Below are positions 1-64,000 of a stretch of 64,000 bases of DNA, one piece after another (the first letter of the stretch is position 1; each line of letters starts with the position of its first letter). The position numbers and the translations under genes were made by a program. The notes under the pieces are model-generated. The model ran no database searches and was not told the origin of the DNA. It was given only the letters and a program-made list of their open reading frames with translations. The stretch is from Pedobacter aquatilis (lineage in GTDB: Bacteria > Bacteroidota > Bacteroidia > Sphingobacteriales > Sphingobacteriaceae): NCBI RefSeq assembly GCF_030409415.1, contig NZ_JAUFPW010000012.1:558001-622000 (forward strand), written 5' to 3'.

Positions 1-150
1 ATTGCATGGCAATTTGGAGCCGGTTTAGATATTAGAAAATTAACCTTTGATGCCCGTTATGAACTTGGTTTATCTAATATTGCCAAAACTGGTTATCCGG
101 ATACGAAACTGAATTTGTTTACAGTTGGAATCGGTTATAGGATTTTGTAA
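1..150 (+). CDS. C-terminal end of an outer-membrane beta-barrel protein (partial)
   Basis: Only the last 49 codons and a TAA stop lie in the window; the start is upstream. The reading frame shows alternating hydrophobic and polar residues with glycine and aromatic residues (FGAGLDIRKL, FDARYELGL) and ends in FTVGIGYRIL. This pattern is typical of the last strands of small Bacteroidota barrels of the PorT/OmpW-like 'outer membrane beta-barrel' group. The exact family cannot be told from this fragment. Confidence 0.65.
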   Translation: MAWQFGAGLDIRKLTFDARYELGLSNIAKTGYPDTKLNLFTVGIGYRIL

Positions 151-224
151 TTTTTTTACAAAAACTTAAAACTAAATTAATATCGCGGCGGTTATCAGTA
201 ATAACAAACCTTAAATATTTAACT

Positions 225-500
225 ATGAATTTAAAGGAACTATTACTTAAAGGCCAAAATTTCATCTCATTGTTAAACGAATTTAGGATTGATGTTAACG
301 ATTTGATAATTAAAGATGAAAATAACATTTTTAATAATCAGGTTAACAAAAATACCGAAGTAGTTAAAGAATCCGTATGGATGGAAGGTAAAAGTAACGA
401 TGGATTGGTAAATCTGTTCGGAACATTACATTACAATTTACTCAATAAGCTTGCAGTTTTTGAAATGGAAGGATATGAAAAAGTTCCTACCGTAAATTAG
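225..500 (+). CDS. small conserved-looking protein of unknown function (91 aa)
   Basis: I do not recognise this 91-residue protein. It has no signal peptide or membrane segment. It is probably soluble, with an N-terminal helix (NLKELLLKGQNFISLL), an acidic middle, and a C-terminal half containing VWMEGKSNDGLVNLFG. It stands alone 74 bases after the barrel gene and ends just before a bidirectional hairpin terminator, which supports it as a real transcription unit. The ATG follows an AT-rich leader without a strong Shine-Dalgarno, normal for this phylum. Confidence 0.6.
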   Translation: MNLKELLLKGQNFISLLNEFRIDVNDLIIKDENNIFNNQVNKNTEVVKESVWMEGKSNDGLVNLFGTLHYNLLNKLAVFEMEGYEKVPTVN

Positions 501-513
501 AAAACAAGTTATT

Positions 514-550
514 AAAAAAAAGGATAGATTTAAAGATCTATCCTTTTTTT
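514..550. terminator. bidirectional rho-independent terminator
   Basis: A run of A, then GGATAGA, a short loop, TCTATCC and a run of T. It serves the small gene on its left and the convergent BrkB-family gene on its right; the stem overlaps the stop codon of the latter. Confidence 0.85.
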
Positions 551-1480
551 ATGCCCAACCATTTCGTCTTCAATTTCTGTCAACTCATACGCAAAGGCAC
601 CATTTTTTGGTATAATTGGCGTTTCTCTGCCAACACTTAATGCTTTAATAAACGAAGCTCCAAAATAAAATATCAATGAAGAATAAAAAACAAACAGCAT
701 AATTACAATTATAGAACCTGCCGAACCATAAATATTACTGATGTTACTTAACGGTAGCAAAATTCTCAAAATATACTTACCTGCTGTAAATAAACAACCT
801 GTTAATAAACCGCCTGAAATTGCCGCACGCCACGTTGGTCGGCCATTAGTTAAAAACCTAAACAAAATGGTAAACCATGCAGTTACAATAATTACAAAAA
901 CTATTTGGTTTATAATTGATGTTGCCACAAGCTCGAATGATGGCGAATTAGTTTTTAAATAAGAACCGATTACAGCTTGAATGCTATCTGCAAGTAATCC
1001 CAACAAAAATAATATACCGGCTAATAAGATAATTGTAACTGAAATTGCCCGTGATTTTAAAGTGTTCACAATTCCCTTTTTGCCATTCATGCCAATATTC
1101 CAAATTTGCTCAAGAGAATTTTTTATTACATTAAAAAGGGTTGTTGCAACAAATAAAAAGAATACAAAACTTAATAAAGTAACATACCATTCCTGGTCTA
1201 TGCCGCGAATATTTCTTAGGGTTAACCTGATTTGCTTGATGCTATCTTCGTCTAAAATATTTGCCAGCCTATCGAAAATATTGGTAACTAACATCCTTCT
1301 ATCGGTAAACAAACCAAAAAGTCTTATCAGGATAATTAAAATTGGTGGTAAAGCAAAGTTTGTAAAAAATGCAGTAGCTCCGGCTAATCGCAAAGGATCG
1401 TTTTTTTGGAACAAGTTGAATGCCTTTCTCAGGGTTGAGAAAAAGAACTTTAAATCTTCTTTAATTAATAATAATGGCAT
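530..1480 (-). CDS. YihY/virulence factor BrkB family membrane protein
   Basis: A 316-residue inner-membrane protein with about six hydrophobic segments: roughly residues 33-57, 98-122, 143-170, 185-210, 218-240 and 250-278. The N-terminal part (NDPLRLAGATAFFTNFALPPILI) and the later GRPTWRAAISGGLLTG and YGSAGSIIVIMLFVFYSS stretches match the YihY/BrkB family. Members were once called RNase BN, but that activity belongs to another protein; their true role, possibly transport, is unsettled. The C-terminal 40 residues are polar and cytoplasmic. It is transcribed alone, bounded by terminators on both sides. Confidence 0.88.
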   Translation of the reverse strand: MPLLLIKEDLKFFFSTLRKAFNLFQKNDPLRLAGATAFFTNFALPPILIILIRLFGLFTDRRMLVTNIFDRLANILDEDSIKQIRLTLRNIRGIDQEWYVTLLSFVFFLFVATTLFNVIKNSLEQIWNIGMNGKKGIVNTLKSRAISVTIILLAGILFLLGLLADSIQAVIGSYLKTNSPSFELVATSIINQIVFVIIVTAWFTILFRFLTNGRPTWRAAISGGLLTGCLFTAGKYILRILLPLSNISNIYGSAGSIIVIMLFVFYSSLIFYFGASFIKALSVGRETPIIPKNGAFAYELTEIEDEMVGHKKRIDL

Positions 1481-1495
1481 TTATGGAGATTAAGC

Positions 1496-1537
1496 AAAAG
1501 CCCGAAAGTACTAAAAATTTTTATTCGGGCTTTTTTT
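1496..1537 (-). terminator. rho-independent terminator of the TlpA-META unit
   Basis: AAAAGCCCGAA and TTCGGGCTTTTTTT form a stem with flanking A and T runs, just downstream of the META-domain gene on the minus strand. Confidence 0.8.
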
Positions 1538-1550
1538 AAGATGTTAAATG

Positions 1551-1949
1551 TTAATTTACTTTAGTAAAAATCAGTAATATTTTTTCATCTTTTAATAATT
1601 GTAGTTTACCATCGGAAATTTTCACATTATTAATTTCATTCAATGCATTCAAATAAGCACGTTCAGAAGAATCTATATCTTGGCATAACATTTTGGTGCT
1701 GAATAAATTTTTTAGAGCAACTTTGTTTTCGATAATTTCAGCTTGGCCACCATAATTATTACAAAAAGATTTTCCGCTAACATTTAAGCTATCTCCAAAA
1801 TTTAAGGTTGCTTTTGCATGCTCAGGTAAAGTTATCCCCGTTATACTGCTAAGCTCCCACTTTGTGTTTTTCAATGTATCTAAATTAATTTTTTCTAGGC
1901 AGGCGCTAAAAAGACATAATACAACGCCAAGGATGATTATTTTTTTCAT
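1551..1949 (-). CDS. META domain-containing lipoprotein
   Basis: A 132-residue protein with an N-terminal lipoprotein signal (MKKIIILGVVLCLFSAC, lipobox SAC at about residue 17). A META/HslJ-like domain follows: LKNTKWELSSITG, then LNFGDSLNVSGKSFCNNYGG and a KMLC motif. Such proteins are envelope beta-barrel folds of unclear function, sometimes linked to stress resistance. The frame is open further upstream to 2006, but that would overlap the preceding gene and hide the signal peptide, so the internal ATG at 1949 is chosen. It lies 43 bases after the TlpA-like gene and probably shares its transcript. Confidence 0.85.
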   Translation of the reverse strand: MKKIIILGVVLCLFSACLEKINLDTLKNTKWELSSITGITLPEHAKATLNFGDSLNVSGKSFCNNYGGQAEIIENKVALKNLFSTKMLCQDIDSSERAYLNALNEINNVKISDGKLQLLKDEKILLIFTKVN

Positions 1950-1992
1950 AATAGTTGATTTCTCTGAAAAGCACAAAAACCAAACCATTATT

Positions 1993-3822
1993 TTATTTAC
2001 TTTCAAAAATCCTTTTCAATTCTTTTTCAAGATTCTCACCTCTTAAATTTTTGGCAATAATTACACCTTTTGTATCAATCAGGAAATTCATCGGTATTGT
2101 CTCAACATTATAAATTTTTTGGGCGATATTTTCAAAATCACTTAATTGCGGCCACAAATTTACTTTATCGGCTTTAATGGCTTCCTGCCATTCTAATTTC
2201 GCTGATGCTTTATCTCTGCTTACCGCAAAAATCTGAAAGCCTGAAGCATTATACTTATTATAAGCTTTAATTAACGCCGGATTTTCTGCTCTGCAAGGCG
2301 TACACCAGCTCGCCCAAAAATCAACAAGAACATATTTTCCTTTAAAATCACTTATTTTAAACTTTTTCCCGTTAGCATCCGGCAACTCAACATCGGCAAG
2401 CATTTTACCCACTTCAAAATTTTTGTCGGAGGAAATACGTTGTTTCAATTTTTGAGCAACTGGCAGCTGTTTAATTTCTGGACTCAACAAGTTGAAAAGA
2501 GAATCGATTAAGTTCGGCTGTGATTTTAGTCTTGGGTTTGAATAGGGTTTGTCTGCATACCTCCATAGCGCAAAAATTGCCGCTGGAGAATTTCTGTAGT
2601 TTAGAACAGAAGCAAGATAAACCTGGTCATCAACTTGTAAGCTCACTGAATCTGTCACCTTGGAAATCCTTTCTTCAACGAGGCTAATTGGCTGTCCTAC
2701 GTAATTCAGGTCCTCTAACAATTCATTTCCACCTTTATATGCGTCAGATTCTGCAACTTGAATTTCATTAATGAGTTTTACATAGTTAGGGTCTTCGCCT
2801 TTTACTGTTGGCTTTAGATCGCTATCAAAAGTGATTTTATATTCTTTCGAAGCCGCTGTAAATCGAGTCGAAGTAATTTTTTTATTCTTCCAATAAAAAC
2901 TTAGCTGAAAAACTTGTGGTTCATTAAGTTCTATTTTAAAATCTAAGCCTTTATCTTTAATGAAGAGGGTATCTTTGGCCAGTTTGTAACCTGCTAAATC
3001 AGTTTTAACTACCAAGACTTTAAATGGTAAATCTTTTATGTTCTTTGTATCCGCATATAACCTTAAACTCCTATCGCCACTATTATTTAATATTGATTCA
3101 GTTTTTACATTATCATTAACTGCTAATTTTTTAAGATTTGACTTACTTTTGGTATCAATTTTTTTCTTTAGGACTAAGCCTTCCTTACTCATTTTAAGTG
3201 CAGGAGAAAGTTGGCTAAATAACTCTAGGGGTAAACCTTTATCACTTTCAATGACATCTAGATTATCAGTCTGCAAATCCGCCGCTATGCCCTGAACTAT
3301 ACTAAAACTTATAGGAGAATTTGGATATTTCTTGATTGCAGAAATCAATTTTCTATTACCTTTTCTTGATGCTTCTTCCAGACTATCTAAATGATTTGTT
3401 AAAATACCTTTTTCGACAATAACAGCATTTTTTACAGATTGAATATCTTTTATGTTTATTTTTAAAGACTCTAATATTATGTTCCTCATATTAGGTTTAT
3501 AAGAAGTCCATATCATATTTGCAAACCTTGAAGCAGCTTCTTCCTTACTTACATCTCCCCGTTTATGAATAAATATTGTAGCATGTTGAAATTTTTTGTC
3601 GCCCAAATCAAACGCTCCTTTAAAGCTAAACTTACCATCTACAATAGGGGTTGACATAAAAATTTTGTCACTCGCTATAGGGCGTCGCTGAGTCTTAGTT
3701 GTTAGATATGCAAAATTTGCACTTTCGGTATTTTCAACATTTCCTTCAATGTTAAAATTTACAGTTTGTGCAGTTGCTGCTAAAGAGCAAAGGAAAAATA
3801 GAAAAGTTAGATAAGTTCTCAT
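1993..3822 (-). CDS. TlpA-like thioredoxin-fold protein, exported
   Basis: A 609-residue exported protein. A signal peptide (ending near TAQ, residue 19) is followed by a long N-terminal region of the type seen in Bacteroidota TlpA-family proteins. A thioredoxin-like domain covers about residues 470-609, with the active site WCTPC at 506-510 and a cis-proline (TIPMNF) near 577. The protein probably acts as a periplasmic or outer-membrane-attached thiol:disulfide oxidoreductase; its substrate is unknown. The gene comes first in a two-gene unit with the META lipoprotein. The N-terminal 450 residues have no function I can name. Confidence 0.85.
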   Translation of the reverse strand: MRTYLTFLFFLCSLAATAQTVNFNIEGNVENTESANFAYLTTKTQRRPIASDKIFMSTPIVDGKFSFKGAFDLGDKKFQHATIFIHKRGDVSKEEAASRFANMIWTSYKPNMRNIILESLKINIKDIQSVKNAVIVEKGILTNHLDSLEEASRKGNRKLISAIKKYPNSPISFSIVQGIAADLQTDNLDVIESDKGLPLELFSQLSPALKMSKEGLVLKKKIDTKSKSNLKKLAVNDNVKTESILNNSGDRSLRLYADTKNIKDLPFKVLVVKTDLAGYKLAKDTLFIKDKGLDFKIELNEPQVFQLSFYWKNKKITSTRFTAASKEYKITFDSDLKPTVKGEDPNYVKLINEIQVAESDAYKGGNELLEDLNYVGQPISLVEERISKVTDSVSLQVDDQVYLASVLNYRNSPAAIFALWRYADKPYSNPRLKSQPNLIDSLFNLLSPEIKQLPVAQKLKQRISSDKNFEVGKMLADVELPDANGKKFKISDFKGKYVLVDFWASWCTPCRAENPALIKAYNKYNASGFQIFAVSRDKASAKLEWQEAIKADKVNLWPQLSDFENIAQKIYNVETIPMNFLIDTKGVIIAKNLRGENLEKELKRIFESK

Positions 3823-3910
3823 AATAACAAGATTGGCTAATTAAATATAAAAAAATAAACTAAATAATTAGTTAATTATAAATAATTTTTAATCAACCAC
3901 TTTCAGTTAC

Positions 3911-4423
3911 TTAGCCAATTGCCTTTTTCAAAAACAAAGCACTAATCAAAGAAATAATTAATCCTATTGGCAAAATTTCTGAATAGGTTAAAAGCACTAC
4001 ATAAAGAGGATTCTTGTACATTTCTTTGTAGCCTGCCATTTCAGAGCTTTTTACTGCTAGCTCGGCGGCTGTAGCGCCATTTTTTTTAGCTTCCAATAAC
4101 ATTTGAGCAGTGTACTTATCCATAAAATCAGGAATAAATAGATAATAATAAAACATCCAAACAACTACATACATGGTTGAGGCAATTAGTGTAATAAAAA
4201 GTCCGATTCTGAATGCCTTTCCAAATGTGATAATCCCTTCATTATGCTTATCTCTAAAACTTTTTACACCAACAAATATAAAAGAGAATGCAAGCAACAT
4301 AGAGGCATAGCCAATAATCATGCTACTTTCAAAATTCTTGTCATGGTTAATCATGTTCACAAGCATTAAGCTGCTTACAATCACGCCAGAAATTAATCCA
4401 AATACTAATACAATTTTTTTCAT
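3911..4423 (-). CDS. DUF4199 domain-containing membrane protein
   Basis: A 170-residue integral membrane protein with four predicted helices: about residues 4-24, 31-52, 70-95 and 142-165. The region between helices 3 and 4 (FMDKYTAQMLLEAKKNG) is amphipathic, typical of DUF4199. Function is unknown. An upstream in-frame start (4453) exists, but MKKIVLVFGLISG at 4423 begins directly at the first helix and is preferred. The LuxR-type regulator gene lies 108 bases upstream on the same strand, so the pair may be functionally linked. Confidence 0.82.
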   Translation of the reverse strand: MKKIVLVFGLISGVIVSSLMLVNMINHDKNFESSMIIGYASMLLAFSFIFVGVKSFRDKHNEGIITFGKAFRIGLFITLIASTMYVVVWMFYYYLFIPDFMDKYTAQMLLEAKKNGATAAELAVKSSEMAGYKEMYKNPLYVVLLTYSEILPIGLIISLISALFLKKAIG

Positions 4424-4531
4424 CTTCTTATTTTTGATACAAATTTGTCTCAAATTGAATTTTTATCAGTCATACTTTAGGATGATTTTGAAAAATGTAC
4501 TGACATTTAATACTTAATTGCCATTATTTAT

Positions 4532-5011
4532 TTACTTTATGATTTGAACCCTTTTTGCAATTTCTACTGCCTGGGTTCGGCGTTTAACTTCCATTTTTTC
4601 AAATAGTTTTGAGTTGTGTGTTTTAATGGTGTTAAGTGATACAAATAACCTATCGGCAATTTCCTGATTGCTTAAACCTTCTGCCATCAAATTTAAAACC
4701 TCCAATTCTCGTTTGCTTAAATTAAAAACTTCAATGGCTTTTTGGTTGATAATGAAATTAAGGTCTTTTTCGACAGTGTTTTCTCTCTCGATGATAACTG
4801 TTTGAATTTTTGGTTTGGTTAATTTTTTTGCCAACCAAATGCCCAATGCTGTAAAAACTATAGCGATTAAGCCAACGTAAATTTCAAAAGCGTTACTAAT
4901 AATATGAAAACGCAACTCCATCCATTTTAATAAAAGTAGGGATGCAGCCAAAATAAACCCATAATAAATAGGTTTCTTGTTAGTATTTATGAAGTTTGAA
5001 ACTGATGGCAT
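4532..5011 (-). CDS. membrane-anchored LuxR-type HTH regulator
   Basis: A 159-residue protein with two membrane helices (about residues 14-32 and 41-61), a charged linker, and a C-terminal LuxR/GerE helix-turn-helix (about 97-155) containing LSKRELEVLNLMAEGLSNQEIA and VSLNTIKTHNSKLF. It lacks a receiver domain, so any signal probably comes through the membrane part. Regulators of this small two-helix form are common in Bacteroidota. Its target is unknown; the DUF4199 gene directly downstream is the obvious candidate. Confidence 0.85.
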   Translation of the reverse strand: MPSVSNFINTNKKPIYYGFILAASLLLLKWMELRFHIISNAFEIYVGLIAIVFTALGIWLAKKLTKPKIQTVIIERENTVEKDLNFIINQKAIEVFNLSKRELEVLNLMAEGLSNQEIADRLFVSLNTIKTHNSKLFEKMEVKRRTQAVEIAKRVQIIK

Positions 5012-5159
5012 TTTATAATTCTCTCACTAAAAATAAAAAAAAAACTGATTGAAAATTTCGTCAATATTTTTGCGGCGGACTGATTCTATTTTATTAAATG
5101 TTTAGAACGGCTATCGAATTGACAATAAAAATATAAATTAGCGAAAAAGTATCTATTTT

Positions 5160-5936
5160 ATGAAAGCAACCTATCTACTCTTATTATCTGTAATTCTTTT
5201 CTCTTGTAGCGAATCGAAATTAGAAAAAACTGTTAAAGCAAAAGCTTTTACCGGCGACGAAAATTTTAATACGACACCAAATGGTAAAAAGGATATTTTA
5301 ACTTTTTCTAAAGTTGATTCATCAAATGTTCAGGCAATAACCTACAACGTAAAATATAGGGATACAGTAATTGTGATTCAAAACGATCCGAAGCCGATTG
5401 TGAGTATATTTAAGCAGCCGAGATTTTTGAATACTCAGAAAACTGCAGCAATTGTTCAGGTGGCTGATAGCTCTGGGTTAGTAGCTCCGTATTACATTAT
5501 TTCTTCAAGAAATGGACAAATCGAAGTAACTAAATTAGATAGACCATCGAGCGGAGCTAATGATAGTAAAATTACCAAAGGTTTGGAAGAACTTAGTTTG
5601 AGCATTTTTCTTTTGAATAATGATTATGTGGTAACCATTATAAACGGAAGGGTTTATCCGGTAAAAAGACAAAATGATGCAGAGCGTATTCAAGGAAGGT
5701 TCATTTTATATTCGGAAGATAAAACCACACTTGTTTTTGCCACAAAAACTACGCTTTACCAAACCAATTACAAAACTGGTGAATCTGTAGATTTAAAGGT
5801 GAATGAGAAATTACTCGCTCCAGAGAATATGGCAAACTTTAATAATAATTTTACCTGGTATAAAAATGCAAACGGTACATCTTTTTTAAAAGAAAGCGAC
5901 CCTGATAAAATTGTAGACTTAAGTGAATTCAAATAA
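5160..5936 (+). CDS. putative lipoprotein of unknown function (258 aa)
   Basis: The N-terminus MKATYLLLLSVILFSC is a lipoprotein signal with the lipid-modified cysteine near residue 16. The rest is soluble and rich in beta-strand-like stretches (YNVKYRDTVIVIQ, FILYSEDKTTLVFATKTTLY) that could be a beta-propeller or repeat-like fold, but I recognise no family. The gene stands alone, divergent from the LuxR-type gene, and ends at a strong bidirectional hairpin. Confidence 0.65.
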   Translation: MKATYLLLLSVILFSCSESKLEKTVKAKAFTGDENFNTTPNGKKDILTFSKVDSSNVQAITYNVKYRDTVIVIQNDPKPIVSIFKQPRFLNTQKTAAIVQVADSSGLVAPYYIISSRNGQIEVTKLDRPSSGANDSKITKGLEELSLSIFLLNNDYVVTIINGRVYPVKRQNDAERIQGRFILYSEDKTTLVFATKTTLYQTNYKTGESVDLKVNEKLLAPENMANFNNNFTWYKNANGTSFLKESDPDKIVDLSEFK

Positions 5937-5947
5937 TAAAATTGATT

Positions 5948-5990
5948 AAAACATTAGCGGTCAAGCCTAAACTTGACCGCTAATGTTTTT
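5948..5990. terminator. strong bidirectional terminator
   Basis: A perfect 16-bp stem (AACATTAGCGGTCAAG and its complement) with a 6-base loop, flanked by A and T runs, between two convergent genes. It reaches into the 3' end of the DUF1801 gene. Confidence 0.88.
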
Positions 5991-6396
5991 CGATGCCTTG
6001 TAGCCAGTTTTTGACAATTAATTTGATTTTCTCTGCCTTGGCTAAAACATCATCTAAGTCTTTAAAAATGATTAGTCGCCGTCCATCTGCATATTTACCT
6101 TCCAATATATCTAAACCCTCAGTAATTCTTGCACCTGTTGGTAATACAAGCATAATTCGATTCCTGTTAAGGTTTAGTACGGCAATATCCCTTTTATATT
6201 CTTTAGCATCAAAGTCTTTCATTTTTCCTGTATAGTAAAAACTTGGACTATTCCATTTTATGTGTTCTGAAATATCATCATCAATGGAAAGCATAATGCT
6301 TCTTATTGCCTCAGTAACTTCAGCTAACTGTGCTTCTAAAGTTTTTACGTATGCAGAAACTTGCTCACTTCTGATTGAGTTAAAAGATTGTTCCAT
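5980..6396 (-). CDS. DUF1801 domain-containing protein
   Basis: A 138-residue soluble protein with the DUF1801/YdhG-like fold: an N-terminal helical stretch (VSAYVKTLEAQLAEVTEAIRS), then HIKWNSPSFYYTGK, ending in a helical DVLAKAEKIKLIVKNWL. The biochemical role of the family is not established; related proteins are sometimes called iron-chaperone or frataxin-like by structure. It is a single-gene unit. Confidence 0.8.
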   Translation of the reverse strand: MEQSFNSIRSEQVSAYVKTLEAQLAEVTEAIRSIMLSIDDDISEHIKWNSPSFYYTGKMKDFDAKEYKRDIAVLNLNRNRIMLVLPTGARITEGLDILEGKYADGRRLIIFKDLDDVLAKAEKIKLIVKNWLQGIEKH

Positions 6397-6516
6397 TACG
6401 CTTATTATGTCTAATCAAAATTAATCTTCTAATTTGACCAACCATAGGGTATAAAACGAAATATTTAATTGCCATTCAAGACAATATAAATCAAATAAAA
6501 AAAACATAATGACTGG

Positions 6517-6867
6517 CTAATTTTCTTTTTTTACAATTAAAATGTCATTATCATTTATTGCTAAATACCCGTATTCGTAGCAAAAAATATAAGTATTTCC
6601 GCTTTGGGTTTGATGTATAGAAGTGTGATAATCCAAATTAAAGCCGGCACTTAATAGCTTGTTCCGGCTTACTTTAGTCTTACCATCAGGGCTAAAGGTA
6701 CATAGAATGGAGCGATTTTTTTTTAAAATCAAATTTACAGCTTTAACAATTGTATTGTCTTCCGCTTTAATATGGTTATTATAGTTATTACGACAGAGGT
6801 CGTCACAAAATTTCTTATCGGCACGCCCTTTAACAGGCTTGCCACAGTCAAGACATAAACGGTCCAT
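6517..6867 (-). CDS. small zinc-finger protein (DUF2116-like zinc ribbon)
   Basis: A 116-residue protein starting with a metal-binding knuckle pair: Cys5-x2-Cys8 and Cys21-x3-Cys25, in the form CLDCGKPVKGRADKKFC. The C-terminal 80 residues are soluble with mixed helices and strands (TKVSRNKLLSAGFNLDYHTS, YIFCYEYGYLAI). The knuckle resembles DUF2116 zinc ribbons common in Bacteroidota. A role in nucleic-acid or protein binding is likely but unproven. It is divergent from the short ssb gene, and the shared intergenic region carries an unusual 10-bp repeat array. Confidence 0.72.
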   Translation of the reverse strand: MDRLCLDCGKPVKGRADKKFCDDLCRNNYNNHIKAEDNTIVKAVNLILKKNRSILCTFSPDGKTKVSRNKLLSAGFNLDYHTSIHQTQSGNTYIFCYEYGYLAINDNDILIVKKEN

Positions 6868-6964
6868 AATTTTTTAAAACTTTAAATTATGGGATGATGG
6901 ATAAAATTAGTAAAATATATAAAACTATGAAATTAAATACATTATGATCAGCCTTGTAGCCGAA

Positions 6965-7004
6965 TATAAACGCTTATAAACGACTATAAGTGTTTATAAA
7001 CCGA
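6965..7004. repeat. four tandem 10-bp repeats (TATAAACGnn), also an imperfect palindrome
   Basis: Four consecutive decamers start at 6965, 6975, 6985 and 6995: TATAAACGCT, TATAAACGAC, TATAAGTGTT and TATAAACCGA. Positions 6965-6978 and 6985-6998 are also inverted repeats with one mismatch and a 6-base spacer. The array lies in the 227-base region between the zinc-finger gene and the short ssb gene, about 20 bases before a weak -7-like CAACTTTG (7025). An operator or iteron-like protein-binding site is the simplest reading. Confidence 0.7.
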
Positions 7005-7094
7005 ATAAGTAATGAGAGTAATTGCAACTTTGTTCTGTCGGTAGTCAATTAAGGCTACTGTTCGTTAAACATTCAGAAACTAAATTTTTATATA

Positions 7095-7449
7095 ATGGAT
7101 ACTATCACAAACAAAGTAGAATTAAGCGGATTTGCTGGTGCAGATGCAGAAATTAAAAACCTTTCAGGTAAACAAAAGTTAGCTAAAGTTCAATTAGCAG
7201 TTAACGATTCTTACAAAACTTCCTCGGGGCAAGAAATTAAAAAAAACACAATGGTTTACCTTAACTTTTTGGGGGGCAAAGGCCGAATTGGCAGAAAGGG
7301 TAATTAAAAAAGGAACTTATATAAGTATCGAAGGACGCCTACTCAATAATTTTTACGAAGCAAAAGATGGAAGTAAAAGGTACTCAATAGAAATTGTAGT
7401 AAACGAAATCAATTTAAAAGAACAAAAATTAATAAACCAAACAAACTAA
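7095..7449 (+). pseudogene. ssb: short single-stranded DNA-binding protein gene, frameshifted
   Basis: The first frame gives an OB-fold SSB start (NKVELSGFAGADAEIKNL, KVQLAVNDSYKT) but stops at 7307 after 70 codons. The expected continuation (AKAELAERVIKKGTYISIEGRL, then RYSIEIVVNEI) is in another frame and runs to TAA at 7449. The total of 355 bases is one more than 118 codons, so a single extra base lies in the tract T5G6 at 7266-7276; removing one T restores NFWGAKAEL. The joined protein would have 117 residues and lack the long acidic tail of the main SSB. It could be a true pseudogene, a phase-variable tract or a sequencing error. Confidence 0.8.
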
Positions 7450-7508
7450 ATAAGTCGTCTAACCTGTTGACTCTACATCCCATGAAAAATGTCGACAGTT
7501 TTAATTAC

Positions 7509-7541
7509 AGTGCCTTATCTGAATTTTTCATATAAGGCACT
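7509..7541. terminator. hairpin between ssb-like and TonB-receptor genes
   Basis: AGTGCCTTAT and ATAAGGCACT form a perfect 10-bp stem around a 13-base loop, between convergent genes. The T-run on either side is weak, so efficiency is uncertain. Confidence 0.6.
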
Positions 7542-9591
7542 ATAATTTAACAGTAGTGCCGAGATAATAATTTCGAGTTGCAGCCGGATTGAAATATCTG
7601 TTGTTTACCGCATTTAAATCATTTCCTAAGCTGTACATTTCGTTGAGTAGGTTATTGATTCCAATAAAAATATTAAGATTTACCTTGCCAACCTTTAAAG
7701 CATTTACGCCAGCTTTAGCTTCGATTAAGTTATACTTTTTTGCGAAAACCGTATTAGCATCATTTAAAGGTATTGATGATGTATAATTATGTTGCCCAAA
7801 AATATAGAACCCACCTTTTAACTGAATATTCAAGCTACTTACTACAACATTAGTCGGAACACCTGTCAATTTATTGCCCGAAAAGTCAGTAGTCGCATTA
7901 CTAAACTCTTCAAAAGAATATTTACTCAAAGTATAATTGCTACGAATTTCTAATGCATTTAGAAAACCAGTTTCATTTTTTAATATCCAAAATGCTGTTT
8001 CCAGTTCAATTCCTTTTTGGTTCGTTCTGCCAGCATTTATGAAAAATTCTGTATCGTTTGCATTTAAACGTCTAACAATAGCATCTTTTAATTGAAATTG
8101 ATAAACATTGGTGTTAATGTAAAATCTATTATCTAAAGATTTATATCGCAACCCAAATTCATAATTCCAGCCATTTTCTGCCTGAAGATTATTGTTTATG
8201 TTGTTATCTGATGATCGAACTTCGGCAATTGTAGGTGGCGAATAACCTTTGCTTATAGAGCCTCTTGCAGCTATATTTTGATTAATTAAATAGGAAATTG
8301 CCAACTTAGGCATAAACTGTTCGGAAAATTTTCTTTCCTTCACATTTACTAAAGCCGGGAAAAAGCTCTGATATTTATATTTGAAAAAATTTAAGCTGGT
8401 CGCAAGTTCAACCAGTAAATTTTTATCTATATCGATGGTTGTTCTAAAAAAGCCAAAATCCTGATAAGCTTTTAAATCATCATATGCTTGCATTGAACCT
8501 GCAATACCAGCGTTATTATTAAAATTTTTGATTTGTGTTCTTGTTGCAGAACTTTCTAAGCCTAATTGGGTGTTCCAAACTAAATTGTTGAAGGATTTTC
8601 TATACTCTAAAAACGTTCTTAGACCTAGCGTACTTTCATATCGGTTTTCAAAGTTGGTTATAAATGGATTTTTAAAATCAGTATAAGAAGTGAACACCGA
8701 AACAACGTGTTTAAAATTATCATTGAATTGATAAACGTTTGATAAACCTCCAAAAATGGTTTTATTATATATTGCTGCCTGTTGTGTTACTGCTCCAGGG
8801 ATTGTTGGTGTAGCGGGTCTTGCCTGTTGCGGATTTAAATCCATTTGAAGTTGCGTTAATCCACCAGGTGTTTCATAAGCTAAATCACTGTAAAAAATAA
8901 AAGCCTTTAAAATACCAGATTGGTTATAATTCCATTGATGATTAGTTTGGAAATACTTCCGTTCCATGCCGCTGTTTTCTCGATAGCCATCGCTTTTTTG
9001 ATACCCTTGATTAAAACTAAAACCATAATTTTTAAACTGATGAGAAAAACTTGCCGTTTGGTGTAAAAGGCCAAAAGAACCACCAGTGATTGATGCCTGA
9101 ATATTATTTGTAAATTCTGGGTTATTTATTAAAACTGCACCACCAGTATTTGCGCCAAAAATGCTGGCTTCAGGACCTTTATATATTTCGATTTGCTGAA
9201 TCGCGGTTGCATCAATAAGATTTAAGTAGGTATTTCCACCCGCATCTGTTAGTGGAAAATCATCAACATAAATTTTAATATTTCTAATGCCAAAAGGAGA
9301 GCGTAATAAACTTCCACGAAGTGATAAACGATAACTTCCTGGTGAGCGCTCTTCCATTCTAATTCCAGCCACAGTATTTAAAGCACTAACCATTGAGTTT
9401 TTTGGTTGATATTTAAGCAGATTACTATCTATTAAACTTACTGCCGAAACTGAACGGATAATTTGTTCATTATTGTAATATCCTTTAACTACAACCTCAT
9501 TCAGTTTTTTTGCTGCAGTATCTGGTTTAGAAATCTGGGCAGCGGCTGATAATGAAATGAAGAGAATAACTATTGTAAAAATTGATTTCAA
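7540..9591 (-). CDS. TonB-dependent outer-membrane receptor
   Basis: A 683-residue receptor with a signal peptide ending near AAAQ. The plug domain begins at LNEVVVKGYYNNEQ (about residue 30) and contains the typical IEIYKGPEASIFGANTGGAVLI. The remaining 450 residues form the beta-barrel and end in a terminal strand (YYLGTTVKL). It lacks both the signalling STN domain and the carboxypeptidase-like N-terminal extension of SusC proteins, so it resembles FecA/siderophore-type receptors. The substrate cannot be read from the sequence. The sorbosone-dehydrogenase-like gene is upstream on the same strand, but a terminator lies between them. Confidence 0.9.
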   Translation of the reverse strand: MKSIFTIVILFISLSAAAQISKPDTAAKKLNEVVVKGYYNNEQIIRSVSAVSLIDSNLLKYQPKNSMVSALNTVAGIRMEERSPGSYRLSLRGSLLRSPFGIRNIKIYVDDFPLTDAGGNTYLNLIDATAIQQIEIYKGPEASIFGANTGGAVLINNPEFTNNIQASITGGSFGLLHQTASFSHQFKNYGFSFNQGYQKSDGYRENSGMERKYFQTNHQWNYNQSGILKAFIFYSDLAYETPGGLTQLQMDLNPQQARPATPTIPGAVTQQAAIYNKTIFGGLSNVYQFNDNFKHVVSVFTSYTDFKNPFITNFENRYESTLGLRTFLEYRKSFNNLVWNTQLGLESSATRTQIKNFNNNAGIAGSMQAYDDLKAYQDFGFFRTTIDIDKNLLVELATSLNFFKYKYQSFFPALVNVKERKFSEQFMPKLAISYLINQNIAARGSISKGYSPPTIAEVRSSDNNINNNLQAENGWNYEFGLRYKSLDNRFYINTNVYQFQLKDAIVRRLNANDTEFFINAGRTNQKGIELETAFWILKNETGFLNALEIRSNYTLSKYSFEEFSNATTDFSGNKLTGVPTNVVVSSLNIQLKGGFYIFGQHNYTSSIPLNDANTVFAKKYNLIEAKAGVNALKVGKVNLNIFIGINNLLNEMYSLGNDLNAVNNRYFNPAATRNYYLGTTVKL

Positions 9592-9622
9592 AAGGGAAAT
9601 ATTTATGGTGTTGTTAAAATAA

Positions 9623-9656
9623 AAAGCAGACTAAAATTACAATTTTAATCTGCTTA
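9623..9656 (-). terminator. rho-independent terminator
   Basis: An imperfect stem (AAGCAGACTAAAATT with AATTTTAATCTGCTT, one mismatch), followed on the minus strand by a T-rich tract. It terminates the sorbosone-dehydrogenase-like gene and separates it from the receptor gene. Confidence 0.78.
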
Positions 9657-9676
9657 GAGAAGTTTGAAAATTATTA

Positions 9677-11008
9677 TTACTTAGCCGCTACTCTCCAGAC
9701 TACGCCACTCACATCATCGGCCACTAATAAAGCACCATCAGGTGTAAGGGTTACGCCAACTGGTCGGCCATAAACTTCTGCTTTTTCTTGATTAGCAATA
9801 AATCCGGTTAAAAAATCTTCTGGTTTGCCTGTTGGTTTACCATTTTTAAATGGAACAAAGGCAACTTTATAACCAGAAATTTTAGAACGGTTCCATGAAC
9901 CATGCTGACCAATAAATGCACCGCCTTGATATTTATCTGGGAATTTTGAGTCTTTATAAAAAGCTAAACCTAAAGATGCTGTGTGTGAACCAACTGGAAC
10001 ATCAGGTACAATGGTTTTTTTAACTAAATCTGGTTTCTGACCTTTTAAACGTGGGTCTTCATTCTGACCAAAATAAGCATAAGGCCATCCATAAAATGCA
10101 CCAGGTTTAACACTTGTAATATAATCAGGTACTAAATCATCACCTAAACCATCTCTTTCGTTAACAGCTGTCCATAACATATTTGTTCCAGGTGCCCAAT
10201 CTACACCAACCGGATTTCTCAATCCACTTGCGTAAACTTTTTCGCCAGTGCCATCAGGGTTAACCTCTAAAATATTCGCTCTTCTAACCTCATGTTCCAT
10301 TCCGTTTTCGCCAACATTACTTCCAGAACCAACGGTTATGTAGATTTTGCTTTTATCGGCATTGGTTATTAGATTTCTTGTCCAGTGGTTGTTGTAGCCA
10401 CCAGCAGGCAAACTTAAAATCTTTTTACCCTGGCCCGTAATTTTTGTATCGCCAGCTTTATACGGATATTGCCATAAGCCATCTGTATTCGCAACATAAA
10501 AGTTATTGCCAATTATTGCCATCCCGTAAGGCTGATTTAAGCCCTCCAAAAATGTGGTCGTAGTTTCCGGTTTTCCATCTTTATTTTCATCACGATATAA
10601 TATGATTGTGTTTGCACTTTTACCTGGAACTTCCGATTTTGACTTTCCAGTAACTGCAGCAGCAATCTTTTCGGCCGTACTTCTTTCTGAGTTGGTTAAA
10701 ACCACCAGCACATCGCCATTTGGCGTTACAATCATATTTCGTGGACTTTTAATGCCCGATGCAAATTTGGTAACCACAAAGCCTTCGGGAGCAATTGGAG
10801 TTTTTCCCTCTGGCCAACCGATAACTTTACTAAATTTATTTTTAGATGCAGTAGTATCCGGAGCAGGAAGGTTCAAATCTGTAACAGCGGTTTGAGCAGT
10901 TGTATCGCTTCCTAAACTATCGCTTTGCGAATTTGATTTTGAGCCCGATTGGCAGCTTGCCAGCACAGCTGATGATAGGAGCGTGGCGTATAAAAATTGT
11001 TTTTTCAT
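9677..11008 (-). CDS. PQQ-dependent sugar (sorbosone-type) dehydrogenase-like lipoprotein
   Basis: A 443-residue lipoprotein (lipobox LASC near residue 19) with a Ser/Thr-rich linker (residues 20-55) and a six-bladed beta-propeller of the glucose/L-sorbosone dehydrogenase family. Recognisable stretches are GIKSPRNMIVTPNGDVLV, GLRNPVGVDWAPG, GQHGSWNRSKISGYKVAFVPF and YGRPVGVTLTPDGALLVADD. Family members oxidise sugars or aldoses with PQQ in the periplasm, but many Bacteroidota homologues have no demonstrated activity, and no PQQ synthesis genes are nearby. Confidence 0.85.
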   Translation of the reverse strand: MKKQFLYATLLSSAVLASCQSGSKSNSQSDSLGSDTTAQTAVTDLNLPAPDTTASKNKFSKVIGWPEGKTPIAPEGFVVTKFASGIKSPRNMIVTPNGDVLVVLTNSERSTAEKIAAAVTGKSKSEVPGKSANTIILYRDENKDGKPETTTTFLEGLNQPYGMAIIGNNFYVANTDGLWQYPYKAGDTKITGQGKKILSLPAGGYNNHWTRNLITNADKSKIYITVGSGSNVGENGMEHEVRRANILEVNPDGTGEKVYASGLRNPVGVDWAPGTNMLWTAVNERDGLGDDLVPDYITSVKPGAFYGWPYAYFGQNEDPRLKGQKPDLVKKTIVPDVPVGSHTASLGLAFYKDSKFPDKYQGGAFIGQHGSWNRSKISGYKVAFVPFKNGKPTGKPEDFLTGFIANQEKAEVYGRPVGVTLTPDGALLVADDVSGVVWRVAAK

Positions 11009-11277
11009 ATTGCGTATTATGAGAAAAGATTTATTTCTTGAATAAGAATAACACAGATATTAGTTAGAAGTTTTTGTAGATCGATTAAACAATTTGCTCT
11101 ATAATTTATTTAATCTGTGATGCCTATGAATTTTACACATTCAGTTTTATCCAAACCGAGAATTAACGTTACAATGTTCCTTAATTCATCTGTTTATTTT
11201 ATCTTTAGGCGATTTAAAAATTTTGGATTTTATTGAAAGTCCAATTTCTTGTTAATAATTAGTAAAAATCAAATTAA

Positions 11278-13500
<2,223 letters not shown>

Positions 13501-13524
13501 GTTAAATTTACTTTTGAATAAAGG

Positions 13525-13552
13525 ACCCCGATAATTTTTTATCGGGGTTTTT
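13525..13552 (+). terminator. terminator of icd
   Basis: CCCCGATA, a short T-rich loop, TATCGGGG and a T run, directly after the icd stop codon. Confidence 0.85.
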
Positions 13553-13701
13553 GCGTAATATCCCTCGGGGACGTCATCACAAACAATTTTGTAAATGTTT
13601 ATGAGTGGTAAAATATAGCTTTAAGGAATAATTTTTCAGCGCCATCAAAAACCATCTACAAAACCAGTTGTTATACTTAAAATAAAATAGGAGATACCAT
13701 C

Positions 13702-14109
13702 ATGGCATATAACGAAAATAAAGGCTCGCAGGATAAAATCCACAGCACCACTACAAATAGCGAAATCAATAAGGAAAACTTATCTTACGATAAACACAAG
13801 CAAAGCTATGAGCTTGATGTAAAAGGAGAAGATAAAGACTACGACCATCCGATGGGCTATGAAACCGTTGCCGCTGGTGCAGTTGATGATGATTCTACTT
13901 ATGATGAAGCAAACCCATACGTTGGAGATGAATACGCAAGAAACGAAGAAATTGCTGATGATAATTTAGAAGAATTGGGTATGCATGTAGACAATGGTGA
14001 AAGCGTAAAACTAAATCCTGAAGATGAAATTTTAGCTCGTACACCTGAGGATAATCGTGATGATTTAGATGAAGAGGGTTATCCGATAAACGATGCCCCG
14101 GAGAAATAA
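13702..14109 (+). CDS. acidic, hydrophilic protein of unknown function (135 aa)
   Basis: A 135-residue protein without signal peptide or membrane segment, dominated by Asp, Glu, Asn and Tyr (EDKDYDHPMGYETV, DDDSTYDEANPYVGDEYA, DDNLEELGMHVDNG) and probably largely disordered. I know no function. A purine-rich AGGAGA lies 11 bases upstream of the ATG, an unusually good Shine-Dalgarno for this organism, and it ends at a strong bidirectional terminator. It may be a stress-related or charge-shielding protein, but that is a guess from composition. Confidence 0.68.
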   Translation: MAYNENKGSQDKIHSTTTNSEINKENLSYDKHKQSYELDVKGEDKDYDHPMGYETVAAGAVDDDSTYDEANPYVGDEYARNEEIADDNLEELGMHVDNGESVKLNPEDEILARTPEDNRDDLDEEGYPINDAPEK

Positions 14110-14136
14110 GGCGCTAACAACATAAAAGAAGTAATG

Positions 14137-14173
14137 AAAAAAGCAGAATTAATAATCTTAATTCTGCTTTTTT
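14137..14173. terminator. bidirectional terminator
   Basis: A 15-bp stem AAAAAAGCAGAATTA with its complement around a short loop, between the acidic-protein gene and dnaX. It overlaps the dnaX stop codon. Confidence 0.88.
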
Positions 14174-15998
14174 ATGGATTAACATCTAAATTAAATCGTC
14201 TTCTTAATTCTTCAAGCTTCGGATTTTTATTAAGCAAATAATCATATTTTTCTCGGTTTCCATAAAGCCTGTTTTCAAGCTTACGTTCCATTTGTTTAAA
14301 AGTGATATCAACAGCAAAATTTTGCAACTCGTTTCGTAAGAAATTCATTAACTCAACCGATTCCTGTACAACAAACTGTTCCTGCGTTTTACTTTCAACC
14401 GAAATTTCTATCAAAACCGGACTTACAAGCGTAGGAGCAAAGTTATTTAAAATGGTAAACAAGTTAATTTTATCAGAATTTTTTAGAATTTGTATGTAAG
14501 CATTCCATACTTCCAAAAGTCTTTCGTAAGTAAAAGGTTCTCTTGATTCTCCCACTGCAGCTTTTGGTCCGCTTTGCTCTTCGCCATTTGCAACACGCTC
14601 TAGATCATTTAAAGATGGAATTAAAGTGCTAACAGAATTTGTTTTCGGGATTTTTATGCTGATGGATGTTGCTGAAGGTATTGGAGCAACTTTTGGTGTT
14701 TCTTTAGGCTTATCTTCTGCAATTGAAGAAACAGGAACTTGACTAACTGGTTTTGAAGTTTCACTTTCAGCTTTCGGCTTTTCGCTTTCTGTTTTCAGCT
14801 TTTGGCTTTCCGCTTCCCCAGCTACGACATTAGTTTTTTTTTTATCCTGATCTACGTCAGTTGCTGTGTTATTATTGCTTAAAGGCTGTTGAGCGAGTTG
14901 AACCACCGACCGGACATGGCACATTTTTATCAGTGCAAGTTCTACTTGTAATCGCTGGTTCTTAGAGTTTTTGTAGTTTAAATCACAGGCATTTGCTAAA
15001 TTCAGTGCAGTTAACAAAAATGAAAGCTCAGTCTGCTTGCATTGTTCTAAGTATTTCTGTCTGATGTTTTCACTTACCTCCAATAATTTAATTGTTGCGG
15101 CATCTTTACCCACCAATAAATTACGGAAATGCGTAGCCAATCCGTTAATGAAATTATTTCCGTCAAAACCATTATTTAATATCTCATCAAATAAAAGTAA
15201 GGTTTGGCTTACCTGTGCATTAGTTAAATAAGATGTTAACTTAAAAAAGTAATCGTAATCTAAAATATTCAGGTTATCAATTACTGCTTTATAAGTAATG
15301 TTCTTGTTTGCATAACTGGCAATCTGGTCAAACATGGATAACGCATCACGCAAACCACCATCGGCTTTTTGCGCAATAATGTGTAAACCATCCGTTTCAA
15401 AAGCAATGTTTTCCCTTTCGGCAATTTTAGCAAGGTGTGCAGAAATGTCTTCAACCTGTATGCGGTTAAAATCAAAAATCTGACAGCGGGATAAAATTGT
15501 TGGTAATATTTTATGCTTTTCAGTTGTTGCTAAAATAAATATCGCATAAGAAGGCGGTTCTTCTAAAGTTTTCAAAAATGCATTAAATGCACTTTGAGAT
15601 AACATATGAACCTCATCAATAATATAAATTTTATATTTTCCGGCTTGTGGCGGTATTCTAACCTGCTCAATTAAACTACGAATGTCATCAACAGAGTTGT
15701 TTGATGCCGCATCTAATTCATGTACGTTAAAAGAATGTCCGTTCTGGAAAGACTGGCAATTATCGCATTCGCCGCAAGCTTCCATTTCTGCTGTAGGATT
15801 GGTACAGTTTATGGTTTTTGCTAAAATACGTGCACAGGTGGTTTTACCAACACCACGCGGACCGCAAAATAAAAAGGCCTGTGCTAATTGGTTATTCTTG
15901 ATTGCATTTTTTAAAGTTCCTGTAATATGCAATTGTCCAACTACAGTTTCGAACGTAGCGGGGCGATATTTACGGGCAGAAACAATAAAATTTTCCAT
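14172..15998 (-). CDS. dnaX: DNA polymerase III subunits gamma/tau
   Basis: A 608-residue clamp-loader ATPase that loads the sliding clamp and, as tau, bridges polymerase and helicase. Visible features: Walker A GPRGVGKTTCAR (about 47-58), four zinc-binding cysteines in CTNPTAEMEACGECDNC, Walker B IIDEVHML, the SRC motif ILSRCQIFDF, a helical lid domain to about 365, a low-complexity linker (365-470) and a tau-specific C-terminus. The frame is open to a GTG at 16004, but the ATG at 15998 begins the family-typical MENFIVSARKYRP. A run of ten A at codons 386-388 in the linker is followed by stops in both other frames, suggesting a shorter gamma form. Confidence 0.95.
   Translation of the reverse strand: MENFIVSARKYRPATFETVVGQLHITGTLKNAIKNNQLAQAFLFCGPRGVGKTTCARILAKTINCTNPTAEMEACGECDNCQSFQNGHSFNVHELDAASNNSVDDIRSLIEQVRIPPQAGKYKIYIIDEVHMLSQSAFNAFLKTLEEPPSYAIFILATTEKHKILPTILSRCQIFDFNRIQVEDISAHLAKIAERENIAFETDGLHIIAQKADGGLRDALSMFDQIASYANKNITYKAVIDNLNILDYDYFFKLTSYLTNAQVSQTLLLFDEILNNGFDGNNFINGLATHFRNLLVGKDAATIKLLEVSENIRQKYLEQCKQTELSFLLTALNLANACDLNYKNSKNQRLQVELALIKMCHVRSVVQLAQQPLSNNNTATDVDQDKKKTNVVAGEAESQKLKTESEKPKAESETSKPVSQVPVSSIAEDKPKETPKVAPIPSATSISIKIPKTNSVSTLIPSLNDLERVANGEEQSGPKAAVGESREPFTYERLLEVWNAYIQILKNSDKINLFTILNNFAPTLVSPVLIEISVESKTQEQFVVQESVELMNFLRNELQNFAVDITFKQMERKLENRLYGNREKYDYLLNKNPKLEELRRRFNLDVNP
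14834..14843 (-). other. A10 slippery tract in dnaX (candidate gamma-producing slippage site)
   Basis: On the coding strand ten consecutive A encode Lys386-Lys388 and the first base of the next Thr codon. Adding one A, or slipping back by one base, gives Lys-Lys-Lys-Asn then TAA. Losing one A gives Lys-Lys-Lys-Leu-Met-Ser then TAG. Either event would yield a protein of about 390 residues containing the ATPase and oligomerisation domains only, as in known gamma subunits. Confidence 0.65.
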
Positions 15999-16017
15999 CG
16001 CCACGAAAATAGGAATT

Positions 16018-16240
16018 TTTGTTGAGTTGGAATGTTGTAAAGTTGGAATGTTGAAAAGTCGGTTATGCGTTGTTCGTTGACGGTTGCTCGTCTTTCGTTT
16101 CGATTGCCAAATTAAAATTTAACAATTAACTTTTGTTGAGTTTGGAATGTTGTAAAGTTGGATGTTCGTTAACCGTTGCTCGTCTTTCGTTTCAATTGCC
16201 AAATTAAAACTTAACAATTAACAATTAACAATTAACAATT
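16018..16240. repeat. tandem imperfect direct repeat plus TTAACAA heptamers
   Basis: Positions 16018-16130 and 16131-16222 are diverged copies of one unit: both contain TTTGTTGAGTT, GGAATGTTGTAAAGTTGG, GTTGCTCGTCTTTCGTTTC and a tail of AACAATTAAC. They are followed by about four TTAACAA heptamers (16212-16239). They fill the 300-base gap between dnaX and the AraC-type gene; no gene is seen there. Confidence 0.75.
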
Positions 16241-16303
16241 CAACAATTTTCAATCAACAATGAAACAATTTAGCAATTTTCCTTAAACGAAAAACGAAAA
16301 ACG

Positions 16304-17176
16304 TTACCTCACTACCGATCTCAACTCCTGCCTGTATTGCGAAGCACTTTTCCCTGTAAATTCCTTAAACAATTTATTAAAATGACTAAAATTATTAAAA
16401 CCACTTTCGAAACAAATATTTGCAATGCTGGTTGGTTTTTCGGCTAATAATTTCGATGCGTGTACAATTCTGTACTCATTAACAAATCGGGTAAATGTTT
16501 TTTTAGTTATCTTTTTAAAATAACGGCAAAAGGAGGGAACCGTCATGCTGCACATATCTGCAATATATTCTAAACTAATTTCTTCCAGAAAATGGTCTTT
16601 AACATAGTTAAAAACCATATTTATCCTATCATTATCCTGAACTTGCATTTCGAGTGAGAAACTTTGAGCATTCAGGAGTTTATAATCAGATGCCTGCTCT
16701 AATTCCCGCAATACACCAAGCAATGCTAATAATTTTTCAAGTGGCCAGGCGTTATGCATTTTTTCTAATGTCGGGCCAACAAGTTTCATCGTATCCTTAC
16801 CGAAAGCAATGCCATACTTTGCCTTTTCAAATAAGTTGGCAATCCCCCTGGTCTCTTTAAGTGTTAAAAAATCAGCACCTAAAAAATCAGGTTTCATTTG
16901 TACCACAACTTCTGTCTTATTACCGGTATTTACATCAGTAAAGCCGCAATGAGGCAAATTACTACCAATTAAAATCAAATCTCCATCAGCATAATAAGAA
17001 ACATGACTACCAATTTGTCGTTTACCAGAGCCACCATTTACAAAAACCATTTCAATTTCCGGGTGGTAATGCCATAAGTCTGCTTTGTTATTCTCATTCT
17101 CTACATATTTCGAATAATAAAAAGAACTACCAAATGATGGTTCAACAATCTCGTAACTCGGCTTTAATTTTTTCAT
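16304..17176 (-). CDS. AraC family transcriptional regulator with cupin sensor domain
   Basis: A 290-residue regulator. The N-terminal 150 residues form a cupin-like ligand domain (WHYHPEIEMVFVNGGSGKRQIG, YADGDLILIGSNLPH). The C-terminal AraC domain (about 188-288) holds two helix-turn-helix units, with SLEYIADMCSMTVPSFCRYFKK and ANICFESGFNNFSHFNKLFKE. Proteins of this architecture usually control carbohydrate-use genes in response to a sugar. No obvious target operon adjoins it, so its regulon is unknown. Confidence 0.9.
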   Translation of the reverse strand: MKKLKPSYEIVEPSFGSSFYYSKYVENENNKADLWHYHPEIEMVFVNGGSGKRQIGSHVSYYADGDLILIGSNLPHCGFTDVNTGNKTEVVVQMKPDFLGADFLTLKETRGIANLFEKAKYGIAFGKDTMKLVGPTLEKMHNAWPLEKLLALLGVLRELEQASDYKLLNAQSFSLEMQVQDNDRINMVFNYVKDHFLEEISLEYIADMCSMTVPSFCRYFKKITKKTFTRFVNEYRIVHASKLLAEKPTSIANICFESGFNNFSHFNKLFKEFTGKSASQYRQELRSVVR

Positions 17177-17348
17177 TTATCTAACAAAAATAACAATTAA
17201 AATATAGTAAATTGATTTGTTTGTATGTGAATCTATAATTTACGGGTAAAATAGCATAGTTATTTGAAAATATACAATCAACTTCGTGCTATAATCTGTA
17301 GTAATTTAGTGGTGTTAAAAAAATGTTCATCCTTAACAGTATACAGAT

Positions 17349-17945
17349 ATGAAAAACTTTATAAAAATTAGCCTTGTTGTAGCAGCAATGTTAGCCGCTC
17401 CAGGTGTAAAAGCAAATGATGAAGTATCTACTTTAAAAGTGAAAGCAGAGAACAATAAATCAATCCGTTTTTTTATTGATGAAGCAAAAGATTTAGAATT
17501 AACTATAAATGATGTTGCAGATAATAGACTGATTTACGAAGAAAGCATTCATGCTTCTGGAGCATCTACAAAAACTTACGATTTGAATGCGTTACCAAAC
17601 GGCGAGTATGTATTAAACGTAACTTCAGGTTCTCAGTTGGCTCAATACCAAATTGTTATTGCAGATAATAAAGCAGAAGTTTCTTCAGCAAAAATTACCG
17701 AACTCTTTAAGCCAGTTTTAAAGAGAGATAGTTCAATGGTAACTTTAAGTTTAGATAATGCCGATAAAGGGCCAATTGAAGTTGAAATCGTTAACGAATA
17801 TAACGACCAGCTTTACAAAGCAACTTTTACCGATAAATCTAAGTTGACTAAAAAATTCAATATCGGCAGCACGCCATCTAAAGAATTAACTTTCATTGTT
17901 AAAACAAACAAACAGCAGTTTAGTAAAACAATAGAATCTCGCTAA
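17349..17945 (+). CDS. exported protein of unknown function (198 aa)
   Basis: Signal peptide MKNFIKISLVVAAMLAAPGVKA, cleaved about residue 22, then a soluble beta-rich region. The pattern FIDEAKDLELTINDVADNRLIYEES followed by YDLNALPNGEYVLNVTSG resembles the Ig-like extracellular repeats common in Bacteroidota, and a second similar half follows (SMVTLSLDNADKGPIEVEIVNEYN). It is therefore likely a two-domain periplasmic or surface protein; the function is unknown. It has its own terminator. Confidence 0.68.
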   Translation: MKNFIKISLVVAAMLAAPGVKANDEVSTLKVKAENNKSIRFFIDEAKDLELTINDVADNRLIYEESIHASGASTKTYDLNALPNGEYVLNVTSGSQLAQYQIVIADNKAEVSSAKITELFKPVLKRDSSMVTLSLDNADKGPIEVEIVNEYNDQLYKATFTDKSKLTKKFNIGSTPSKELTFIVKTNKQQFSKTIESR

Positions 17946-17964
17946 TTAGATTTATAAATTAATC

Positions 17965-17996
17965 AAAGGGCTATCTATTCGGTAGCCCTTTTTTTT
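17965..17996 (+). terminator. rho-independent terminator
   Basis: AAAGGGCTA and TAGCCCTTT form the stem, followed by a run of T, 20 bases after the exported-protein gene. Confidence 0.85.
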
Positions 17997-18112
17997 ATGT
18001 TATTCTTTTAGCAATTTTTTTTTTTTGAAGCGCAGTTTTCGGTGCTTTTAGGTTGGGACAGTTCCCGCTTTCCGTTTCAATCTTTTTGCTTCCGTTACTG
18101 CCCTTTAATAAT

Positions 18113-18170
18113 TGTCATCCTGAGCTTGTCGAAGGACAATATTAGACGCTTCGACAAGCTCAGCGTGACA
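18113..18170. repeat. REP-like inverted repeat
   Basis: TGTCATCCTGAGCTTGTCGAAG and its near-complement at 18149-18170 (two mismatches) flank about 14 bases. The same core words (TCCTTCGACAAGCTTAGGATGACA) recur near 52555, and related GTCA...TGAC hairpins occur near 57160 and 60585, indicating a dispersed family. Confidence 0.75.
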
Positions 18171-18492
18171 GATAACAAAAAGTATTTCCACTACAATCGT
18201 GGCTAAAAACAAATCTTCGTTAAACTATTATTGGCGTTAGTATTGCGCATAACTAAGCCTAAGTAGAAAATCTCCGTTAAGCTTAAATCGGCCTAACAAA
18301 TTTTTGGGGATAGCTAAACCAAGCCAAAGCAGTAGCATTAATACAAAAATTTTAAGCCGACAGTTTTGTTTCTTTTGCTGTCAAAAGAAAAAAGCCCGTC
18401 CGGTTAGGACGTGTTAAAGGTTACTACATAAAGTATATCCACTTCAATCGAGGGCTATTTTAAGTTATATTGTTAGCCCTTCCGAAAGTTTT

Positions 18493-18657
18493 AAACCACC
18501 CCTTGCCCCTCCTAAATTTAGGAGGGGAGCTGTCAGAAAGCTATTTAACGTTGTAGCTTAGATTTAAGTTTTATCGTTTAATCCAAAACTCAAAAGCAAT
18601 GAAGTTTTACCTTCATAAACCAAATCCCCTTTTTTTAATGAGGGGCAGGGGTGGTTT
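18493..18657. repeat. short inverted-repeat-bounded element (MITE-like)
   Basis: The 19-base left end AAACCACCCCTTGCCCCTC matches the complement of the right end with one base missing. A perfect 22-bp palindrome centred on CCTAAATTTAGG sits just inside the left end (18506-18527). There is no coding capacity. It may be a decayed non-autonomous mobile element or a long hairpin-forming intergenic repeat; no target-site duplication is evident. Confidence 0.5.
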
Positions 18658-18888
18658 CTAATATGGCTATTGTTTGTATTTCAATCAATTTCAACTAAAA
18701 AATGATTTACTGTTATATTTTTCTAAAGTATAAGTAAATACTATTTGCATAAACCAACGGATACTAAATACCAAGCCAGTTCTATTCCGTTATAAAAACT
18801 ATTGCTAACCTGATTTAAACTTTTTGATTTCAAGCGATTTAATTAATTCAGCAACAACTAATTATTGTGGTTTATTTTTAGTTAATGC

Positions 18889-18919
18889 TTTGGGTTTTAA
18901 AATTATATTGTTACTTTTG
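18889..18919 (+). promoter_or_regulatory. promoter of the rpsF operon
   Basis: TTTG at 18889-18892, 19 bases of spacer, then TACTTTTG at 18912-18919, a good match to the Bacteroidota -33/-7 consensus (TTTG and TAnnTTTG). It lies about 50 bases before the rpsF start. Confidence 0.8.
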
Positions 18920-18968
18920 CAACCCCGTAATATACCTCGGGATTAAAAAATTAAAAAATTTTATAACA

Positions 18969-19325
18969 ATGAATCAGTACGAAACTGTTATCGTTCTAAC
19001 CCCGTTGTTATCAGAAGAAGTTGCGAAAGAGGCTATGGCTAAATTCAAAGCTGTTCTTACTGATGGCGGAGCCGAAATTATCCACGAAGATAATTGGGGT
19101 TTAAGAAAATTAGCGTATCCGATCGCTAAAAAATCAAACGGATTTTTCAACTTAACTGAGTATAATGCTCCAGGTGATTTGATTGCTAAATTAGAGTTAC
19201 AATTAAAGCGTGATGAGCGTGTGTTACGTTTCTTAACCATCAGGTTAGATAAACATGCAGTTGCTTACAACGCAAAAAAACGCAGCGGTGCGTTCAACAA
19301 AAAAACTAAGGAGGTTGCAGCGTAA
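18969..19325 (+). CDS. rpsF: 30S ribosomal protein S6
   Basis: A 118-residue protein of the small ribosomal subunit that pairs with S18 on the platform. It opens with the family-typical [17 protein letters not shown] and contains [19 protein letters not shown] and a C-terminal [17 protein letters not shown]. The frame is open from 18885, but homology and the promoter position support the ATG at 18969. Its TAA shares its last base with the rpsR ATG, implying translational coupling. First gene of rpsF-rpsR-rplI. Confidence 0.97.
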
Positions 19326-19588
19326 TGGCAAGAGAACAAATTCAATACGTTACTGCCCCTAAAGTAGAGGATAACCGTAAAAAATATTGCCGTTTCAGAA
19401 AAAATGGTATTAAATACATTGATTACAAAGACGCAAACTTTTTGTTAAAATTTATTAACGATCAAGGTAAATTATTACCACGCCGTTTAACTGGTACTTC
19501 GTTAAAATTTCAACGTAAAGTGGCTCAAGCTGTAAAGCGTGCTCGCCACATCGGTTTGTTACCTTTCGTTGCTGACCAATTAAAATAG
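19325..19588 (+). CDS. rpsR: 30S ribosomal protein S18
   Basis: An 87-residue basic protein with the S18 core [21 protein letters not shown] and [34 protein letters not shown]. It binds 16S rRNA together with S6 on the small-subunit platform. It overlaps the rpsF stop codon by one base and is followed after 11 bases by rplI. Confidence 0.97.
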
Positions 19589-19599
19589 GAGGATTTGAT

Positions 19600-20043
19600 A
19601 TGGAAATTATTTTAAAACAAGATATTAAATCATTAGGCGAGAAAGATGATATCGTTACAGTAAAGCCAGGTTTTGGCCGTAACTATTTAATTCCGCAAGG
19701 ATTTGCAACTTTAGCTACTGTTTCTGCAAAGAAAGTTTTAGCTGAAAACTTAAAGCAAGCTGCTTTTAAACAAGATAAAATTAAGAAAGATGCTGAAGGT
19801 ATTGCTGAGCGTTTAACTGATGTTAAACTTTCTATCGGTGCTAAAGCTGGCGAAAGCGGTAAAATCTTTGGTGCTGTTAACACTATCCAAATCGCTGAAG
19901 CATTAAAAGCTCAAGGTTTTGATGTTGACCGCCGTCGTATTACTTTCGAAACTGAACCAAAATTTGTTGGCGAGTATGTTGCTAACTTAAACTTACATAA
20001 AGAAGTGAAAGTTCAAGTTCCTTTCGAAGTTATTGCTGAATAA
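19600..20043 (+). CDS. rplI: 50S ribosomal protein L9
   Basis: A 147-residue protein with the two-domain L9 layout. The N-terminal rRNA-binding domain contains MEIILKQDIKSLGEKDDIVTVKPGFGRNYLIPQG; a long connecting helix (about 41-75) and a C-terminal domain with GKIFGAVNTIQIAEAL follow. An unusually strong AGGAGGA lies 9 bases before the ATG. Last gene of the operon, followed by a strong terminator. Confidence 0.97.
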   Translation: MEIILKQDIKSLGEKDDIVTVKPGFGRNYLIPQGFATLATVSAKKVLAENLKQAAFKQDKIKKDAEGIAERLTDVKLSIGAKAGESGKIFGAVNTIQIAEALKAQGFDVDRRRITFETEPKFVGEYVANLNLHKEVKVQVPFEVIAE

Positions 20044-20062
20044 GCATTTCTTTAAAACATAA

Positions 20063-20100
20063 AAAAAGTCCTTTCATTAATTTGAAAGGACTTTTTTTTT
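20063..20100. terminator. strong terminator after rplI (bidirectional form)
   Basis: A run of seven A, GTCCTTTCA, a 6-base loop, TGAAAGGAC and nine or more T. Confidence 0.92.
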
Positions 20101-20235
20101 GATTTGTGATGTAAGATGGATTATGTTTATCGTTGTTCGATGTTCGTTTTTCGTCTGTCGATTTTCGTTCTCCATTCCATCATCCATTTTCCATTTCGCA
20201 TCTTCCATTTTACATCTCACCATCTTACATCTTTC

Positions 20236-20940
20236 CTATCCCTTAGGCGTTGTTGGTCTTATTTCTATTTTACTTGGTAAGGTTCTGGCTGGCATAGCTA
20301 ATAAATCAACAATTAACTTACCCATATCTTCCGGTTGGATTTTCCATGCATCATCCTGTTCATTAGGATTATGATCATTAAAATGGCTAGCCACAGAACC
20401 CGGCATAATCGTACTTACTTTAACGCCATACTTTCTTAAATCTAACATTACAGATTGCGTAAAACCTGTTAAGCCAAATTTACTGGCATTATAAGCAGAG
20501 CCACCGGCAAAAAAGTTTGTTCCTGCTAAACTCGAAATGGTAAATATATATCCTTGAGTTTTCTTAATTTCCGCAACGGTAGCCTTAATACTGTAAAATA
20601 CACCAGTTAAATTGGTATCAATAATCTCATTCCAGTCTTCAACTCTTATTTCATCAATTGGAGCAAAATGCCCAACACCCGCATTTGCGATTAAAACATC
20701 CAGCTGACCCCATTTTTCGATAATTAAATTTACGGCATCTTGCTGCGAGGCGAAATCCTTAACATCAGCTTCTATTGCCAATACATCACCATGGGCAACT
20801 AATTTTGATGCGGCTTCATTTGCGCTGTTTATCGAACGACTGGTAATGGCAACTTTATAACCATTTTTTAGAAGTGATTCTGCAATACCGTAACCTATTC
20901 CTTTGCTTCCGCCTGTTATTAAAACTGTTTTCTGACTCAT
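20236..20940 (-). CDS. SDR family NAD(P)-dependent oxidoreductase
   Basis: A 234-residue classical short-chain dehydrogenase. The cofactor motif TGGSKGIG is at residues 9-16, the NAG motif (LIANAG) near 88, the catalytic serine in FTISSLAG near 138 and the Tyr-x3-Lys pair in AYNASKFG near 151-155. The sequence is close to 3-oxoacyl-ACP-reductase-like enzymes, but it lies alone without fatty-acid genes, so the substrate is not known. It ends PTTPKG without membrane segments. Confidence 0.9.
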   Translation of the reverse strand: MSQKTVLITGGSKGIGYGIAESLLKNGYKVAITSRSINSANEAASKLVAHGDVLAIEADVKDFASQQDAVNLIIEKWGQLDVLIANAGVGHFAPIDEIRVEDWNEIIDTNLTGVFYSIKATVAEIKKTQGYIFTISSLAGTNFFAGGSAYNASKFGLTGFTQSVMLDLRKYGVKVSTIMPGSVASHFNDHNPNEQDDAWKIQPEDMGKLIVDLLAMPARTLPSKIEIRPTTPKG

Positions 20941-21055
20941 AATTTTGTTTATAAATTAACCAATTAAATGCAAATATGTTTAAGCATATTTAAAATTAGG
21001 TATTCAAACTGTCAGGAATGGAGAGATTCAAATTATATCGGGATTAAGATTTTAT

Positions 21056-21063
21056 TAACTTTG
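21056..21063 (+). promoter_or_regulatory. -7 box directly before mtgA (short or leaderless transcript)
   Basis: TAACTTTG matches TAnnTTTG and ends only four bases before the mtgA ATG at 21068. Transcription would begin at or just after the start codon, as in leaderless mRNAs. Confidence 0.6.
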
Positions 21064-21067
21064 CAGC

Positions 21068-21796
21068 ATGGCGAAAAGACGAAGCTCCAAATCGAAATCA
21101 ACAGCGAAAAGACCCTGGTTAAAAAAAACGATTAACATTGCGACCAAGGTTTTTATTTATTTTTTGTTGGTTTCTGTTATTTGGGTTATTGCGCTACGCT
21201 TTATCAATCCACCTATAACCTTATTGATGGTTTTGCGCAACATTGAACGCAAAGCAGATGGAAAAGCTTTTAAATTGGAGAAAGAGTGGGTGAAATTTGA
21301 TGATATATCTGATAATATGAAACGGGCCGCAGTTTCTGCAGAAGACCAGCTTTTCCTAAAGCACATTGGTTTTGATTTTAAATCGATAGAAAAGGCTTTC
21401 GCCAGCAATGCTAAAGGCAAAAAAATAAAAGGTGGGAGTACCATTTCTCAGCAAACTGCAAAAAATGTATTTCTCTGGCCTGGTCGCTCATGGATAAGAA
21501 AGGGTTTTGAAGCTTATTTTACTTTGTTAATTGAGATTTTCTGGAGTAAGGAGCGAATTTTAGAAGTTTACTTAAACGTTATAGAAATGGGCGATGGTAT
21601 TTATGGTGCCGAAGCTGCAGCGCAAGAATATTACAATAAATCATGTCGTAAGCTTAGTCGCAATCAGGCTGCATTAATTGCTTCTTGCTTTCCAAATCCC
21701 CGCCGTTGGACACCAAAAAATGCTACTTCATATATCAGGCATCGCCAGTATCTTATATTAAGAAACATGAAAAGATTAGGGCCTTTGGATTTTTAG
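21068..21796 (+). CDS. mtgA: monofunctional peptidoglycan glycosyltransferase
   Basis: A 242-residue GT51 enzyme that polymerises lipid II into glycan strands. A basic N-terminus and a membrane anchor (about 23-45) precede the GT51 domain. The catalytic glutamate lies in SAEDQLFLKHIGFD; GGSTISQQTAKNVFLWPGRSW and EVYLNVIEMGDGIYGAEAAAQ follow. There is no transpeptidase domain, and the length fits MtgA. It is convergent with the AsmA-like gene. Confidence 0.95.
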   Translation: MAKRRSSKSKSTAKRPWLKKTINIATKVFIYFLLVSVIWVIALRFINPPITLLMVLRNIERKADGKAFKLEKEWVKFDDISDNMKRAAVSAEDQLFLKHIGFDFKSIEKAFASNAKGKKIKGGSTISQQTAKNVFLWPGRSWIRKGFEAYFTLLIEIFWSKERILEVYLNVIEMGDGIYGAEAAAQEYYNKSCRKLSRNQAALIASCFPNPRRWTPKNATSYIRHRQYLILRNMKRLGPLDF

Positions 21797-21875
21797 TTGC
21801 TTAGTTCGTTGCTCGTTTTTAGTGTATAGTTTTTCGTTTTTTATTGTAACAATTTTACCTAAAGCCGTTCAAATG

Positions 21876-24293
21876 CTAATCATGGTCTTTGTTCCACCTG
21901 ATTTTTATCCCGCCCTTTTCATCGTCAATTGCTTTCAAATGTAAAACGATACCTTTCATTCTGGCTTCACGTTTTTCTTTAGCAGTTAGGTTTTCATCCC
22001 CTTTGGGGTTTCTAAGTGGAATATCCATTTGCACATTTGTACCTGTATTTAGGGCATAAATACCTTTAACATTAAAATTTAATGCGCTCGAATTTACCTG
22101 CATAGGCTTTATTTCAACCTTATCACCTCTAACAATTAAGGTTCCGTCGAGGTTATTGATTTTAACATCAGACAGGTTTCTGTTTGCAAAGGCAAATTTT
22201 CCAACCTTAACCATTGGATCGAAGTTAACCAAAGCAGCATTCTTAAGATTGAATGCAACCTTTCCGTTGATGGAGCGAGGTAAGATTTTTCCTGAATGTG
22301 AAATCCTACCTGAAATGTTTACTAAAGAAGATAAATAACCCTTGATATTTTTATTCGTGATGGTTTGTTGCCCAAAATTATCGAAAGAATAGAAAAAATC
22401 CTTAACACTTACATGGCTAATTTTAGAATTGATTTTAAAAAGATTTGAACCTGTTTCCTGTATGATATTTCCATCTAAGGCCAATAAACCACCCGCATGC
22501 GCTACGCTAATTTTATTAAAATAAATTCCAGAACCTCTAAGTGAAATATCTGCGTTTAGGTTCTTGGCTGTAAACTTATCGTAAATGGCTTTATCAACTT
22601 TAAGCTGCATGTTCATTTTTGAAACTTCTAATACATTGCTTAACTCTTTCGAAGCAGATTTCATTCCACCGGTAGATCTGCTTTTTTTCTTAACGGTTCG
22701 TGGTCCTAAAAAGGGTAAAAACTCATTCAAATACAGCTGCGGACTGTACATATTAAGATTCACAATAATTTTATCAGGGTCGGTATAATACAAATTTGCA
22801 AAATTGGCGATGCTGCAATTCACATTCAGCTCACTTTTGCCAAGTTGGAAATGACCATCTTTTATAGATAAGTCGTTTTGATTAAAATTGATATTCAAAG
22901 CGCTTTTTACCAAATGCAGTTTACGTGGAATATATAGAATATCCGCATTAGCAATTTTAATCGCACCAGAAACCACAGGTTTAGTGAAACGGAAATTATC
23001 TATATCTGCCTTGCAATAAAGTTTTAAATCTGCGGTTCCGTTTTTAAATTCAAAATCGTTTGTGCCTAAAGAATTATTCAAATTTGATAGCGGAAACTGC
23101 GAAGTAACGAGTCCAGTAGCAATGGGTTGCGCTAAGTTATTAACCGTAAAGGTATCTATCTTCAACGGTGCATTAAAGTATTTCGCAGTTAAATTGTGGA
23201 ATTTAATGGAAGAGTTTTCATCGCCAATAATGCCACCAACCGTATCCTGATTCGTAAATGAACCATCAAAATTAGCAGCTGTTAGCTTGCCAGCAGGAAT
23301 GCTCACGATATTATCACGAACCTTAATTCCAACCTTAATTAGTGGGTCGCCATATTTTCCCGAACCATCATCAATAATATTTCCTCTGATGTCTATCGGT
23401 TTTTCAATGCCGAATTTAAGGAGTTTAGAAGAAATATTTGGTGAAAGTAGTAGCGCAACATCTCTAAACAGAATTTTATCAACTGCAATACTGATGTTAA
23501 ACCCAGAATTTGCTAAATCTATTTTAGCCCCTATTTTAAATGGATGTTCTCCAATTTTTAAAACTTCAGGGGCTAAAATTACAGCTTCTTCCTTTCGACT
23601 GTAGTGTGCAGAAAGCGTTCCATCTAAAATTTTATCTTTTAAGAAGCTTCCTTTTCTGGTGTTAAAAGCAAAGCTGTTAACCATTGTTTTCAGTCTGATT
23701 TTGCCGGTCCAGCCACTATCTGGATATTTCAATCTGCCTTGAACCTGATCGATATTAAAATTGAAAAGCTTAAATCTTTTTTGATTGTTGACAGTAAGTT
23801 CTACTTTGTTTAAATCGATTTTTTTAACTGCGAAATCTGGGGCTTTTGAGTCAGATGGTTCCGTTTTGGCAGTTTTGCTTTTGAAAATGCTGGTGTTGCT
23901 ATATCCCGTAGAATCTGTAAAAAGATATATTGATGCGTTGTTGATGGAAATTTGATTAATGTTAACGTTGCCAACAATTAATGAAAGTACGTTTAATGAA
24001 ACATCAATATTTTGTGCTTTTAGTAAATCGTGTTTATGCTGGCTCCATAAACTATCTCTTAATAATACACCATTTAAAGAAACAGCTACGCCAGGAAAAC
24101 TTTTTAACAAAGTTGGTTCCATTCCTGTGGCTGTAATTTCACCATTTAAGTTCTTATTTAGTTGTGATAAAATAGAGCTTAAAATTTCTTTCTTATTTCT
24201 GCTGATGTAAAATGCGCCAGCAAGCCAGGTTAGAATTATCAGAATAAATAGTGCCCCAACAATTTTTAGAGAGATTTTTAACCAGCGTGCCAT
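21876..24293 (-). CDS. AsmA family protein (inner-membrane anchored, periplasmic)
   Basis: An 805-residue protein with one N-terminal membrane helix (about 8-30) followed by a long periplasmic beta-rich region. It carries the AsmA N-terminal signature (LNKNLNGEITATGMEPTLLKSFPGVAVSLNGVLLRDS) and an AsmA C-terminal-like part (NGKVAFNLKNAALVNFDPM...). AsmA-like proteins resemble lipid-transfer repeating beta-groove proteins and affect outer-membrane homeostasis. The extreme C-terminus is basic. It is a single-gene unit. Confidence 0.87.
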   Translation of the reverse strand: MARWLKISLKIVGALFILIILTWLAGAFYISRNKKEILSSILSQLNKNLNGEITATGMEPTLLKSFPGVAVSLNGVLLRDSLWSQHKHDLLKAQNIDVSLNVLSLIVGNVNINQISINNASIYLFTDSTGYSNTSIFKSKTAKTEPSDSKAPDFAVKKIDLNKVELTVNNQKRFKLFNFNIDQVQGRLKYPDSGWTGKIRLKTMVNSFAFNTRKGSFLKDKILDGTLSAHYSRKEEAVILAPEVLKIGEHPFKIGAKIDLANSGFNISIAVDKILFRDVALLLSPNISSKLLKFGIEKPIDIRGNIIDDGSGKYGDPLIKVGIKVRDNIVSIPAGKLTAANFDGSFTNQDTVGGIIGDENSSIKFHNLTAKYFNAPLKIDTFTVNNLAQPIATGLVTSQFPLSNLNNSLGTNDFEFKNGTADLKLYCKADIDNFRFTKPVVSGAIKIANADILYIPRKLHLVKSALNINFNQNDLSIKDGHFQLGKSELNVNCSIANFANLYYTDPDKIIVNLNMYSPQLYLNEFLPFLGPRTVKKKSRSTGGMKSASKELSNVLEVSKMNMQLKVDKAIYDKFTAKNLNADISLRGSGIYFNKISVAHAGGLLALDGNIIQETGSNLFKINSKISHVSVKDFFYSFDNFGQQTITNKNIKGYLSSLVNISGRISHSGKILPRSINGKVAFNLKNAALVNFDPMVKVGKFAFANRNLSDVKINNLDGTLIVRGDKVEIKPMQVNSSALNFNVKGIYALNTGTNVQMDIPLRNPKGDENLTAKEKREARMKGIVLHLKAIDDEKGGIKIRWNKDHD

Positions 24294-24420
24294 AGAGAAT
24301 GTTTGATTTAACCAATATAATGATTTAACCGGTTAAATTGTTTGGGCATGGAGCTAATAAATCGCTTTATTCCACAGTATTGTGTTTTTTTCGAGTTTAT
24401 TGATTGTGGGTTTCCTTGGG

Positions 24421-24900
24421 TTAAAGCAGGTGGGCGAAAACCTGGGCATGCCAGCTATCCTTAAATGCAACTTCCCATTTGGTTTCAAGCTCTTGCAGGT
24501 TTTGAACCATATTGTTAAAAACAATGGTTTCTGGCGTTACATTTTTAATATTTACCAGTGTTTCAAAATCTTCCTTGCCCTGAACATGCACTTCTCCATC
24601 AAGTTTATAAGCAATATTAAAACGGTTGAATAAATCTACATTATAAGTTTGCTCAATATCTTTGATAATCCTTACAGAACTATCGATTGAGCAACCGGTT
24701 ACACCTGCCTGACTTTCATCAACAGTTAGAATAATAAAATAACCATATCTAATTTCTGCTTTTGCCATCAATTCGTTGCCATGAGCTTTCCATTGGCTGG
24801 TAAAAACTTCGAGTTTTTGAAGAATTTCTGTTTCTTCAATTGCACTAAATTTACGGTTGCTTTGGTATATCCAAACTCTTGATTGTGGAGAAAAAATCAT
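24421..24900 (-). CDS. conserved Bacteroidota protein of unknown function (159 aa)
   Basis: A 159-residue soluble protein beginning SPQSRVWIYQSNRKFS, with LQKLEVFTSQWKAHGNEL and GVTGCSIDSSVRIIKDIEQ. From memory, homologues are widespread in Bacteroidota and often labelled 'ABC transporter ATPase', but no Walker A, Walker B or ABC signature is present, so that name is not supported. A -7 box (complement of CAAATTTA, 24905-24912) ends four bases before the ATG, again suggesting a leaderless or near-leaderless message. Confidence 0.8.
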   Translation of the reverse strand: MIFSPQSRVWIYQSNRKFSAIEETEILQKLEVFTSQWKAHGNELMAKAEIRYGYFIILTVDESQAGVTGCSIDSSVRIIKDIEQTYNVDLFNRFNIAYKLDGEVHVQGKEDFETLVNIKNVTPETIVFNNMVQNLQELETKWEVAFKDSWHAQVFAHLL

Positions 24901-24904
24901 ATTA

Positions 24905-24912
24905 CAAATTTA
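24905..24912 (-). promoter_or_regulatory. -7 box directly before the 159-aa conserved gene
   Basis: On the minus strand TAAATTTG matches TAnnTTTG and lies four bases before the ATG at 24900, the same spacing as at mtgA. Confidence 0.55.
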
Positions 24913-24951
24913 TCATTTTAATTAACTTGGTGTTGTCAAAACCCTAACGCT

Positions 24952-25446
24952 ATGAAAAAGTTTACATTCTGCTTGAGATTGTTAAGTATTTCGGCTATAT
25001 GTATGCTTTTATATTCTTTTTCAACAGCTGATAATGTTGATGAGTATGTAAATTATTTACAAAAAAGCTTCACTGAACATTACGATTTTGCACAGGAAAG
25101 TAGTGCGGTAAAGAAGTATGAACTTAATGTTACCAACAATGGATTTTGCAGGTACAAGCGTTATTTTGCAAATGGAAAAATAGAGTATTTTGCCTTTAAA
25201 CTTGCTAAGTTTAAGGATTTAGATTATTACGGTACCACCACCGCGGGCAAATTATTCCTGCGCACTAAAAGCGATGATGTGATTGTTCAAACTTACAACG
25301 ATAGGGCAGGAGATGTAGATTCGATGGGAACCTGTATTGTTATTCCATTAAAAAACATTGAAGCCGAAGATTTAAATCAGATCAAGGAAAGTTTAACCCG
25401 AATTGGGCCAAACAATACCATTCAGCTTAAAGAAAGTAAACTATAA
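24952..25446 (+). CDS. exported protein of unknown function (164 aa)
   Basis: Signal peptide (MKKFTFCLRLLSISAICMLLYSFSTA, about 26 residues) followed by a soluble domain with NNGFCRYKRYFANGKIEYFAFKLAKFKDLDYYG and VIVQTYNDRAGDVDSMGTCIVIP. No family recognised. Its end overlaps the end of the convergent iron-sulfur protein gene by six bases, so there is no room for a separate terminator. Confidence 0.65.
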   Translation: MKKFTFCLRLLSISAICMLLYSFSTADNVDEYVNYLQKSFTEHYDFAQESSAVKKYELNVTNNGFCRYKRYFANGKIEYFAFKLAKFKDLDYYGTTTAGKLFLRTKSDDVIVQTYNDRAGDVDSMGTCIVIPLKNIEAEDLNQIKESLTRIGPNNTIQLKESKL

Positions 25447-26229
25447 GCCGTTAGCTCTAGCTGTAATTTCTGCAATATCTAAAACCTTAACTTCTTGTTC
25501 TTTATCTTTCAATTTAATGCCATCGCTTAACATGGTCATACAAAACGGGCAACCTGCAGCGATAAATTGTGGGTTGGTTTCTAATGCTTCATCAATACGT
25601 TCTACGTTAATGTCTTTTTTTCCTTTTTCAGGTTCTTTAAACATTTGAGCGCCGCCTGCACCGCAACATAAACCATTGCTTTTGCAACGTTTCATTTCTA
25701 CCAGTTGTGCATCTAAAACTTCAAGTGCTTTTCTCGGGGCCTCATAAATGCCATTTCCACGCCCAAGGTAACATGGGTCGTGATAGGTTATTTTTTTGCC
25801 CTTAAAGCTTTCGCCACCTTCGGCCTTTAGTTTTCCTTCATTTATTAAGTCCTGTATTAACTGAGTATGATGTATTACTTCATATGTGCCACCCAAACCC
25901 GGATATTCATTTTTAATGGTATTAAAGCAATGTGGGCAACCTGTAACAATTTTTTTAATGTTATAAGCATTCAAAACCTCAATGTTGGTCATTGCCTGCA
26001 TCTGGAATAAAAACTCATTTCCCGCTCGCTTTGCCGGGTCTCCGGTGCAACTTTCTTCGGTACCTAAAACGGCATACTTTATACCAACGTGATGAAGGAT
26101 TTTGCAGATATCACGCGTGATTTTTTGTGCTCGCTCATCGTAACTTCCAGCACAACCTACCCAAAATAATATTTCTGGTTCCTCTCCTGCAGCCATTAAT
26201 TCGGCCATCGTTGGTATTTTAAATTCCAT
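25441..26229 (-). CDS. CCG-domain (Fe-S)-binding protein, HdrB/LutA-like
   Basis: A 262-residue cytoplasmic protein with two cysteine-rich CCG-type motifs: GCPHCFNTIKNEYP with upstream cysteines in the first half, and CKSNGLCCGAGGAQMF plus AAGCPFCMTML in the second. Such domains bind non-cubane or 4Fe-4S clusters in heterodisulfide-reductase B, GlpC, GlcF and LutA. It follows the membrane 4Fe-4S protein gene by about 100 bases on the same strand. The two probably form one complex, with this subunit as the catalytic or electron-accepting part. Its substrate is not known. Confidence 0.9.
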   Translation of the reverse strand: MEFKIPTMAELMAAGEEPEILFWVGCAGSYDERAQKITRDICKILHHVGIKYAVLGTEESCTGDPAKRAGNEFLFQMQAMTNIEVLNAYNIKKIVTGCPHCFNTIKNEYPGLGGTYEVIHHTQLIQDLINEGKLKAEGGESFKGKKITYHDPCYLGRGNGIYEAPRKALEVLDAQLVEMKRCKSNGLCCGAGGAQMFKEPEKGKKDINVERIDEALETNPQFIAAGCPFCMTMLSDGIKLKDKEQEVKVLDIAEITARANGL

Positions 26230-26332
26230 TTCTCTTTATCAAATATTGTTTTAGTATCAAATATATAGTATCAAGTATTGAGTTTTGAGCAGATTAAATC
26301 GTTAGTTCAAAACCTCAATCTTAACCTCAGCC

Positions 26333-27634
26333 TCAACCATTATTATCTTCCGCCCAATTAAAACGGTCGGCTGGCGAATATTTCCATGGCGCCTGATTGT
26401 TTTCAATATTTCCCATCATGGCATTAATGCTTCCCGGTGCCTGAGATTCTTCCATAACAGCAAAACGCCTCAATTCTGTAATAATTTGCAATGGGTCAAT
26501 ATTTACCGGGCAAGCCTGAACGCAGGCATTACAACTTGTACAAGCCCAAATTTCTTCTCTGGTGATGTAATCATCCAATAGAGATTTTCCATCCTGATGT
26601 TCAGCACCATGCTTATCAATATTTTTCCCGATTTCGGTAATCCTGTCACGGGTATCCATCATAATTTTACGTGGAGATAATAACTTTCCGGTAATATTAG
26701 CCGGGCAAACCGAGGTACAACGACCACACTCTGTGCAAGTATAGGCATTCATTAAATTTACCCAGTTTAAATCCGTTGCGTCCTTAGCGCCAAACTTTCC
26801 GGCTTCAGTTTCAGTCGGCACAAAAGAAGGGTCAAGCATGGCTTTTACTTCATTTGTAACAGAAGCCATATTTGTAAACTCACCTTTTGGGTTAAGGTTT
26901 GAATAGTAAGTATTTGGAAACGCAAACAAAATATGGAAGTGCTTAGAATATGGCAAATAATTTAAAAATGCCAGAATTCCGATGATGTGAAACCACCAGG
27001 TACTTCTTTCAATTGCAATTAAGGATTGCGTAGAATTTGGTAATAAATCTACCAAAAACTGACTAACAGGAAAAGCGCCTGCACTCACGTAATGCTCTGC
27101 ACCAAGCATTTGCAATTTAGCATCTGCAGCATTCATCAATAGAAATGCTGTCATCAACAAAACCTCTGTTATCAAAATATAATTAGCATCTGATTTTGGC
27201 CATTTCGTCATTTCTACGCCTCTAAAACGTTTCAGATTTAAAATGTTTCTTCTGATTAAAAAGATAATACAAGACAACCAAACCGTAAAAGCAAGTATTT
27301 CAAAAGAACCAATCAGGAAATTATATAAACCCCCTAATCCGTTAAAAATTCTGTGTGTACCGAATAGGCCATCAATCATGATTTCCAGAACTTCGATGTT
27401 GATGATAACAAAACCGATATAAACGAAGAAATGCAAAAACGCCGGAATGGGTTTTACCACCATTTTCGATTGACCAAAAGCAACCCGCAACATCGTCATT
27501 AATCTTTTTTGAGGTTGATCATTGCGATCGACAGCTCTACCCAAACGGATATTGCGTATAATTTTGCGCAGATTAACCGTAAAAAGTGCAATTGCGGCAA
27601 TAATAAGTACAAGAAAAAGGATTTGGCTCACCAT
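26333..27634 (-). CDS. membrane-bound 4Fe-4S dicluster protein, HdrC/HdrE-like
   Basis: A 433-residue protein. The N-terminal half has about five membrane helices (near 4-22, 66-88, 107-128, 150-170 and 210-232), as in NarI/HdrE-like cytochrome b subunits. The C-terminal half has two ferredoxin motifs, CTECGRCTSVCP and CTSCNACVQACP, as in HdrC. It would carry electrons between the quinone pool and the CCG-domain partner encoded downstream. The CCG domain itself is absent, consistent with division of labour between the two genes. Confidence 0.9.
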   Translation of the reverse strand: MVSQILFLVLIIAAIALFTVNLRKIIRNIRLGRAVDRNDQPQKRLMTMLRVAFGQSKMVVKPIPAFLHFFVYIGFVIINIEVLEIMIDGLFGTHRIFNGLGGLYNFLIGSFEILAFTVWLSCIIFLIRRNILNLKRFRGVEMTKWPKSDANYILITEVLLMTAFLLMNAADAKLQMLGAEHYVSAGAFPVSQFLVDLLPNSTQSLIAIERSTWWFHIIGILAFLNYLPYSKHFHILFAFPNTYYSNLNPKGEFTNMASVTNEVKAMLDPSFVPTETEAGKFGAKDATDLNWVNLMNAYTCTECGRCTSVCPANITGKLLSPRKIMMDTRDRITEIGKNIDKHGAEHQDGKSLLDDYITREEIWACTSCNACVQACPVNIDPLQIITELRRFAVMEESQAPGSINAMMGNIENNQAPWKYSPADRFNWAEDNNG

Positions 27635-27807
27635 GTAATTAGGATTGTTGCGCTAAATTAGGATATTTAATTTAAATAAATTGCTATGCATGCATAAAAA
27701 AATGATAGTTTGTACTTATTCTAAATTACAACATTACGTGGATTCACTATATCTATAAAAATTAATTTATTGATAATCAGACAGAGAGGTTCTTTTTTGA
27801 AAAAAAG

Positions 27808-27838
27808 TTTTGCTTTTGGAAAAAGAACACTACATTTG
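27808..27838 (+). promoter_or_regulatory. promoter of tRNA-Phe copy 1
   Basis: TTTTG at 27808-27812 and TACATTTG at 27831-27838, spacing 18, agreeing with the Bacteroidota -33/-7 consensus. The stretch from the -7 box to the tRNA is identical in copy 2. Confidence 0.8.
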
Positions 27839-27853
27839 CAATCCCAAACGGGA

Positions 27854-27926
27854 GGTGCCATAGCTCAGTCGGTAGAGCAAAGGACTGAAAATCCTTGTGT
27901 CCCTGGTTCGAATCCAGGTGGCACCA
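27854..27926 (+). tRNA. tRNA-Phe (GAA), copy 1
   Basis: A 73-base cloverleaf: acceptor GGTGCCA paired with TGGCACC plus discriminator A, D-arm GCTCAGTCGGTAGAGC, anticodon loop CTGAAAA with anticodon GAA, and T-arm with GGTTCGAATCC. The 3' CCA is not encoded beyond the discriminator and must be added. It is identical to copy 2, 193 bases downstream. Confidence 0.97.
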
Positions 27927-27931
27927 CTTCA

Positions 27932-27957
27932 AAAGCCTTTCAGAAATGAAAGGCTTT
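27932..27957 (+). terminator. hairpin after tRNA-Phe copy 1
   Basis: AAAGCCTTTCA, loop GAAA, TGAAAGGCTTT; the T-run after it is short. The same hairpin with a better T-run follows copy 2. Confidence 0.7.
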
Positions 27958-28001
27958 GTTGTTTGAAATTGAAGAGAATGTTTTATTTTTTAAAAGCATT
28001 C

Positions 28002-28031
28002 TTGGATTTGAAAAAAAGAATATTACATTTG
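28002..28031 (+). promoter_or_regulatory. promoter of tRNA-Phe copy 2
   Basis: TTG at 28002-28004, 19 bases of spacer and TACATTTG at 28024-28031, followed by the same leader as copy 1. Confidence 0.78.
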
Positions 28032-28046
28032 CAATCCCAAACGGGA

Positions 28047-28119
28047 GGTGCCATAGCTCAGTCGGTAGAGCAAAGGACTGAAAATCCTTGTGTCCCTGGT
28101 TCGAATCCAGGTGGCACCA
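28047..28119 (+). tRNA. tRNA-Phe (GAA), copy 2
   Basis: Base-for-base identical to copy 1 over all 73 positions, with the same 15-base leader. The duplicated unit includes the -7 box, leader, tRNA and terminator hairpin, so each copy can be transcribed independently. Confidence 0.97.
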
Positions 28120-28125
28120 CTTCCT

Positions 28126-28155
28126 AAAAGCCTTTCAGAAATGAGAGGCTTTTTT
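28126..28155 (+). terminator. terminator after tRNA-Phe copy 2
   Basis: AAAAGCCTTTCA and TGAGAGGCTTTT stem (one G-U pair), followed by six T. Confidence 0.85.
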
Positions 28156-28230
28156 GGTTTCCAGTCAATTTAATTTATGATTATTCAAGGCTATCAGGCT
28201 CAAATTTATTTCTGTTATCAACTTTATTTT

Positions 28231-28238
28231 TAGTTTTG
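28231..28238 (+). promoter_or_regulatory. -7 box of the 415-aa exported-protein gene
   Basis: TAGTTTTG matches TAnnTTTG and is placed about 19 bases before the ATG at 28257. No clear -33 element is seen. Confidence 0.5.
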
Positions 28239-28256
28239 CGGTTCAAACAAATTAAT

Positions 28257-29504
28257 ATGCAATCTAAAATAATCTCAGCACTACTAAGCTTAATACCTTT
28301 TTTTGTTTTTTCTCAAAATTATAAGCCTGCAACCATTACAACTTCATCAGGAAACAAGCTGCAGGTCGAGTTAAAAATGGAAAACTGGAAATTTAATCCT
28401 AAAATTTTTAATTATAAAACTGTAAATGATGCCGCTCTTAAACAACTTTCAGTAACAAATACGTCTATTGTTGAAATTGAAAACGAATTAAAATTTGAGC
28501 GTGCGGAAATTCAAAAGAGTATTAATAAGGTTAACTATCCCGATATTCCTAAGTTCGAAGATTCATCAAGTGTAAAAGAAAAAGTATTTTTAAAAGTCAT
28601 TTATCAAGGCGAAAAGCTATCTCTTTACGCTTATAATGATGAAATTAAAAACAGATTCTATATTAAAAGTATTAATGGAAATATAGAAGAATTAAAATAT
28701 CGAGTGTTCTATTCAGCAAATATCGATTTCAAGATAGAAACCCAGCATTTATACAAAGATCAGTTAAGTAACCTACGTTCAGCACTCGCGATATCGGATC
28801 CTATAGTTGCTCAAAAAATTCAATCTTCAAAATATAATACTAATGATATTCTTGCAATTGTTAAATTGCTCGATGGAAGTAAAGGAACAATTAGCAGCAA
28901 AGCTGATGCATCACCATTCTCTTTTATTTTAGGGGTGGGTATAAGTATTTCTAAATTTAAGCTTAGCAGTAATGAGGTTTTAGGTCAATCTCCATCTTAT
29001 AGCTCAACATCACCTTTTCCAGTAATCGGTCTAAATTATATGTTGGATTATAATCAAAAGTCGATGATTCAGTTTTTAATTTCCGCTTCAAGAGATAAAG
29101 CGTTTTTCAGTGGTATAGATAGGCGTTCGGAAGAAACCAAAAAGTTTACCCAAACAAATATCAGTTTTGCCTCAATGTATTTATATAATTTTTATAATAG
29201 TAAACACTTAGCTGCATTTTTTTCAGCAGGTTTAGGCTTAAATGTACCATCTTACAAAGATGATGTTGTAACATGGAAATCAACGGAAATACCTAATGCC
29301 TCTACGGTGGTTACTAATGATTTGGCAGGATTTCAAGGCATTGGATTTCTTCTCCCTGTTAAAACCGGAATTTCGGTTAAAAACTTTCAATTCGGAATTG
29401 GTTATACTTATAATGTTGCAGGCATTACAGATTCGCCAAAATTTGAAATCAATAAAAGTTCATTGAATTTTTCTATCCAGTATATTTTCTCCAAGAAAAG
29501 ATAA
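28257..29504 (+). CDS. exported protein with C-terminal outer-membrane barrel-like region
   Basis: A 415-residue protein. The signal peptide MQSKIISALLSLIPFFVFSQ is followed by a region (about 21-200) rich in Lys and Asn with VFLKVIYQGEKLSLYAYNDE. The C-terminal half has alternating beta-strand pattern (FSFILGVGISISKFKLS, FPVIGLNYMLDYN, FAAFFSAGLGLNVPS-like, FGIGYTYNVAG, LNFSIQYIFSKKR), as in small porin-like barrels. The function is unknown. A start seven codons upstream is possible, but MQSK begins the signal peptide and lies just after a -7 box. Confidence 0.7.
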   Translation: MQSKIISALLSLIPFFVFSQNYKPATITTSSGNKLQVELKMENWKFNPKIFNYKTVNDAALKQLSVTNTSIVEIENELKFERAEIQKSINKVNYPDIPKFEDSSSVKEKVFLKVIYQGEKLSLYAYNDEIKNRFYIKSINGNIEELKYRVFYSANIDFKIETQHLYKDQLSNLRSALAISDPIVAQKIQSSKYNTNDILAIVKLLDGSKGTISSKADASPFSFILGVGISISKFKLSSNEVLGQSPSYSSTSPFPVIGLNYMLDYNQKSMIQFLISASRDKAFFSGIDRRSEETKKFTQTNISFASMYLYNFYNSKHLAAFFSAGLGLNVPSYKDDVVTWKSTEIPNASTVVTNDLAGFQGIGFLLPVKTGISVKNFQFGIGYTYNVAGITDSPKFEINKSSLNFSIQYIFSKKR

Positions 29505-29540
29505 TTCCTTTTCACAGGCACATTTTTTGCCTGTGAAAAG

Positions 29541-29966
29541 CTACCCTTCCGCCAATTCAGCAACCTTATCCAATGCTTTTGGCCAGGCTTGGTTAAAATA
29601 GTCCTTCCATTCATGCTGAACGCCAATATCTATTTTTAAAAGTGTACCATCATTTGTTGGCTCAAGTGTATAATTCTCCAATGTTCCGGCCCAATCATTA
29701 TCATAGTTTTCTTTGCCATCTTTAATTTCACCAAGATGCTCTATTGATAAATACTCATTTTGGATATTTTCTTTAATTCTGGCAATCATACCATTTCCGG
29801 TACCATCACCAAATACGGCTTTGCTCCCCTTTTTCCAGTCGGTTTCTACAGTTGAGTTTTCGGCAAATGCCGATGTCCATTGCTCGTAAGTTTTCTCCCC
29901 AAATAAAATACTCCAGACTTTTTCAGGAGTAGCCTTAATATTTTTAGCAAATTCTAATGTTTCCAT
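29541..29966 (-). CDS. SRPBCC (START-like/AHSA1) domain protein
   Basis: A 141-residue soluble protein of the SRPBCC superfamily. It opens METLEFAKNIKATPEKVWSILFGEKTYEQWTSAF, contains DWKKGSKAVFGDGTGNGMIARI and NEYLSIEHLGEIKDG, and ends in the long C-terminal helix (WKDYFNQAWPKALDKVAEL). These helix-grip folds bind hydrophobic ligands or act as chaperone cofactors; the specific role is unknown. It is convergent with the previous gene. Confidence 0.88.
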   Translation of the reverse strand: METLEFAKNIKATPEKVWSILFGEKTYEQWTSAFAENSTVETDWKKGSKAVFGDGTGNGMIARIKENIQNEYLSIEHLGEIKDGKENYDNDWAGTLENYTLEPTNDGTLLKIDIGVQHEWKDYFNQAWPKALDKVAELAEG

Positions 29967-30092
29967 GGGTTTAGGTATTTAATGTTTTTAAGTAAATATC
30001 GGATAAATAAAAAAAAGATGTAGGGTGTAAATGCGACAAATAAAGGGGTTGGGGGTTCAAAATCACATTCAGGATAAAAATTTAAACAAACG

Positions 30093-30122
30093 TTTGACTA
30101 GCATTAAAAATGCATATTTTTG
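30093..30122 (+). promoter_or_regulatory. candidate promoter in non-coding region
   Basis: TTTG, spacer of 18 and TATTTTTG. The -33 part is inside the perfect palindrome CAAACGTTTG (30087-30096), which could be an operator. Confidence 0.5.
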
Positions 30123-30388
30123 TTATATTTGATTTTTGATATTCGCTTACAATCTAATTTAAAATACTGCACATCTACTAAATGGGATACTTCATCTACT
30201 TTAGTATTTTGGCAGCAATATCTTTAATAAGTTTACAGCATTATATAAAGAACACGCTCTAAACAATCTAGGCAATTTAAACCCTAATCAGGGGAGAATT
30301 GAATAGATTATTAATTGGATTAGTGTTTCTTTTTTATCAATTAGTTGTTTTGGTTGTTTGCTATTTTAGCGACCGTTTTAAAATATTT

Positions 30389-30410
30389 CAGTTGGTAGAA
30401 GGACTGAAAT
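30389..30410 (+). pseudogene. fragment resembling tRNA-Phe (relic)
   Basis: CAGTTGGTAGA followed by AGGACTGAAA matches the D-arm and anticodon-arm of the tRNA-Phe genes 2.3 kb upstream, with one substitution and a four-base deletion. The acceptor and T-arms are not recognisable, yet the same GCCTTTCA/TGAAAGGC terminator follows. The fragment can also fold as ATTTCAGT/ACTGAAAT with a 10-base loop (30385-30410). Confidence 0.5.
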
Positions 30411-30443
30411 GATACGTAACATCTCATCCTATTGTTACAACAG

Positions 30444-30473
30444 AAGGCCTTTCAGCGATTGAAAGGCTTTTTT
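30444..30473 (+). terminator. rho-independent terminator in non-coding region
   Basis: GCCTTTCA, loop of five, TGAAAGGC and six T. The same stem follows both tRNA-Phe genes. Confidence 0.78.
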
Positions 30474-30641
30474 GTTTTTCAAACTTCGCCGATACTCTTT
30501 CTCTCGTACATTGATACATTATAGTTTTAACCGTTAGTTATGATTATATTTAAGTCATAAAATTGTTGTAATATCACTGCAACAAACTTTTAGCTGGTGT
30601 TTTACGTATATGTATTATACTGATTTGACAATCAATAATTT

Positions 30642-32231
30642 ATGAAAAGTAATAACTCAAGATTAATATTATTTCTTTTAACATTCGGCATATCTGTTTT
30701 GTTCGCTTGTAAAAAAACAAGTACGCCTCCCGAAGTAACGCCAACACCTCCCGTAGTGGCTACTGGCACTAGAGATGAATTGACTAAAGATTCTATCTTC
30801 TTGTATTCTAAAGAACTATATTTCTGGAATACATCCCTTCCAACCTATGATGTTTTTAAACCGCGTAGTTTTAGCAGCAACGAAACAGAATTATATGCAT
30901 TAACACAGTATTCTAAGAATCCGGAAACTGGTTTACCTTACGAATATGTTAACAATAGTACATCTCCAAAATACTCTTTTTTTGATTACGGCGCTACAGG
31001 CAAAACAGCTGCGCTCAAAGCAGATTTAAATGGTACAGAAACTGATTTCGGTTTTTCTATTTTATATAATACGACTTCAGATTTAAGGGTGAAATATGTA
31101 TACCCTAATTCTCCGGCAAGCCAGCAAGGATTATCAAGAGGCAGTAGGTTAACTGCTATTAACGGACGAACCAATTTATTATATAGTTCTGCTACTGTTT
31201 CATTTTTAAATGATGCGCTTTTCGGTTCGAATAGCTCGATAAGTTTAACCTTTACAGATTTGGCAGGAAATACAAAAGGCGTTACCGTTACTAAAGCAAC
31301 TTATACGCTTAACCCAATTTTGTTCACAAATGTTTATACGGCGGGAACAAAGAAAGTAGGGTATATTGTATTTAATAGTTTTACAAATAACGCCTCAGCA
31401 GCAATAAGCTCAACGTTCGCGAATTTTGCCACTCAAGGTGTTAGTGAAGTTATTGTAGATCTTCGTTACAATGGTGGTGGTTATGTAAGTACAGCTGCAC
31501 AAATTATAGATATTTTAGCACCTGCAGCTCAGAATGGAAATGTAATGTATGTAACGCATTATAATTCTTATCTGCAGGGATTAACAACGGCTCAAAGAAA
31601 AGCTTCTGTATTGGCTCACCAACCTATACTAGATGGACAAGGGAAGTTGCAAAATTACACAGGCGGTGTTAACGGTAAATACGCTACCTATGCAGATTTA
31701 GATTATTCATCAACCTCTGCAGATAATATTGAGCGCTTTGCTAAATCTGGTGCATTAAATTTAAGTAGAGTATATTTTATAGTTACAGATGCCACAGCTT
31801 CGGCGAGTGAATTAACCGTTAACAGCTTAAAGCCTGTAATGGATGTAAAGTTAATCGGAACCAAAACTTATGGTAAGCCAGTTGGTTTTTTTCCTGTTAA
31901 AATTGATAAACTTGAAATGTATATTCCTGAGTTTGAAACGAAAAACCAACTGGGTGTTGGTGGTTATTATTCTGGCTTAATGGTTGATAAGGAAGCTTAC
32001 GAAGATTTAACCAAAGCCTGGGGTGACGAAACTGAAACGTTACTCGGCTATGCCTTAAACTATGCCAAAAATGGAACTTTTGTAACCTCGGCAGCCAAAA
32101 CCGCAAGCTTAAGTGCAAACTCTACTACGATGCCTCAAAGGCTTTCAAGTACCGAAATAAAATTGGTTTCAGAACAACTAGACCAAAATAGCTTTAAAGG
32201 AATGGTTAAAGAGCCTGCTAAAAAGTTTTAA
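30642..32231 (+). CDS. S41 family peptidase, lipoprotein
   Basis: A 529-residue carboxy-terminal-processing-type protease with a lipoprotein signal (cysteine near residue 23, FACKK) and a Pro/Thr-rich linker. A PDZ-like domain (about 130-200, VKYVYPNSPASQQGLSRGSRLTAING) precedes the S41 domain (about 230-440). The nucleophile serine is in the TASASE motif and the general-base lysine in GTKTYGKPVGF. Such lipoproteins act at the cell envelope on unknown substrates. It follows the non-coding region and ends before a shared terminator. Confidence 0.9.
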   Translation: MKSNNSRLILFLLTFGISVLFACKKTSTPPEVTPTPPVVATGTRDELTKDSIFLYSKELYFWNTSLPTYDVFKPRSFSSNETELYALTQYSKNPETGLPYEYVNNSTSPKYSFFDYGATGKTAALKADLNGTETDFGFSILYNTTSDLRVKYVYPNSPASQQGLSRGSRLTAINGRTNLLYSSATVSFLNDALFGSNSSISLTFTDLAGNTKGVTVTKATYTLNPILFTNVYTAGTKKVGYIVFNSFTNNASAAISSTFANFATQGVSEVIVDLRYNGGGYVSTAAQIIDILAPAAQNGNVMYVTHYNSYLQGLTTAQRKASVLAHQPILDGQGKLQNYTGGVNGKYATYADLDYSSTSADNIERFAKSGALNLSRVYFIVTDATASASELTVNSLKPVMDVKLIGTKTYGKPVGFFPVKIDKLEMYIPEFETKNQLGVGGYYSGLMVDKEAYEDLTKAWGDETETLLGYALNYAKNGTFVTSAAKTASLSANSTTMPQRLSSTEIKLVSEQLDQNSFKGMVKEPAKKF

Positions 32232-32261
32232 TACCTAGTTTCCCACCAATTTAAAGAGATG

Positions 32262-32318
32262 TAAAAAAACGCAGATTCAGCATGATGATTTTGTCATTTT
32301 GAATCTGCGTTGAAGGTT
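32262..32318. terminator. bidirectional terminator
   Basis: AACGCAGATTCA and TGAATCTGCGTT form a perfect 12-bp stem around a 20-base loop; a seven-A run on the left gives a T-run for minus-strand transcripts. Confidence 0.75.
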
Positions 32319-32347
32319 TTTGTAAAAAAAACTTCACTTACGAAGTT

Positions 32348-32947
32348 TTACAATAAAATTTTGCTGCTTATATCTTTATTAATGGTAATATACCCTGGAT
32401 ATTTAACAGGCATATTGCCTAACATAATGGTCGGCTTAATCTTAATTGTTAACAAACCTAGTTTTTCATCGCTTTTAGTGCCTTTTTGTGCGGCTTTAAT
32501 AATGTCGTTCAATACGTTTACATTAGAGATTAAGCCATAAATGTTACTTCCCATTTGCACAGGCACGGTTACCGTTTGTCCTTGAGGTATACTCACGGCC
32601 TGATTAACAATACCCTCCGCTAAATCTGTATTATTTACCAATATTTTATATTCAAACTGGTTTATCGCAGCCAGATTCGCAGATGGATTTGTAATCTCCA
32701 GATTCAAGTTTGCCCTTAAGGGTATATCTTTCCTTAATAAACCTAAAGCAACGCCTGGCAAACTACTAATATTAAAGTCTTGCTGATTAATCAGCCTGGT
32801 TAAATCTGTTCCCGCTAGAGTAATCGAATTAACATTCTTAATTTTGTAGGTACAGGCTTCTAAAGCTTTTATCTGCTGTGCTTGCTTATTTATGCCGCAA
32901 CCAAATATCGAGATGGTTAAAAAGCAAAATAATAGTGTTTTTTTCAT
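32348..32947 (-). CDS. LEA type 2/WHy-like lipoprotein
   Basis: A 199-residue lipoprotein (signal MKKTLLFCFLTISIFGC, Cys at about 17). The mature part shows the LEA-2 pattern: ANLNLEITNPSANLAAINQFEYKILVNN, then GIVNQAVSIPQGQTVTVPVQM. LEA-2 domains form a beta-sandwich and are found in envelope proteins of many bacteria; the role is unknown. Start at 32947 is chosen because the upstream ATG adds only three residues ahead of the signal. Probably the last gene of a run with the acidic protein and DUF47 genes. Confidence 0.8.
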   Translation of the reverse strand: MKKTLLFCFLTISIFGCGINKQAQQIKALEACTYKIKNVNSITLAGTDLTRLINQQDFNISSLPGVALGLLRKDIPLRANLNLEITNPSANLAAINQFEYKILVNNTDLAEGIVNQAVSIPQGQTVTVPVQMGSNIYGLISNVNVLNDIIKAAQKGTKSDEKLGLLTIKIKPTIMLGNMPVKYPGYITINKDISSKILL

Positions 32948-33010
32948 GTGTGTCATAATGCCAAATTAGTAAACTATTTCAGCGGTATAACAATTATCTC
33001 GCCAAATACA

Positions 33011-33409
33011 TTATGGTGCAACAGTTTCTATTTTATCGCCTTCATCTGTACCTTCTTTTTTATCTTTTGATGAAGTTTCCGTTTCCTTTTTCGGTTCTTT
33101 ATCTTTTATTTCCTCCGATTCATCTTCCGGGCTTTCAGTTTTTACTTCTGAATCCTTATCAGTAGTTTCTTCTGTTTTATTTTCTACAGTTTCAGCTTCA
33201 TCTACGCTTTCCTCTTTTTCAGAACCATCTTTTTGATCCGTGGCCTCCTCCTTTTTATCAACTGGTTTTTGAGGTGTTTCTAAAGAAATTTTATGTTTTA
33301 CTTCAGTGGTTTTGCTTTCTTCGGTTTCTGTAGATGGGATAATTGTTTCTACTAAAGACTGCGCATCATCAGACGGCTTTGGGCTAAGTTTATTGTCTTG
33401 ATTTTCCAT
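33011..33409 (-). CDS. highly charged low-complexity protein (132 aa)
   Basis: A 132-residue protein composed mostly of Glu, Lys, Asp, Thr and Ser (KKEEATDQKDGSEKEESVDE) with no hydrophobic core, signal or membrane helix. It must be intrinsically disordered. The frame is uninterrupted and fits between the DUF47 and LEA-2 genes with short gaps on the same strand, which supports expression. The function is unknown, and composition alone does not tell it from a fast-evolving linker protein. Confidence 0.55.
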   Translation of the reverse strand: MENQDNKLSPKPSDDAQSLVETIIPSTETEESKTTEVKHKISLETPQKPVDKKEEATDQKDGSEKEESVDEAETVENKTEETTDKDSEVKTESPEDESEEIKDKEPKKETETSSKDKKEGTDEGDKIETVAP

Positions 33410-33500
33410 AATATCTTTTATATAACAAAGAAATTTTATCTGCCTTTTGTTTTGATATTATGCAATCTTTTAAGCTCAGCGCATCTGCTAATGCTTTGAT

Positions 33501-34142
33501 TTAGGCATTTTTTAAAAAGATAGTTTCAATGGTTGTAGCTAAATCGCCGCATTTATCTGTTGTGTTTTCTAGTAAAGCCAACACTTCCGATTGCCTGATT
33601 AAAATTATGGCATCAAATTCACTTTCGAATAATATTGAAACAGATTGCTCATAAAGTCTATCGGCTTTGCTTTCTAATTGGCTTACATCCTTGCAGATAT
33701 CAATAATGGTTTGCTTGTTTTTGAAGTTTTTGATTTCAATAATAGCAAATTCAAGCATTGAGCACATTTTAAAAATAATCTCCGCAAATTTTACAATAGG
33801 CTCTTTAAAATCAACCAGTTGATAAAGTTCAATCTTTGTTAATATGGAAAGAATTTCATCAGCAATATCATCAATATTCGTAGCCAGTAAATGCACATCT
33901 TGCCTATCAAATGGAACAATAAAATTATTGTTAAGTTCTTCGTAAATGGTATCGGTTGCTTTATCTCCAAGCAGTTCCATATTTTTTATTTCTTTTGATA
34001 ATCTGCTTTTTTCAGATTGCTCTTTAGAACGCAAATAAAGTACAAGTGCTTCTGAAATATTGGTCAGATTTTTTGCCCCTGTTTCAAAAAGTGGCTGGAA
34101 GGTTCGGTCTTTCGGTATAAATAAGCTGAAAATCTGATTCAT
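33501..34142 (-). CDS. DUF47 family (PhoU-like) protein
   Basis: A 213-residue all-helical protein with the two-repeat PhoU-like pattern. Metal-binding carboxylate segments are seen as NFIVPFDRQDVHLLATNIDDIADEI in the first half and DVSQLESKADRLYEQSV in the second. DUF47 proteins usually accompany a low-affinity phosphate permease (Pit) and regulate it. Here no pit gene is next to it; instead a charged protein and an LEA-2 lipoprotein follow. It may act on a permease encoded elsewhere. Confidence 0.87.
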   Translation of the reverse strand: MNQIFSLFIPKDRTFQPLFETGAKNLTNISEALVLYLRSKEQSEKSRLSKEIKNMELLGDKATDTIYEELNNNFIVPFDRQDVHLLATNIDDIADEILSILTKIELYQLVDFKEPIVKFAEIIFKMCSMLEFAIIEIKNFKNKQTIIDICKDVSQLESKADRLYEQSVSILFESEFDAIILIRQSEVLALLENTTDKCGDLATTIETIFLKNA

Positions 34143-34222
34143 AAATAAAAATAAATTATAAGTAAATGTACCTTTGTTATGTTAACACAATGTTGCCAAA
34201 GCATTATATCCGTTAAAAACTT

Positions 34223-34705
34223 ATGCCCATTCAAACCAGACAAATAGAACAGCTAGATAATCCCGTAATTGCAGAATTAATAAGGGTTATTTTCAGAGAA
34301 TTTAAAATTGATAAACCTGGTACAGTTTATACAGACCCGACGACGGATTCACTTTACGAATTGTTTCAGAAGGACGGTGCCGTATATTGGCTTGCAGAAG
34401 AAAATGGGATAATTTTAGGTGGTTGCGGCATTTATCCAACTGATGGTTTGCCTGATGGCTGTGTAGAATTGGTAAAGTTCTATGTTTCAGCTGAGGCCCG
34501 TGGTAGAGGTGTTGGGAAATTATTAATGCAGAAAAGTATCGAATCTGCCCAACAGTTCGGCTATAACGAAGTTTATCTGGAATCATTTCCAGAACTCAAT
34601 ACAGCAATTGGAATGTATGAAAAGGCTGGGTTTAAAAACTTAAGCGGTCCTTTAGGTAATTCTGGTCATTTTGCCTGTAATGTATGGATGTTACTGGTGC
34701 TGTAA
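34223..34705 (+). CDS. GNAT family N-acetyltransferase
   Basis: A 160-residue acyltransferase of the GNAT fold. Motif A, which binds acetyl-CoA pyrophosphate, is VKFYVSAEARGRGVGKLLMQKSI (about 91-113). Motif B follows with LESFPELNTAIGMYEKAGFKNL. The substrate is unknown. It is divergent from the DUF47 gene; a TACCTTTG box at 34169-34176 on the plus strand could be its -7 element. Confidence 0.88.
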   Translation: MPIQTRQIEQLDNPVIAELIRVIFREFKIDKPGTVYTDPTTDSLYELFQKDGAVYWLAEENGIILGGCGIYPTDGLPDGCVELVKFYVSAEARGRGVGKLLMQKSIESAQQFGYNEVYLESFPELNTAIGMYEKAGFKNLSGPLGNSGHFACNVWMLLVL

Positions 34706-34731
34706 ATTACAACACCAGTAAACTTTCTGAT

Positions 34732-35583
34732 TTACTTTAGCACATCCTTAAGTTCTACAATTTTAAATTTATCTTCCAAGTTAATAAACTCTTTAATCAT
34801 CGATATATGTCCAGAGCCTAAAAGAATTACAATTTTTTTATCGGTTGATTGTGTTAACTTCTGCACCAAAGAATACATGTATAAATTACGACGATACCAC
34901 TCCGAAACGGAATAAGCACCAGCAAAACTTTCATTGCTACCTGCTTTGTTAATCGCTTTAAGATAAAAACCTGCATTAGCTTTTCTTGCAGCAGGAGTAT
35001 TTAAATCGAGCATCAGTTCTGTTAAACTCATAGTTTTTCGTTTAAGGTTTGCTTCCTCACCAGATTTTTTCACAAAAGCATTAATTTCATTCATCAACTC
35101 TTTTTGCTTTGCAGATTTAATCGAATTCATTACCGTGTCAAAAGGCAAATCGATGTAATAATCTATTCCATTTACCTTTGCTAAATTGCTTTTCTTTGCA
35201 GCCCTGAAAGCCAATTGAAAGATTTCGTTTTCTTTGTAAAAAGCTAAATCATCCGCATTTTTATATTTTTCTTTGATAAATTTATCATACTTCCCATCGA
35301 GATATAATTGGTATAAGGAATCTAATTTTGCTTGCTTATCAAAGTTCCATTCTACAAAAATCTTATCGGGATTGTATTGTTTAATTTTATCGCTTATCTG
35401 CTCTAATTCTCTCTGTGATTTGTCTCCCAAAACATCAAAGGCATCTGTTTTAACGGCATCAAAATTTGGATTGTTATAATGGAAAGTGCCTATCAATAAC
35501 ACTTCTTGCTTCTGGCCAAAGGAAGTATAGTAATTGGCTGTAAAAGCAATTAATAAAGCTAAGGTTTTAAATGTGGTCTTCAT
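34732..35583 (-). CDS. DUF5694 (TraB/GumN-like) exported protein
   Basis: A 283-residue protein with a signal peptide (cut near SFGQ, residue 23). Conserved points are GTFHYNNPNFD near the mature N-terminus, KIFVEWNFD, RRNLYMYSLVQKL and a C-terminal ILLGSGHISMI. These resemble the histidine- and glutamate-containing motifs of the TraB/PrgY/GumN superfamily, so metal-dependent hydrolysis is possible, but activity of DUF5694 is not established. It is a single-gene unit. Confidence 0.8.
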   Translation of the reverse strand: MKTTFKTLALLIAFTANYYTSFGQKQEVLLIGTFHYNNPNFDAVKTDAFDVLGDKSQRELEQISDKIKQYNPDKIFVEWNFDKQAKLDSLYQLYLDGKYDKFIKEKYKNADDLAFYKENEIFQLAFRAAKKSNLAKVNGIDYYIDLPFDTVMNSIKSAKQKELMNEINAFVKKSGEEANLKRKTMSLTELMLDLNTPAARKANAGFYLKAINKAGSNESFAGAYSVSEWYRRNLYMYSLVQKLTQSTDKKIVILLGSGHISMIKEFINLEDKFKIVELKDVLK

Positions 35584-35786
35584 ATCTATTCGTTTATTTG
35601 ATGGTTCAAAGTTGTTGAATAAGCTTTGTCGGGAGAATAAAATAATCCCAACAGGTCAAATTTTTATCCCAAACGGGATTTATTACTTTAGCCATTTTAT
35701 CTATGAAATCAGCCCGTTGGGATAAAGTTTTTCGGCTTTTGGATAAGAAGATTTAACCTTTGAAAAGGTTTATATAGTTTTATAGC

Positions 35787-36794
35787 ATGAAACAAACAAA
35801 AGTTATTTTAATACACATTGCTTGTTGGTTGCTAATTCTTGGCTATCAGTATAGTGGTTATCTGGTGGAGTCGGCTAGCTTCGGCAGTATTGCTTTAGGC
35901 ATATCCATGACAATTATCCAAATCATAGAATTTTATATCTGCTATTTGTGGGTTTATCCACGCTTTTTAAAAAAGGGTAAAATACCGCAGTTAATTTTGG
36001 GGCTTATTTTTACATTATTTATTTTCATCGCTTTGCGATATCTTATTGAAGAGATTTTGTATTTAAAATGGTTCGGCTTTCATAATTATTCTGATCAAAC
36101 TACAGCAATAAGTTATATTTTAGATAATATATATTACGGTACATCATATCTGGTTATTCCAGCTGCGGTTTATGCGGTGCAGCAAAATTTCAAAACTGAA
36201 ATTGCCAACCGTAAACTGAAAGATGAGGTGGTTAAATCGGAACTAGCCTTTTTGAAGTCGCAAATTAATCCTCATTTTTTGTATAATACCTTAAATTATG
36301 TATACTCGCTAGCGATTCCTGTTTCAGATAAATTGGCAAATGCGGTGCTTCGATTGTCAGATTTGATGCGGTACACACTGAATGAAAGTCCGGATGGAAA
36401 AGTTAGCCTGAATAAGGAAGTTGATTACCTGGAAAGTTATATAGAACTTTTTAGAATGCGTTTTGAGCCAAAATTTTATGTCGATTTTAAATCAGAGGGT
36501 ATTGAAGAACAAAAGATTGCAGCCTTGGTGCTGATTCCTTTCTTAGAGAATGCTTTTAAGCATGGCGTTGTAAATGATGAGAAACATCCGGTACGTATTC
36601 GGTTAAAGGTACAGCAAAAAAGATTAAGCTTTGAAGTGAGCAATAAAATCAGTCATGCGCAAAAAGACCATTCGAGTGGTATCGGACTGGTCAATATCCA
36701 CCGCAGATTGGATTTAATTTATCCGGAACAACACGATTTGCTCATATCAAACAATGGAAATACTTATAAAACAACTCTAACAATAAACCTTTAA
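35787..36794 (+). CDS. LytS-type sensor histidine kinase (His_kinase family)
   Basis: A 335-residue membrane kinase. Four hydrophobic helices (about 6-24, 37-58, 67-88 and 110-130) serve as the sensor part. A cytoplasmic His_kinase domain has the phosphoacceptor H163 in SQINPHFLYNTLNYV, followed by an ATPase domain with N255 in FLENAFKHG and a G-box SSGIGLVN. The LytTR response regulator gene starts two bases after its stop, making a two-component pair. No extracellular sensing domain is present, so the signal is probably within the membrane. Confidence 0.92.
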   Translation: MKQTKVILIHIACWLLILGYQYSGYLVESASFGSIALGISMTIIQIIEFYICYLWVYPRFLKKGKIPQLILGLIFTLFIFIALRYLIEEILYLKWFGFHNYSDQTTAISYILDNIYYGTSYLVIPAAVYAVQQNFKTEIANRKLKDEVVKSELAFLKSQINPHFLYNTLNYVYSLAIPVSDKLANAVLRLSDLMRYTLNESPDGKVSLNKEVDYLESYIELFRMRFEPKFYVDFKSEGIEEQKIAALVLIPFLENAFKHGVVNDEKHPVRIRLKVQQKRLSFEVSNKISHAQKDHSSGIGLVNIHRRLDLIYPEQHDLLISNNGNTYKTTLTINL

Positions 36795-36796
36795 CT

Positions 36797-37510
36797 ATGA
36801 TTCGCTGCCTTGCTGTTGATGATGAATCTTACGCATCAGATATTATCGCCTCTTTTATTTCAAAAACCCAATTTTTAGAACTTGTAGGTACAACAACTAA
36901 TGCTTTTGAAGCGCTGAACATGGTTCAGAATGGTATGGTTGATTTAGTTTTCCTTGATATACAAATGCCCGAATTAACTGGTATTCAGTTTATGAAAATT
37001 TGTGGCGATAAGTGTAAGGTGATCTTAACTACCGCCTATCCGGAATATGCCCTTGACGGTTTTGAATTTGATGTTGTTGATTATTTATTAAAGCCGATTT
37101 CTTACGAGCGGTTTTATAAAGCAGCACAAAAGGCACAGCAAATAATTTCGCCTGCAAAGGTTGAAATTGTAAATGCGCCTGCAGCCACAAGCGATTATAT
37201 TTTTATTAAAGGCGATACCAAGAATAAATTTATAAAGGTAAATTATAACGAAATTCTTTACATAGAAGGCTTGAAAAATTACATATCGGTTTACACGGCT
37301 AATCAAAGAATAATCACTTACCAGTCACTTCGCGAATTGGAAACCCAATTGCCGCAACCACCATTTTACAGGGTACATAAATCGTATATTATTTCGCTCG
37401 AAAAGATTAAAATGATTGATGGTAATGCGCTTTATATTGGCGAACAGTCTATCCCGATAGGAGATACCTATAGAGAAGGGTTTTTTAAAATTGTTAGGGA
37501 AAATAAGTAA
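36797..37510 (+). CDS. LytTR family response regulator
   Basis: A 237-residue regulator. The receiver domain (1-120) has acidic pocket residues D8 and D9, phosphoacceptor D54 in FLDIQMPE, threonine in LTTAYPEYAL and lysine in DYLLKP. A LytTR DNA-binding domain (about 135-235) contains YIEGLKNYISVY and FYRVHKSYIISLEKI. It is coupled to the upstream kinase with a two-base gap. LytTR proteins bind direct repeats and often control secreted or transport proteins; the target is unknown. Confidence 0.93.
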   Translation: MIRCLAVDDESYASDIIASFISKTQFLELVGTTTNAFEALNMVQNGMVDLVFLDIQMPELTGIQFMKICGDKCKVILTTAYPEYALDGFEFDVVDYLLKPISYERFYKAAQKAQQIISPAKVEIVNAPAATSDYIFIKGDTKNKFIKVNYNEILYIEGLKNYISVYTANQRIITYQSLRELETQLPQPPFYRVHKSYIISLEKIKMIDGNALYIGEQSIPIGDTYREGFFKIVRENK

Positions 37511-37552
37511 ACAATATTTTTAACTTTGTTGCTTTAAAAACCAAACATTGCC

Positions 37553-38020
37553 ATGCAAGAAACGAATTCATTAAATCAGGTTGCAGAATTTCACACTACC
37601 TTTAAACATCCAATTTTAGAAACTCCGGTTATTCCTTCTAAACAAAGGGCTAATTTGAGAATATCGCTTTTAGCTGAAGAATTGAAAGAATTACAGGAAG
37701 CGGTTGATAACGATGATTTAATTGAAGTTGCAGATGCGCTTTGCGATTTGCAATACGTATTGGCAGGTGCCATTCACGAATTTGGTTTAGGTGGCAAGTT
37801 TAAGACCCTTTTTGATGAGGTTCACCGTTCAAATATGAGCAAAGCTTGTAAAACGGTTGAAGAAGCCGAACAAACCATTCAGTTTTATTTAGATAAGGAT
37901 AATACAGAATCATACTATAAAGAAATTGACGGATTGTTTTTGGTTTTTAGAAAGGCCGATGATAAAACCCTAAAATCAATTAATTATTCGCCAGCCGATT
38001 TAAAAGGATTATTAGTTTAG
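37553..38020 (+). CDS. MazG-like nucleoside triphosphate pyrophosphohydrolase
   Basis: A 155-residue all-alpha NTP pyrophosphatase-like protein. The metal-binding signature is SLLAEELKELQEAV followed by LIEVADALCDLQYVLAG (ExxE...ExxD). EVHRSNMSKA contributes a substrate-contacting segment. Such enzymes hydrolyse non-canonical nucleotides to monophosphates. A -7 box TAACTTTG at 37521-37528, 24 bases before the ATG, suggests its own transcription after the two-component pair. Confidence 0.85.
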   Translation: MQETNSLNQVAEFHTTFKHPILETPVIPSKQRANLRISLLAEELKELQEAVDNDDLIEVADALCDLQYVLAGAIHEFGLGGKFKTLFDEVHRSNMSKACKTVEEAEQTIQFYLDKDNTESYYKEIDGLFLVFRKADDKTLKSINYSPADLKGLLV

Positions 38021-38092
38021 AAAACGATTTAATACCAGCTTAATATTCTGGTTACAATATTTAACTAGAATTGGATTTTACTATTTTTAAAT

Positions 38093-39022
38093 ATGAAATT
38101 CAATTCTGGTTTTTTTTATGCGTTTATTTTTCTCTTACCGTTTAATTTAAAGGCGCAGCAAAATATTAACGTGCTTAAAATTGATAATGCTAAGCAACTT
38201 CAGGCATTTTTTAAATATACTGGTAAAAATATTCCCATCATTAGCGGGCATCGCGGCGGAACGGTTAAAGGCTTCCCAGAAAATAGTATTGAAGCTTTTG
38301 AGCATACTTTAAGTTACACGCCCGCTTTTTTTGAGGTAGACCCGAGATTAACCAAAGACAGTGTTGTGGTTTTGATGCATGATGCAACCTTAAACAGAAC
38401 AACAAATGGTACCGGGAAGGTTGCAGATTACACTTATGCCGAATTGCAAAAGCTCAGGTTAAAAGATATTGATGGTAATGTTACGGATTTTAAAATTCCA
38501 ACCTTAAAAGAAGCCATAGATTGGAGCAAGGGTAAAACCATTTTAAACCTCGATAAAAAGGATGTACCTTTTGCCTTACAACAGAAAATAATGGCCGAGC
38601 ATCCAAATAAAGTAATAATGATTACTGTGCATGATGCTAAACATGCTAAATTTTACTTTGATAAAAATCCGGAAACTATGTTTTCTGCCTTCGTAAAAAC
38701 AAAGGCTGCCTTTGATGAATATGAAGCAGCAGGCATTCCCTGGAAAAATATGATTGCCTACATTGGTTCTGTGAATAAACCTGAAAACGCAGAATTATTT
38801 AAAATGCTTCACAGCAAAGGGGTAATGTGTATGATTTCTGCCGCCCCGAGCTTTGATAAGCTTGCAGACAAAAAGGATAGAGCCGAGCAATACAGAACAA
38901 CGTTTTTGCAGGGTGCAGATGTTCTTGAATCTGATTTGCCTGTTGAGGTTGGCGAAGCAATACAGTCAATTTTGCCTAAGGTTAATACGAAGAAAAATTT
39001 CTTTAGCACGCTAAAGCTTTAA
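38093..39022 (+). CDS. glycerophosphodiester phosphodiesterase family protein, exported
   Basis: A 309-residue enzyme with a signal peptide (ending near LKAQQ). The GDPD TIM-barrel starts with ISGHRGGTVKGFPENSIEAFEH, giving the HRG and PENS motifs, then FFEVDPRLTKDSVVVLMHDATLNRTTNG with the metal-binding Glu and Asp and the catalytic histidine. It would release glycerol 3-phosphate and an alcohol from glycerophosphodiesters in the periplasm, feeding phosphate and carbon supply. Single-gene context. Confidence 0.92.
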   Translation: MKFNSGFFYAFIFLLPFNLKAQQNINVLKIDNAKQLQAFFKYTGKNIPIISGHRGGTVKGFPENSIEAFEHTLSYTPAFFEVDPRLTKDSVVVLMHDATLNRTTNGTGKVADYTYAELQKLRLKDIDGNVTDFKIPTLKEAIDWSKGKTILNLDKKDVPFALQQKIMAEHPNKVIMITVHDAKHAKFYFDKNPETMFSAFVKTKAAFDEYEAAGIPWKNMIAYIGSVNKPENAELFKMLHSKGVMCMISAAPSFDKLADKKDRAEQYRTTFLQGADVLESDLPVEVGEAIQSILPKVNTKKNFFSTLKL

Positions 39023-39070
39023 ATACGGATTAAAATGTCTTACTTTTATTTCCTTATAGTTAACTATTAA

Positions 39071-42000
39071 ATGCAGGAAAATAATATCGGTAATGATGAA
39101 GGAGAAGCAAATCTGTATGATTATATTTTACCAGATTTCAATTTAAAAAGCCTTAATCAAACCTTTATTTTAAAGCATTTAAATCAACAGGTATTCACCG
39201 ATACAAAAAGTTTTTACAATTTAGAAGCAACGCAAATCGAAATAAATTTTGCAGCTTTTAGCTTTCCAAACGCCGATGATTATTTTCCGGTTGTATTGGT
39301 TCAACAAAATGAGTCTTCTGTAAAGCTCACATGCAGATGTGAAACACCAAAAACCAAACTTTGCCTTCATCAGGCGCAAACTTTATATAATATTTTAAAG
39401 CGTGATGAGTTGCTGGTTTTTTTTGATGAAAATCTGCGTCGACAGAAATTAGTAAAAGTAGCAGCCGATTATGGTTTGGAAAAGGAATCAGACCTCGACC
39501 AATTTTTCGACCTGACTATTGAGCAGCAAAGCTTACAGATTAAACCCAAAAATAAATCCTTACAGGGTTTTAATGCAGAGATGCAGCAGAATTTACAAAC
39601 AGCCTTACTTCCTGTTAAAAAAAATAAATTTGCAGCACAGCATCTACATCCCGATAATGCTAAACTGATTCTGGTACTTGGTCCGCATCGTTATTATGGC
39701 AATTTAACTTTAAATTTATTTGAGGCCGAGATTACGAAAAGTGGCAAAGTTAAAAATCCGTTCAAGGCAATAAACCCCGCAGATTTAGTTTTTAAAACCG
39801 AGCAAAGTGAAGCACTGAAATACTTTAGTGGTGTGAGTCGCTTTCATCAAAATTATGCTACCGAAGCAATCGATGTAGAGTTGGAAGCCCTTATCGCGAT
39901 AGCTAAAAATCCATTGGCTATTCCTGTTTATTTGCATGATGAAAAGCGTTCTGTAAATATTCAGGCATCTTCTGTAATCCCCATTAATATCCATTTGCTT
40001 GATATGGATTTAAGGTTACAGGTTAATCAGAAAGATGATTTCTTTGAGATTACCGGTCGTTTGTTCATCAACGGAAATGATTATCAACTGGATAATCTGG
40101 CCATAAAATATCAATATTTTGTACAGCTAAACAATCAATTGTATTTAATTGGAAAGCCTGATTTTGTTCGGGTTATTGGTTTTTTCATCAGGCAAAGCAA
40201 CCGAATCGTTATCCATAAAAATAAATATGAAGAATTTCAGCGAACTATTCTTATTCCGTTAGAAGGTAATATTCATGTTGATTATTCGTACCTGAAACCT
40301 GCAACGCCAAAACAAATTGAAGAGAAAGGTTTCGATTTGGAGAATGAAAAGTTGGTTTATCTTTCAGAATCTGAAGATTATATATTGATTACACCTGTAA
40401 TGAAATACGGTAACCTGGAAATTCCGGTTTTATCAAAAAAGAAAATTCAGGCTCAGGATAAGTTTGGCAATGTGTTTACCCTTCATCGTGATGAGGACGC
40501 CGAACTCCAGTTTGCGGCAGATGTAATAAGGCAACACCCATATTTCTACGATCAGGAAACAAACGAATCTTATTATCTCCACAGAAAAAGGTTTCTGGAA
40601 GAACTTTGGTTTTTAAATGCATTTGATGCATGGAGAAAAAAAGACATTCATATTTTAGGCTTCAATCAACTTAAAAACAATAAGCTTAACGAACATAAAC
40701 CCGAAATTAATATTGAGGTTTTAAGCGGAACAGATTGGTTTGAAACAAAGGTTAAGGTAAAGTTTGGCAAGCAGAAAGTAGCTTTAAAGTACCTGCATAA
40801 ATCAATACGCAACAAGAGTAAATTTGTAACACTAGATGATGGAACTCTAGGCATCTTGCCGGAAGAGTGGATTGAAAAGTTTACCAATTATTTCAATGCA
40901 GCTGAAATTGCTGAGGAAACTCTACTTACACCGAAGATAAAATTTGCTTCTATAAATGATTTGTATGAGGATGCTTTGCTTGATGGCGATGTTAAAAATG
41001 AAATCAGTTTACTAAAGAAAAAGTTTAACAGTCCGGAGCATATTCAGGTTTCGAATGTACCGAAAGCACTTAAAACTAAACTCCGGCCATACCAACACGA
41101 AGGGTTAAACTGGTTAAATTTCCTCGATGATTTTAACTTCGGCTCTGTTTTGGCCGATGATATGGGTTTGGGGAAAACCATTCAGGTAATCGCTTTTATT
41201 TTATCGCAAAGGGAAAAAGTTGAGCATAATACAAATCTAATCGTAGTTCCGGCTTCTTTAATTTTCAACTGGAAAGCGGAGATTGAAAGGTTTGCGCCAT
41301 CCGTTCAGGTTAAAACCATTTATGGCAGCGAACGGGTAAAGGTTACAACAGATTTTAATCATTTCGAGGTGATTTTAACTTCATACGGAACGCTGCTTTC
41401 TGATATACGTTTCCTCAAAGATTTCCGTTTTAATTATATTTTCCTGGATGAATCACAGAACATTAAAAACCCCGAATCGCAACGTTACAAAACGGTTAGG
41501 ATGCTTCAATCCAGAAATAAAGTGGCCATAACCGGAACACCGATAGAAAATAATACCTTCGATTTGTACGGACAACTCTCTTTCGCTTGTCCGGGTTTAT
41601 TTGGAAGCAAACAGCAGTTTGCCGATTTATATTCTACACCCATTGATCAGTTTAAGGATAGTAAACGAGCGAAGGAACTTCAAAGTAAAATCCGACCTTT
41701 TATTTTAAGGCGAACAAAAGAACAGGTTGCCAAAGAGCTGCCCGACAAAACAGAAATTACCTTGTATTGTGAGATGGGAACGGAACAAAGGGATGTTTAT
41801 GAAGCCAATAAAAAGGAAATTCAGGATTATATTTTAGGTAAAACTGAAGATGAACTACCAAAAAGTTCGATGCACGTATTAAGGAGCATCACTCGCTTAA
41901 GGCAAATTTGTAATTCGGCAGCCTTACTTGCTGATGGAAAATCTTATGTGCAGGCTTCCTCCAAAATTGAAGTGTTGATTGAGCAAATTGAAAGTAAGGC

Positions 42001-42460
42001 ACAAAAACACAAGATTCTGATTTTCTCTCAATTTGTGGGCATGTTAGATTTAATTAAAAAGAGGTTAATAGAAAAGGAAGTTAACTTTCAATATTTAACC
42101 GGGCAAACCAAAAACAGGGAAGAAGTAGTGCGAGATTTTCAGTCGAACACCTCCATTCCGGTTTTCCTAATTAGTTTAAAGGCCGGTGGAACTGGCTTAA
42201 ATTTAACCCAGGCAGATTATGTTTACCTGGTCGACCCGTGGTGGAATCCAGCTGTAGAAAACCAGGCGATTGATAGGGCTTATCGCATTGGTCAGCATAA
42301 AAATGTAATGGCCGTTCGGTTGATTTGTCCGGATACGATTGAAGAAAAGATTATGAAACTGCAGTCGGTTAAAAAGGATTTGGTTAAAAATTTAATTCAG
42401 AGTGATGGAAGTTTCTTAAAAGGCTTAACCAAGAAAGAATTGTTGGGTTTGTTAAGTTAA
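39071..42460 (+). CDS. SNF2-family DEAD/DEAH-box ATPase with N-terminal SWIM zinc finger
   Basis: A 1129-residue Swi2/Snf2-type ATPase. Near the N-terminus a SWIM zinc finger has Cys88-x-Cys90 and Cys98-x-His100. After a long central part come the motor lobes: QHEGLNWL (Q-like motif), Walker A DDMGLGKT near residue 696, DESQ (in place of DEAH) near 793, GTPIENN (motif III), and the C-terminal helicase lobe with LSLKAGGTGLNLTQAD-like LISLKAGGTGLNL and DRAYRIGQ near 1070. These DNA translocases remodel protein-DNA complexes; some take part in transcription recycling. Exact role unknown. Confidence 0.93.
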   Translation: MQENNIGNDEGEANLYDYILPDFNLKSLNQTFILKHLNQQVFTDTKSFYNLEATQIEINFAAFSFPNADDYFPVVLVQQNESSVKLTCRCETPKTKLCLHQAQTLYNILKRDELLVFFDENLRRQKLVKVAADYGLEKESDLDQFFDLTIEQQSLQIKPKNKSLQGFNAEMQQNLQTALLPVKKNKFAAQHLHPDNAKLILVLGPHRYYGNLTLNLFEAEITKSGKVKNPFKAINPADLVFKTEQSEALKYFSGVSRFHQNYATEAIDVELEALIAIAKNPLAIPVYLHDEKRSVNIQASSVIPINIHLLDMDLRLQVNQKDDFFEITGRLFINGNDYQLDNLAIKYQYFVQLNNQLYLIGKPDFVRVIGFFIRQSNRIVIHKNKYEEFQRTILIPLEGNIHVDYSYLKPATPKQIEEKGFDLENEKLVYLSESEDYILITPVMKYGNLEIPVLSKKKIQAQDKFGNVFTLHRDEDAELQFAADVIRQHPYFYDQETNESYYLHRKRFLEELWFLNAFDAWRKKDIHILGFNQLKNNKLNEHKPEINIEVLSGTDWFETKVKVKFGKQKVALKYLHKSIRNKSKFVTLDDGTLGILPEEWIEKFTNYFNAAEIAEETLLTPKIKFASINDLYEDALLDGDVKNEISLLKKKFNSPEHIQVSNVPKALKTKLRPYQHEGLNWLNFLDDFNFGSVLADDMGLGKTIQVIAFILSQREKVEHNTNLIVVPASLIFNWKAEIERFAPSVQVKTIYGSERVKVTTDFNHFEVILTSYGTLLSDIRFLKDFRFNYIFLDESQNIKNPESQRYKTVRMLQSRNKVAITGTPIENNTFDLYGQLSFACPGLFGSKQQFADLYSTPIDQFKDSKRAKELQSKIRPFILRRTKEQVAKELPDKTEITLYCEMGTEQRDVYEANKKEIQDYILGKTEDELPKSSMHVLRSITRLRQICNSAALLADGKSYVQASSKIEVLIEQIESKAQKHKILIFSQFVGMLDLIKKRLIEKEVNFQYLTGQTKNREEVVRDFQSNTSIPVFLISLKAGGTGLNLTQADYVYLVDPWWNPAVENQAIDRAYRIGQHKNVMAVRLICPDTIEEKIMKLQSVKKDLVKNLIQSDGSFLKGLTKKELLGLLS

Positions 42461-42682
42461 TTTCTTTCTCTTATTATTCAGTTTGGTTATTGCTAGAAAA
42501 TTAAAGGGCAGAATTACTATCGGCTTTCCGGCCCGCTAAACACTACAATCTTTTAAAAACCTAAGGTAGTCGTGTTTTAAAAAGTTGCTGCAATTTTTAA
42601 AAGTATTTCCATTTATATCGGGTTTAGTTACAACGTTTAGTGCATAACAATCCCCTCAAAAAGGTTTTTAAGGCTGAAAATA

Positions 42683-42724
42683 GACTTACAAAGTTTTCTT
42701 TAAGCGCCCAATAAACTTCGTAAG
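42683..42724. repeat. inverted repeat of dispersed ACTTACGAAGTTT type
   Basis: ACTTACAAAGTTT and the complement of ACTTACGAAGTTT (one mismatch) form a stem around 16 bases, between the SNF2 and dehydratase genes. The same word occurs near 32335. The rest of the 280-base gap shows no gene. Confidence 0.55.
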
Positions 42725-42741
42725 TTCCTTTTAGCGATTGC

Positions 42742-43530
42742 TTAAATGTTCACCTCAAATTTGTAATCTAAAAAGGCTAAAACATTTTCACTCTCAATAA
42801 CTTTCCAACTCGTTTTTTCGGCTATAAATTCAGGTTTTTCTAATCCAGTTTTTGCGGCAGCATCGGTATAAAATTCCTTTTTTGTTGGATGCTGCGGTGC
42901 ACAAGCATTGTAAACCCGACCGAAAGCCTGCTTTTCGATAATGGAAAGGGCAATGCCAATCGCATCCATCTGGTGGATAAGATTTACTGGTGCCAATCCA
43001 TTTGAAACTGATGTTTTTCCGGCGAAAAACCTGCCTGGGTTTCGTTCCGGACCAAATAATCCCGCGAAGCGAAGTATAGTAAAAGATTTTGGTAAAAGGT
43101 TCTGAATAATTTCCTCAGCCTTTAGAATAACTTTTCCAGATGCCGTATCGGGTTGTGTTGCACTATTTTCGTTTACAGTTTTATTATCATCGCCGTAAAT
43201 ACTGGTAGAGCTGATGAGCACAACGTTTTTGCTCTTGTTTTTTGCAGCATCAATAATGGCTTGAATTTTAATTGGGTAGTCATTTAATTCAGTTGAATTA
43301 CGCTTGGGCGGAATGCAAATAAATAAAACATCAGCATCAAAAAAAGCTACATCTGCGGCAATTTTATTTGCCGTAAAGTTTACCAGATAAGGTTGGATAT
43401 TTGCTTCTGATAAAAGAGGCAACTTTTCTGCGGTTGTTGTAGAGCCTTTAACCGCGTAACCCAATTCTATCAGTTTCTTTGCGAAGGCAAGACCAAACCA
43501 GCCGCAACCTAAAACAGAAACAGTTTTCAT
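42742..43530 (-). CDS. NAD(P)-binding epimerase/dehydratase-like protein (YeeZ-like)
   Basis: A Rossmann-fold protein of 262 residues from the chosen start (267 from the ATG at 43545). The cofactor site VSVLGCGWFGLAFAKKL opens the protein. FICIPPKRN, then ISSTSIYGDDNKTVNE, and LRFAGLFGPERNPGRFF are typical of the YeeZ-type extended SDR group. The canonical YxxxK pair is not clear, so catalysis is uncertain. It lies about 30 bases after tdk on the same strand and is probably co-transcribed. Confidence 0.8.
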   Translation of the reverse strand: MKTVSVLGCGWFGLAFAKKLIELGYAVKGSTTTAEKLPLLSEANIQPYLVNFTANKIAADVAFFDADVLFICIPPKRNSTELNDYPIKIQAIIDAAKNKSKNVVLISSTSIYGDDNKTVNENSATQPDTASGKVILKAEEIIQNLLPKSFTILRFAGLFGPERNPGRFFAGKTSVSNGLAPVNLIHQMDAIGIALSIIEKQAFGRVYNACAPQHPTKKEFYTDAAAKTGLEKPEFIAEKTSWKVIESENVLAFLDYKFEVNI

Positions 43531-43562
43531 CGGAATAGTCTGCATAATTTTTGGAGGATATT

Positions 43563-44144
43563 TTAGGACTTATTAATATTGTAGCAAGCCCGGCATCGCG
43601 GCTCATAACTTTCTTTCTCGCCCAATAAAACAGTAGATTCGTCTTCAACAGTTCTGTAGCTGTAAAGTGCGGGATTGCCACAGCAAACACACACAGCGTT
43701 TACTTTGGTAACATGTTCGGCAATTGCCATTAATCCTGGCATTGGCCCGAATGGTTTGCCGGTAAAATCCATATCCAAACCCGCAACAATTACCCTTATA
43801 CCCCGCATCGCCAGTTTATTGCAAACATCCGGTAATTCATTGTCAAAAAACTGAGCCTCATCAATGCCAACCACTTGTGTGTTTGTTCCAAGCAACAAAA
43901 TGGCCGAAGCGCTATCAACAGGTGTGGAATTGATTGAATTTAAATCGTGAGAAACGACAGCAGAATCGTGATAACGTGTATCTGTACGTGGCTTAAAAAT
44001 TTCTACATTTAATTTTGCTATCTGTGCTCTTTTTAACCTTCTTATTAATTCCTCAGTTTTTCCTGAAAACATCGAACCGCAAACAACTTCAATACTGCCC
44101 GAAAATTCGCCCCTTCTTCTAAAATTTTGCTCGCTGAATAACAT
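43563..44144 (-). CDS. tdk: thymidine kinase (type II)
   Basis: A 193-residue cytosolic kinase that phosphorylates thymidine with ATP in pyrimidine salvage. P-loop [14 protein letters not shown] is near residues 23-36. GIDEAQFF is the catalytic Asp/Glu region. A structural zinc site is formed by CVCCGNP and CRACY. Lasso residues [11 protein letters not shown] and [10 protein letters not shown] agree with the family, and the length is normal. First gene of a two-gene unit with the dehydratase-like protein. Confidence 0.96.
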
Positions 44145-44598
44145 GGTTTAGTTTATGCTGTAGAAATTTAAATGAGTTTCAAAGTTATTAAAATATCTGA
44201 TTTCATGAGGAAGCAGATTTAATTTTATCTCCCGATTCTTGGATGATTGAAATTCAATTTACCACCAATCTTTATTCTAATACGTAAGTAGTCTTCTTTA
44301 CGTTTTCTTTAGGGTATGTCCACAGTGAGTCCGCAGTTAGTCCGCCTTTTGCTATGAAAATGCGGACTAATTGCAGAGGGTAGCAAGTTATACCCTGACT
44401 ATGGCTTATTTAAAAGTGCAATGATCTAGGCATATGCATCCAGTAGAGTATGGATTGATAACCGTTCTAGATGGTTGTGCTTATGGACGATTACCAATAC
44501 TGATGATAAATATTCCTAAAAAATCTAAGCCATTTATTTTTTCGTAAGTGTAAACCAAATACTGAAAGGCATGAATCTAACTTACTTTTAGCCCAGTT
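44145..44598. other. 450-base region without a gene
   Basis: No credible reading frame. It contains one clear inverted repeat, GCAGTTAGTCCGC (44333-44345) and GCGGACTAATTGC (44362-44374), with one mismatch and a 16-base loop. The remainder shows no pattern I can name. Confidence 0.6.
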
Positions 44599-44853
44599 AT
44601 GGAGAATCAAGATAAATTAAAAACATTGGATAACTTTCTCTTTCGGGTAAAGCAACTTCGCGGGTATGGCGATATGAACTCATTTAACCTTGTAAATGAA
44701 TTAAAGGAGCTTTACGAAGTTTTACCAGAATCGCCAGAAAAAATAGATAATATTATTAAAGATTTAGCTGCACCACAAACATGGAGTAATGGCAAAAAGG
44801 CATTAAAGGATAGGGTTGAGCATGCAATTTCCGCGGCACATGATAATTCTTAA
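44599..44853 (+). CDS. small protein of unknown function (84 aa)
   Basis: An 84-residue soluble protein with predicted helices (LKTLDNFLFRVKQLRGYG, FNLVNELKELYEVLPESP, GKKALKDRVEHAI). There is no signal or membrane segment and no recognised family. It stands alone, with gaps of about 450 and 150 bases on either side. Codon use matches its neighbours, which supports it as a real gene. Confidence 0.55.
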   Translation: MENQDKLKTLDNFLFRVKQLRGYGDMNSFNLVNELKELYEVLPESPEKIDNIIKDLAAPQTWSNGKKALKDRVEHAISAAHDNS

Positions 44854-45001
44854 TCCCAGTAATTAAAACAAATCATAACTTCTGATTGTGTTTCTTATTG
44901 ATGGCTGATTTTTGAACAAAAGACTTCAATATCACTAATTAAGTGTTATTTTTGAATGTTTAGTTACAAACATAAATCAGCAAAAAAAACGTTTATAGTT
45001 T

Positions 45002-46153
45002 ATGATGAATCAACGAGATATTTTCAGAAAAGTAGGTAGCATTTTAACAGAATTAAATGAGCAGTATGAGTTTCTAGCTCGAAATCCTGAAAAACTTAAC
45101 CACTTGGAAGTTGAACTTTTTTTAGCTAATGCTGATTTCTTGGCAGATCATGTACGTGTTGTAAAAAAACTCAACCCCGATGAAACTGCTGATAAACACA
45201 TCGAGACTGATTCAGCACATCTTTTAAATCAGCAAAATACCATAATTTTACCTGAAGTAAAAAGTTATAAGGAAGCCGAAGAATGCTTCGACCCAGTAGA
45301 ATTACCCGAAGTTATTACGGCCGAAGAAGAAGAAGCCAGGGTAGATATTCAGCCTGAACAGGAAGTATTTGATGAGGAAAAAATTCAGCAAGAAACTGCT
45401 GATGATATTTTACACAAGGATTTTTTTAAACCCGACCAAGAAGAGAATACTTTTGAATTCGTTTTAGGAAATCATAATGTGGATGATAAGTTTGACTATG
45501 AGCAAAAATCTGTTGATGAGATTTTTGATAGACCATTAAGCAAAGCTGAAGAAGAAATTCTGGCTCAGAAAAAAAGGATTCAGGAAAAAGATGAACAACA
45601 GGAAAATGAACCTCTAGCGGCTGATGATGATGAAATGGGGCCTGAGCCATTTTTATTGCCTCACGAGGAACAAGTTGAAACGAGACCAATGGTTGAAACA
45701 CTTTTTAATCAAGTAGAAGAAACACCTGTAGAAATTGTGAAACCTGTTGAATATGATGAGCCCATTATCGCTCCTGCAGTTGAAGATAGACCTGCTTTTA
45801 TTCCACAAGCCGTGCCTGTTAAACCAACGCCACCTGTTGAAGATGCAAAAGCACCAACATTGAATGATCTATTGGCTAAAACTAACCAACAACCTCAAGA
45901 GCCTTCTAAAGCGCCAGTTGCAGATTTGAAACAGGTAATTAATTTAAACGAGAAACTTTTATTTATAAAAGATTTGTTTGGTGGTTATAATTTAGCGTAT
46001 TCGGAAGCAATTGATATCGTTAACAAAATGCCAAATTTTGAATCAGCTGATAGTTTTTTACAAAATAATTACGCTGGTAAAAATAACTGGGCAGCAAAAC
46101 AAGCTACTGTAGATCAGTTTTACGAATTGTTGAACAGGAGATTTGGAGCATAA
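45002..46153 (+). CDS. acidic protein with disordered middle and conserved ends (383 aa)
   Basis: A 383-residue protein. The N-terminal 60 residues look helical (NQRDIFRKVGSILTELNEQYEFLARN), the middle (70-310) is Glu-, Pro- and Gln-rich and probably disordered, and the C-terminal 70 residues are ordered (NLNEKLLFIKDLFGGYNLAYSEAIDIVNKM, ending FYELLNRRFGA). This layout suggests a flexible linker joining two binding modules. I do not recognise a family with known function. It is a single-gene unit upstream of the convergent elongasome operon. Confidence 0.68.
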   Translation: MMNQRDIFRKVGSILTELNEQYEFLARNPEKLNHLEVELFLANADFLADHVRVVKKLNPDETADKHIETDSAHLLNQQNTIILPEVKSYKEAEECFDPVELPEVITAEEEEARVDIQPEQEVFDEEKIQQETADDILHKDFFKPDQEENTFEFVLGNHNVDDKFDYEQKSVDEIFDRPLSKAEEEILAQKKRIQEKDEQQENEPLAADDDEMGPEPFLLPHEEQVETRPMVETLFNQVEETPVEIVKPVEYDEPIIAPAVEDRPAFIPQAVPVKPTPPVEDAKAPTLNDLLAKTNQQPQEPSKAPVADLKQVINLNEKLLFIKDLFGGYNLAYSEAIDIVNKMPNFESADSFLQNNYAGKNNWAAKQATVDQFYELLNRRFGA

Positions 46154-46250
46154 GACTAAGAAATAAGGAGCAAAGATCAAAGAACAAGGAGTAAGAAACA
46201 AAGAGTAAAGATGAAAGAACAAGGAGTAAGGAACAAAGGAAAATACGCAA
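46154..46250. repeat. purine-rich short direct repeats
   Basis: The phrase AAAGAACAAGGAGTAAG occurs twice (near 46177 and 46213), within a tract of AAGA/AGGA words. It lies between convergent genes and looks like expanded low-complexity sequence. Confidence 0.55.
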
Positions 46251-46345
46251 AGAATTACGCGTAAGCCTTATCAGGCAATTAAGTCTTTATTCTTTGCGCA
46301 ATTATCTTTAATCTCTATTTATTTATCCTTAATCTTTTCTTCTTG

Positions 46346-47608
46346 CTAAATAAATCCCATTCTATTGGAATCCAGTTTTAAGAATATAAAAAGCAAAATT
46401 GTAAAACTCCATAATGAAGAACCACCGTAACTTATAAATGGTAATGGAATACCGATAACCGGAATAATTCCGATCGTCATACCGATATTTATAAATACGT
46501 GAAAAAACAGTATACAAGCTACACTATAACCATAAACTCTGGAAAATGTTGAACGTTGCCGTTCTGCAAGGTTAACTAATCTTAACAATAGGAAAATAAA
46601 CAAGCCTATTATTATAGAGCATCCAACAAACCCCCATTCTTCACCTACAGTCGAGAATATAAAATCTGTACTTTGAGCAGGAACATAGCCATATTTTGTT
46701 TGTGTGCCTTGCAAAAATCCTCGTCCGGTTGCTTGTCCGGAACCAATTGCAATTTGCGATTGAATTACATTATAACCTGCACCCTTAGGATCTGTTTTTA
46801 AACCAAGCATTAGCTCAATTCGGCTGCGTTGATGTGGAGCAAGTATATTATTGAAAGCAACTTTCACTAAAAATAAATATGCGATTGCAATTATAGTAAC
46901 CAAAACAGTCGTGATAATTATGGTCTGTTTTCTTTTGTTTGCATAAATAAATAAACCAGCTATGGTTATAATAATTCCAATAAGAACTGCACTTGGAACA
47001 AGGAAATCGGCTACAAACAATACAATCATTCCCAAAAATATCAATAGAAAATAGCCTGATAAACCTTCTCGGTATAATGGGAACATAAAAGCTAAAAATA
47101 CAAGAGCAGAACCTGTATCGGGCTGAAGCATAATTAAAGCTAAAGGTGCTAAAACGATAATTGCAGCAAAAAATATAGATTTAAAATCCCTGAACTTTGG
47201 ATTAAATGAGCTTACATACCTGGCTAAAAAAAGTGCTGTTCCGAATTTTGCAAACTCAGAAGGTTGTAATCGGAATGAGCCTATAGGTATCCAGGCTTGG
47301 TTTCCGCCCACATTTCGACCAACAAATAAAACAACAACCAATAGTATTAATGTTCCACCGTAAATAAAAGGGGAGAACACATTGAACAGTCTACCATCAA
47401 ATAATAATATCGATAAGCCCAAAATCAATCCTGAGATGATATAGATAAGTTGTTTTCCATAGCTACTTCCAAAATCAAAAGCAGAAGAATTCTCTGGATG
47501 AGGAATTGAAGCATAAATGTTAACAAAACCAATGGCACATAAACAAATATAGATTAGTACCGTAATCCAATCAACATTAAAGAAAAATCGGTTGCCCTGC
47601 TGTTGCAT
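46346..47608 (-). CDS. rodA: rod shape-determining protein RodA (SEDS glycosyltransferase)
   Basis: A 420-residue polytopic SEDS protein with about ten membrane helices. Family markers are FRLQPSEFAKFGTALFLARYVSS, MLQPDTGSALVFLAFMFPLY, the extracellular loop RIELMLGLKTDPKGAGYNVIQSQIAIGSG, and GIPLPFISYGGSSLW at the C-terminus. It polymerises glycan strands with PBP2 during cell elongation. Last gene of mreB-mreC-mreD-mrdA-rodA, starting 13 bases after mrdA. Confidence 0.96.
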   Translation of the reverse strand: MQQQGNRFFFNVDWITVLIYICLCAIGFVNIYASIPHPENSSAFDFGSSYGKQLIYIISGLILGLSILLFDGRLFNVFSPFIYGGTLILLVVVLFVGRNVGGNQAWIPIGSFRLQPSEFAKFGTALFLARYVSSFNPKFRDFKSIFFAAIIVLAPLALIMLQPDTGSALVFLAFMFPLYREGLSGYFLLIFLGMIVLFVADFLVPSAVLIGIIITIAGLFIYANKRKQTIIITTVLVTIIAIAYLFLVKVAFNNILAPHQRSRIELMLGLKTDPKGAGYNVIQSQIAIGSGQATGRGFLQGTQTKYGYVPAQSTDFIFSTVGEEWGFVGCSIIIGLFIFLLLRLVNLAERQRSTFSRVYGYSVACILFFHVFINIGMTIGIIPVIGIPLPFISYGGSSLWSFTILLFIFLKLDSNRMGFI

Positions 47609-47621
47609 TATTGATTTGTAT

Positions 47622-49592
47622 TTACTTAGGTTTGGTTGTTAACTTTGCAGAAATTGTATTTTTCAAAGTCGCGGATTTTATTCTAATGCTGTCTTGAATT
47701 CTTTTGGAAGAATCAGCTTTTTTAATTGCAGCACTATCTGCTTTTGTTAGTTTTGGTTTCTTCGTTTTATCGATAATTAATGGTAAAAGATTCTGGCTTT
47801 TCATCCACTCTACCTGATTTGCCCTTGCGCCCGATACTTGTCTGGTTATATATTTCTCAACCATATAACTGGCAATTGGTGCAGCATAGGTACTTCCATA
47901 ACCTGCATTTTCTACAATTACTGCAATGGCAATTTTAGGATTATCGCGAGGGGCAAATCCAATAAACACAGAGTGATTTTTTCCTCTCGAGTTTTGTACC
48001 GTTCCGGTTTTACCACACATTAAAATATTTGGGATTCGAGATAGTGTTGCCGTACCCCAAGCGGTGTTTACTGCATCTTGCATTCCATCAATTACTGGTT
48101 CAAAATGCTTCGCATCAACGCCCACGTAATTTTTCTCAACATATTCTTTTTTAATTCTATCGCCTATGGCTTTAATTAAATGTGGTTTAATATAATAACC
48201 ACGATTGGCAATAACGGCCATAGCATTGGCGATTTGCAGAGGTGTAGCCGTAATTTCGCCCTGACCAATTGCCTGAGAAATTACATTTGTATAACCCCAT
48301 CTGTTATTGTAAATTTTATCGTAATGGTCTGAATTATAAAAATAGCCTTTCTTTTCGAAAGGTAAATCGATATCCAACTTGGTTCCAAACCCGAATTTTG
48401 CAACTTTATCACGCCATTCTTGATAAGTTGGACGCTGTTTTTTCATCCCATTTTTTGTTATTAATTTTTGAAAAACATAACAAAAATACGTGTTGCAAGA
48501 ACGGGCAATGCCTTTTCTTAAACTTATTGGTCCATCGAAGTGTTCACATTTAATTCTGCGATTTCCGGCTTGATAATAGTGCGGGCAAAAAAATGTTGTA
48601 TTCGGATCGATAACACCTTCCTGTAAACCAATTAATGCATCGATGGGCTTAAAAGCAGAGCCAGGAGGATAATAACCTTGAATGGCTCTTGGGTACGAAG
48701 GACGATATGGATTTCCGATTAAATTCATGTAGTGGTTACCTTGATCTTTACCCACTAGTAAATTTGGGTCGTAACCAGGACTACTTACCATTGCAATAAC
48801 TTCTCCTGTAGCAGGCTCAATTGCAACAATTGCACCAACCTTATTCTGCATTAATTCCTCGCCTAATCTTTGTACCTGAATATCTATACCAGAAATTAGG
48901 CGTTCGCCAGCAACTGCATTAATGTCATATTTACCATTAGCATAACTGCCTTGTGGAGTGTTTTTAGCATCATAAACGGTGTTGACGACACCACGTTCTC
49001 CCCTTAAAACTTCTTCATAAGCCCTTTCAAGTCCGCTCTGCCCTTTGTAATCTCCAGATTTATAATAACCCTCAGATTTATCAATATCCTGTTGACTAAC
49101 TTCTTTAACATAACCAAAAAGAAGACCTGCCAAGCTATCCGGATAATGGCGTATGGTTCTATCCTGAGTAGAAAATCCTGGAAAACGGTACATAATTTCT
49201 TGTAACCGAGCATAACTTTGAACAGAAATTTGCTTAACAAACGGTGTTGCCTGATAAGGGGATTTTGCTCGGGCTTTACGCATAAATTTACGGGCATCAA
49301 CCATCGTAATTTCCAAGGCATTTGCTAAAGCAACGGTGTCGAAAGGTTTAACCTCATTCGGAATCACCATTAAATCATATACAGGCTCGTTTTGAACAAT
49401 TACTTTTCCTGTTCTATCCAAAATTGCGCCACGGGCGGGGTATTTAAATTTCTTTTTTAATACATTGCTTTCAGCAGAAACAAAGGCTTTATCGCTAATG
49501 ATTTGTATATAGAAAAGCTTTGCCAAAAGAATTAAGGCAACTACAATAAACAATCCTTGAATAATATACTTTCTGTTAAATAATTGATCCAT
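47622..49592 (-). CDS. mrdA: penicillin-binding protein 2 (elongation transpeptidase)
   Basis: A 656-residue protein with one N-terminal membrane helix (about 10-30), a pedestal domain and a transpeptidase domain. Active-site motifs are SAFK within PPGSAFKPIDA, SCN in ARSCNTYFCYV and KTG in CGKTGTVQNS. It cross-links peptidoglycan during elongation together with RodA. A C-terminal tail of about 60 residues is Lys/Ser-rich. Its start codon overlaps the mreD stop by one base, indicating coupling. Confidence 0.96.
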   Translation of the reverse strand: MDQLFNRKYIIQGLFIVVALILLAKLFYIQIISDKAFVSAESNVLKKKFKYPARGAILDRTGKVIVQNEPVYDLMVIPNEVKPFDTVALANALEITMVDARKFMRKARAKSPYQATPFVKQISVQSYARLQEIMYRFPGFSTQDRTIRHYPDSLAGLLFGYVKEVSQQDIDKSEGYYKSGDYKGQSGLERAYEEVLRGERGVVNTVYDAKNTPQGSYANGKYDINAVAGERLISGIDIQVQRLGEELMQNKVGAIVAIEPATGEVIAMVSSPGYDPNLLVGKDQGNHYMNLIGNPYRPSYPRAIQGYYPPGSAFKPIDALIGLQEGVIDPNTTFFCPHYYQAGNRRIKCEHFDGPISLRKGIARSCNTYFCYVFQKLITKNGMKKQRPTYQEWRDKVAKFGFGTKLDIDLPFEKKGYFYNSDHYDKIYNNRWGYTNVISQAIGQGEITATPLQIANAMAVIANRGYYIKPHLIKAIGDRIKKEYVEKNYVGVDAKHFEPVIDGMQDAVNTAWGTATLSRIPNILMCGKTGTVQNSRGKNHSVFIGFAPRDNPKIAIAVIVENAGYGSTYAAPIASYMVEKYITRQVSGARANQVEWMKSQNLLPLIIDKTKKPKLTKADSAAIKKADSSKRIQDSIRIKSATLKNTISAKLTTKPK

Positions 49593-50107
49593 TAGCGGGA
49601 TGTTCTTTTATAGAAGATAAACTCTACAAGTAAGATAATAAGTAGTGTAAATATACAACTTAAGCCGCATCTCATTAACGTATAATTAATTTCTGTAAGC
49701 CTAAATGTTTCTAAAAAGAACAGAACTAAATGATGCGAAATCACGCAAAGCAGTGCATATAATGAAAACCATTGGAAGCCCATATAACTTAAAGATGGCT
49801 CCGGATCATCAATCGAATCGCGATTTAAACTTATTGAGATAAAGGAAATTCTTACAAAAGCCATAACTGTACAAGCTGTTGCATGTACACCCATTGTATC
49901 GTAAAATGCATCTAATATTAAACCAGTTGCAAAAGCTAAACCATATAGTAAAATGTTTGGAATGCTAAAAGGAAGTAGCAGGATAAATAAAACGTATATA
50001 AATGGCGTAGATAAATCATAAAAGCCCATGTTTTTGAGCAGGAATATCTGAACAAACAAAAGGATGAACCATCTGATTATGTTAACTATTATTAATCTAC
50101 TGTTCAT
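49592..50107 (-). CDS. mreD: rod shape-determining protein MreD
   Basis: A 171-residue inner-membrane protein with five or six helices, small and hydrophobic as usual for MreD. TPFIYVLFILLLPFSIPNILLYGLAFATGLILDAFYDTMGVHATACTVMAFVR-type sequence (shown only in part by position 33-85) is characteristic. Its start overlaps the mreC stop by four bases (ATGA). It links MreC to the elongation complex. Confidence 0.9.
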   Translation of the reverse strand: MNSRLIIVNIIRWFILLFVQIFLLKNMGFYDLSTPFIYVLFILLLPFSIPNILLYGLAFATGLILDAFYDTMGVHATACTVMAFVRISFISISLNRDSIDDPEPSLSYMGFQWFSLYALLCVISHHLVLFFLETFRLTEINYTLMRCGLSCIFTLLIILLVEFIFYKRTSR

Positions 50108-50940
50108 TTCGGAATAACAGGGTTTTCTAAAAGATCTTGTTCTTTTGCTAATTTATCTTTTATAACATAAACATACTGTAGTGTACCAAAATCGTTAAAT
50201 AAATTTAGTTCACCGGATAGGAAATTATCGTTTGTTGCAACACCGGTTTTAATTAATCTACCTACCGGGATACCAGCAGGAAATTTCCCAAAACCAGAAG
50301 TTATTACAGTATCACCAACATTCATTTTAATATGATTGGGCACTTCTTTTATAAATGCCCTTCTTATGTCAAAGTTGTTTTCTCCCCAAACTAGCGAGCC
50401 TAAGGCATTTGTTTTCTTTAGTGTTACACTAATTTTTGTGTCTTTATGCAATAGCGATTGTATGGTAGCAAGATGCGCAGAAACATCTCTTATAAAACCA
50501 ACAACACCTTTCTGTGGTGAAATAACAGCCATTCCGGTTTCAATTCCATCAACTGAACCTTTATTTATAGTCATTACATTATTCCGCAAAGTAATTGAGT
50601 TTTTAACAACCTTTGCAGCGAGGTAAGTATATTGCTGGTTGGTTACGGTATCACTTACCTTAATATCTTTAGCAGAATCTACTGTAGTAATGGCTAACAA
50701 CTTAGACTTAAGCTTTGCATTTTCTGCTGCCAAACTATCATTAACCATTCCCAGATTCAGATATCTTTTAAGAACATTTAAATTCTCGTACGCGTTACCA
50801 ACAATTTCGTTTGATGAATTTAATGTTACACTACGCGGATAGGCATTATTTTTTATCGTAAGGTAAATCCCAATGATAAAAAAAATTATAAATAAAAAGA
50901 ATGCGTTATATCTGCTTATAAAAATCCAAAGGTTACGCAT
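50104..50940 (-). CDS. mreC: rod shape-determining protein MreC
   Basis: A 278-residue protein with a short cytoplasmic end, one membrane helix (about 12-30), a coiled-coil stretch (about 65-90, NDSLAAENAKLKSKLLA) and the two-barrel periplasmic domain with VKNSITLRNNVMTINKGSVDGIETGMAV and GDTVITSGFGKFPAGIPVG. It scaffolds PBP2. Second gene of the operon; a 73-base gap containing a long inverted repeat separates it from mreB. Confidence 0.95.
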   Translation of the reverse strand: MRNLWIFISRYNAFFLFIIFFIIGIYLTIKNNAYPRSVTLNSSNEIVGNAYENLNVLKRYLNLGMVNDSLAAENAKLKSKLLAITTVDSAKDIKVSDTVTNQQYTYLAAKVVKNSITLRNNVMTINKGSVDGIETGMAVISPQKGVVGFIRDVSAHLATIQSLLHKDTKISVTLKKTNALGSLVWGENNFDIRRAFIKEVPNHIKMNVGDTVITSGFGKFPAGIPVGRLIKTGVATNDNFLSGELNLFNDFGTLQYVYVIKDKLAKEQDLLENPVIPK

Positions 50941-50962
50941 TTAGGTTCTAAGTTATATGTGA

Positions 50963-51005
50963 TACGTTGTAAGTCAAAAACGTAAAACGTATAACTTACA
51001 ACGTA
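50963..51005 (-). other. intercistronic stem-loop between mreB and mreC
   Basis: TACGTTGTAAGT and its exact complement at 50994-51005 form a perfect 12-bp stem around a 19-base loop. No T-run follows on the minus strand, so it is more likely an mRNA-stability or processing element than a full terminator. It may raise mreB relative to the downstream genes. Confidence 0.55.
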
Positions 51006-51013
51006 AAACTCGA

Positions 51014-52036
51014 TTACTGCATTAAAAATTTATAATTACCAATATTTTTAAGGGCAATGCCTGTTCCACGTACTACCGCACGAAGTGGATCTTCTGCAAC
51101 GTGTACAGGTAATTTTGTTTTAGCGGCAACACGTTTATCTAAGCCTCTTAATAATGCACCACCACCTGTTAAATAAATACCGGTTTGGTAAATATCTGCA
51201 GATAATTCTGGGGGTGTAATCTCTAATGCCTTTAAGATTGCTTCCTCAATTTTAGAAATTGATTTATCTAAACAGTGTGCAATTTCAGTATAAGATACTG
51301 TGATTTGTTTCGGTACTCCAGTCATTAAGTCACGACCTTGAACTGCAAAATCAGACGGTGCATCCTGTAATTCAGGTAAAGCCGCACCAACTTCAATTTT
51401 AATCTTCTCTGCCGTACGGTCGCCAATCATGATATTGTGCTGACGGCGAATGTAATTTACAATATCCGAGTCAAAATTATCTCCCGCAACGCGGATAGAT
51501 TGGTCGCAAACAATACCAGATAATGCAATAACAGCAATTTCAGTAGTACCACCACCAATATCGATAATCATATTACCCATCGGTTCCTCAACATCAATAC
51601 CAATACCAACGGCAGCTGCCATTGGCTCGTGTATTAAATAAACTTCTTTCGCACCTGCAATTTCAGCTGAATCACGTACTGCACGTTTCTCAACTTCAGT
51701 AATTCCAGAAGGAATACAAATTACCATACGTAATGATGGGAACATCCAGCCTTTACCGCCATTAAGCATTCTAATCATGCCTTTAATCATCGCTTCAGCG
51801 GCGTTAAAATCGGCAATAACACCATCTTTTAGTGGGCGAACGGTTTTAATATTATCGTGGGTTTTACCCTCCATTTGCATCGCCTGACGGCCAATTGCGA
51901 TAACTTTATTTGTAGTGCGGTCAAAAGCTACGATAGATGGTTCATCTACAACAACTTTGTCGTTATGTATAATCAGGGTGTTCGCAGTGCCTAAATCAAT
52001 GGCAACTTCTTGCGTAAACCAGTTAAATAATCCCAT
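51014..52036 (-). CDS. mreB: rod shape-determining protein MreB (actin homologue)
   Basis: A 340-residue actin-fold ATPase. Phosphate-1 motif VAIDLGTANTLI is near residues 11-22, phosphate-2 IDIGGGTTEIAVI near 159-171 and the adenosine motif YLTGGGALLRGLD near 293. The N-terminal MGLFNWFTQE is the amphipathic membrane-binding segment. It forms membrane filaments that guide wall synthesis. First gene of mreBCD-mrdA-rodA. Confidence 0.97.
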   Translation of the reverse strand: MGLFNWFTQEVAIDLGTANTLIIHNDKVVVDEPSIVAFDRTTNKVIAIGRQAMQMEGKTHDNIKTVRPLKDGVIADFNAAEAMIKGMIRMLNGGKGWMFPSLRMVICIPSGITEVEKRAVRDSAEIAGAKEVYLIHEPMAAAVGIGIDVEEPMGNMIIDIGGGTTEIAVIALSGIVCDQSIRVAGDNFDSDIVNYIRRQHNIMIGDRTAEKIKIEVGAALPELQDAPSDFAVQGRDLMTGVPKQITVSYTEIAHCLDKSISKIEEAILKALEITPPELSADIYQTGIYLTGGGALLRGLDKRVAAKTKLPVHVAEDPLRAVVRGTGIALKNIGNYKFLMQ

Positions 52037-52616
52037 GTAAAAGGTGTCTTTATTTTAATTTGTTTAAATCTATACTATTCCTAATGTAAAAATAGGATTT
52101 TTATTGTTTTATGTTTGATTTTCATTACTCATTTAATTGATTTTGTTGCAATTAAAATCTTTTGAAAATCATGAACGGTCATTCTTCGGTTAAATCAGTC
52201 CCACTTTTTTTTCACCCGATGAAAAATGGGGATCCACTTCAAATGGGCATAATTTACTTTGGATTGTGAAAAATCCTCCCCCTGCTCCTCCAAAGGGGGA
52301 TGCCCCTCAAAGTTTAATATTGTGCATGCTCTTTCCCAGTCAATAGGTTTAATTTATTAGTAATTGCTGCTACATATGTGCAAATTGCGTATACCACCCC
52401 GCCCTGCGGGCATCCATCAAGAGGGAATTTCCCCTCAAAGCTTTAAACCAAGCATATCATATAGACTATCATTATTGCGAGGTACGAAGCAATCTAACTT
52501 CTAAGGTTTCTAGCGCTTTAAGATTGCTTCGTACTTCGCAATGACTGGCTATTATCCTTCGACAAGCTTAGGATGACAAATTCTCTAACCCTTTAATCTT
52601 AATCTCTCAACTCCTT
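52037..52616. other. 580-base region without a gene, with repeats
   Basis: No credible reading frame. It contains C-rich words of the kind found at 18.5 kb (CCTCCCCCTGCTCCTCC, about 52280), a near-perfect 22-bp inverted repeat (52474-52542) and a TCCTTCGACAAGCTTAGGATGACA word (52555-52578). It also carries the mreB leader. Confidence 0.65.
52474..52542. repeat. REP-like inverted repeat
   Basis: The 22 bases at 52474-52495 (ATTGCGAGGTACGAAGC plus AATCT) match the complement of 52521-52542 with one mismatch, around a 25-base loop. It belongs to a widespread class of intergenic hairpins in this phylum. Confidence 0.75.
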
Positions 52617-54143
52617 TTAATGTTTGAAATGCCTAACGCCGGTAGTTACCATTGCAATGCCTTTTTCGTTGGCTTTCGCTACCGAATCTGCATCTTTAAT
52701 AGATCCGCCAGGTTGTAAAACAGCAGCAATACCTGCATCAGCAGCAATCTCCACACAATCAGGGAAAGGGAAAAATGCATCAGATGCCATCGAAGCACCT
52801 TTAACACTAAAGCCAAATGATTCTGCCTTTTCAATCGCTTGTCTTAACGCATCAACGCGTGATGTTTGACCAACACCGCTTGCAATTAAAACATCATCTT
52901 TAACCAACACAATGGTATTTGATTTAGTATGTTTTACGATTTTATTAGCGAAGAATAAATCTTTTAATTCTTGTGCTGTTGGCGCTTTATCGGTAACGGT
53001 AGTCATTTGCTCCGGACCTTCGATAATTAAATCTTTATCTTGTTCAATTACACCATTTAATAAAGTTTTGAATTGTTTTTTGCTCAATTCAACTTCATTA
53101 CGTTGCAAAATAACACGGTTTTTCTTTTTGCTGAATAATTCAATTGCTTCTGGCTGGTAAGATGGTGCAATTAAAACCTCAAAAAATAAGTTGTTAATTT
53201 CTTCGGCTGTAGCCAAATCAACCTCACGGTTTGTAATTAATACGCCACCAAAAGCAGAAACAGGGTCGCAAGCTAAAGCATCAACCCAAGCTTGTTTAAC
53301 CGTTGGGCGAGATGCAATACCGCAAGCATTCGTGTGTTTTAAAATCGCAAATGTTGGTTCTTCAAATTCATCAATTAATGCAACGGCAGCATCAACATCT
53401 ACTAAGTTATTATATGAAAGTTCTTTACCGTTCAATTTGGTAAACATTGCATCTAAATCACCATAAAAAACACCACCTTGATGAGGGTTTTCTCCGTAAC
53501 GTAAAGTTTTAGCTTCAGTAACACTTTGTTTAAAAACATCAAGCGGTTCTTCCTGATTAAAGTAATTAAAAATTGCAGTATCATAATGAGAAGAAGTATG
53601 GAAAGCTGTTTTAGCAAAAGCTTTACGTTGCGCTAAAGTAGTTTCCCCATTCTGAGCTTCTAATTGAGCCTGTAGAGTAGGGTAGTCGTTCTTTGATGCT
53701 ATAATTACAACATCATTAAAGTTTTTAGCTGCAGCACGAATTAAAGAGATACCACCAATATCGATTTTCTCAATAATTTCTTCGGCAGTACCACCACCTT
53801 TAACAGTTTCTTCGAATGGGTATAAATCAACAATAACCAAGTCAATTTCAGGGATTTCATATTCGGCAATTTGTTGTTTATCACCTTCTAAACCTCTGCG
53901 GTTTAAGATACCACCAAATACTTTTGGGTGTAAAGTTTTAACACGTCCGCCTAAAATTGAAGGATAACCCGTTAAATCTTCGACCGCTGTAACCGGCAGG
54001 TTTAAGTCTTTAATAAATTGTTCAGTTCCACCTGTAGAAAATAATTGTACTCCATGCTTGGCAAGTAATTCTACCAATGGTGCTAAACCATCTTTATAAT
54101 ATACTGAAATTAAAGCGTTTTTGATTTTAATGGGTTGACTCAT
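52617..54143 (-). CDS. purH: bifunctional AICAR transformylase/IMP cyclohydrolase
   Basis: A 508-residue enzyme for the last two steps of IMP synthesis. The IMP cyclohydrolase (MGS-like) domain covers about 1-120 (KHGVQLFSTGGTEQF, GGRVKTLHPKVFGGIL). The AICAR transformylase domain contains LRYGENPHQGG, the catalytic lysine and histidine in LKHTNACGIASR, and DAFFPFPDCVEIAADAG. The frame extends to 54167, but MSQPIKIKNALISVY at 54143 fits the family. Its own -7 box (TACCTTTG, complement of 54165-54172) suggests transcription separate from purN. Confidence 0.97.
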   Translation of the reverse strand: MSQPIKIKNALISVYYKDGLAPLVELLAKHGVQLFSTGGTEQFIKDLNLPVTAVEDLTGYPSILGGRVKTLHPKVFGGILNRRGLEGDKQQIAEYEIPEIDLVIVDLYPFEETVKGGGTAEEIIEKIDIGGISLIRAAAKNFNDVVIIASKNDYPTLQAQLEAQNGETTLAQRKAFAKTAFHTSSHYDTAIFNYFNQEEPLDVFKQSVTEAKTLRYGENPHQGGVFYGDLDAMFTKLNGKELSYNNLVDVDAAVALIDEFEEPTFAILKHTNACGIASRPTVKQAWVDALACDPVSAFGGVLITNREVDLATAEEINNLFFEVLIAPSYQPEAIELFSKKKNRVILQRNEVELSKKQFKTLLNGVIEQDKDLIIEGPEQMTTVTDKAPTAQELKDLFFANKIVKHTKSNTIVLVKDDVLIASGVGQTSRVDALRQAIEKAESFGFSVKGASMASDAFFPFPDCVEIAADAGIAAVLQPGGSIKDADSVAKANEKGIAMVTTGVRHFKH

Positions 54144-54164
54144 TTTACTGTAAATTTTGAGCCG

Positions 54165-54172
54165 CAAAGGTA
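54165..54172 (-). promoter_or_regulatory. -7 box of purH
   Basis: On the minus strand TACCTTTG, a match to TAnnTTTG, 21 bases before the purH ATG. No clear -33 word is seen at the usual distance. Confidence 0.5.
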
Positions 54173-54388
54173 GTAAAACAGAATGTTTTTTTTGTATGAT
54201 AAAGCTGTAAAAAGTGGATTATTTCATCAAAGAAATATCGGGCAATTGATAATGCCTTCAATTATCATCCACGCTACTTATTTTGAAGTAAAAAATGTTG
54301 AAGTCTACGTAAATAAAAGAAGTGACTTTTTGCCGCAGTTTGGTGCTCTAAAGATAGTTTGAATGCTTTTTATAAGTTTAAGAATTAA

Positions 54389-54967
54389 CTACTTCTTAAT
54401 CTTCTTTATAATGCTTTCTACAATTCTTGGGTAATGTAAATGCTCAAGTTGCTGACCTTTAAATTTAATCATTTCAAGGTTGTCATTTTTATCTACCTTA
54501 TATCTGGCCTGGTAAATATACTCGCCCTCGTCGTAATGCTCATTTACATAATGAATGGTAATGCCACCCTCGGCTTCGCCTGCGGCTATAACAGCATTAT
54601 GCACATTGTCGCCATACATGCCCTTGCCACCAAACTTAGGTAATATTGCAGGGTGTATATTTATGATTCTACCCGGGTAAGCAGCAATTAAATTTTTAGG
54701 CACGAGCCAAAGAAATCCGGCTAAAACGATAAGATCTATGTCGAGATTTTTTAATAAATCGATTACTTCTTCAGTTTTATAAAATTCGTGTTTATCAAAA
54801 ACGTGACTCGGAATTTCGAAATTATCTGCTCGTTGCAAAACGTAAGCATCTGCATTGTTGGTTAATACTAATGAAATTTCCGTATCGGTGCTTCTCTTAA
54901 AATGCTCCATTAGTTTTTGGGCATTTGAGCCCGAACCTGAAGCAAATATGGCTATTCGTTTTTTCAC
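54389..54967 (-). CDS. purN: phosphoribosylglycinamide formyltransferase
   Basis: A 192-residue enzyme that formylates GAR with 10-formyl-THF. The phosphate loop is FASGSGSNAQKLM at the N-terminus. The catalytic triad Asn-His-Asp is in INIHPAILPKFGGKGMYG and HYVNEHYDEGEYI. The next gene on the strand is purH after 245 bases. A -7-like TATTTTTG (complement of 54985-54992) lies 17 bases before the start. Confidence 0.95.
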   Translation of the reverse strand: MKKRIAIFASGSGSNAQKLMEHFKRSTDTEISLVLTNNADAYVLQRADNFEIPSHVFDKHEFYKTEEVIDLLKNLDIDLIVLAGFLWLVPKNLIAAYPGRIINIHPAILPKFGGKGMYGDNVHNAVIAAGEAEGGITIHYVNEHYDEGEYIYQARYKVDKNDNLEMIKFKGQQLEHLHYPRIVESIIKKIKK

Positions 54968-55120
54968 TAAAAATTCGTTTTGCTCAAAAATAGCATTTTT
55001 AGGCAGGTTTAATAGAAAACATTTTAATAATCTATAATAGCTTATACAAAGCAGAAAAATAACAGTATTTTTGCATCGATTATTAAGGGAGAAAAAAATA
55101 TAATAAAAAAGTTAAAAGTG

Positions 55121-55153
55121 TTTTGTTATTTAAAAACATTAATTCTATATTTG
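55121..55153 (+). promoter_or_regulatory. promoter of rpsT
   Basis: TTTTG at 55121-55125, spacer of 20, and TATATTTG at 55146-55153, an excellent Bacteroidota promoter about 48 bases before the rpsT ATG. Confidence 0.82.
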
Positions 55154-55201
55154 CATCCCGAATTAAAGGAAACGATTAAAGAAAAAAATAAAGGCTAAGC
55201 A

Positions 55202-55456
55202 ATGGCAAATCATAAATCTTCATTAAAAAGAATTAGAGCAAACGCTACAAAACGTTTACGTAACAGATATCAGGCAAAAACTACACGTACATTTATCAAA
55301 AGATTACGTGCGGCTGAAGATAAAAAATCTGCATCAGATTTATTGCCTAAAGTAATTTCTATGTTAGATCGTTTAGCTAAGAAAAACGTTATTCACAAAA
55401 ACAAAGCAGCTAACAATAAATCAAAATTAACGAAATTCGTTAACGGTTTAAAATAA
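55202..55456 (+). CDS. rpsT: 30S ribosomal protein S20
   Basis: An 84-residue, very basic helical protein. ANHKSSLKRIRANATKRLRN at the N-terminus and KKNVIHKNKAANNKSKLTKFVNGL at the C-terminus are typical of S20. It binds 16S rRNA at the bottom of the small subunit. It is a single-gene unit with its own promoter and terminator. Confidence 0.97.
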   Translation: MANHKSSLKRIRANATKRLRNRYQAKTTRTFIKRLRAAEDKKSASDLLPKVISMLDRLAKKNVIHKNKAANNKSKLTKFVNGLK

Positions 55457-55478
55457 GCTAATTTTTTACGATATTAGT

Positions 55479-55517
55479 AAAAGGCATCCCAACCGCAAGT
55501 TGGGATGCCTTTTTTTT
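55479..55517 (+). terminator. terminator of rpsT
   Basis: AAGGCATCCCAAC, loop CGCAA, GTTGGGATGCCTT and a T run: a perfect 13-bp stem. Confidence 0.92.
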
Positions 55518-55529
55518 GCGTAAAAAATT

Positions 55530-56228
55530 ATGGAAAACTACGAACAGAAATTAGGAATTAAACTTTGGGCAGAGGAAGACCGACCAAGGGAAAAATTATT
55601 ATTGAATGGAAGGAGGCACTTAACCGATGCCGAACTCATTGCGATTTTAATTGGCTTGGGTAATAAAAATGAAAGTGCCGTTGATTTAAGTAAACGCATA
55701 TTAAGTGCTTTTCAAAATAATTTAACAAAGCTTGGTATGGCCTCTACAGCAGAGCTTTCAAAGTTCAAAGGTATAGGAGAGGCTAAAGCAATTTCTATTG
55801 TTGCTGCACTTGAATTGGGCTTACGCCGAAAGGAAACTGCCGTGGATGATGTTGTTAAAGTAACGGCATCAAGCGATGTATACAAATATCTTTATCAAAC
55901 TTTTGCGCATTTAAACCATGAAGAATTCTGGATTTTGTTGCTCAATCGATCTAACAAAATCATCGGTAAGCATTTAATAAGCAAGGGCGGCCAGGCTGGT
56001 ACTGTTGCGGACCCGAAAATTATTTTCAAAGTTGGGCTGGAAAACAATGCAGCCTATATTGTTTTGGCTCATAACCATCCCTCCGGAAATTTAAAACCAA
56101 GTGATAGTGATAATAAATTAACGTCTAATATGGTTTCATCCGGTAATTTACTTAGTATGCCTGTTATCGACCATTTAATTTTTACAGATAATGCTTATTA
56201 CAGTTATAGAGATGAGGGACTTATTTAA
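55530..56228 (+). CDS. radC: RadC/UPF0758 family JAMM-domain protein
   Basis: A 232-residue protein. A helix-hairpin-helix-like N-terminal part (KLGMASTAELSKFKGIGEAKAISIVAALELG) is followed by the JAMM/MPN+ domain with EEFWILLLNRSNKI and the metal motif HNHPSGNLKPSDSD. It was once linked to DNA repair, but the E. coli radC102 mutation was mapped elsewhere, so the function is unsettled. It starts just after the rpsT terminator. Confidence 0.93.
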   Translation: MENYEQKLGIKLWAEEDRPREKLLLNGRRHLTDAELIAILIGLGNKNESAVDLSKRILSAFQNNLTKLGMASTAELSKFKGIGEAKAISIVAALELGLRRKETAVDDVVKVTASSDVYKYLYQTFAHLNHEEFWILLLNRSNKIIGKHLISKGGQAGTVADPKIIFKVGLENNAAYIVLAHNHPSGNLKPSDSDNKLTSNMVSSGNLLSMPVIDHLIFTDNAYYSYRDEGLI

Positions 56229-56294
56229 GCATAAAACAATTGTTACTTAACATGAAATCAACATTGAGCATAAACAATTTTGTATTTTAGCTGC

Positions 56295-57131
56295 ATGAAA
56301 AACTTAGTAACCATTGCAATTTGTTTGTGTTTATCGATACATGTTTTTGCCCAAAAAGGCGAAAAGCCTTTAAATGTTATAACTTATAACATCAGATATA
56401 ATAATCCTGGCGATGGCGTTAATGCCTGGCCTAATCGCAAGGAAAATGTTAAGGCCTTAGTTAAGTTTTATGATGCAGATATTTTATGTGTGCAGGAAGC
56501 TTTGGCAGATCAATTTGATGATTTATTAGCGAACTCAAATTTCGATTTTGTTGGAGTTGGTAGAGATGATGGTAAACGCAAAGGTGAATTTTCTGCTGTA
56601 TATTTCGATAAAACCAGGTTTACTAAAAAGGACGGAGGTACTTTTTGGTTATCTGAAACACCGGATGTACCATCAAAAGGATGGGATGCTGTGTTGCCAA
56701 GGGTATGCAGTTGGGTGAGATTATATGATAAGTTAAATAAGAAAGAATTTTTAGTTTTTAACACACATTACGACCATGTAGGTGTTAAAGCCCGTATTGA
56801 ATCAGCAAAGCTGATTAAACAAAAAATACAAGAAATTGCACCAAAATTACCTGTTATTTATACTGGTGATTTAAATGTTACGCCAGAAACCGAAGCGATA
56901 TCTACTATAAAATCTTTTCTTCTGGATGCTAAGGAAATTACACAAGAGCCACCCTATGGCCCAAATGGAACATTTAATGCTTTCGATTTTAACAGCGAGC
57001 TGAAAAATAGAATCGATTATGTTTTTGTGAACAAGGGTTTTAAAGTTCAAAAATTTGCTGTGTTGAGCGATAGTAAGGATAAAAGGTATCCTTCTGATCA
57101 TTTACCTGTTTTTGTGCGCCTTTGGTTCTAG
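56295..57131 (+). CDS. exported endonuclease/exonuclease/phosphatase family protein
   Basis: A 278-residue protein with a signal peptide (MKNLVTIAICLCLSIHVFAQ). The EEP fold shows VITYNIRYNNPGDG at the start, DILCVQEAL with the metal-binding Glu, FNTHYDHVG, YTGDLNVTPETEA and a terminal YPSDHLPVFVRL, giving the usual Glu-Asp-Asn-His set. Its closest relatives are secreted nucleases, sphingomyelinases and inositol phosphatases; the substrate cannot be told. The ATG at 56295 is preferred over an upstream one five codons earlier because it begins the signal peptide. Confidence 0.9.
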   Translation: MKNLVTIAICLCLSIHVFAQKGEKPLNVITYNIRYNNPGDGVNAWPNRKENVKALVKFYDADILCVQEALADQFDDLLANSNFDFVGVGRDDGKRKGEFSAVYFDKTRFTKKDGGTFWLSETPDVPSKGWDAVLPRVCSWVRLYDKLNKKEFLVFNTHYDHVGVKARIESAKLIKQKIQEIAPKLPVIYTGDLNVTPETEAISTIKSFLLDAKEITQEPPYGPNGTFNAFDFNSELKNRIDYVFVNKGFKVQKFAVLSDSKDKRYPSDHLPVFVRLWF

Positions 57132-57515
57132 CTTGGCCTGTTTTAATTATTCAGTTATTGTCGTCATTTCGAGCGAAGTAAAGCGCCAAGAAGTGTTTAG
57201 GGTTCAAAGATCTCGCCGTTCCGCTGCGCTCCAATCGAGATGACGGCTTTAGAAGTCTTCGTGTCGATGGCAGTGGAGAACCACGAAGTGCTCAGCGAAG
57301 CTAAATCTTTTAAAGTAGAAAAAATTCAGGGTTCAAAGATCTCTCCATTTCGCTGCGCTCTGTCGAGATGACGGAGGGCTAAATTTTATTACATCAAGAT
57401 TTCTCGATTAGCTTTCTGCTTTAACCTTTAAATAATATCTTTGCGTTTTATAAAATTACTGTATTTAGTGAAGGCATACGCTTTGATACTTGATACAATT
57501 ACTTGATTCTTAAAA
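57132..57515. repeat. 384-base gene-free region with two related repeat units
   Basis: Two copies of a unit containing GGGTTCAAAGATCTC, then CGCTGCGCT and TCGAGATGACGG, lie at 57199-57245 and 57328-57374. The first is preceded by CGTCATTTCGAGCGAA, which is partly complementary to its end (TTCGxxATGACG-type hairpin). The pheT -7 box (TATCTTTG, 57436-57443) lies at the right edge. No coding sequence is seen. Confidence 0.7.
57436..57443 (+). promoter_or_regulatory. -7 box of the pheT operon
   Basis: TATCTTTG matches TAnnTTTG. It lies about 70 bases before the pheT ATG. The leader shows no obvious attenuator peptide. Confidence 0.6.
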
Positions 57516-59915
57516 ATGAAAATATCATACAACTGGTTAAAGCAATTCATTAAAATAGATAAAACCCCGCAAGAACTTTCGCTGATTTTAACTAACATTG
57601 GTTTAGAAGTTGAAAGCGTAGATAAGGTGCAGCCAGTTGTTGGTGGCTTAGAAGGTTTGGTAATCGGTGAAGTTTTAACTTGCATACAGCATCCTAATGC
57701 CGATCGTTTACGTGTTACAACCGTAAATGTTGGTGGTAAAGAGAACTTACAAATTGTTTGTGGTGCACCAAATGTTGGCGCAGGGCAAAAAGTTGTTGTG
57801 GCTACAGTTGGTACAACTGTTTATCCGTTAGAAGGAGAACCTTTTAAAATTAAGGAATCGAAAATCAGGGGTGAAGTATCTCAAGGGATGATTTGTGCTG
57901 AAGATGAAATTGGTTTAGGTAAATCTCACGATGGAATTATGATTCTTCCAGCTGAAACTCAAATTGGAATTTTAGCCAAAGAACATTTCCAAATGGATGA
58001 TGATTTTGTTTTTGAAATAGGTTTAACGCCAAACCGTGCTGATGCTGCTTCGCATTTAGGTGTGGCAAGAGATTTAGCCGCTTACTTCAGAACTGAATTT
58101 GAAATGCCTGATTTATCATCTTTTAAAACTGACAACGAAGATTTAGTTATTCCGGTAGAGATTGAAGATCTAGAGGCTTGTCCGCGTTACAGCAGTGTTA
58201 CGATTTCTGGTGTTACAGTAACCGACTCTCCGGATTGGTTAAAAGACAAATTAAAGGTAATTGGTTTAAGACCGATAAATAATGTTGTTGATATTACAAA
58301 CTATGTTTTGCATGGCTTTGGTCAGCCTTTGCATGCTTTTGATGCGGATAAAATTGCAGGTGGAAAAGTAATTGTAAAGAAGGTTGCAGAAGGTTCGCCT
58401 TTTGTAACGCTTGATGATGTTGAGCGTAAGTTAAGTGCAGATGATTTAATGATTTGCAATGCGGATTCGCCAATGTGTATTGCTGGTGTATTTGGCGGTA
58501 AAACATCTGGTGTAGATACTGCTACCAAAAACATTTTCTTAGAAAGTGCTTACTTCAATTCGGTTTCTGTACGTAAAACGGCTAAAAGACATGGATTAAA
58601 AACTGATGCTTCTTTCCGTTTTGAAAGAGGTACTGATCCTGAAATGACGGTTACTGCATTAAAATACGCAGCACTTTTAATTAAAGAGCTTGCCGGAGGT
58701 ACCATTTCATCATCAGTTTCTGATATTTATCCAAATCATATTAAGCCATTTGAATTTGAGGTTAGCTACTCAAGCATTAATAAATTAATTGGCGCAAATA
58801 TTCCTGCAGCAGAAATTAAACATATTATTACGGCATTAGGTATTTCGGCTACAAATACATCCGATGATACTTTGGCGCTTCGAGTGCCATCATTTAAGGT
58901 TGATGTAACCCGCGAATGTGACATTACAGAAGAAGTTTTAAGAATTTACGGTTATAACAACATCGAAATTCCTTCAAAAATTAATGCTTCGCTTTCTTAC
59001 ACTTCAAAGCCAGATAAAGAAAACACGCAAAATGCGATTGCAGATATGCTTACTGCAAATGGTTATGCCGAAATCTGGTGTAATTCGTTAACTAAGTCGG
59101 CTTATTCTAAAAAGACAGATGAGGCTGTTTTTATATTAAATCCGCTAAGTAGCGATTTGAATGTAATGCGCCAGAGTTTGTTAATGCCTGCCTTGGAAAG
59201 TGTTGCATATAACCAAAACCGTAAAAATGCTGATGTTAAATTCTATGAATTTGGCAAAACCTATCATTTAATTAACGAGCAATATGTTGAGCGTCCGCGT
59301 TTGTTATTGTTAATTTCTGGCGCTACAGAAAGTGAGCAATGGAACCAAAAAGCAAAGTCATCAAGTTTTTATAATCTTAAGGCTGCTGTTGATGCTGTTG
59401 TAACTCGTTTAGGCATTACCACTTATCAATCTGATGTGTTAACTGATGAAAACTTTGCTTATGGCATAAAATATTTCAGAGGAGATAAAGTTATTGTGAA
59501 CTTTGGTGCTGCTACCAAAACCGATAGAAAAGTGGCTGATGTAAATGCTGAGGTCTTCTATGCAGATTTCGACTGGTCGGTTTTATTGGATATCGTTCGT
59601 AAAAATAAGATTGTAAATAAAGAGGTTTCAAAATACCCGCAGGTGAGAAGAGATTTATCACTACTAATTGATAAGCAAATTACATTTGAAACCTTAAAGG
59701 GGATTGCATTTAAAACCGATAAAAAGCTGATTAAAGAAGTTGGCGTTTTTGATGTTTACGAAGGCGATAAATTACCTGAAGGGAAAAAATCGTATGCATT
59801 AAATTTCATTTTGCAAGATGAAGAACAAACGCTTACAGATAAGCAGATTGAGCAAACCATGCAGAAATTAATTAGCAATTTAACTGCTCAAGCTGGCGCA
59901 GAAATTAGGAAATAA
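57516..59915 (+). CDS. pheT: phenylalanine--tRNA ligase, beta subunit
   Basis: A 799-residue subunit that, with PheS, charges tRNA-Phe. Domains in order: an N-terminal tRNA-binding EMAP-II-like domain (about 40-150, VIGEVLTCIQHPNADRLRVTTVNVGG), the B3/B4 editing domain (LKVIGLRPINNVVDITNYVLHGFGQPLHAFD), B5 (about 405-475), the catalytic-like core and a C-terminal ferredoxin-fold anticodon-binding domain (KYPQVRRDLSLLIDK). pheS is not in the window. Two tRNA-Phe genes lie 30 kb away. It is followed after 31 bases by a coiled-coil gene and zapA. Confidence 0.97.
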   Translation: MKISYNWLKQFIKIDKTPQELSLILTNIGLEVESVDKVQPVVGGLEGLVIGEVLTCIQHPNADRLRVTTVNVGGKENLQIVCGAPNVGAGQKVVVATVGTTVYPLEGEPFKIKESKIRGEVSQGMICAEDEIGLGKSHDGIMILPAETQIGILAKEHFQMDDDFVFEIGLTPNRADAASHLGVARDLAAYFRTEFEMPDLSSFKTDNEDLVIPVEIEDLEACPRYSSVTISGVTVTDSPDWLKDKLKVIGLRPINNVVDITNYVLHGFGQPLHAFDADKIAGGKVIVKKVAEGSPFVTLDDVERKLSADDLMICNADSPMCIAGVFGGKTSGVDTATKNIFLESAYFNSVSVRKTAKRHGLKTDASFRFERGTDPEMTVTALKYAALLIKELAGGTISSSVSDIYPNHIKPFEFEVSYSSINKLIGANIPAAEIKHIITALGISATNTSDDTLALRVPSFKVDVTRECDITEEVLRIYGYNNIEIPSKINASLSYTSKPDKENTQNAIADMLTANGYAEIWCNSLTKSAYSKKTDEAVFILNPLSSDLNVMRQSLLMPALESVAYNQNRKNADVKFYEFGKTYHLINEQYVERPRLLLLISGATESEQWNQKAKSSSFYNLKAAVDAVVTRLGITTYQSDVLTDENFAYGIKYFRGDKVIVNFGAATKTDRKVADVNAEVFYADFDWSVLLDIVRKNKIVNKEVSKYPQVRRDLSLLIDKQITFETLKGIAFKTDKKLIKEVGVFDVYEGDKLPEGKKSYALNFILQDEEQTLTDKQIEQTMQKLISNLTAQAGAEIRK

Positions 59916-59946
59916 AATATTATTTTGTATTTTTAAAAATAAATTC

Positions 59947-60237
59947 ATGACTTCTGTTGCAGAACAATTAAGTAAAGTAATACAAAAAACAACACGAATT
60001 ATCGAGTTGTGTAATGCCTTACAGGAAGAAAATGATTTATTAAAGCTTGAGAATCAATCGTTAAAAGTTGCACTTGATACTTCTAAAGTAAAACATGTAG
60101 ACCTTGAAGAAAAATTGAGGGTTACAAAACTTGCTAAAAGTATCGAAGGTACAAGTGAGAAGTCGCTTGATATTAAACAAAAAATTAACGATTTTGTGCG
60201 GGAGATAGACAAAAGTATTGCATTGCTTAAAAAATAA
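59947..60237 (+). CDS. small coiled-coil protein upstream of zapA
   Basis: A 96-residue protein, nearly all helix, with a leucine-heptad stretch (about 20-62, LCNALQEENDLLKLENQSLKVALD). Its position between pheT and zapA suggests a cell-division partner, similar in style to ZapB-like coiled coils; this is inference from size, structure and place. There is no signal peptide or membrane helix. The stop is 33 bases before the zapA ATG. Confidence 0.72.
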   Translation: MTSVAEQLSKVIQKTTRIIELCNALQEENDLLKLENQSLKVALDTSKVKHVDLEEKLRVTKLAKSIEGTSEKSLDIKQKINDFVREIDKSIALLKK

Positions 60238-60270
60238 GTGAGGCAAAAAAAATCGAAACTAAGCTAAACA

Positions 60271-60561
60271 ATGGGAGAAATCTCTATTAAAATAACCATT
60301 TCCGACCGTATTTACCCTTTAAAGGTTAATATGGAAGAGGAAGAGATTGTGAGACGAGCAGCAAAAATGATTAATGAGCGCATAAAAGACTATCAGGAAA
60401 ATTATGCGGTTAGAGATAAGCAGGATTTACTTTCTATGGCGGTATTGCATTATGCAACTGCTGTATTAAGAACGGAGAACAAAGTTCAAAACCAGGATAC
60501 TGCTGTTGCTGATAAAGTTGAAGAATTGGATGTTTTATTAAACGATTTCTTTTCAAAATAA
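60271..60561 (+). CDS. zapA: cell division protein ZapA
   Basis: A 96-residue protein with the ZapA N-terminal globular domain (EISIKITISDRIYPLKVNMEEEEIVRRAAKMINERIKDYQENY) and a C-terminal helix for dimerisation. It binds FtsZ and promotes ring stability. It follows the coiled-coil gene and precedes the candidate 6S RNA and rny, a gene order I recall from other Bacteroidota. Confidence 0.9.
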   Translation: MGEISIKITISDRIYPLKVNMEEEEIVRRAAKMINERIKDYQENYAVRDKQDLLSMAVLHYATAVLRTENKVQNQDTAVADKVEELDVLLNDFFSK

Positions 60562-60654
60562 GGTACGTTCTTTAATAGTTGCCGTCACTCTGAACTTGTT
60601 TCAGATTCTGTTTATTTCAACATGACGACAGCTTATGATAAATAGCATTAAAAA

Positions 60655-60830
60655 CATAGCCGCGGCTAGTTTTTGAGTTTCAAATTTTATAAAACTTAAC
60701 ACTTCAATATCTATAGGGTTAAGAGGGCGTATTTCATCTGCTTTGGCACCTGAAAATGGCTTAAACCCTAATTATGCTTAGTTGAGGTTTGAAAAAGATG
60801 AGACTTTAAAAATTAGCTGCGGTTTTTTTT
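60655..60830 (+). ncRNA. ssrS: candidate 6S RNA (ssrS)
   Basis: A non-coding stretch of about 170 bases between zapA and rny that ends in a run of eight T. Bases 60660-60674 (CCGCGGCTAGTTTTT) pair with 60808-60822 (AAAAATTAGCTGCGG) over 15 positions including two G-U pairs. An inner stem AGGGTTAAG (60714-60722) with CTTAAACCCT (60760-60769) has one bulge. A large internal open region lies between. Long rod shape, open centre and location next to zapA fit 6S RNA, which sequesters RNA polymerase. A simple terminator-bearing leader of rny is less likely. Ends are approximate. Confidence 0.6.
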
Positions 60831-60845
60831 TACAAACAAAACAAA

Positions 60846-62408
60846 ATGGAAATATTAGGATACGTGTTTGCCTTAATTGCCGGTTTAGCCATCGGCGTTG
60901 TGGTTGGTAGATTCCTGTTACGCAGCTTGCTTAAACAACAAGAGGTTGCCGCACAGAGTAAAGTGAAGAAAATTTTAAAAGACGCAGAGAATAACGCTGA
61001 AATTTTAAAAAAGAACAAACTTTTAGAAGCTAAAGAGAAGTTTTTGCAGTTAAAAGCCGAGCATGAACAAGAAGTTAGTGCTAAAAATAATACGATTAAT
61101 CAACGTGAAAACACGATTAAACAAAAGGAGCAGTCGGTTAATCAGCGTTTAGAAAATTATAACAAAAAAGAACAAGAGCTTGATAAGCAAAAAGTTCATT
61201 TAGAGAAACAAACTGAAGTTGCTGTTAAAAAGCAAGAGGAAGTTGAGGTTCTTAAAAATCAACATTTAAAACAATTGGAAACAATTGCAGGCCTTTCAGC
61301 TGAAGAAGCCAAAGAGCAATTGGTTGAAAACCTGAAACAAGAAGCCCGTACACAGGCAATGATGCAGGTTAAAGATATTGTTGATGAAGCAAAATTAACT
61401 GCAAGCAAAGAAGCTAAGAAAGTTGTTATTCAAACCATTCAGCGTACCGCTACTGAGGCTGCTATCGAAAATTCAGTTTCTATCTTTCACATCGAGAGTG
61501 ATGAAATCAAAGGTAGGGTAATTGGTAGAGAGGGTAGGAATATTCGTGCGCTTGAGGCAGCAACAGGTATCGAAATTATTGTTGATGATACACCTGAAGC
61601 GATTATTTTATCAGGGTTTGACCCGGTAAGAAGAGAGATTGCCCGTTTGGCCCTTCACCGTTTGGTAACAGATGGTCGTATTCACCCGGCTCGTATTGAA
61701 GAAATTGTTGCTAAAACCAAAAAGCAGATTGAAGATGAAATTGTAGAAATCGGCGAGCGTACGGTTATCGATTTGGGCATTCATGGTTTACATCCAGAGT
61801 TAATTCGTATGGTTGGTCGTATGCGTTACCGTTCATCTTATGGTCAGAATCTTTTACACCACTCTCGCGAGGTTGCAAATTTCTGTGCAACTATGGCAGC
61901 TGAGTTGGGTTTAAATGCGAAGATGGCTAAACGTGCCGGTTTATTACATGACATAGGTAAAGTGCCTGATGATAATCCTGAATTGCCACACGCAATTTTG
62001 GGTATGCAACTGGCAGAAAAGTATAAAGAACATCCAGAAATTTGTAATGCAATTGGTGCTCACCACGATGAAATCGAAATGACTTCGATGATTTCTCCAA
62101 TTGTTCAGGCTTGTGATGCGATTTCAGGCGCTCGTCCGGGTGCACGTAGAGAGGTTGTAGAAAGTTACATCAAGCGCTTAAAAGATTTAGAAGAGCTGGC
62201 GCTTTCTTATCCAGGTGTAGAAAAAACTTTTGCAATACAGGCTGGTAGAGAGTTGCGTGTTATTGTAGAAAGTGAAAGAATTACAGATGCACAGGCTGAA
62301 TTGCTTGCGGCAGATATTTCTACCCGTATTCAAACTGAAATGACTTATCCTGGTCAGATTAAGGTTACTGTAATCAGGGAAACTCGTTCTGTGGCCTTTG
62401 CGAAGTAG
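60846..62408 (+). CDS. rny: ribonuclease Y
   Basis: A 520-residue endoribonuclease that starts mRNA decay. An N-terminal membrane helix (about 3-24) is followed by a long coiled coil (30-200, Lys/Glu/Gln-rich), a KH RNA-binding domain (about 210-270, [22 protein letters not shown]) and an HD domain with [11 protein letters not shown] and GAHHDEIE. The length is normal. It directly follows the candidate 6S RNA and ends before its own terminator. Confidence 0.97.
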
Positions 62409-62463
62409 AGAAGGGGATTACGCAGATTAAAAGATTCCACAGATTCATGTGGTTGAATAGTTT

Positions 62464-62490
62464 AAAGCGATGAGTTTTCATCGCTTTTTT
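62464..62490 (+). terminator. terminator of rny
   Basis: AAAGCGATGA, loop GTTTT region, TCATCGCTTT and a T run, about 55 bases after the rny stop. Confidence 0.85.
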
Positions 62491-62650
62491 ATTGCGTTTG
62501 TTTTCTATTGTGATTTTTTGCCACGGAAACACGAAGTACACGGAATTTTATTTTTTTATTGATTACTTGCCAATAAATTAGTTGATTGATGTTGAATTTT
62601 TTGAACGGATATTACTTCAATCGCTTCTTAATTATTTTTTTTATTTTTAC

Positions 62651-63169
62651 ATGATGAGCAAGCAAACTAAAACCATTATTGAAAAGCGTCCTGTTGATGT
62701 TTATTTTGATAAGTATCAGGAAAGCCATAATAATCATACTAATGAAATTATTCACTGGATTTGTGTGCCGCTTATTATTTTCAGTTTGCTTGGCTTAGTG
62801 TGGTCTATTCCGTTTCCAAAAATTGGTTTTTTGGGTCAGTATAATATGTATTTAAACTGGGCTTCATTCTTAATTGCCTTTTCGGTTTATTACTATTATC
62901 GTTTATCGCCGGTGCTTTCATATTTTATGCTTTTGATAATTGCAGCCATGAGTTACGGTATTGTTGCTTTGGAACAATGGGAGAAAATTGGCGGACCGGC
63001 ATTATGGTTGGTTTGCCTGATTATTTTTGTAGTGGCATGGATTGGTCAATTCATCGGACATAAAATTGAAGGAAAGAAACCATCGTTTTTAGATGATGTT
63101 AAATTCCTGTTAATTGGTCCGATATGGTTATTGCACTTCATTTGCAAGAAAGTTGGTTTAAGGTATTAA
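62651..63169 (+). CDS. Mpo1-like (DUF962) membrane protein
   Basis: A 172-residue membrane protein. VDVYFDKYQESHNNHTNEIIHWICVPLIIFSLLGL at the N-terminus carries the histidines typical of the Mpo1/DUF962 family; three or four hydrophobic helices follow (about 30-50, 62-80, 85-103 and 113-133). The C-terminus has FIGHKIEGKKPSFLDDVKFLLIGPIW. Yeast Mpo1 is a 2-hydroxy fatty acid dioxygenase; the bacterial role is not proven. The open frame begins at 62582, but the ATG at 62651 starts the homologous part. Confidence 0.87.
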   Translation: MMSKQTKTIIEKRPVDVYFDKYQESHNNHTNEIIHWICVPLIIFSLLGLVWSIPFPKIGFLGQYNMYLNWASFLIAFSVYYYYRLSPVLSYFMLLIIAAMSYGIVALEQWEKIGGPALWLVCLIIFVVAWIGQFIGHKIEGKKPSFLDDVKFLLIGPIWLLHFICKKVGLRY

Positions 63170-63180
63170 TATTTTGGCGA

Positions 63181-63241
63181 TTAACACTGAGTTAACATTT
63201 AGCTAAACAAAGCTTAATTAACATCTAACATATAGCTAACA
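63181..63241 (+). promoter_or_regulatory. six 11-bp direct repeats (Pho-box-like operator)
   Basis: Hexamers at exactly 11-base steps: TTAACA (63181), TTAACA (63192), CTAAAC (63203), TTAATT (63214), CTAACA (63225) and CTAACA (63236). Repeats of this type with 11-base period are the hallmark of PhoB/PhoP binding sites in several phyla. A -7 box TAGCTTTG follows at 63251-63258, with no separate -33 word, as for activator-dependent promoters. Confidence 0.65.
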
Positions 63242-63250
63242 TTGTGGTAA

Positions 63251-63258
63251 TAGCTTTG
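63251..63258 (+). promoter_or_regulatory. -7 box of the terminal TonB receptor gene
   Basis: TAGCTTTG matches TAnnTTTG, ten bases after the last 11-bp repeat and 22 bases before the chosen start codon. Confidence 0.65.
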
Positions 63259-63280
63259 CCTAAAATTAAACGTAGGCAAA

Positions 63281-64000
63281 TTGAACTCAATCACAATTTT
63301 TAGAAAATCGGCGTTAACAATGCTGATTTTATTCATGGGCATAGTTTCTTATGCGCAAACCGGAAAAATAGCAGGTACAGTATCAGATAAGAAAACAGGT
63401 GAAACCATTATTGGTGCAACTGTTAGAATTAAAGGTACAAATAAAGGTGTTTCTACAGATGTAGATGGCAAGTATATTCTTCCTATCGCTGATGGAAAGC
63501 ATATTTTAGAGTTTTCTTTTATCGGATATCAGGGCAAAGAAGTTTCTGATGTTGAGGTAAAGGGCGGTGCAACGACCACTTTAAACGTAATCTTGAGCGA
63601 ATCTAGCAGTCAGAATTTAGGTGAGGTTGTTGTAAAAGCAAGTTTCAGACAAGAATCTGTTAACTCATTATACGCAAAACAGAAAAACAGTGCTGTTATT
63701 TCTGATGGTGTTTCGAGCGACCAGATTAAAAAATCTCCGGATAGAAATACTTCGGATGTTTTAAAAAGGGTTAGTGGTGCAACGGTTCAGGATAATAAAT
63801 TTGTTGTTATCAGAGGATTGAGCGACCGTTACAACAACGCAACATTAGATGGTTCATCATTACCAAGTACAGAGCCGAATCGTAAAGCTTTTAGCTTTGA
63901 TATTGTACCTTCAAATTTGGTAGATAACTTAATTATCAGCAAAACAGCTACACCAGATTTACCAGCAGATTTTACAGGTGGTGCAATCCAAATTTCAACT
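63281..64000 (+). CDS. TonB-dependent receptor with carboxypeptidase-like N-terminal domain (partial)
   Basis: The first 240 codons are present and the gene runs off the window. With the TTG start at 63281 the signal peptide is MNSITIFRKSALTMLILFMG followed by a cut near YAQ. The only ATG nearby (63320) would lack the positive N-terminal region, so TTG is chosen. A carboxypeptidase-regulatory-like beta-sandwich (GKIAGTVSDKKTGETIIGATVRIKG) is about 28-110; the plug follows with VVVKASFRQESVNSLYAKQ, VIRGLSDRYNNATLDG and TPDLPADFTGGAIQI. The Pho-box-like array upstream suggests phosphate control. Confidence 0.9.
   Translation, partial: MNSITIFRKSALTMLILFMGIVSYAQTGKIAGTVSDKKTGETIIGATVRIKGTNKGVSTDVDGKYILPIADGKHILEFSFIGYQGKEVSDVEVKGGATTTLNVILSESSSQNLGEVVVKASFRQESVNSLYAKQKNSAVISDGVSSDQIKKSPDRNTSDVLKRVSGATVQDNKFVVIRGLSDRYNNATLDGSSLPSTEPNRKAFSFDIVPSNLVDNLIISKTATPDLPADFTGGAIQIST

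Follow-up and report, generated by a model that had tools for sequence, protein, structure and literature searches.

Repeats in 11-nucleotide steps ahead of a TonB-dependent receptor gene of Pedobacter aquatilis are very probably the landing pad of a phosphate-starvation regulator

What does a run of short repeats, spaced at exactly one 11-nt step and ending at a promoter box, do ahead of an outer-membrane receptor gene? The question arises near the end of a 64-kb stretch of the Pedobacter aquatilis genome (hereafter the window; contig C4, 558001-622000, of our genome G000, 4.63 Mb in 36 contigs). Very probably these repeats are where a phosphate-starvation regulator binds the DNA, because similarly spaced repeats precede phosphate-uptake genes both in this genome and in relatives across the phylum. 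A sequence-only reading of the window had proposed an operator of the Pho-box type, and this proposal is supported, mostly by evidence that lies outside the window, namely arrays at phosphate genes and in relatives. With a probability of about 0.9, judged from sequence comparison, we take the array to be a multi-unit Pho box through which PhoB would activate the receptor gene and the lipoprotein gene behind it when phosphate is scarce. The features of the locus are as follows.

63181..63241, plus strand: operator of six 11-nt steps, TTAACA/TTAACA/CTAAAC/TTAATT/CTAACA/CTAACA, scored against simulation below
63181, 63192, 63203, 63214, 63225 and 63236, plus strand: unit starts of this receptor array
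63247..63252, plus strand: GTAATA, a weak seventh unit that overlaps the -7 box TAGCTTTG
63251..63258, plus strand: Bacteroidota -7 box TAGCTTTG; its first base lies 15 nt downstream of the first base of the sixth unit
63281..64000, plus strand: 5' part of the TonB-dependent receptor gene, with a TTG start according to the ORF caller; the ORF ends at G000:C4:624073
G000:C4:624175-625605: lipoprotein gene, next after the receptor and beyond the window, its signal judged by eye

The exact 11-nt spacing can be read directly from the sequence as six steps from 63181, as had been claimed. The count of six repeats is generous, as four units are exact YTAACA words whereas units 3 and 4 are degenerate and retain only the TAA core. 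The weak seventh unit gives the array a GTAATAGCTTTG-like ending that is also found in several Pedobacter relatives. A perfect -7 box lacking a -33 word, also part of the sequence-only reading, is indeed present, with TAGCTTTG at 63251-63258 and no TTG 17-23 nt upstream of it, the nearest TTG being at 63242-63244. Scored over six units, the array reaches 32.7, compared with a mean of 26.07 (sd 0.71) and a maximum of 28.40 in 150 first-order Markov simulations of 128 kb each at window composition. When spacings from 7 to 16 are scanned across the window, just one other six-unit score is comparable, 32.6 at spacing 7, most likely produced by a 7-nt tandem repeat of AATTAAC (about 10 copies, 16202-16278). 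Two-unit matches with at most two mismatches are about as frequent in the window as chance predicts (52 vs 47.7 expected), and therefore it is the length of the array, rather than the hexamer, that carries the evidence. The window also holds a 35-nt tandem repeat of 2.8 copies at 46157-46254. On the minus strand at 63086-63113, about 70 nt before the main array and within the coding sequence of the upstream gene, TTAACA occurs twice exactly and a third time in weak form, at 11-nt steps, perhaps by chance.

The receptor carries the Pfam domains CarbopepD_reg_2, Plug, TonB_dep_Rec_b-barrel and OMP_b-brl_3, and PF13715, PF07715 and PF14905 are among its matches in the Pfam scan. The expectation that a secreted phosphatase or phytase gene would follow the receptor was not borne out, since the next gene encodes a lipoprotein that matches nothing in Pfam or NCBIfam at E 0.001, and neither enzyme is evident in the ORFs further downstream in the surrounding locus (L031); here the Pfam scan covered the receptor and the lipoprotein, and the further ORFs were read by eye. 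A PDB sequence search with the lipoprotein profile found nothing. The structural model of a relative from Pedobacter psychrotolerans (L118; 81% identical to the lipoprotein, pLDDT 88.5) has many short strands, and its best Foldseek matches are parallel beta-helix proteins such as tailspikes and pectate lyases; only three of them pass E 0.001, and query TM-scores are at most 0.37 among the matches listed. On this model the lipoprotein is predicted to be a beta-helix. A second, diverged array lies between the receptor and lipoprotein genes, with units at L031:8076, 8087, 8098, 8109, 8120 and 8131, and TATTTTTG starts at L031:8146, at the same 15-nt distance from the start of its sixth unit as in the receptor array. 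The lipoprotein or a homologue occurs in 110 of 121 genomes of the family (E <=1e-10), and the best named matches of the lipoprotein search are from Pedobacter.

The arrangement extends well beyond this genome. From the lipoprotein alignment we took 80 named loci, the best 80 of at least 596, which span Pedobacter, Mucilaginibacter, Sphingobacterium, Chitinophaga, Hymenobacter, Flavobacterium, Bacteroidales and others; all counts in this paragraph refer to this set, and 69 of the 80 have a receptor match within 6 kb upstream of the lipoprotein. At spacing 11, 47 of the 66 usable receptor promoters reach the threshold (23/30 in Pedobacter, Mucilaginibacter and Sphingobacterium, 24/36 in the rest), while the nine other spacings between 7 and 16 give at most 6/66 overall, or at most 5/30 and 2/36 by group. 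The lipoprotein promoters of the relatives are weaker than the receptor promoters, with 13/31 and 12/45 at spacing 11 and at most 5 and 3 at other spacings. Control ORFs from the same loci reach the threshold at spacing 11 in 17/178 and 13/273 cases and at spacings 9, 10, 12 and 13 in at most 6 (n=178) and 3 (n=273), so there is a mild background of 11-nt arrays, part of which may come from flanking Pho genes. The position of the -7 box is similarly constrained. Once units overlapping the box had been left out, 48 of 51 receptor promoters place it in a common helical phase (4 mod 11); the count before this exclusion was 45/49, and it was repeated because the overlap of GTAATA with the box could inflate it. 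The strong arrays are in phase without exception (37/37), at 15, 26 and 37 nt in 22, 9 and 6 cases.

Within the P. aquatilis genome, the expectation that such arrays would precede other phosphate genes holds by gene context (a DUF47-PiT operon, a phoB-like gene and two SusCD-phosphoesterase operons, all with arrays in the register of the receptor array, and possibly a glycerophosphodiester phosphodiesterase (GDPD) gene), whereas degenerate matches show no genome-wide enrichment. A three-unit YTAACA pattern with at most three mismatches gave 81 matches genome-wide vs 73 for the reversed control, and for a three-unit TAAY pattern plus box the numbers were 25 vs 26 for the control; four TTAA cores with a -7 box at fixed distance gave 9 vs 3, one of the nine standing before the OmpR-family regulator gene at C3:4945. 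By our own reading of gene context, 7 of the 25 TAAY matches immediately precede a gene or operon concerned with phosphorus (receptor, lipoprotein, DUF47-PiT, a second DUF47, the GDPD gene and the two SusCD-phosphoesterase operons), and the other 18 adjoin no evident phosphate gene. Five TAAY matches have at most one mismatch, three of them on this phosphorus list, one ahead of the TolC-like gene of a CopR-type system and one at the end of a coding region. Degenerate patterns alone thus fail to separate signal from background, and for this reason we relied on gene context and on orthologues. The YTAACA search also returned a tandem repeat with TTAACAATGGGTAATGAATGGG on the minus strand (L036; G000:C3:60435-60495), which accounts for four overlapping matches. 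The DUF47-PiT operon (PF01865, PF01384) adjoins a gene for a PhoR/PnpS-like kinase on contig C5. The second DUF47 gene and the GDPD gene lie in the window itself.

34163..34196, minus strand: shorter array GCAACATTGTG/TTAACA ahead of DUF47, units starting at 34196 and 34185
33501..34142, minus strand: second DUF47 (PhoU_div) gene, PF01865 at E 1.8e-18
38029..38073, plus strand: weak array TTAATA/TTAATA/GTTACA, with -7-like TAGAATTG at 38066 (15 nt)
38093..39022, plus strand: GDPD gene, PF03009 at E 1.8e-21

The second DUF47 gene is likely to be a member of the Pho regulon. Its minus-strand array has a -7-like TACATTTA at 34170-34163 (15 nt), and ahead of the second DUF47 genes of five relatives (L284-L288) one or two such units can be seen by eye, at 15 or 16 nt from a -7-like box; no PiT gene was found among the neighbouring ORFs read. 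For the GDPD gene membership is possible: its first 70 residues are matched in 20 of 81 genomes, outside its own genome at 65% identity or less, and no clear array was seen by eye upstream of its paralogue at C4:710191. The two SusCD-phosphoesterase operons lie outside the window. One (L282; G000:C28:203305-212904) encodes SusC, SusD, a lipoprotein, a metallophosphoesterase, GDPD and a GDSL protein behind a three-unit array and looks like a phosphate-utilisation (Pus) locus; the other (L283; G000:C29:156499-164712) encodes an ECF sigma factor, FecR, SusC, SusD and a type I phosphodiesterase, has a three-unit array ahead of it in the -7 register, and may be another Pus-like locus.

The orthologous promoters of relatives were compared at spacings 8 to 14. 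Here as in the phylum-wide set, array weights and thresholds were chosen after the first arrays had been seen and differ slightly between scripts, and the counts come from related genomes and so from non-independent samples. Ahead of DUF47-PiT, 17 of 27 usable loci (of 30) reach the threshold at spacing 11, two do so at spacing 14, and none at 8, 9, 10, 12 or 13. The PhoB-like gene has such an array in 24 of 29 usable loci (again of 30) at spacing 11 and in none at other spacings. For pstS, where 15 loci were sorted by eye from the next gene, nine have an array at spacing 11 and none at other spacings; at PstS-like genes with other neighbours the count is 0/9 at every spacing. Among the six pstS loci below threshold, L096 and L101 keep two good units, and in L087, L088, L110 and L111 an array is not visible. 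In L094 and L100 the pstS array reads TTAACA-TTAACA-TTAACA-CTAACT, and the distance from the first base of its last unit to TACCTTTG is 15 nt.

If the array is read by a phosphate regulator, the genome should be able to supply one, and homology and synteny both indicate that a cognate PhoB/PhoR pair is probably encoded. The candidate regulator has an array of its own.

G000:C3:4945-5634: gene for a PhoB-like OmpR-family regulator, with the array TTAACA, TTAACT, TTAACT ahead and the box TACTTTCG

Of the eight OmpR-family regulators in the genome, this one scores best against two PhoB models, with 229 bits on TIGR02154 PhoB (runner-up 200) and 222 bits on the Bacteroides PhoB model (runner-up 178); neither it nor the C5 kinase reaches the curated cut-offs set for the PhoB and PhoR models. 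A ninth PF00486 match lacks a receiver domain, as judged by eye. No kinase gene lies beside the regulator in this genome. In four relatives, phoB-phoR is directly divergent from the receptor gene (Flavobacterium micromati, L188; Flavobacterium, L192; a Flavobacteriales MAG, L190; a Cruoricaptor MAG, L170), where the regulators share 55-61% identity with the C3 regulator, and the kinases behind them 46-52% with the C5 kinase across some 250 residues. These divergent pairs thus suggest that the separated C3 and C5 genes form one PhoB-PhoR system. A Chitinophagaceae MAG (L196) also has a regulator and a kinase (55% and 51%) beyond the lipoprotein, and in the flavobacterial Confluentibacter locus (L194) there is no phoBR beside the receptor-lipoprotein pair. 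At seven loci DUF47-PiT is found upstream of the receptor gene and on the other strand. In Taibaiella (L149, L150), Niabella (L159) and the same Chitinophagaceae MAG the two are directly divergent, some of the matches being fragmented; in three Chitinophaga loci (L147, L148, L153) about 1.9 kb separates them. No match to PhoU was found in the genome, which is 99.5% complete, and PF12849 has one match only, on C21; Pst is likely absent, and since PhoU has no match, PiT instead of Pst may serve phosphate uptake.

Several known systems resemble this arrangement in part. The PHO box consists of two 11-nt direct repeat units with seven well and four less conserved bases, along which the DNA-binding domains of the regulator are arranged head to tail (PMC4415409). 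The arrays described here are like the PHO box of Escherichia coli and Bacillus subtilis in their 11-nt direct repeats and in their place ahead of pst and other phosphate genes (PMC4415409). They differ in their unit, YTAACA(TT) and up to six copies instead of the CTGTCAT of E. coli (PMC4415409), and in being locked, where strong, to the -7 box TAnnTTTG at 15, 26 or 37 nt. The sequence-only reading had drawn its comparison from Bacillus PhoP; the PhoB proteins of Bacteroidota are nearer. In Riemerella anatipestifer, of the same phylum, the most conserved bases of the PhoP(R) DAP-seq motif are TTTAACA, likened there to the ArcA motif, and EMSAs with PhoP are reported for its own promoter and for a TonB-receptor promoter; that account, in the text available, describes no multi-unit array or fixed -7 distance (PMC9603813). 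Bacteroides fragilis PhoB binds the pst promoter, and the words 'consensus' and 'repeat' are absent from the available text of that paper (PMC3547664).

For the genes themselves, the closest counterpart is the PUSIV cluster of Flavobacterium johnsoniae, with Fjoh_0543 (PhoR), Fjoh_0544 (PhoB), Fjoh_0545 (receptor) and Fjoh_0546 (lipoprotein FII); on Pi depletion the fold-changes of Fjoh_0545 and Fjoh_0546 are 8.02 and 9.91 (log2; PMC8115612, Table 1). As in PUSIV, a receptor with PF07715, PF13715 and PF14905 is followed by a lipoprotein, which in PUSIV has the pectin-lyase fold (PMC8115612). The relatives of the pair in F. micromati (L188) and another Flavobacterium (L192), with phoBR divergent, share the Fjoh_0543-0546 layout, unlike the genome of the window, where the pair lies away from both phoB and phoR. 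A second counterpart is ElpS (Cc0170) of Caulobacter, the product of a phosphate-starvation lipoprotein gene that likewise stands beside a TonB-receptor gene, cc0171 (PMC2996285). The elpS and receptor genes co-occur, ElpS relatives are present in Bacteroides, overproduced ElpS raises supernatant phosphatase activity, the protein being presumed not to be a phosphatase, and cc0171 is said to be expressed in both media, with data not shown (PMC2996285). The similarity of ElpS to the FI-FIII lipoproteins is 31-36% (PMC8115612). Expression data for phosphate starvation in Bacteroidota exist (PMC8115612), and the main text of that study contains no occurrence of 'Pho box', 'promoter' or 'motif'. 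We found no Bacteroidota operator with an array and a fixed distance to the -7 box in the open-access literature, and the array-to-box geometry across the phylum seems undescribed so far.

The alternative that deserves most attention is that the array serves another OmpR-family response regulator, for metal, envelope stress or the like, and that its likeness to a Pho box merely reflects how this family binds DNA. The genome encodes eight such regulators, and a CopR-type efflux operon has an array of this kind: a perfect four-unit TTTAAT array with TAGTTTTG (L039; G000:C29:196659-196714, minus strand) lies in 11-nt steps and with a -7 box between a CopR/CopS-type pair and a TolC-like gene, and is probably the operator of that system. 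Together with the mildly raised frequency of spacing 11 ahead of ordinary ORFs, this suggests that an 11-nt spacing is probably shared by further regulators of the OmpR family, and 11-nt arrays by themselves are not phosphate-specific. The copper-type unit, however, differs in sequence (TTTAATTTCG), while the TTAACA unit and its register recur ahead of pstS, DUF47-PiT and phoB, and phoBR or PiT flank the homologous pair in other families. On balance we consider service to a different member of the family improbable.

Two further readings are less plausible still. A Pho operator could act on the receptor gene as a repressor or decoy site rather than as an activator site, and the array does abut the -7 box, where binding could block polymerase; against this, the lack of a -33 word means that the promoter probably needs an activator, and the F. 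johnsoniae counterpart pair rises on Pi depletion (PMC8115612), which makes repression very unlikely. That the repeats arose by chance, or from low complexity in an AT-rich intergenic gap, would fit the near-expected frequency of two-unit matches in the window, but the six-unit score exceeds anything simulated (32.7 vs 28.4), and the receptor promoters of relatives single out spacing 11 with the array locked to the -7 box. We reject a chance origin on these three grounds, and regard it as barely credible.

Returning to the array as a Pho box, the following sequence of events may be envisaged. When phosphate is scarce, the PhoR-like kinase encoded on C5 beside the DUF47-PiT operon would phosphorylate the PhoB-like regulator encoded on C3, which would then bind head to tail along the 11-nt direct repeats. 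PhoB at the nearest good repeat, in fixed helical phase 15, 26 or 37 nt upstream of the box and thus at the place expected for the -33 element, would replace the -33 word and recruit RNA polymerase; that PhoB substitutes for the -33 contact is suggested by the phase lock to the -7 box together with the missing -33 word. The extra upstream units could provide cooperativity and a graded response. The receptor gene would thus be switched on, and the lipoprotein gene through its own copy of the array, and both products would act at the outer membrane, probably as a system that scavenges phosphate or organic phosphate.

More broadly, the Bacteroidota may share one phosphate-starvation operator code, made of two to six head-to-tail 11-nt TTAACATTNNG-like units that are phase-locked to TAnnTTTG and replace the -33 element, with the receptor and an ElpS-like beta-helix lipoprotein as a core, phylum-wide member of the Pho regulon; we hold this general proposal to be slightly better than an even bet. 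The array offers a clean test case for how an activator acts on promoters that have a -7 box and no -33 element. As a phase-locked array can be read from sequence, it may allow phosphate-starvation genes, including receptor and SusCD systems, to be predicted in unstudied Bacteroidota. If the shared code is real, these bacteria would run TonB-powered phosphorus import alongside Pst or, as here, where no PhoU was found, instead of it.
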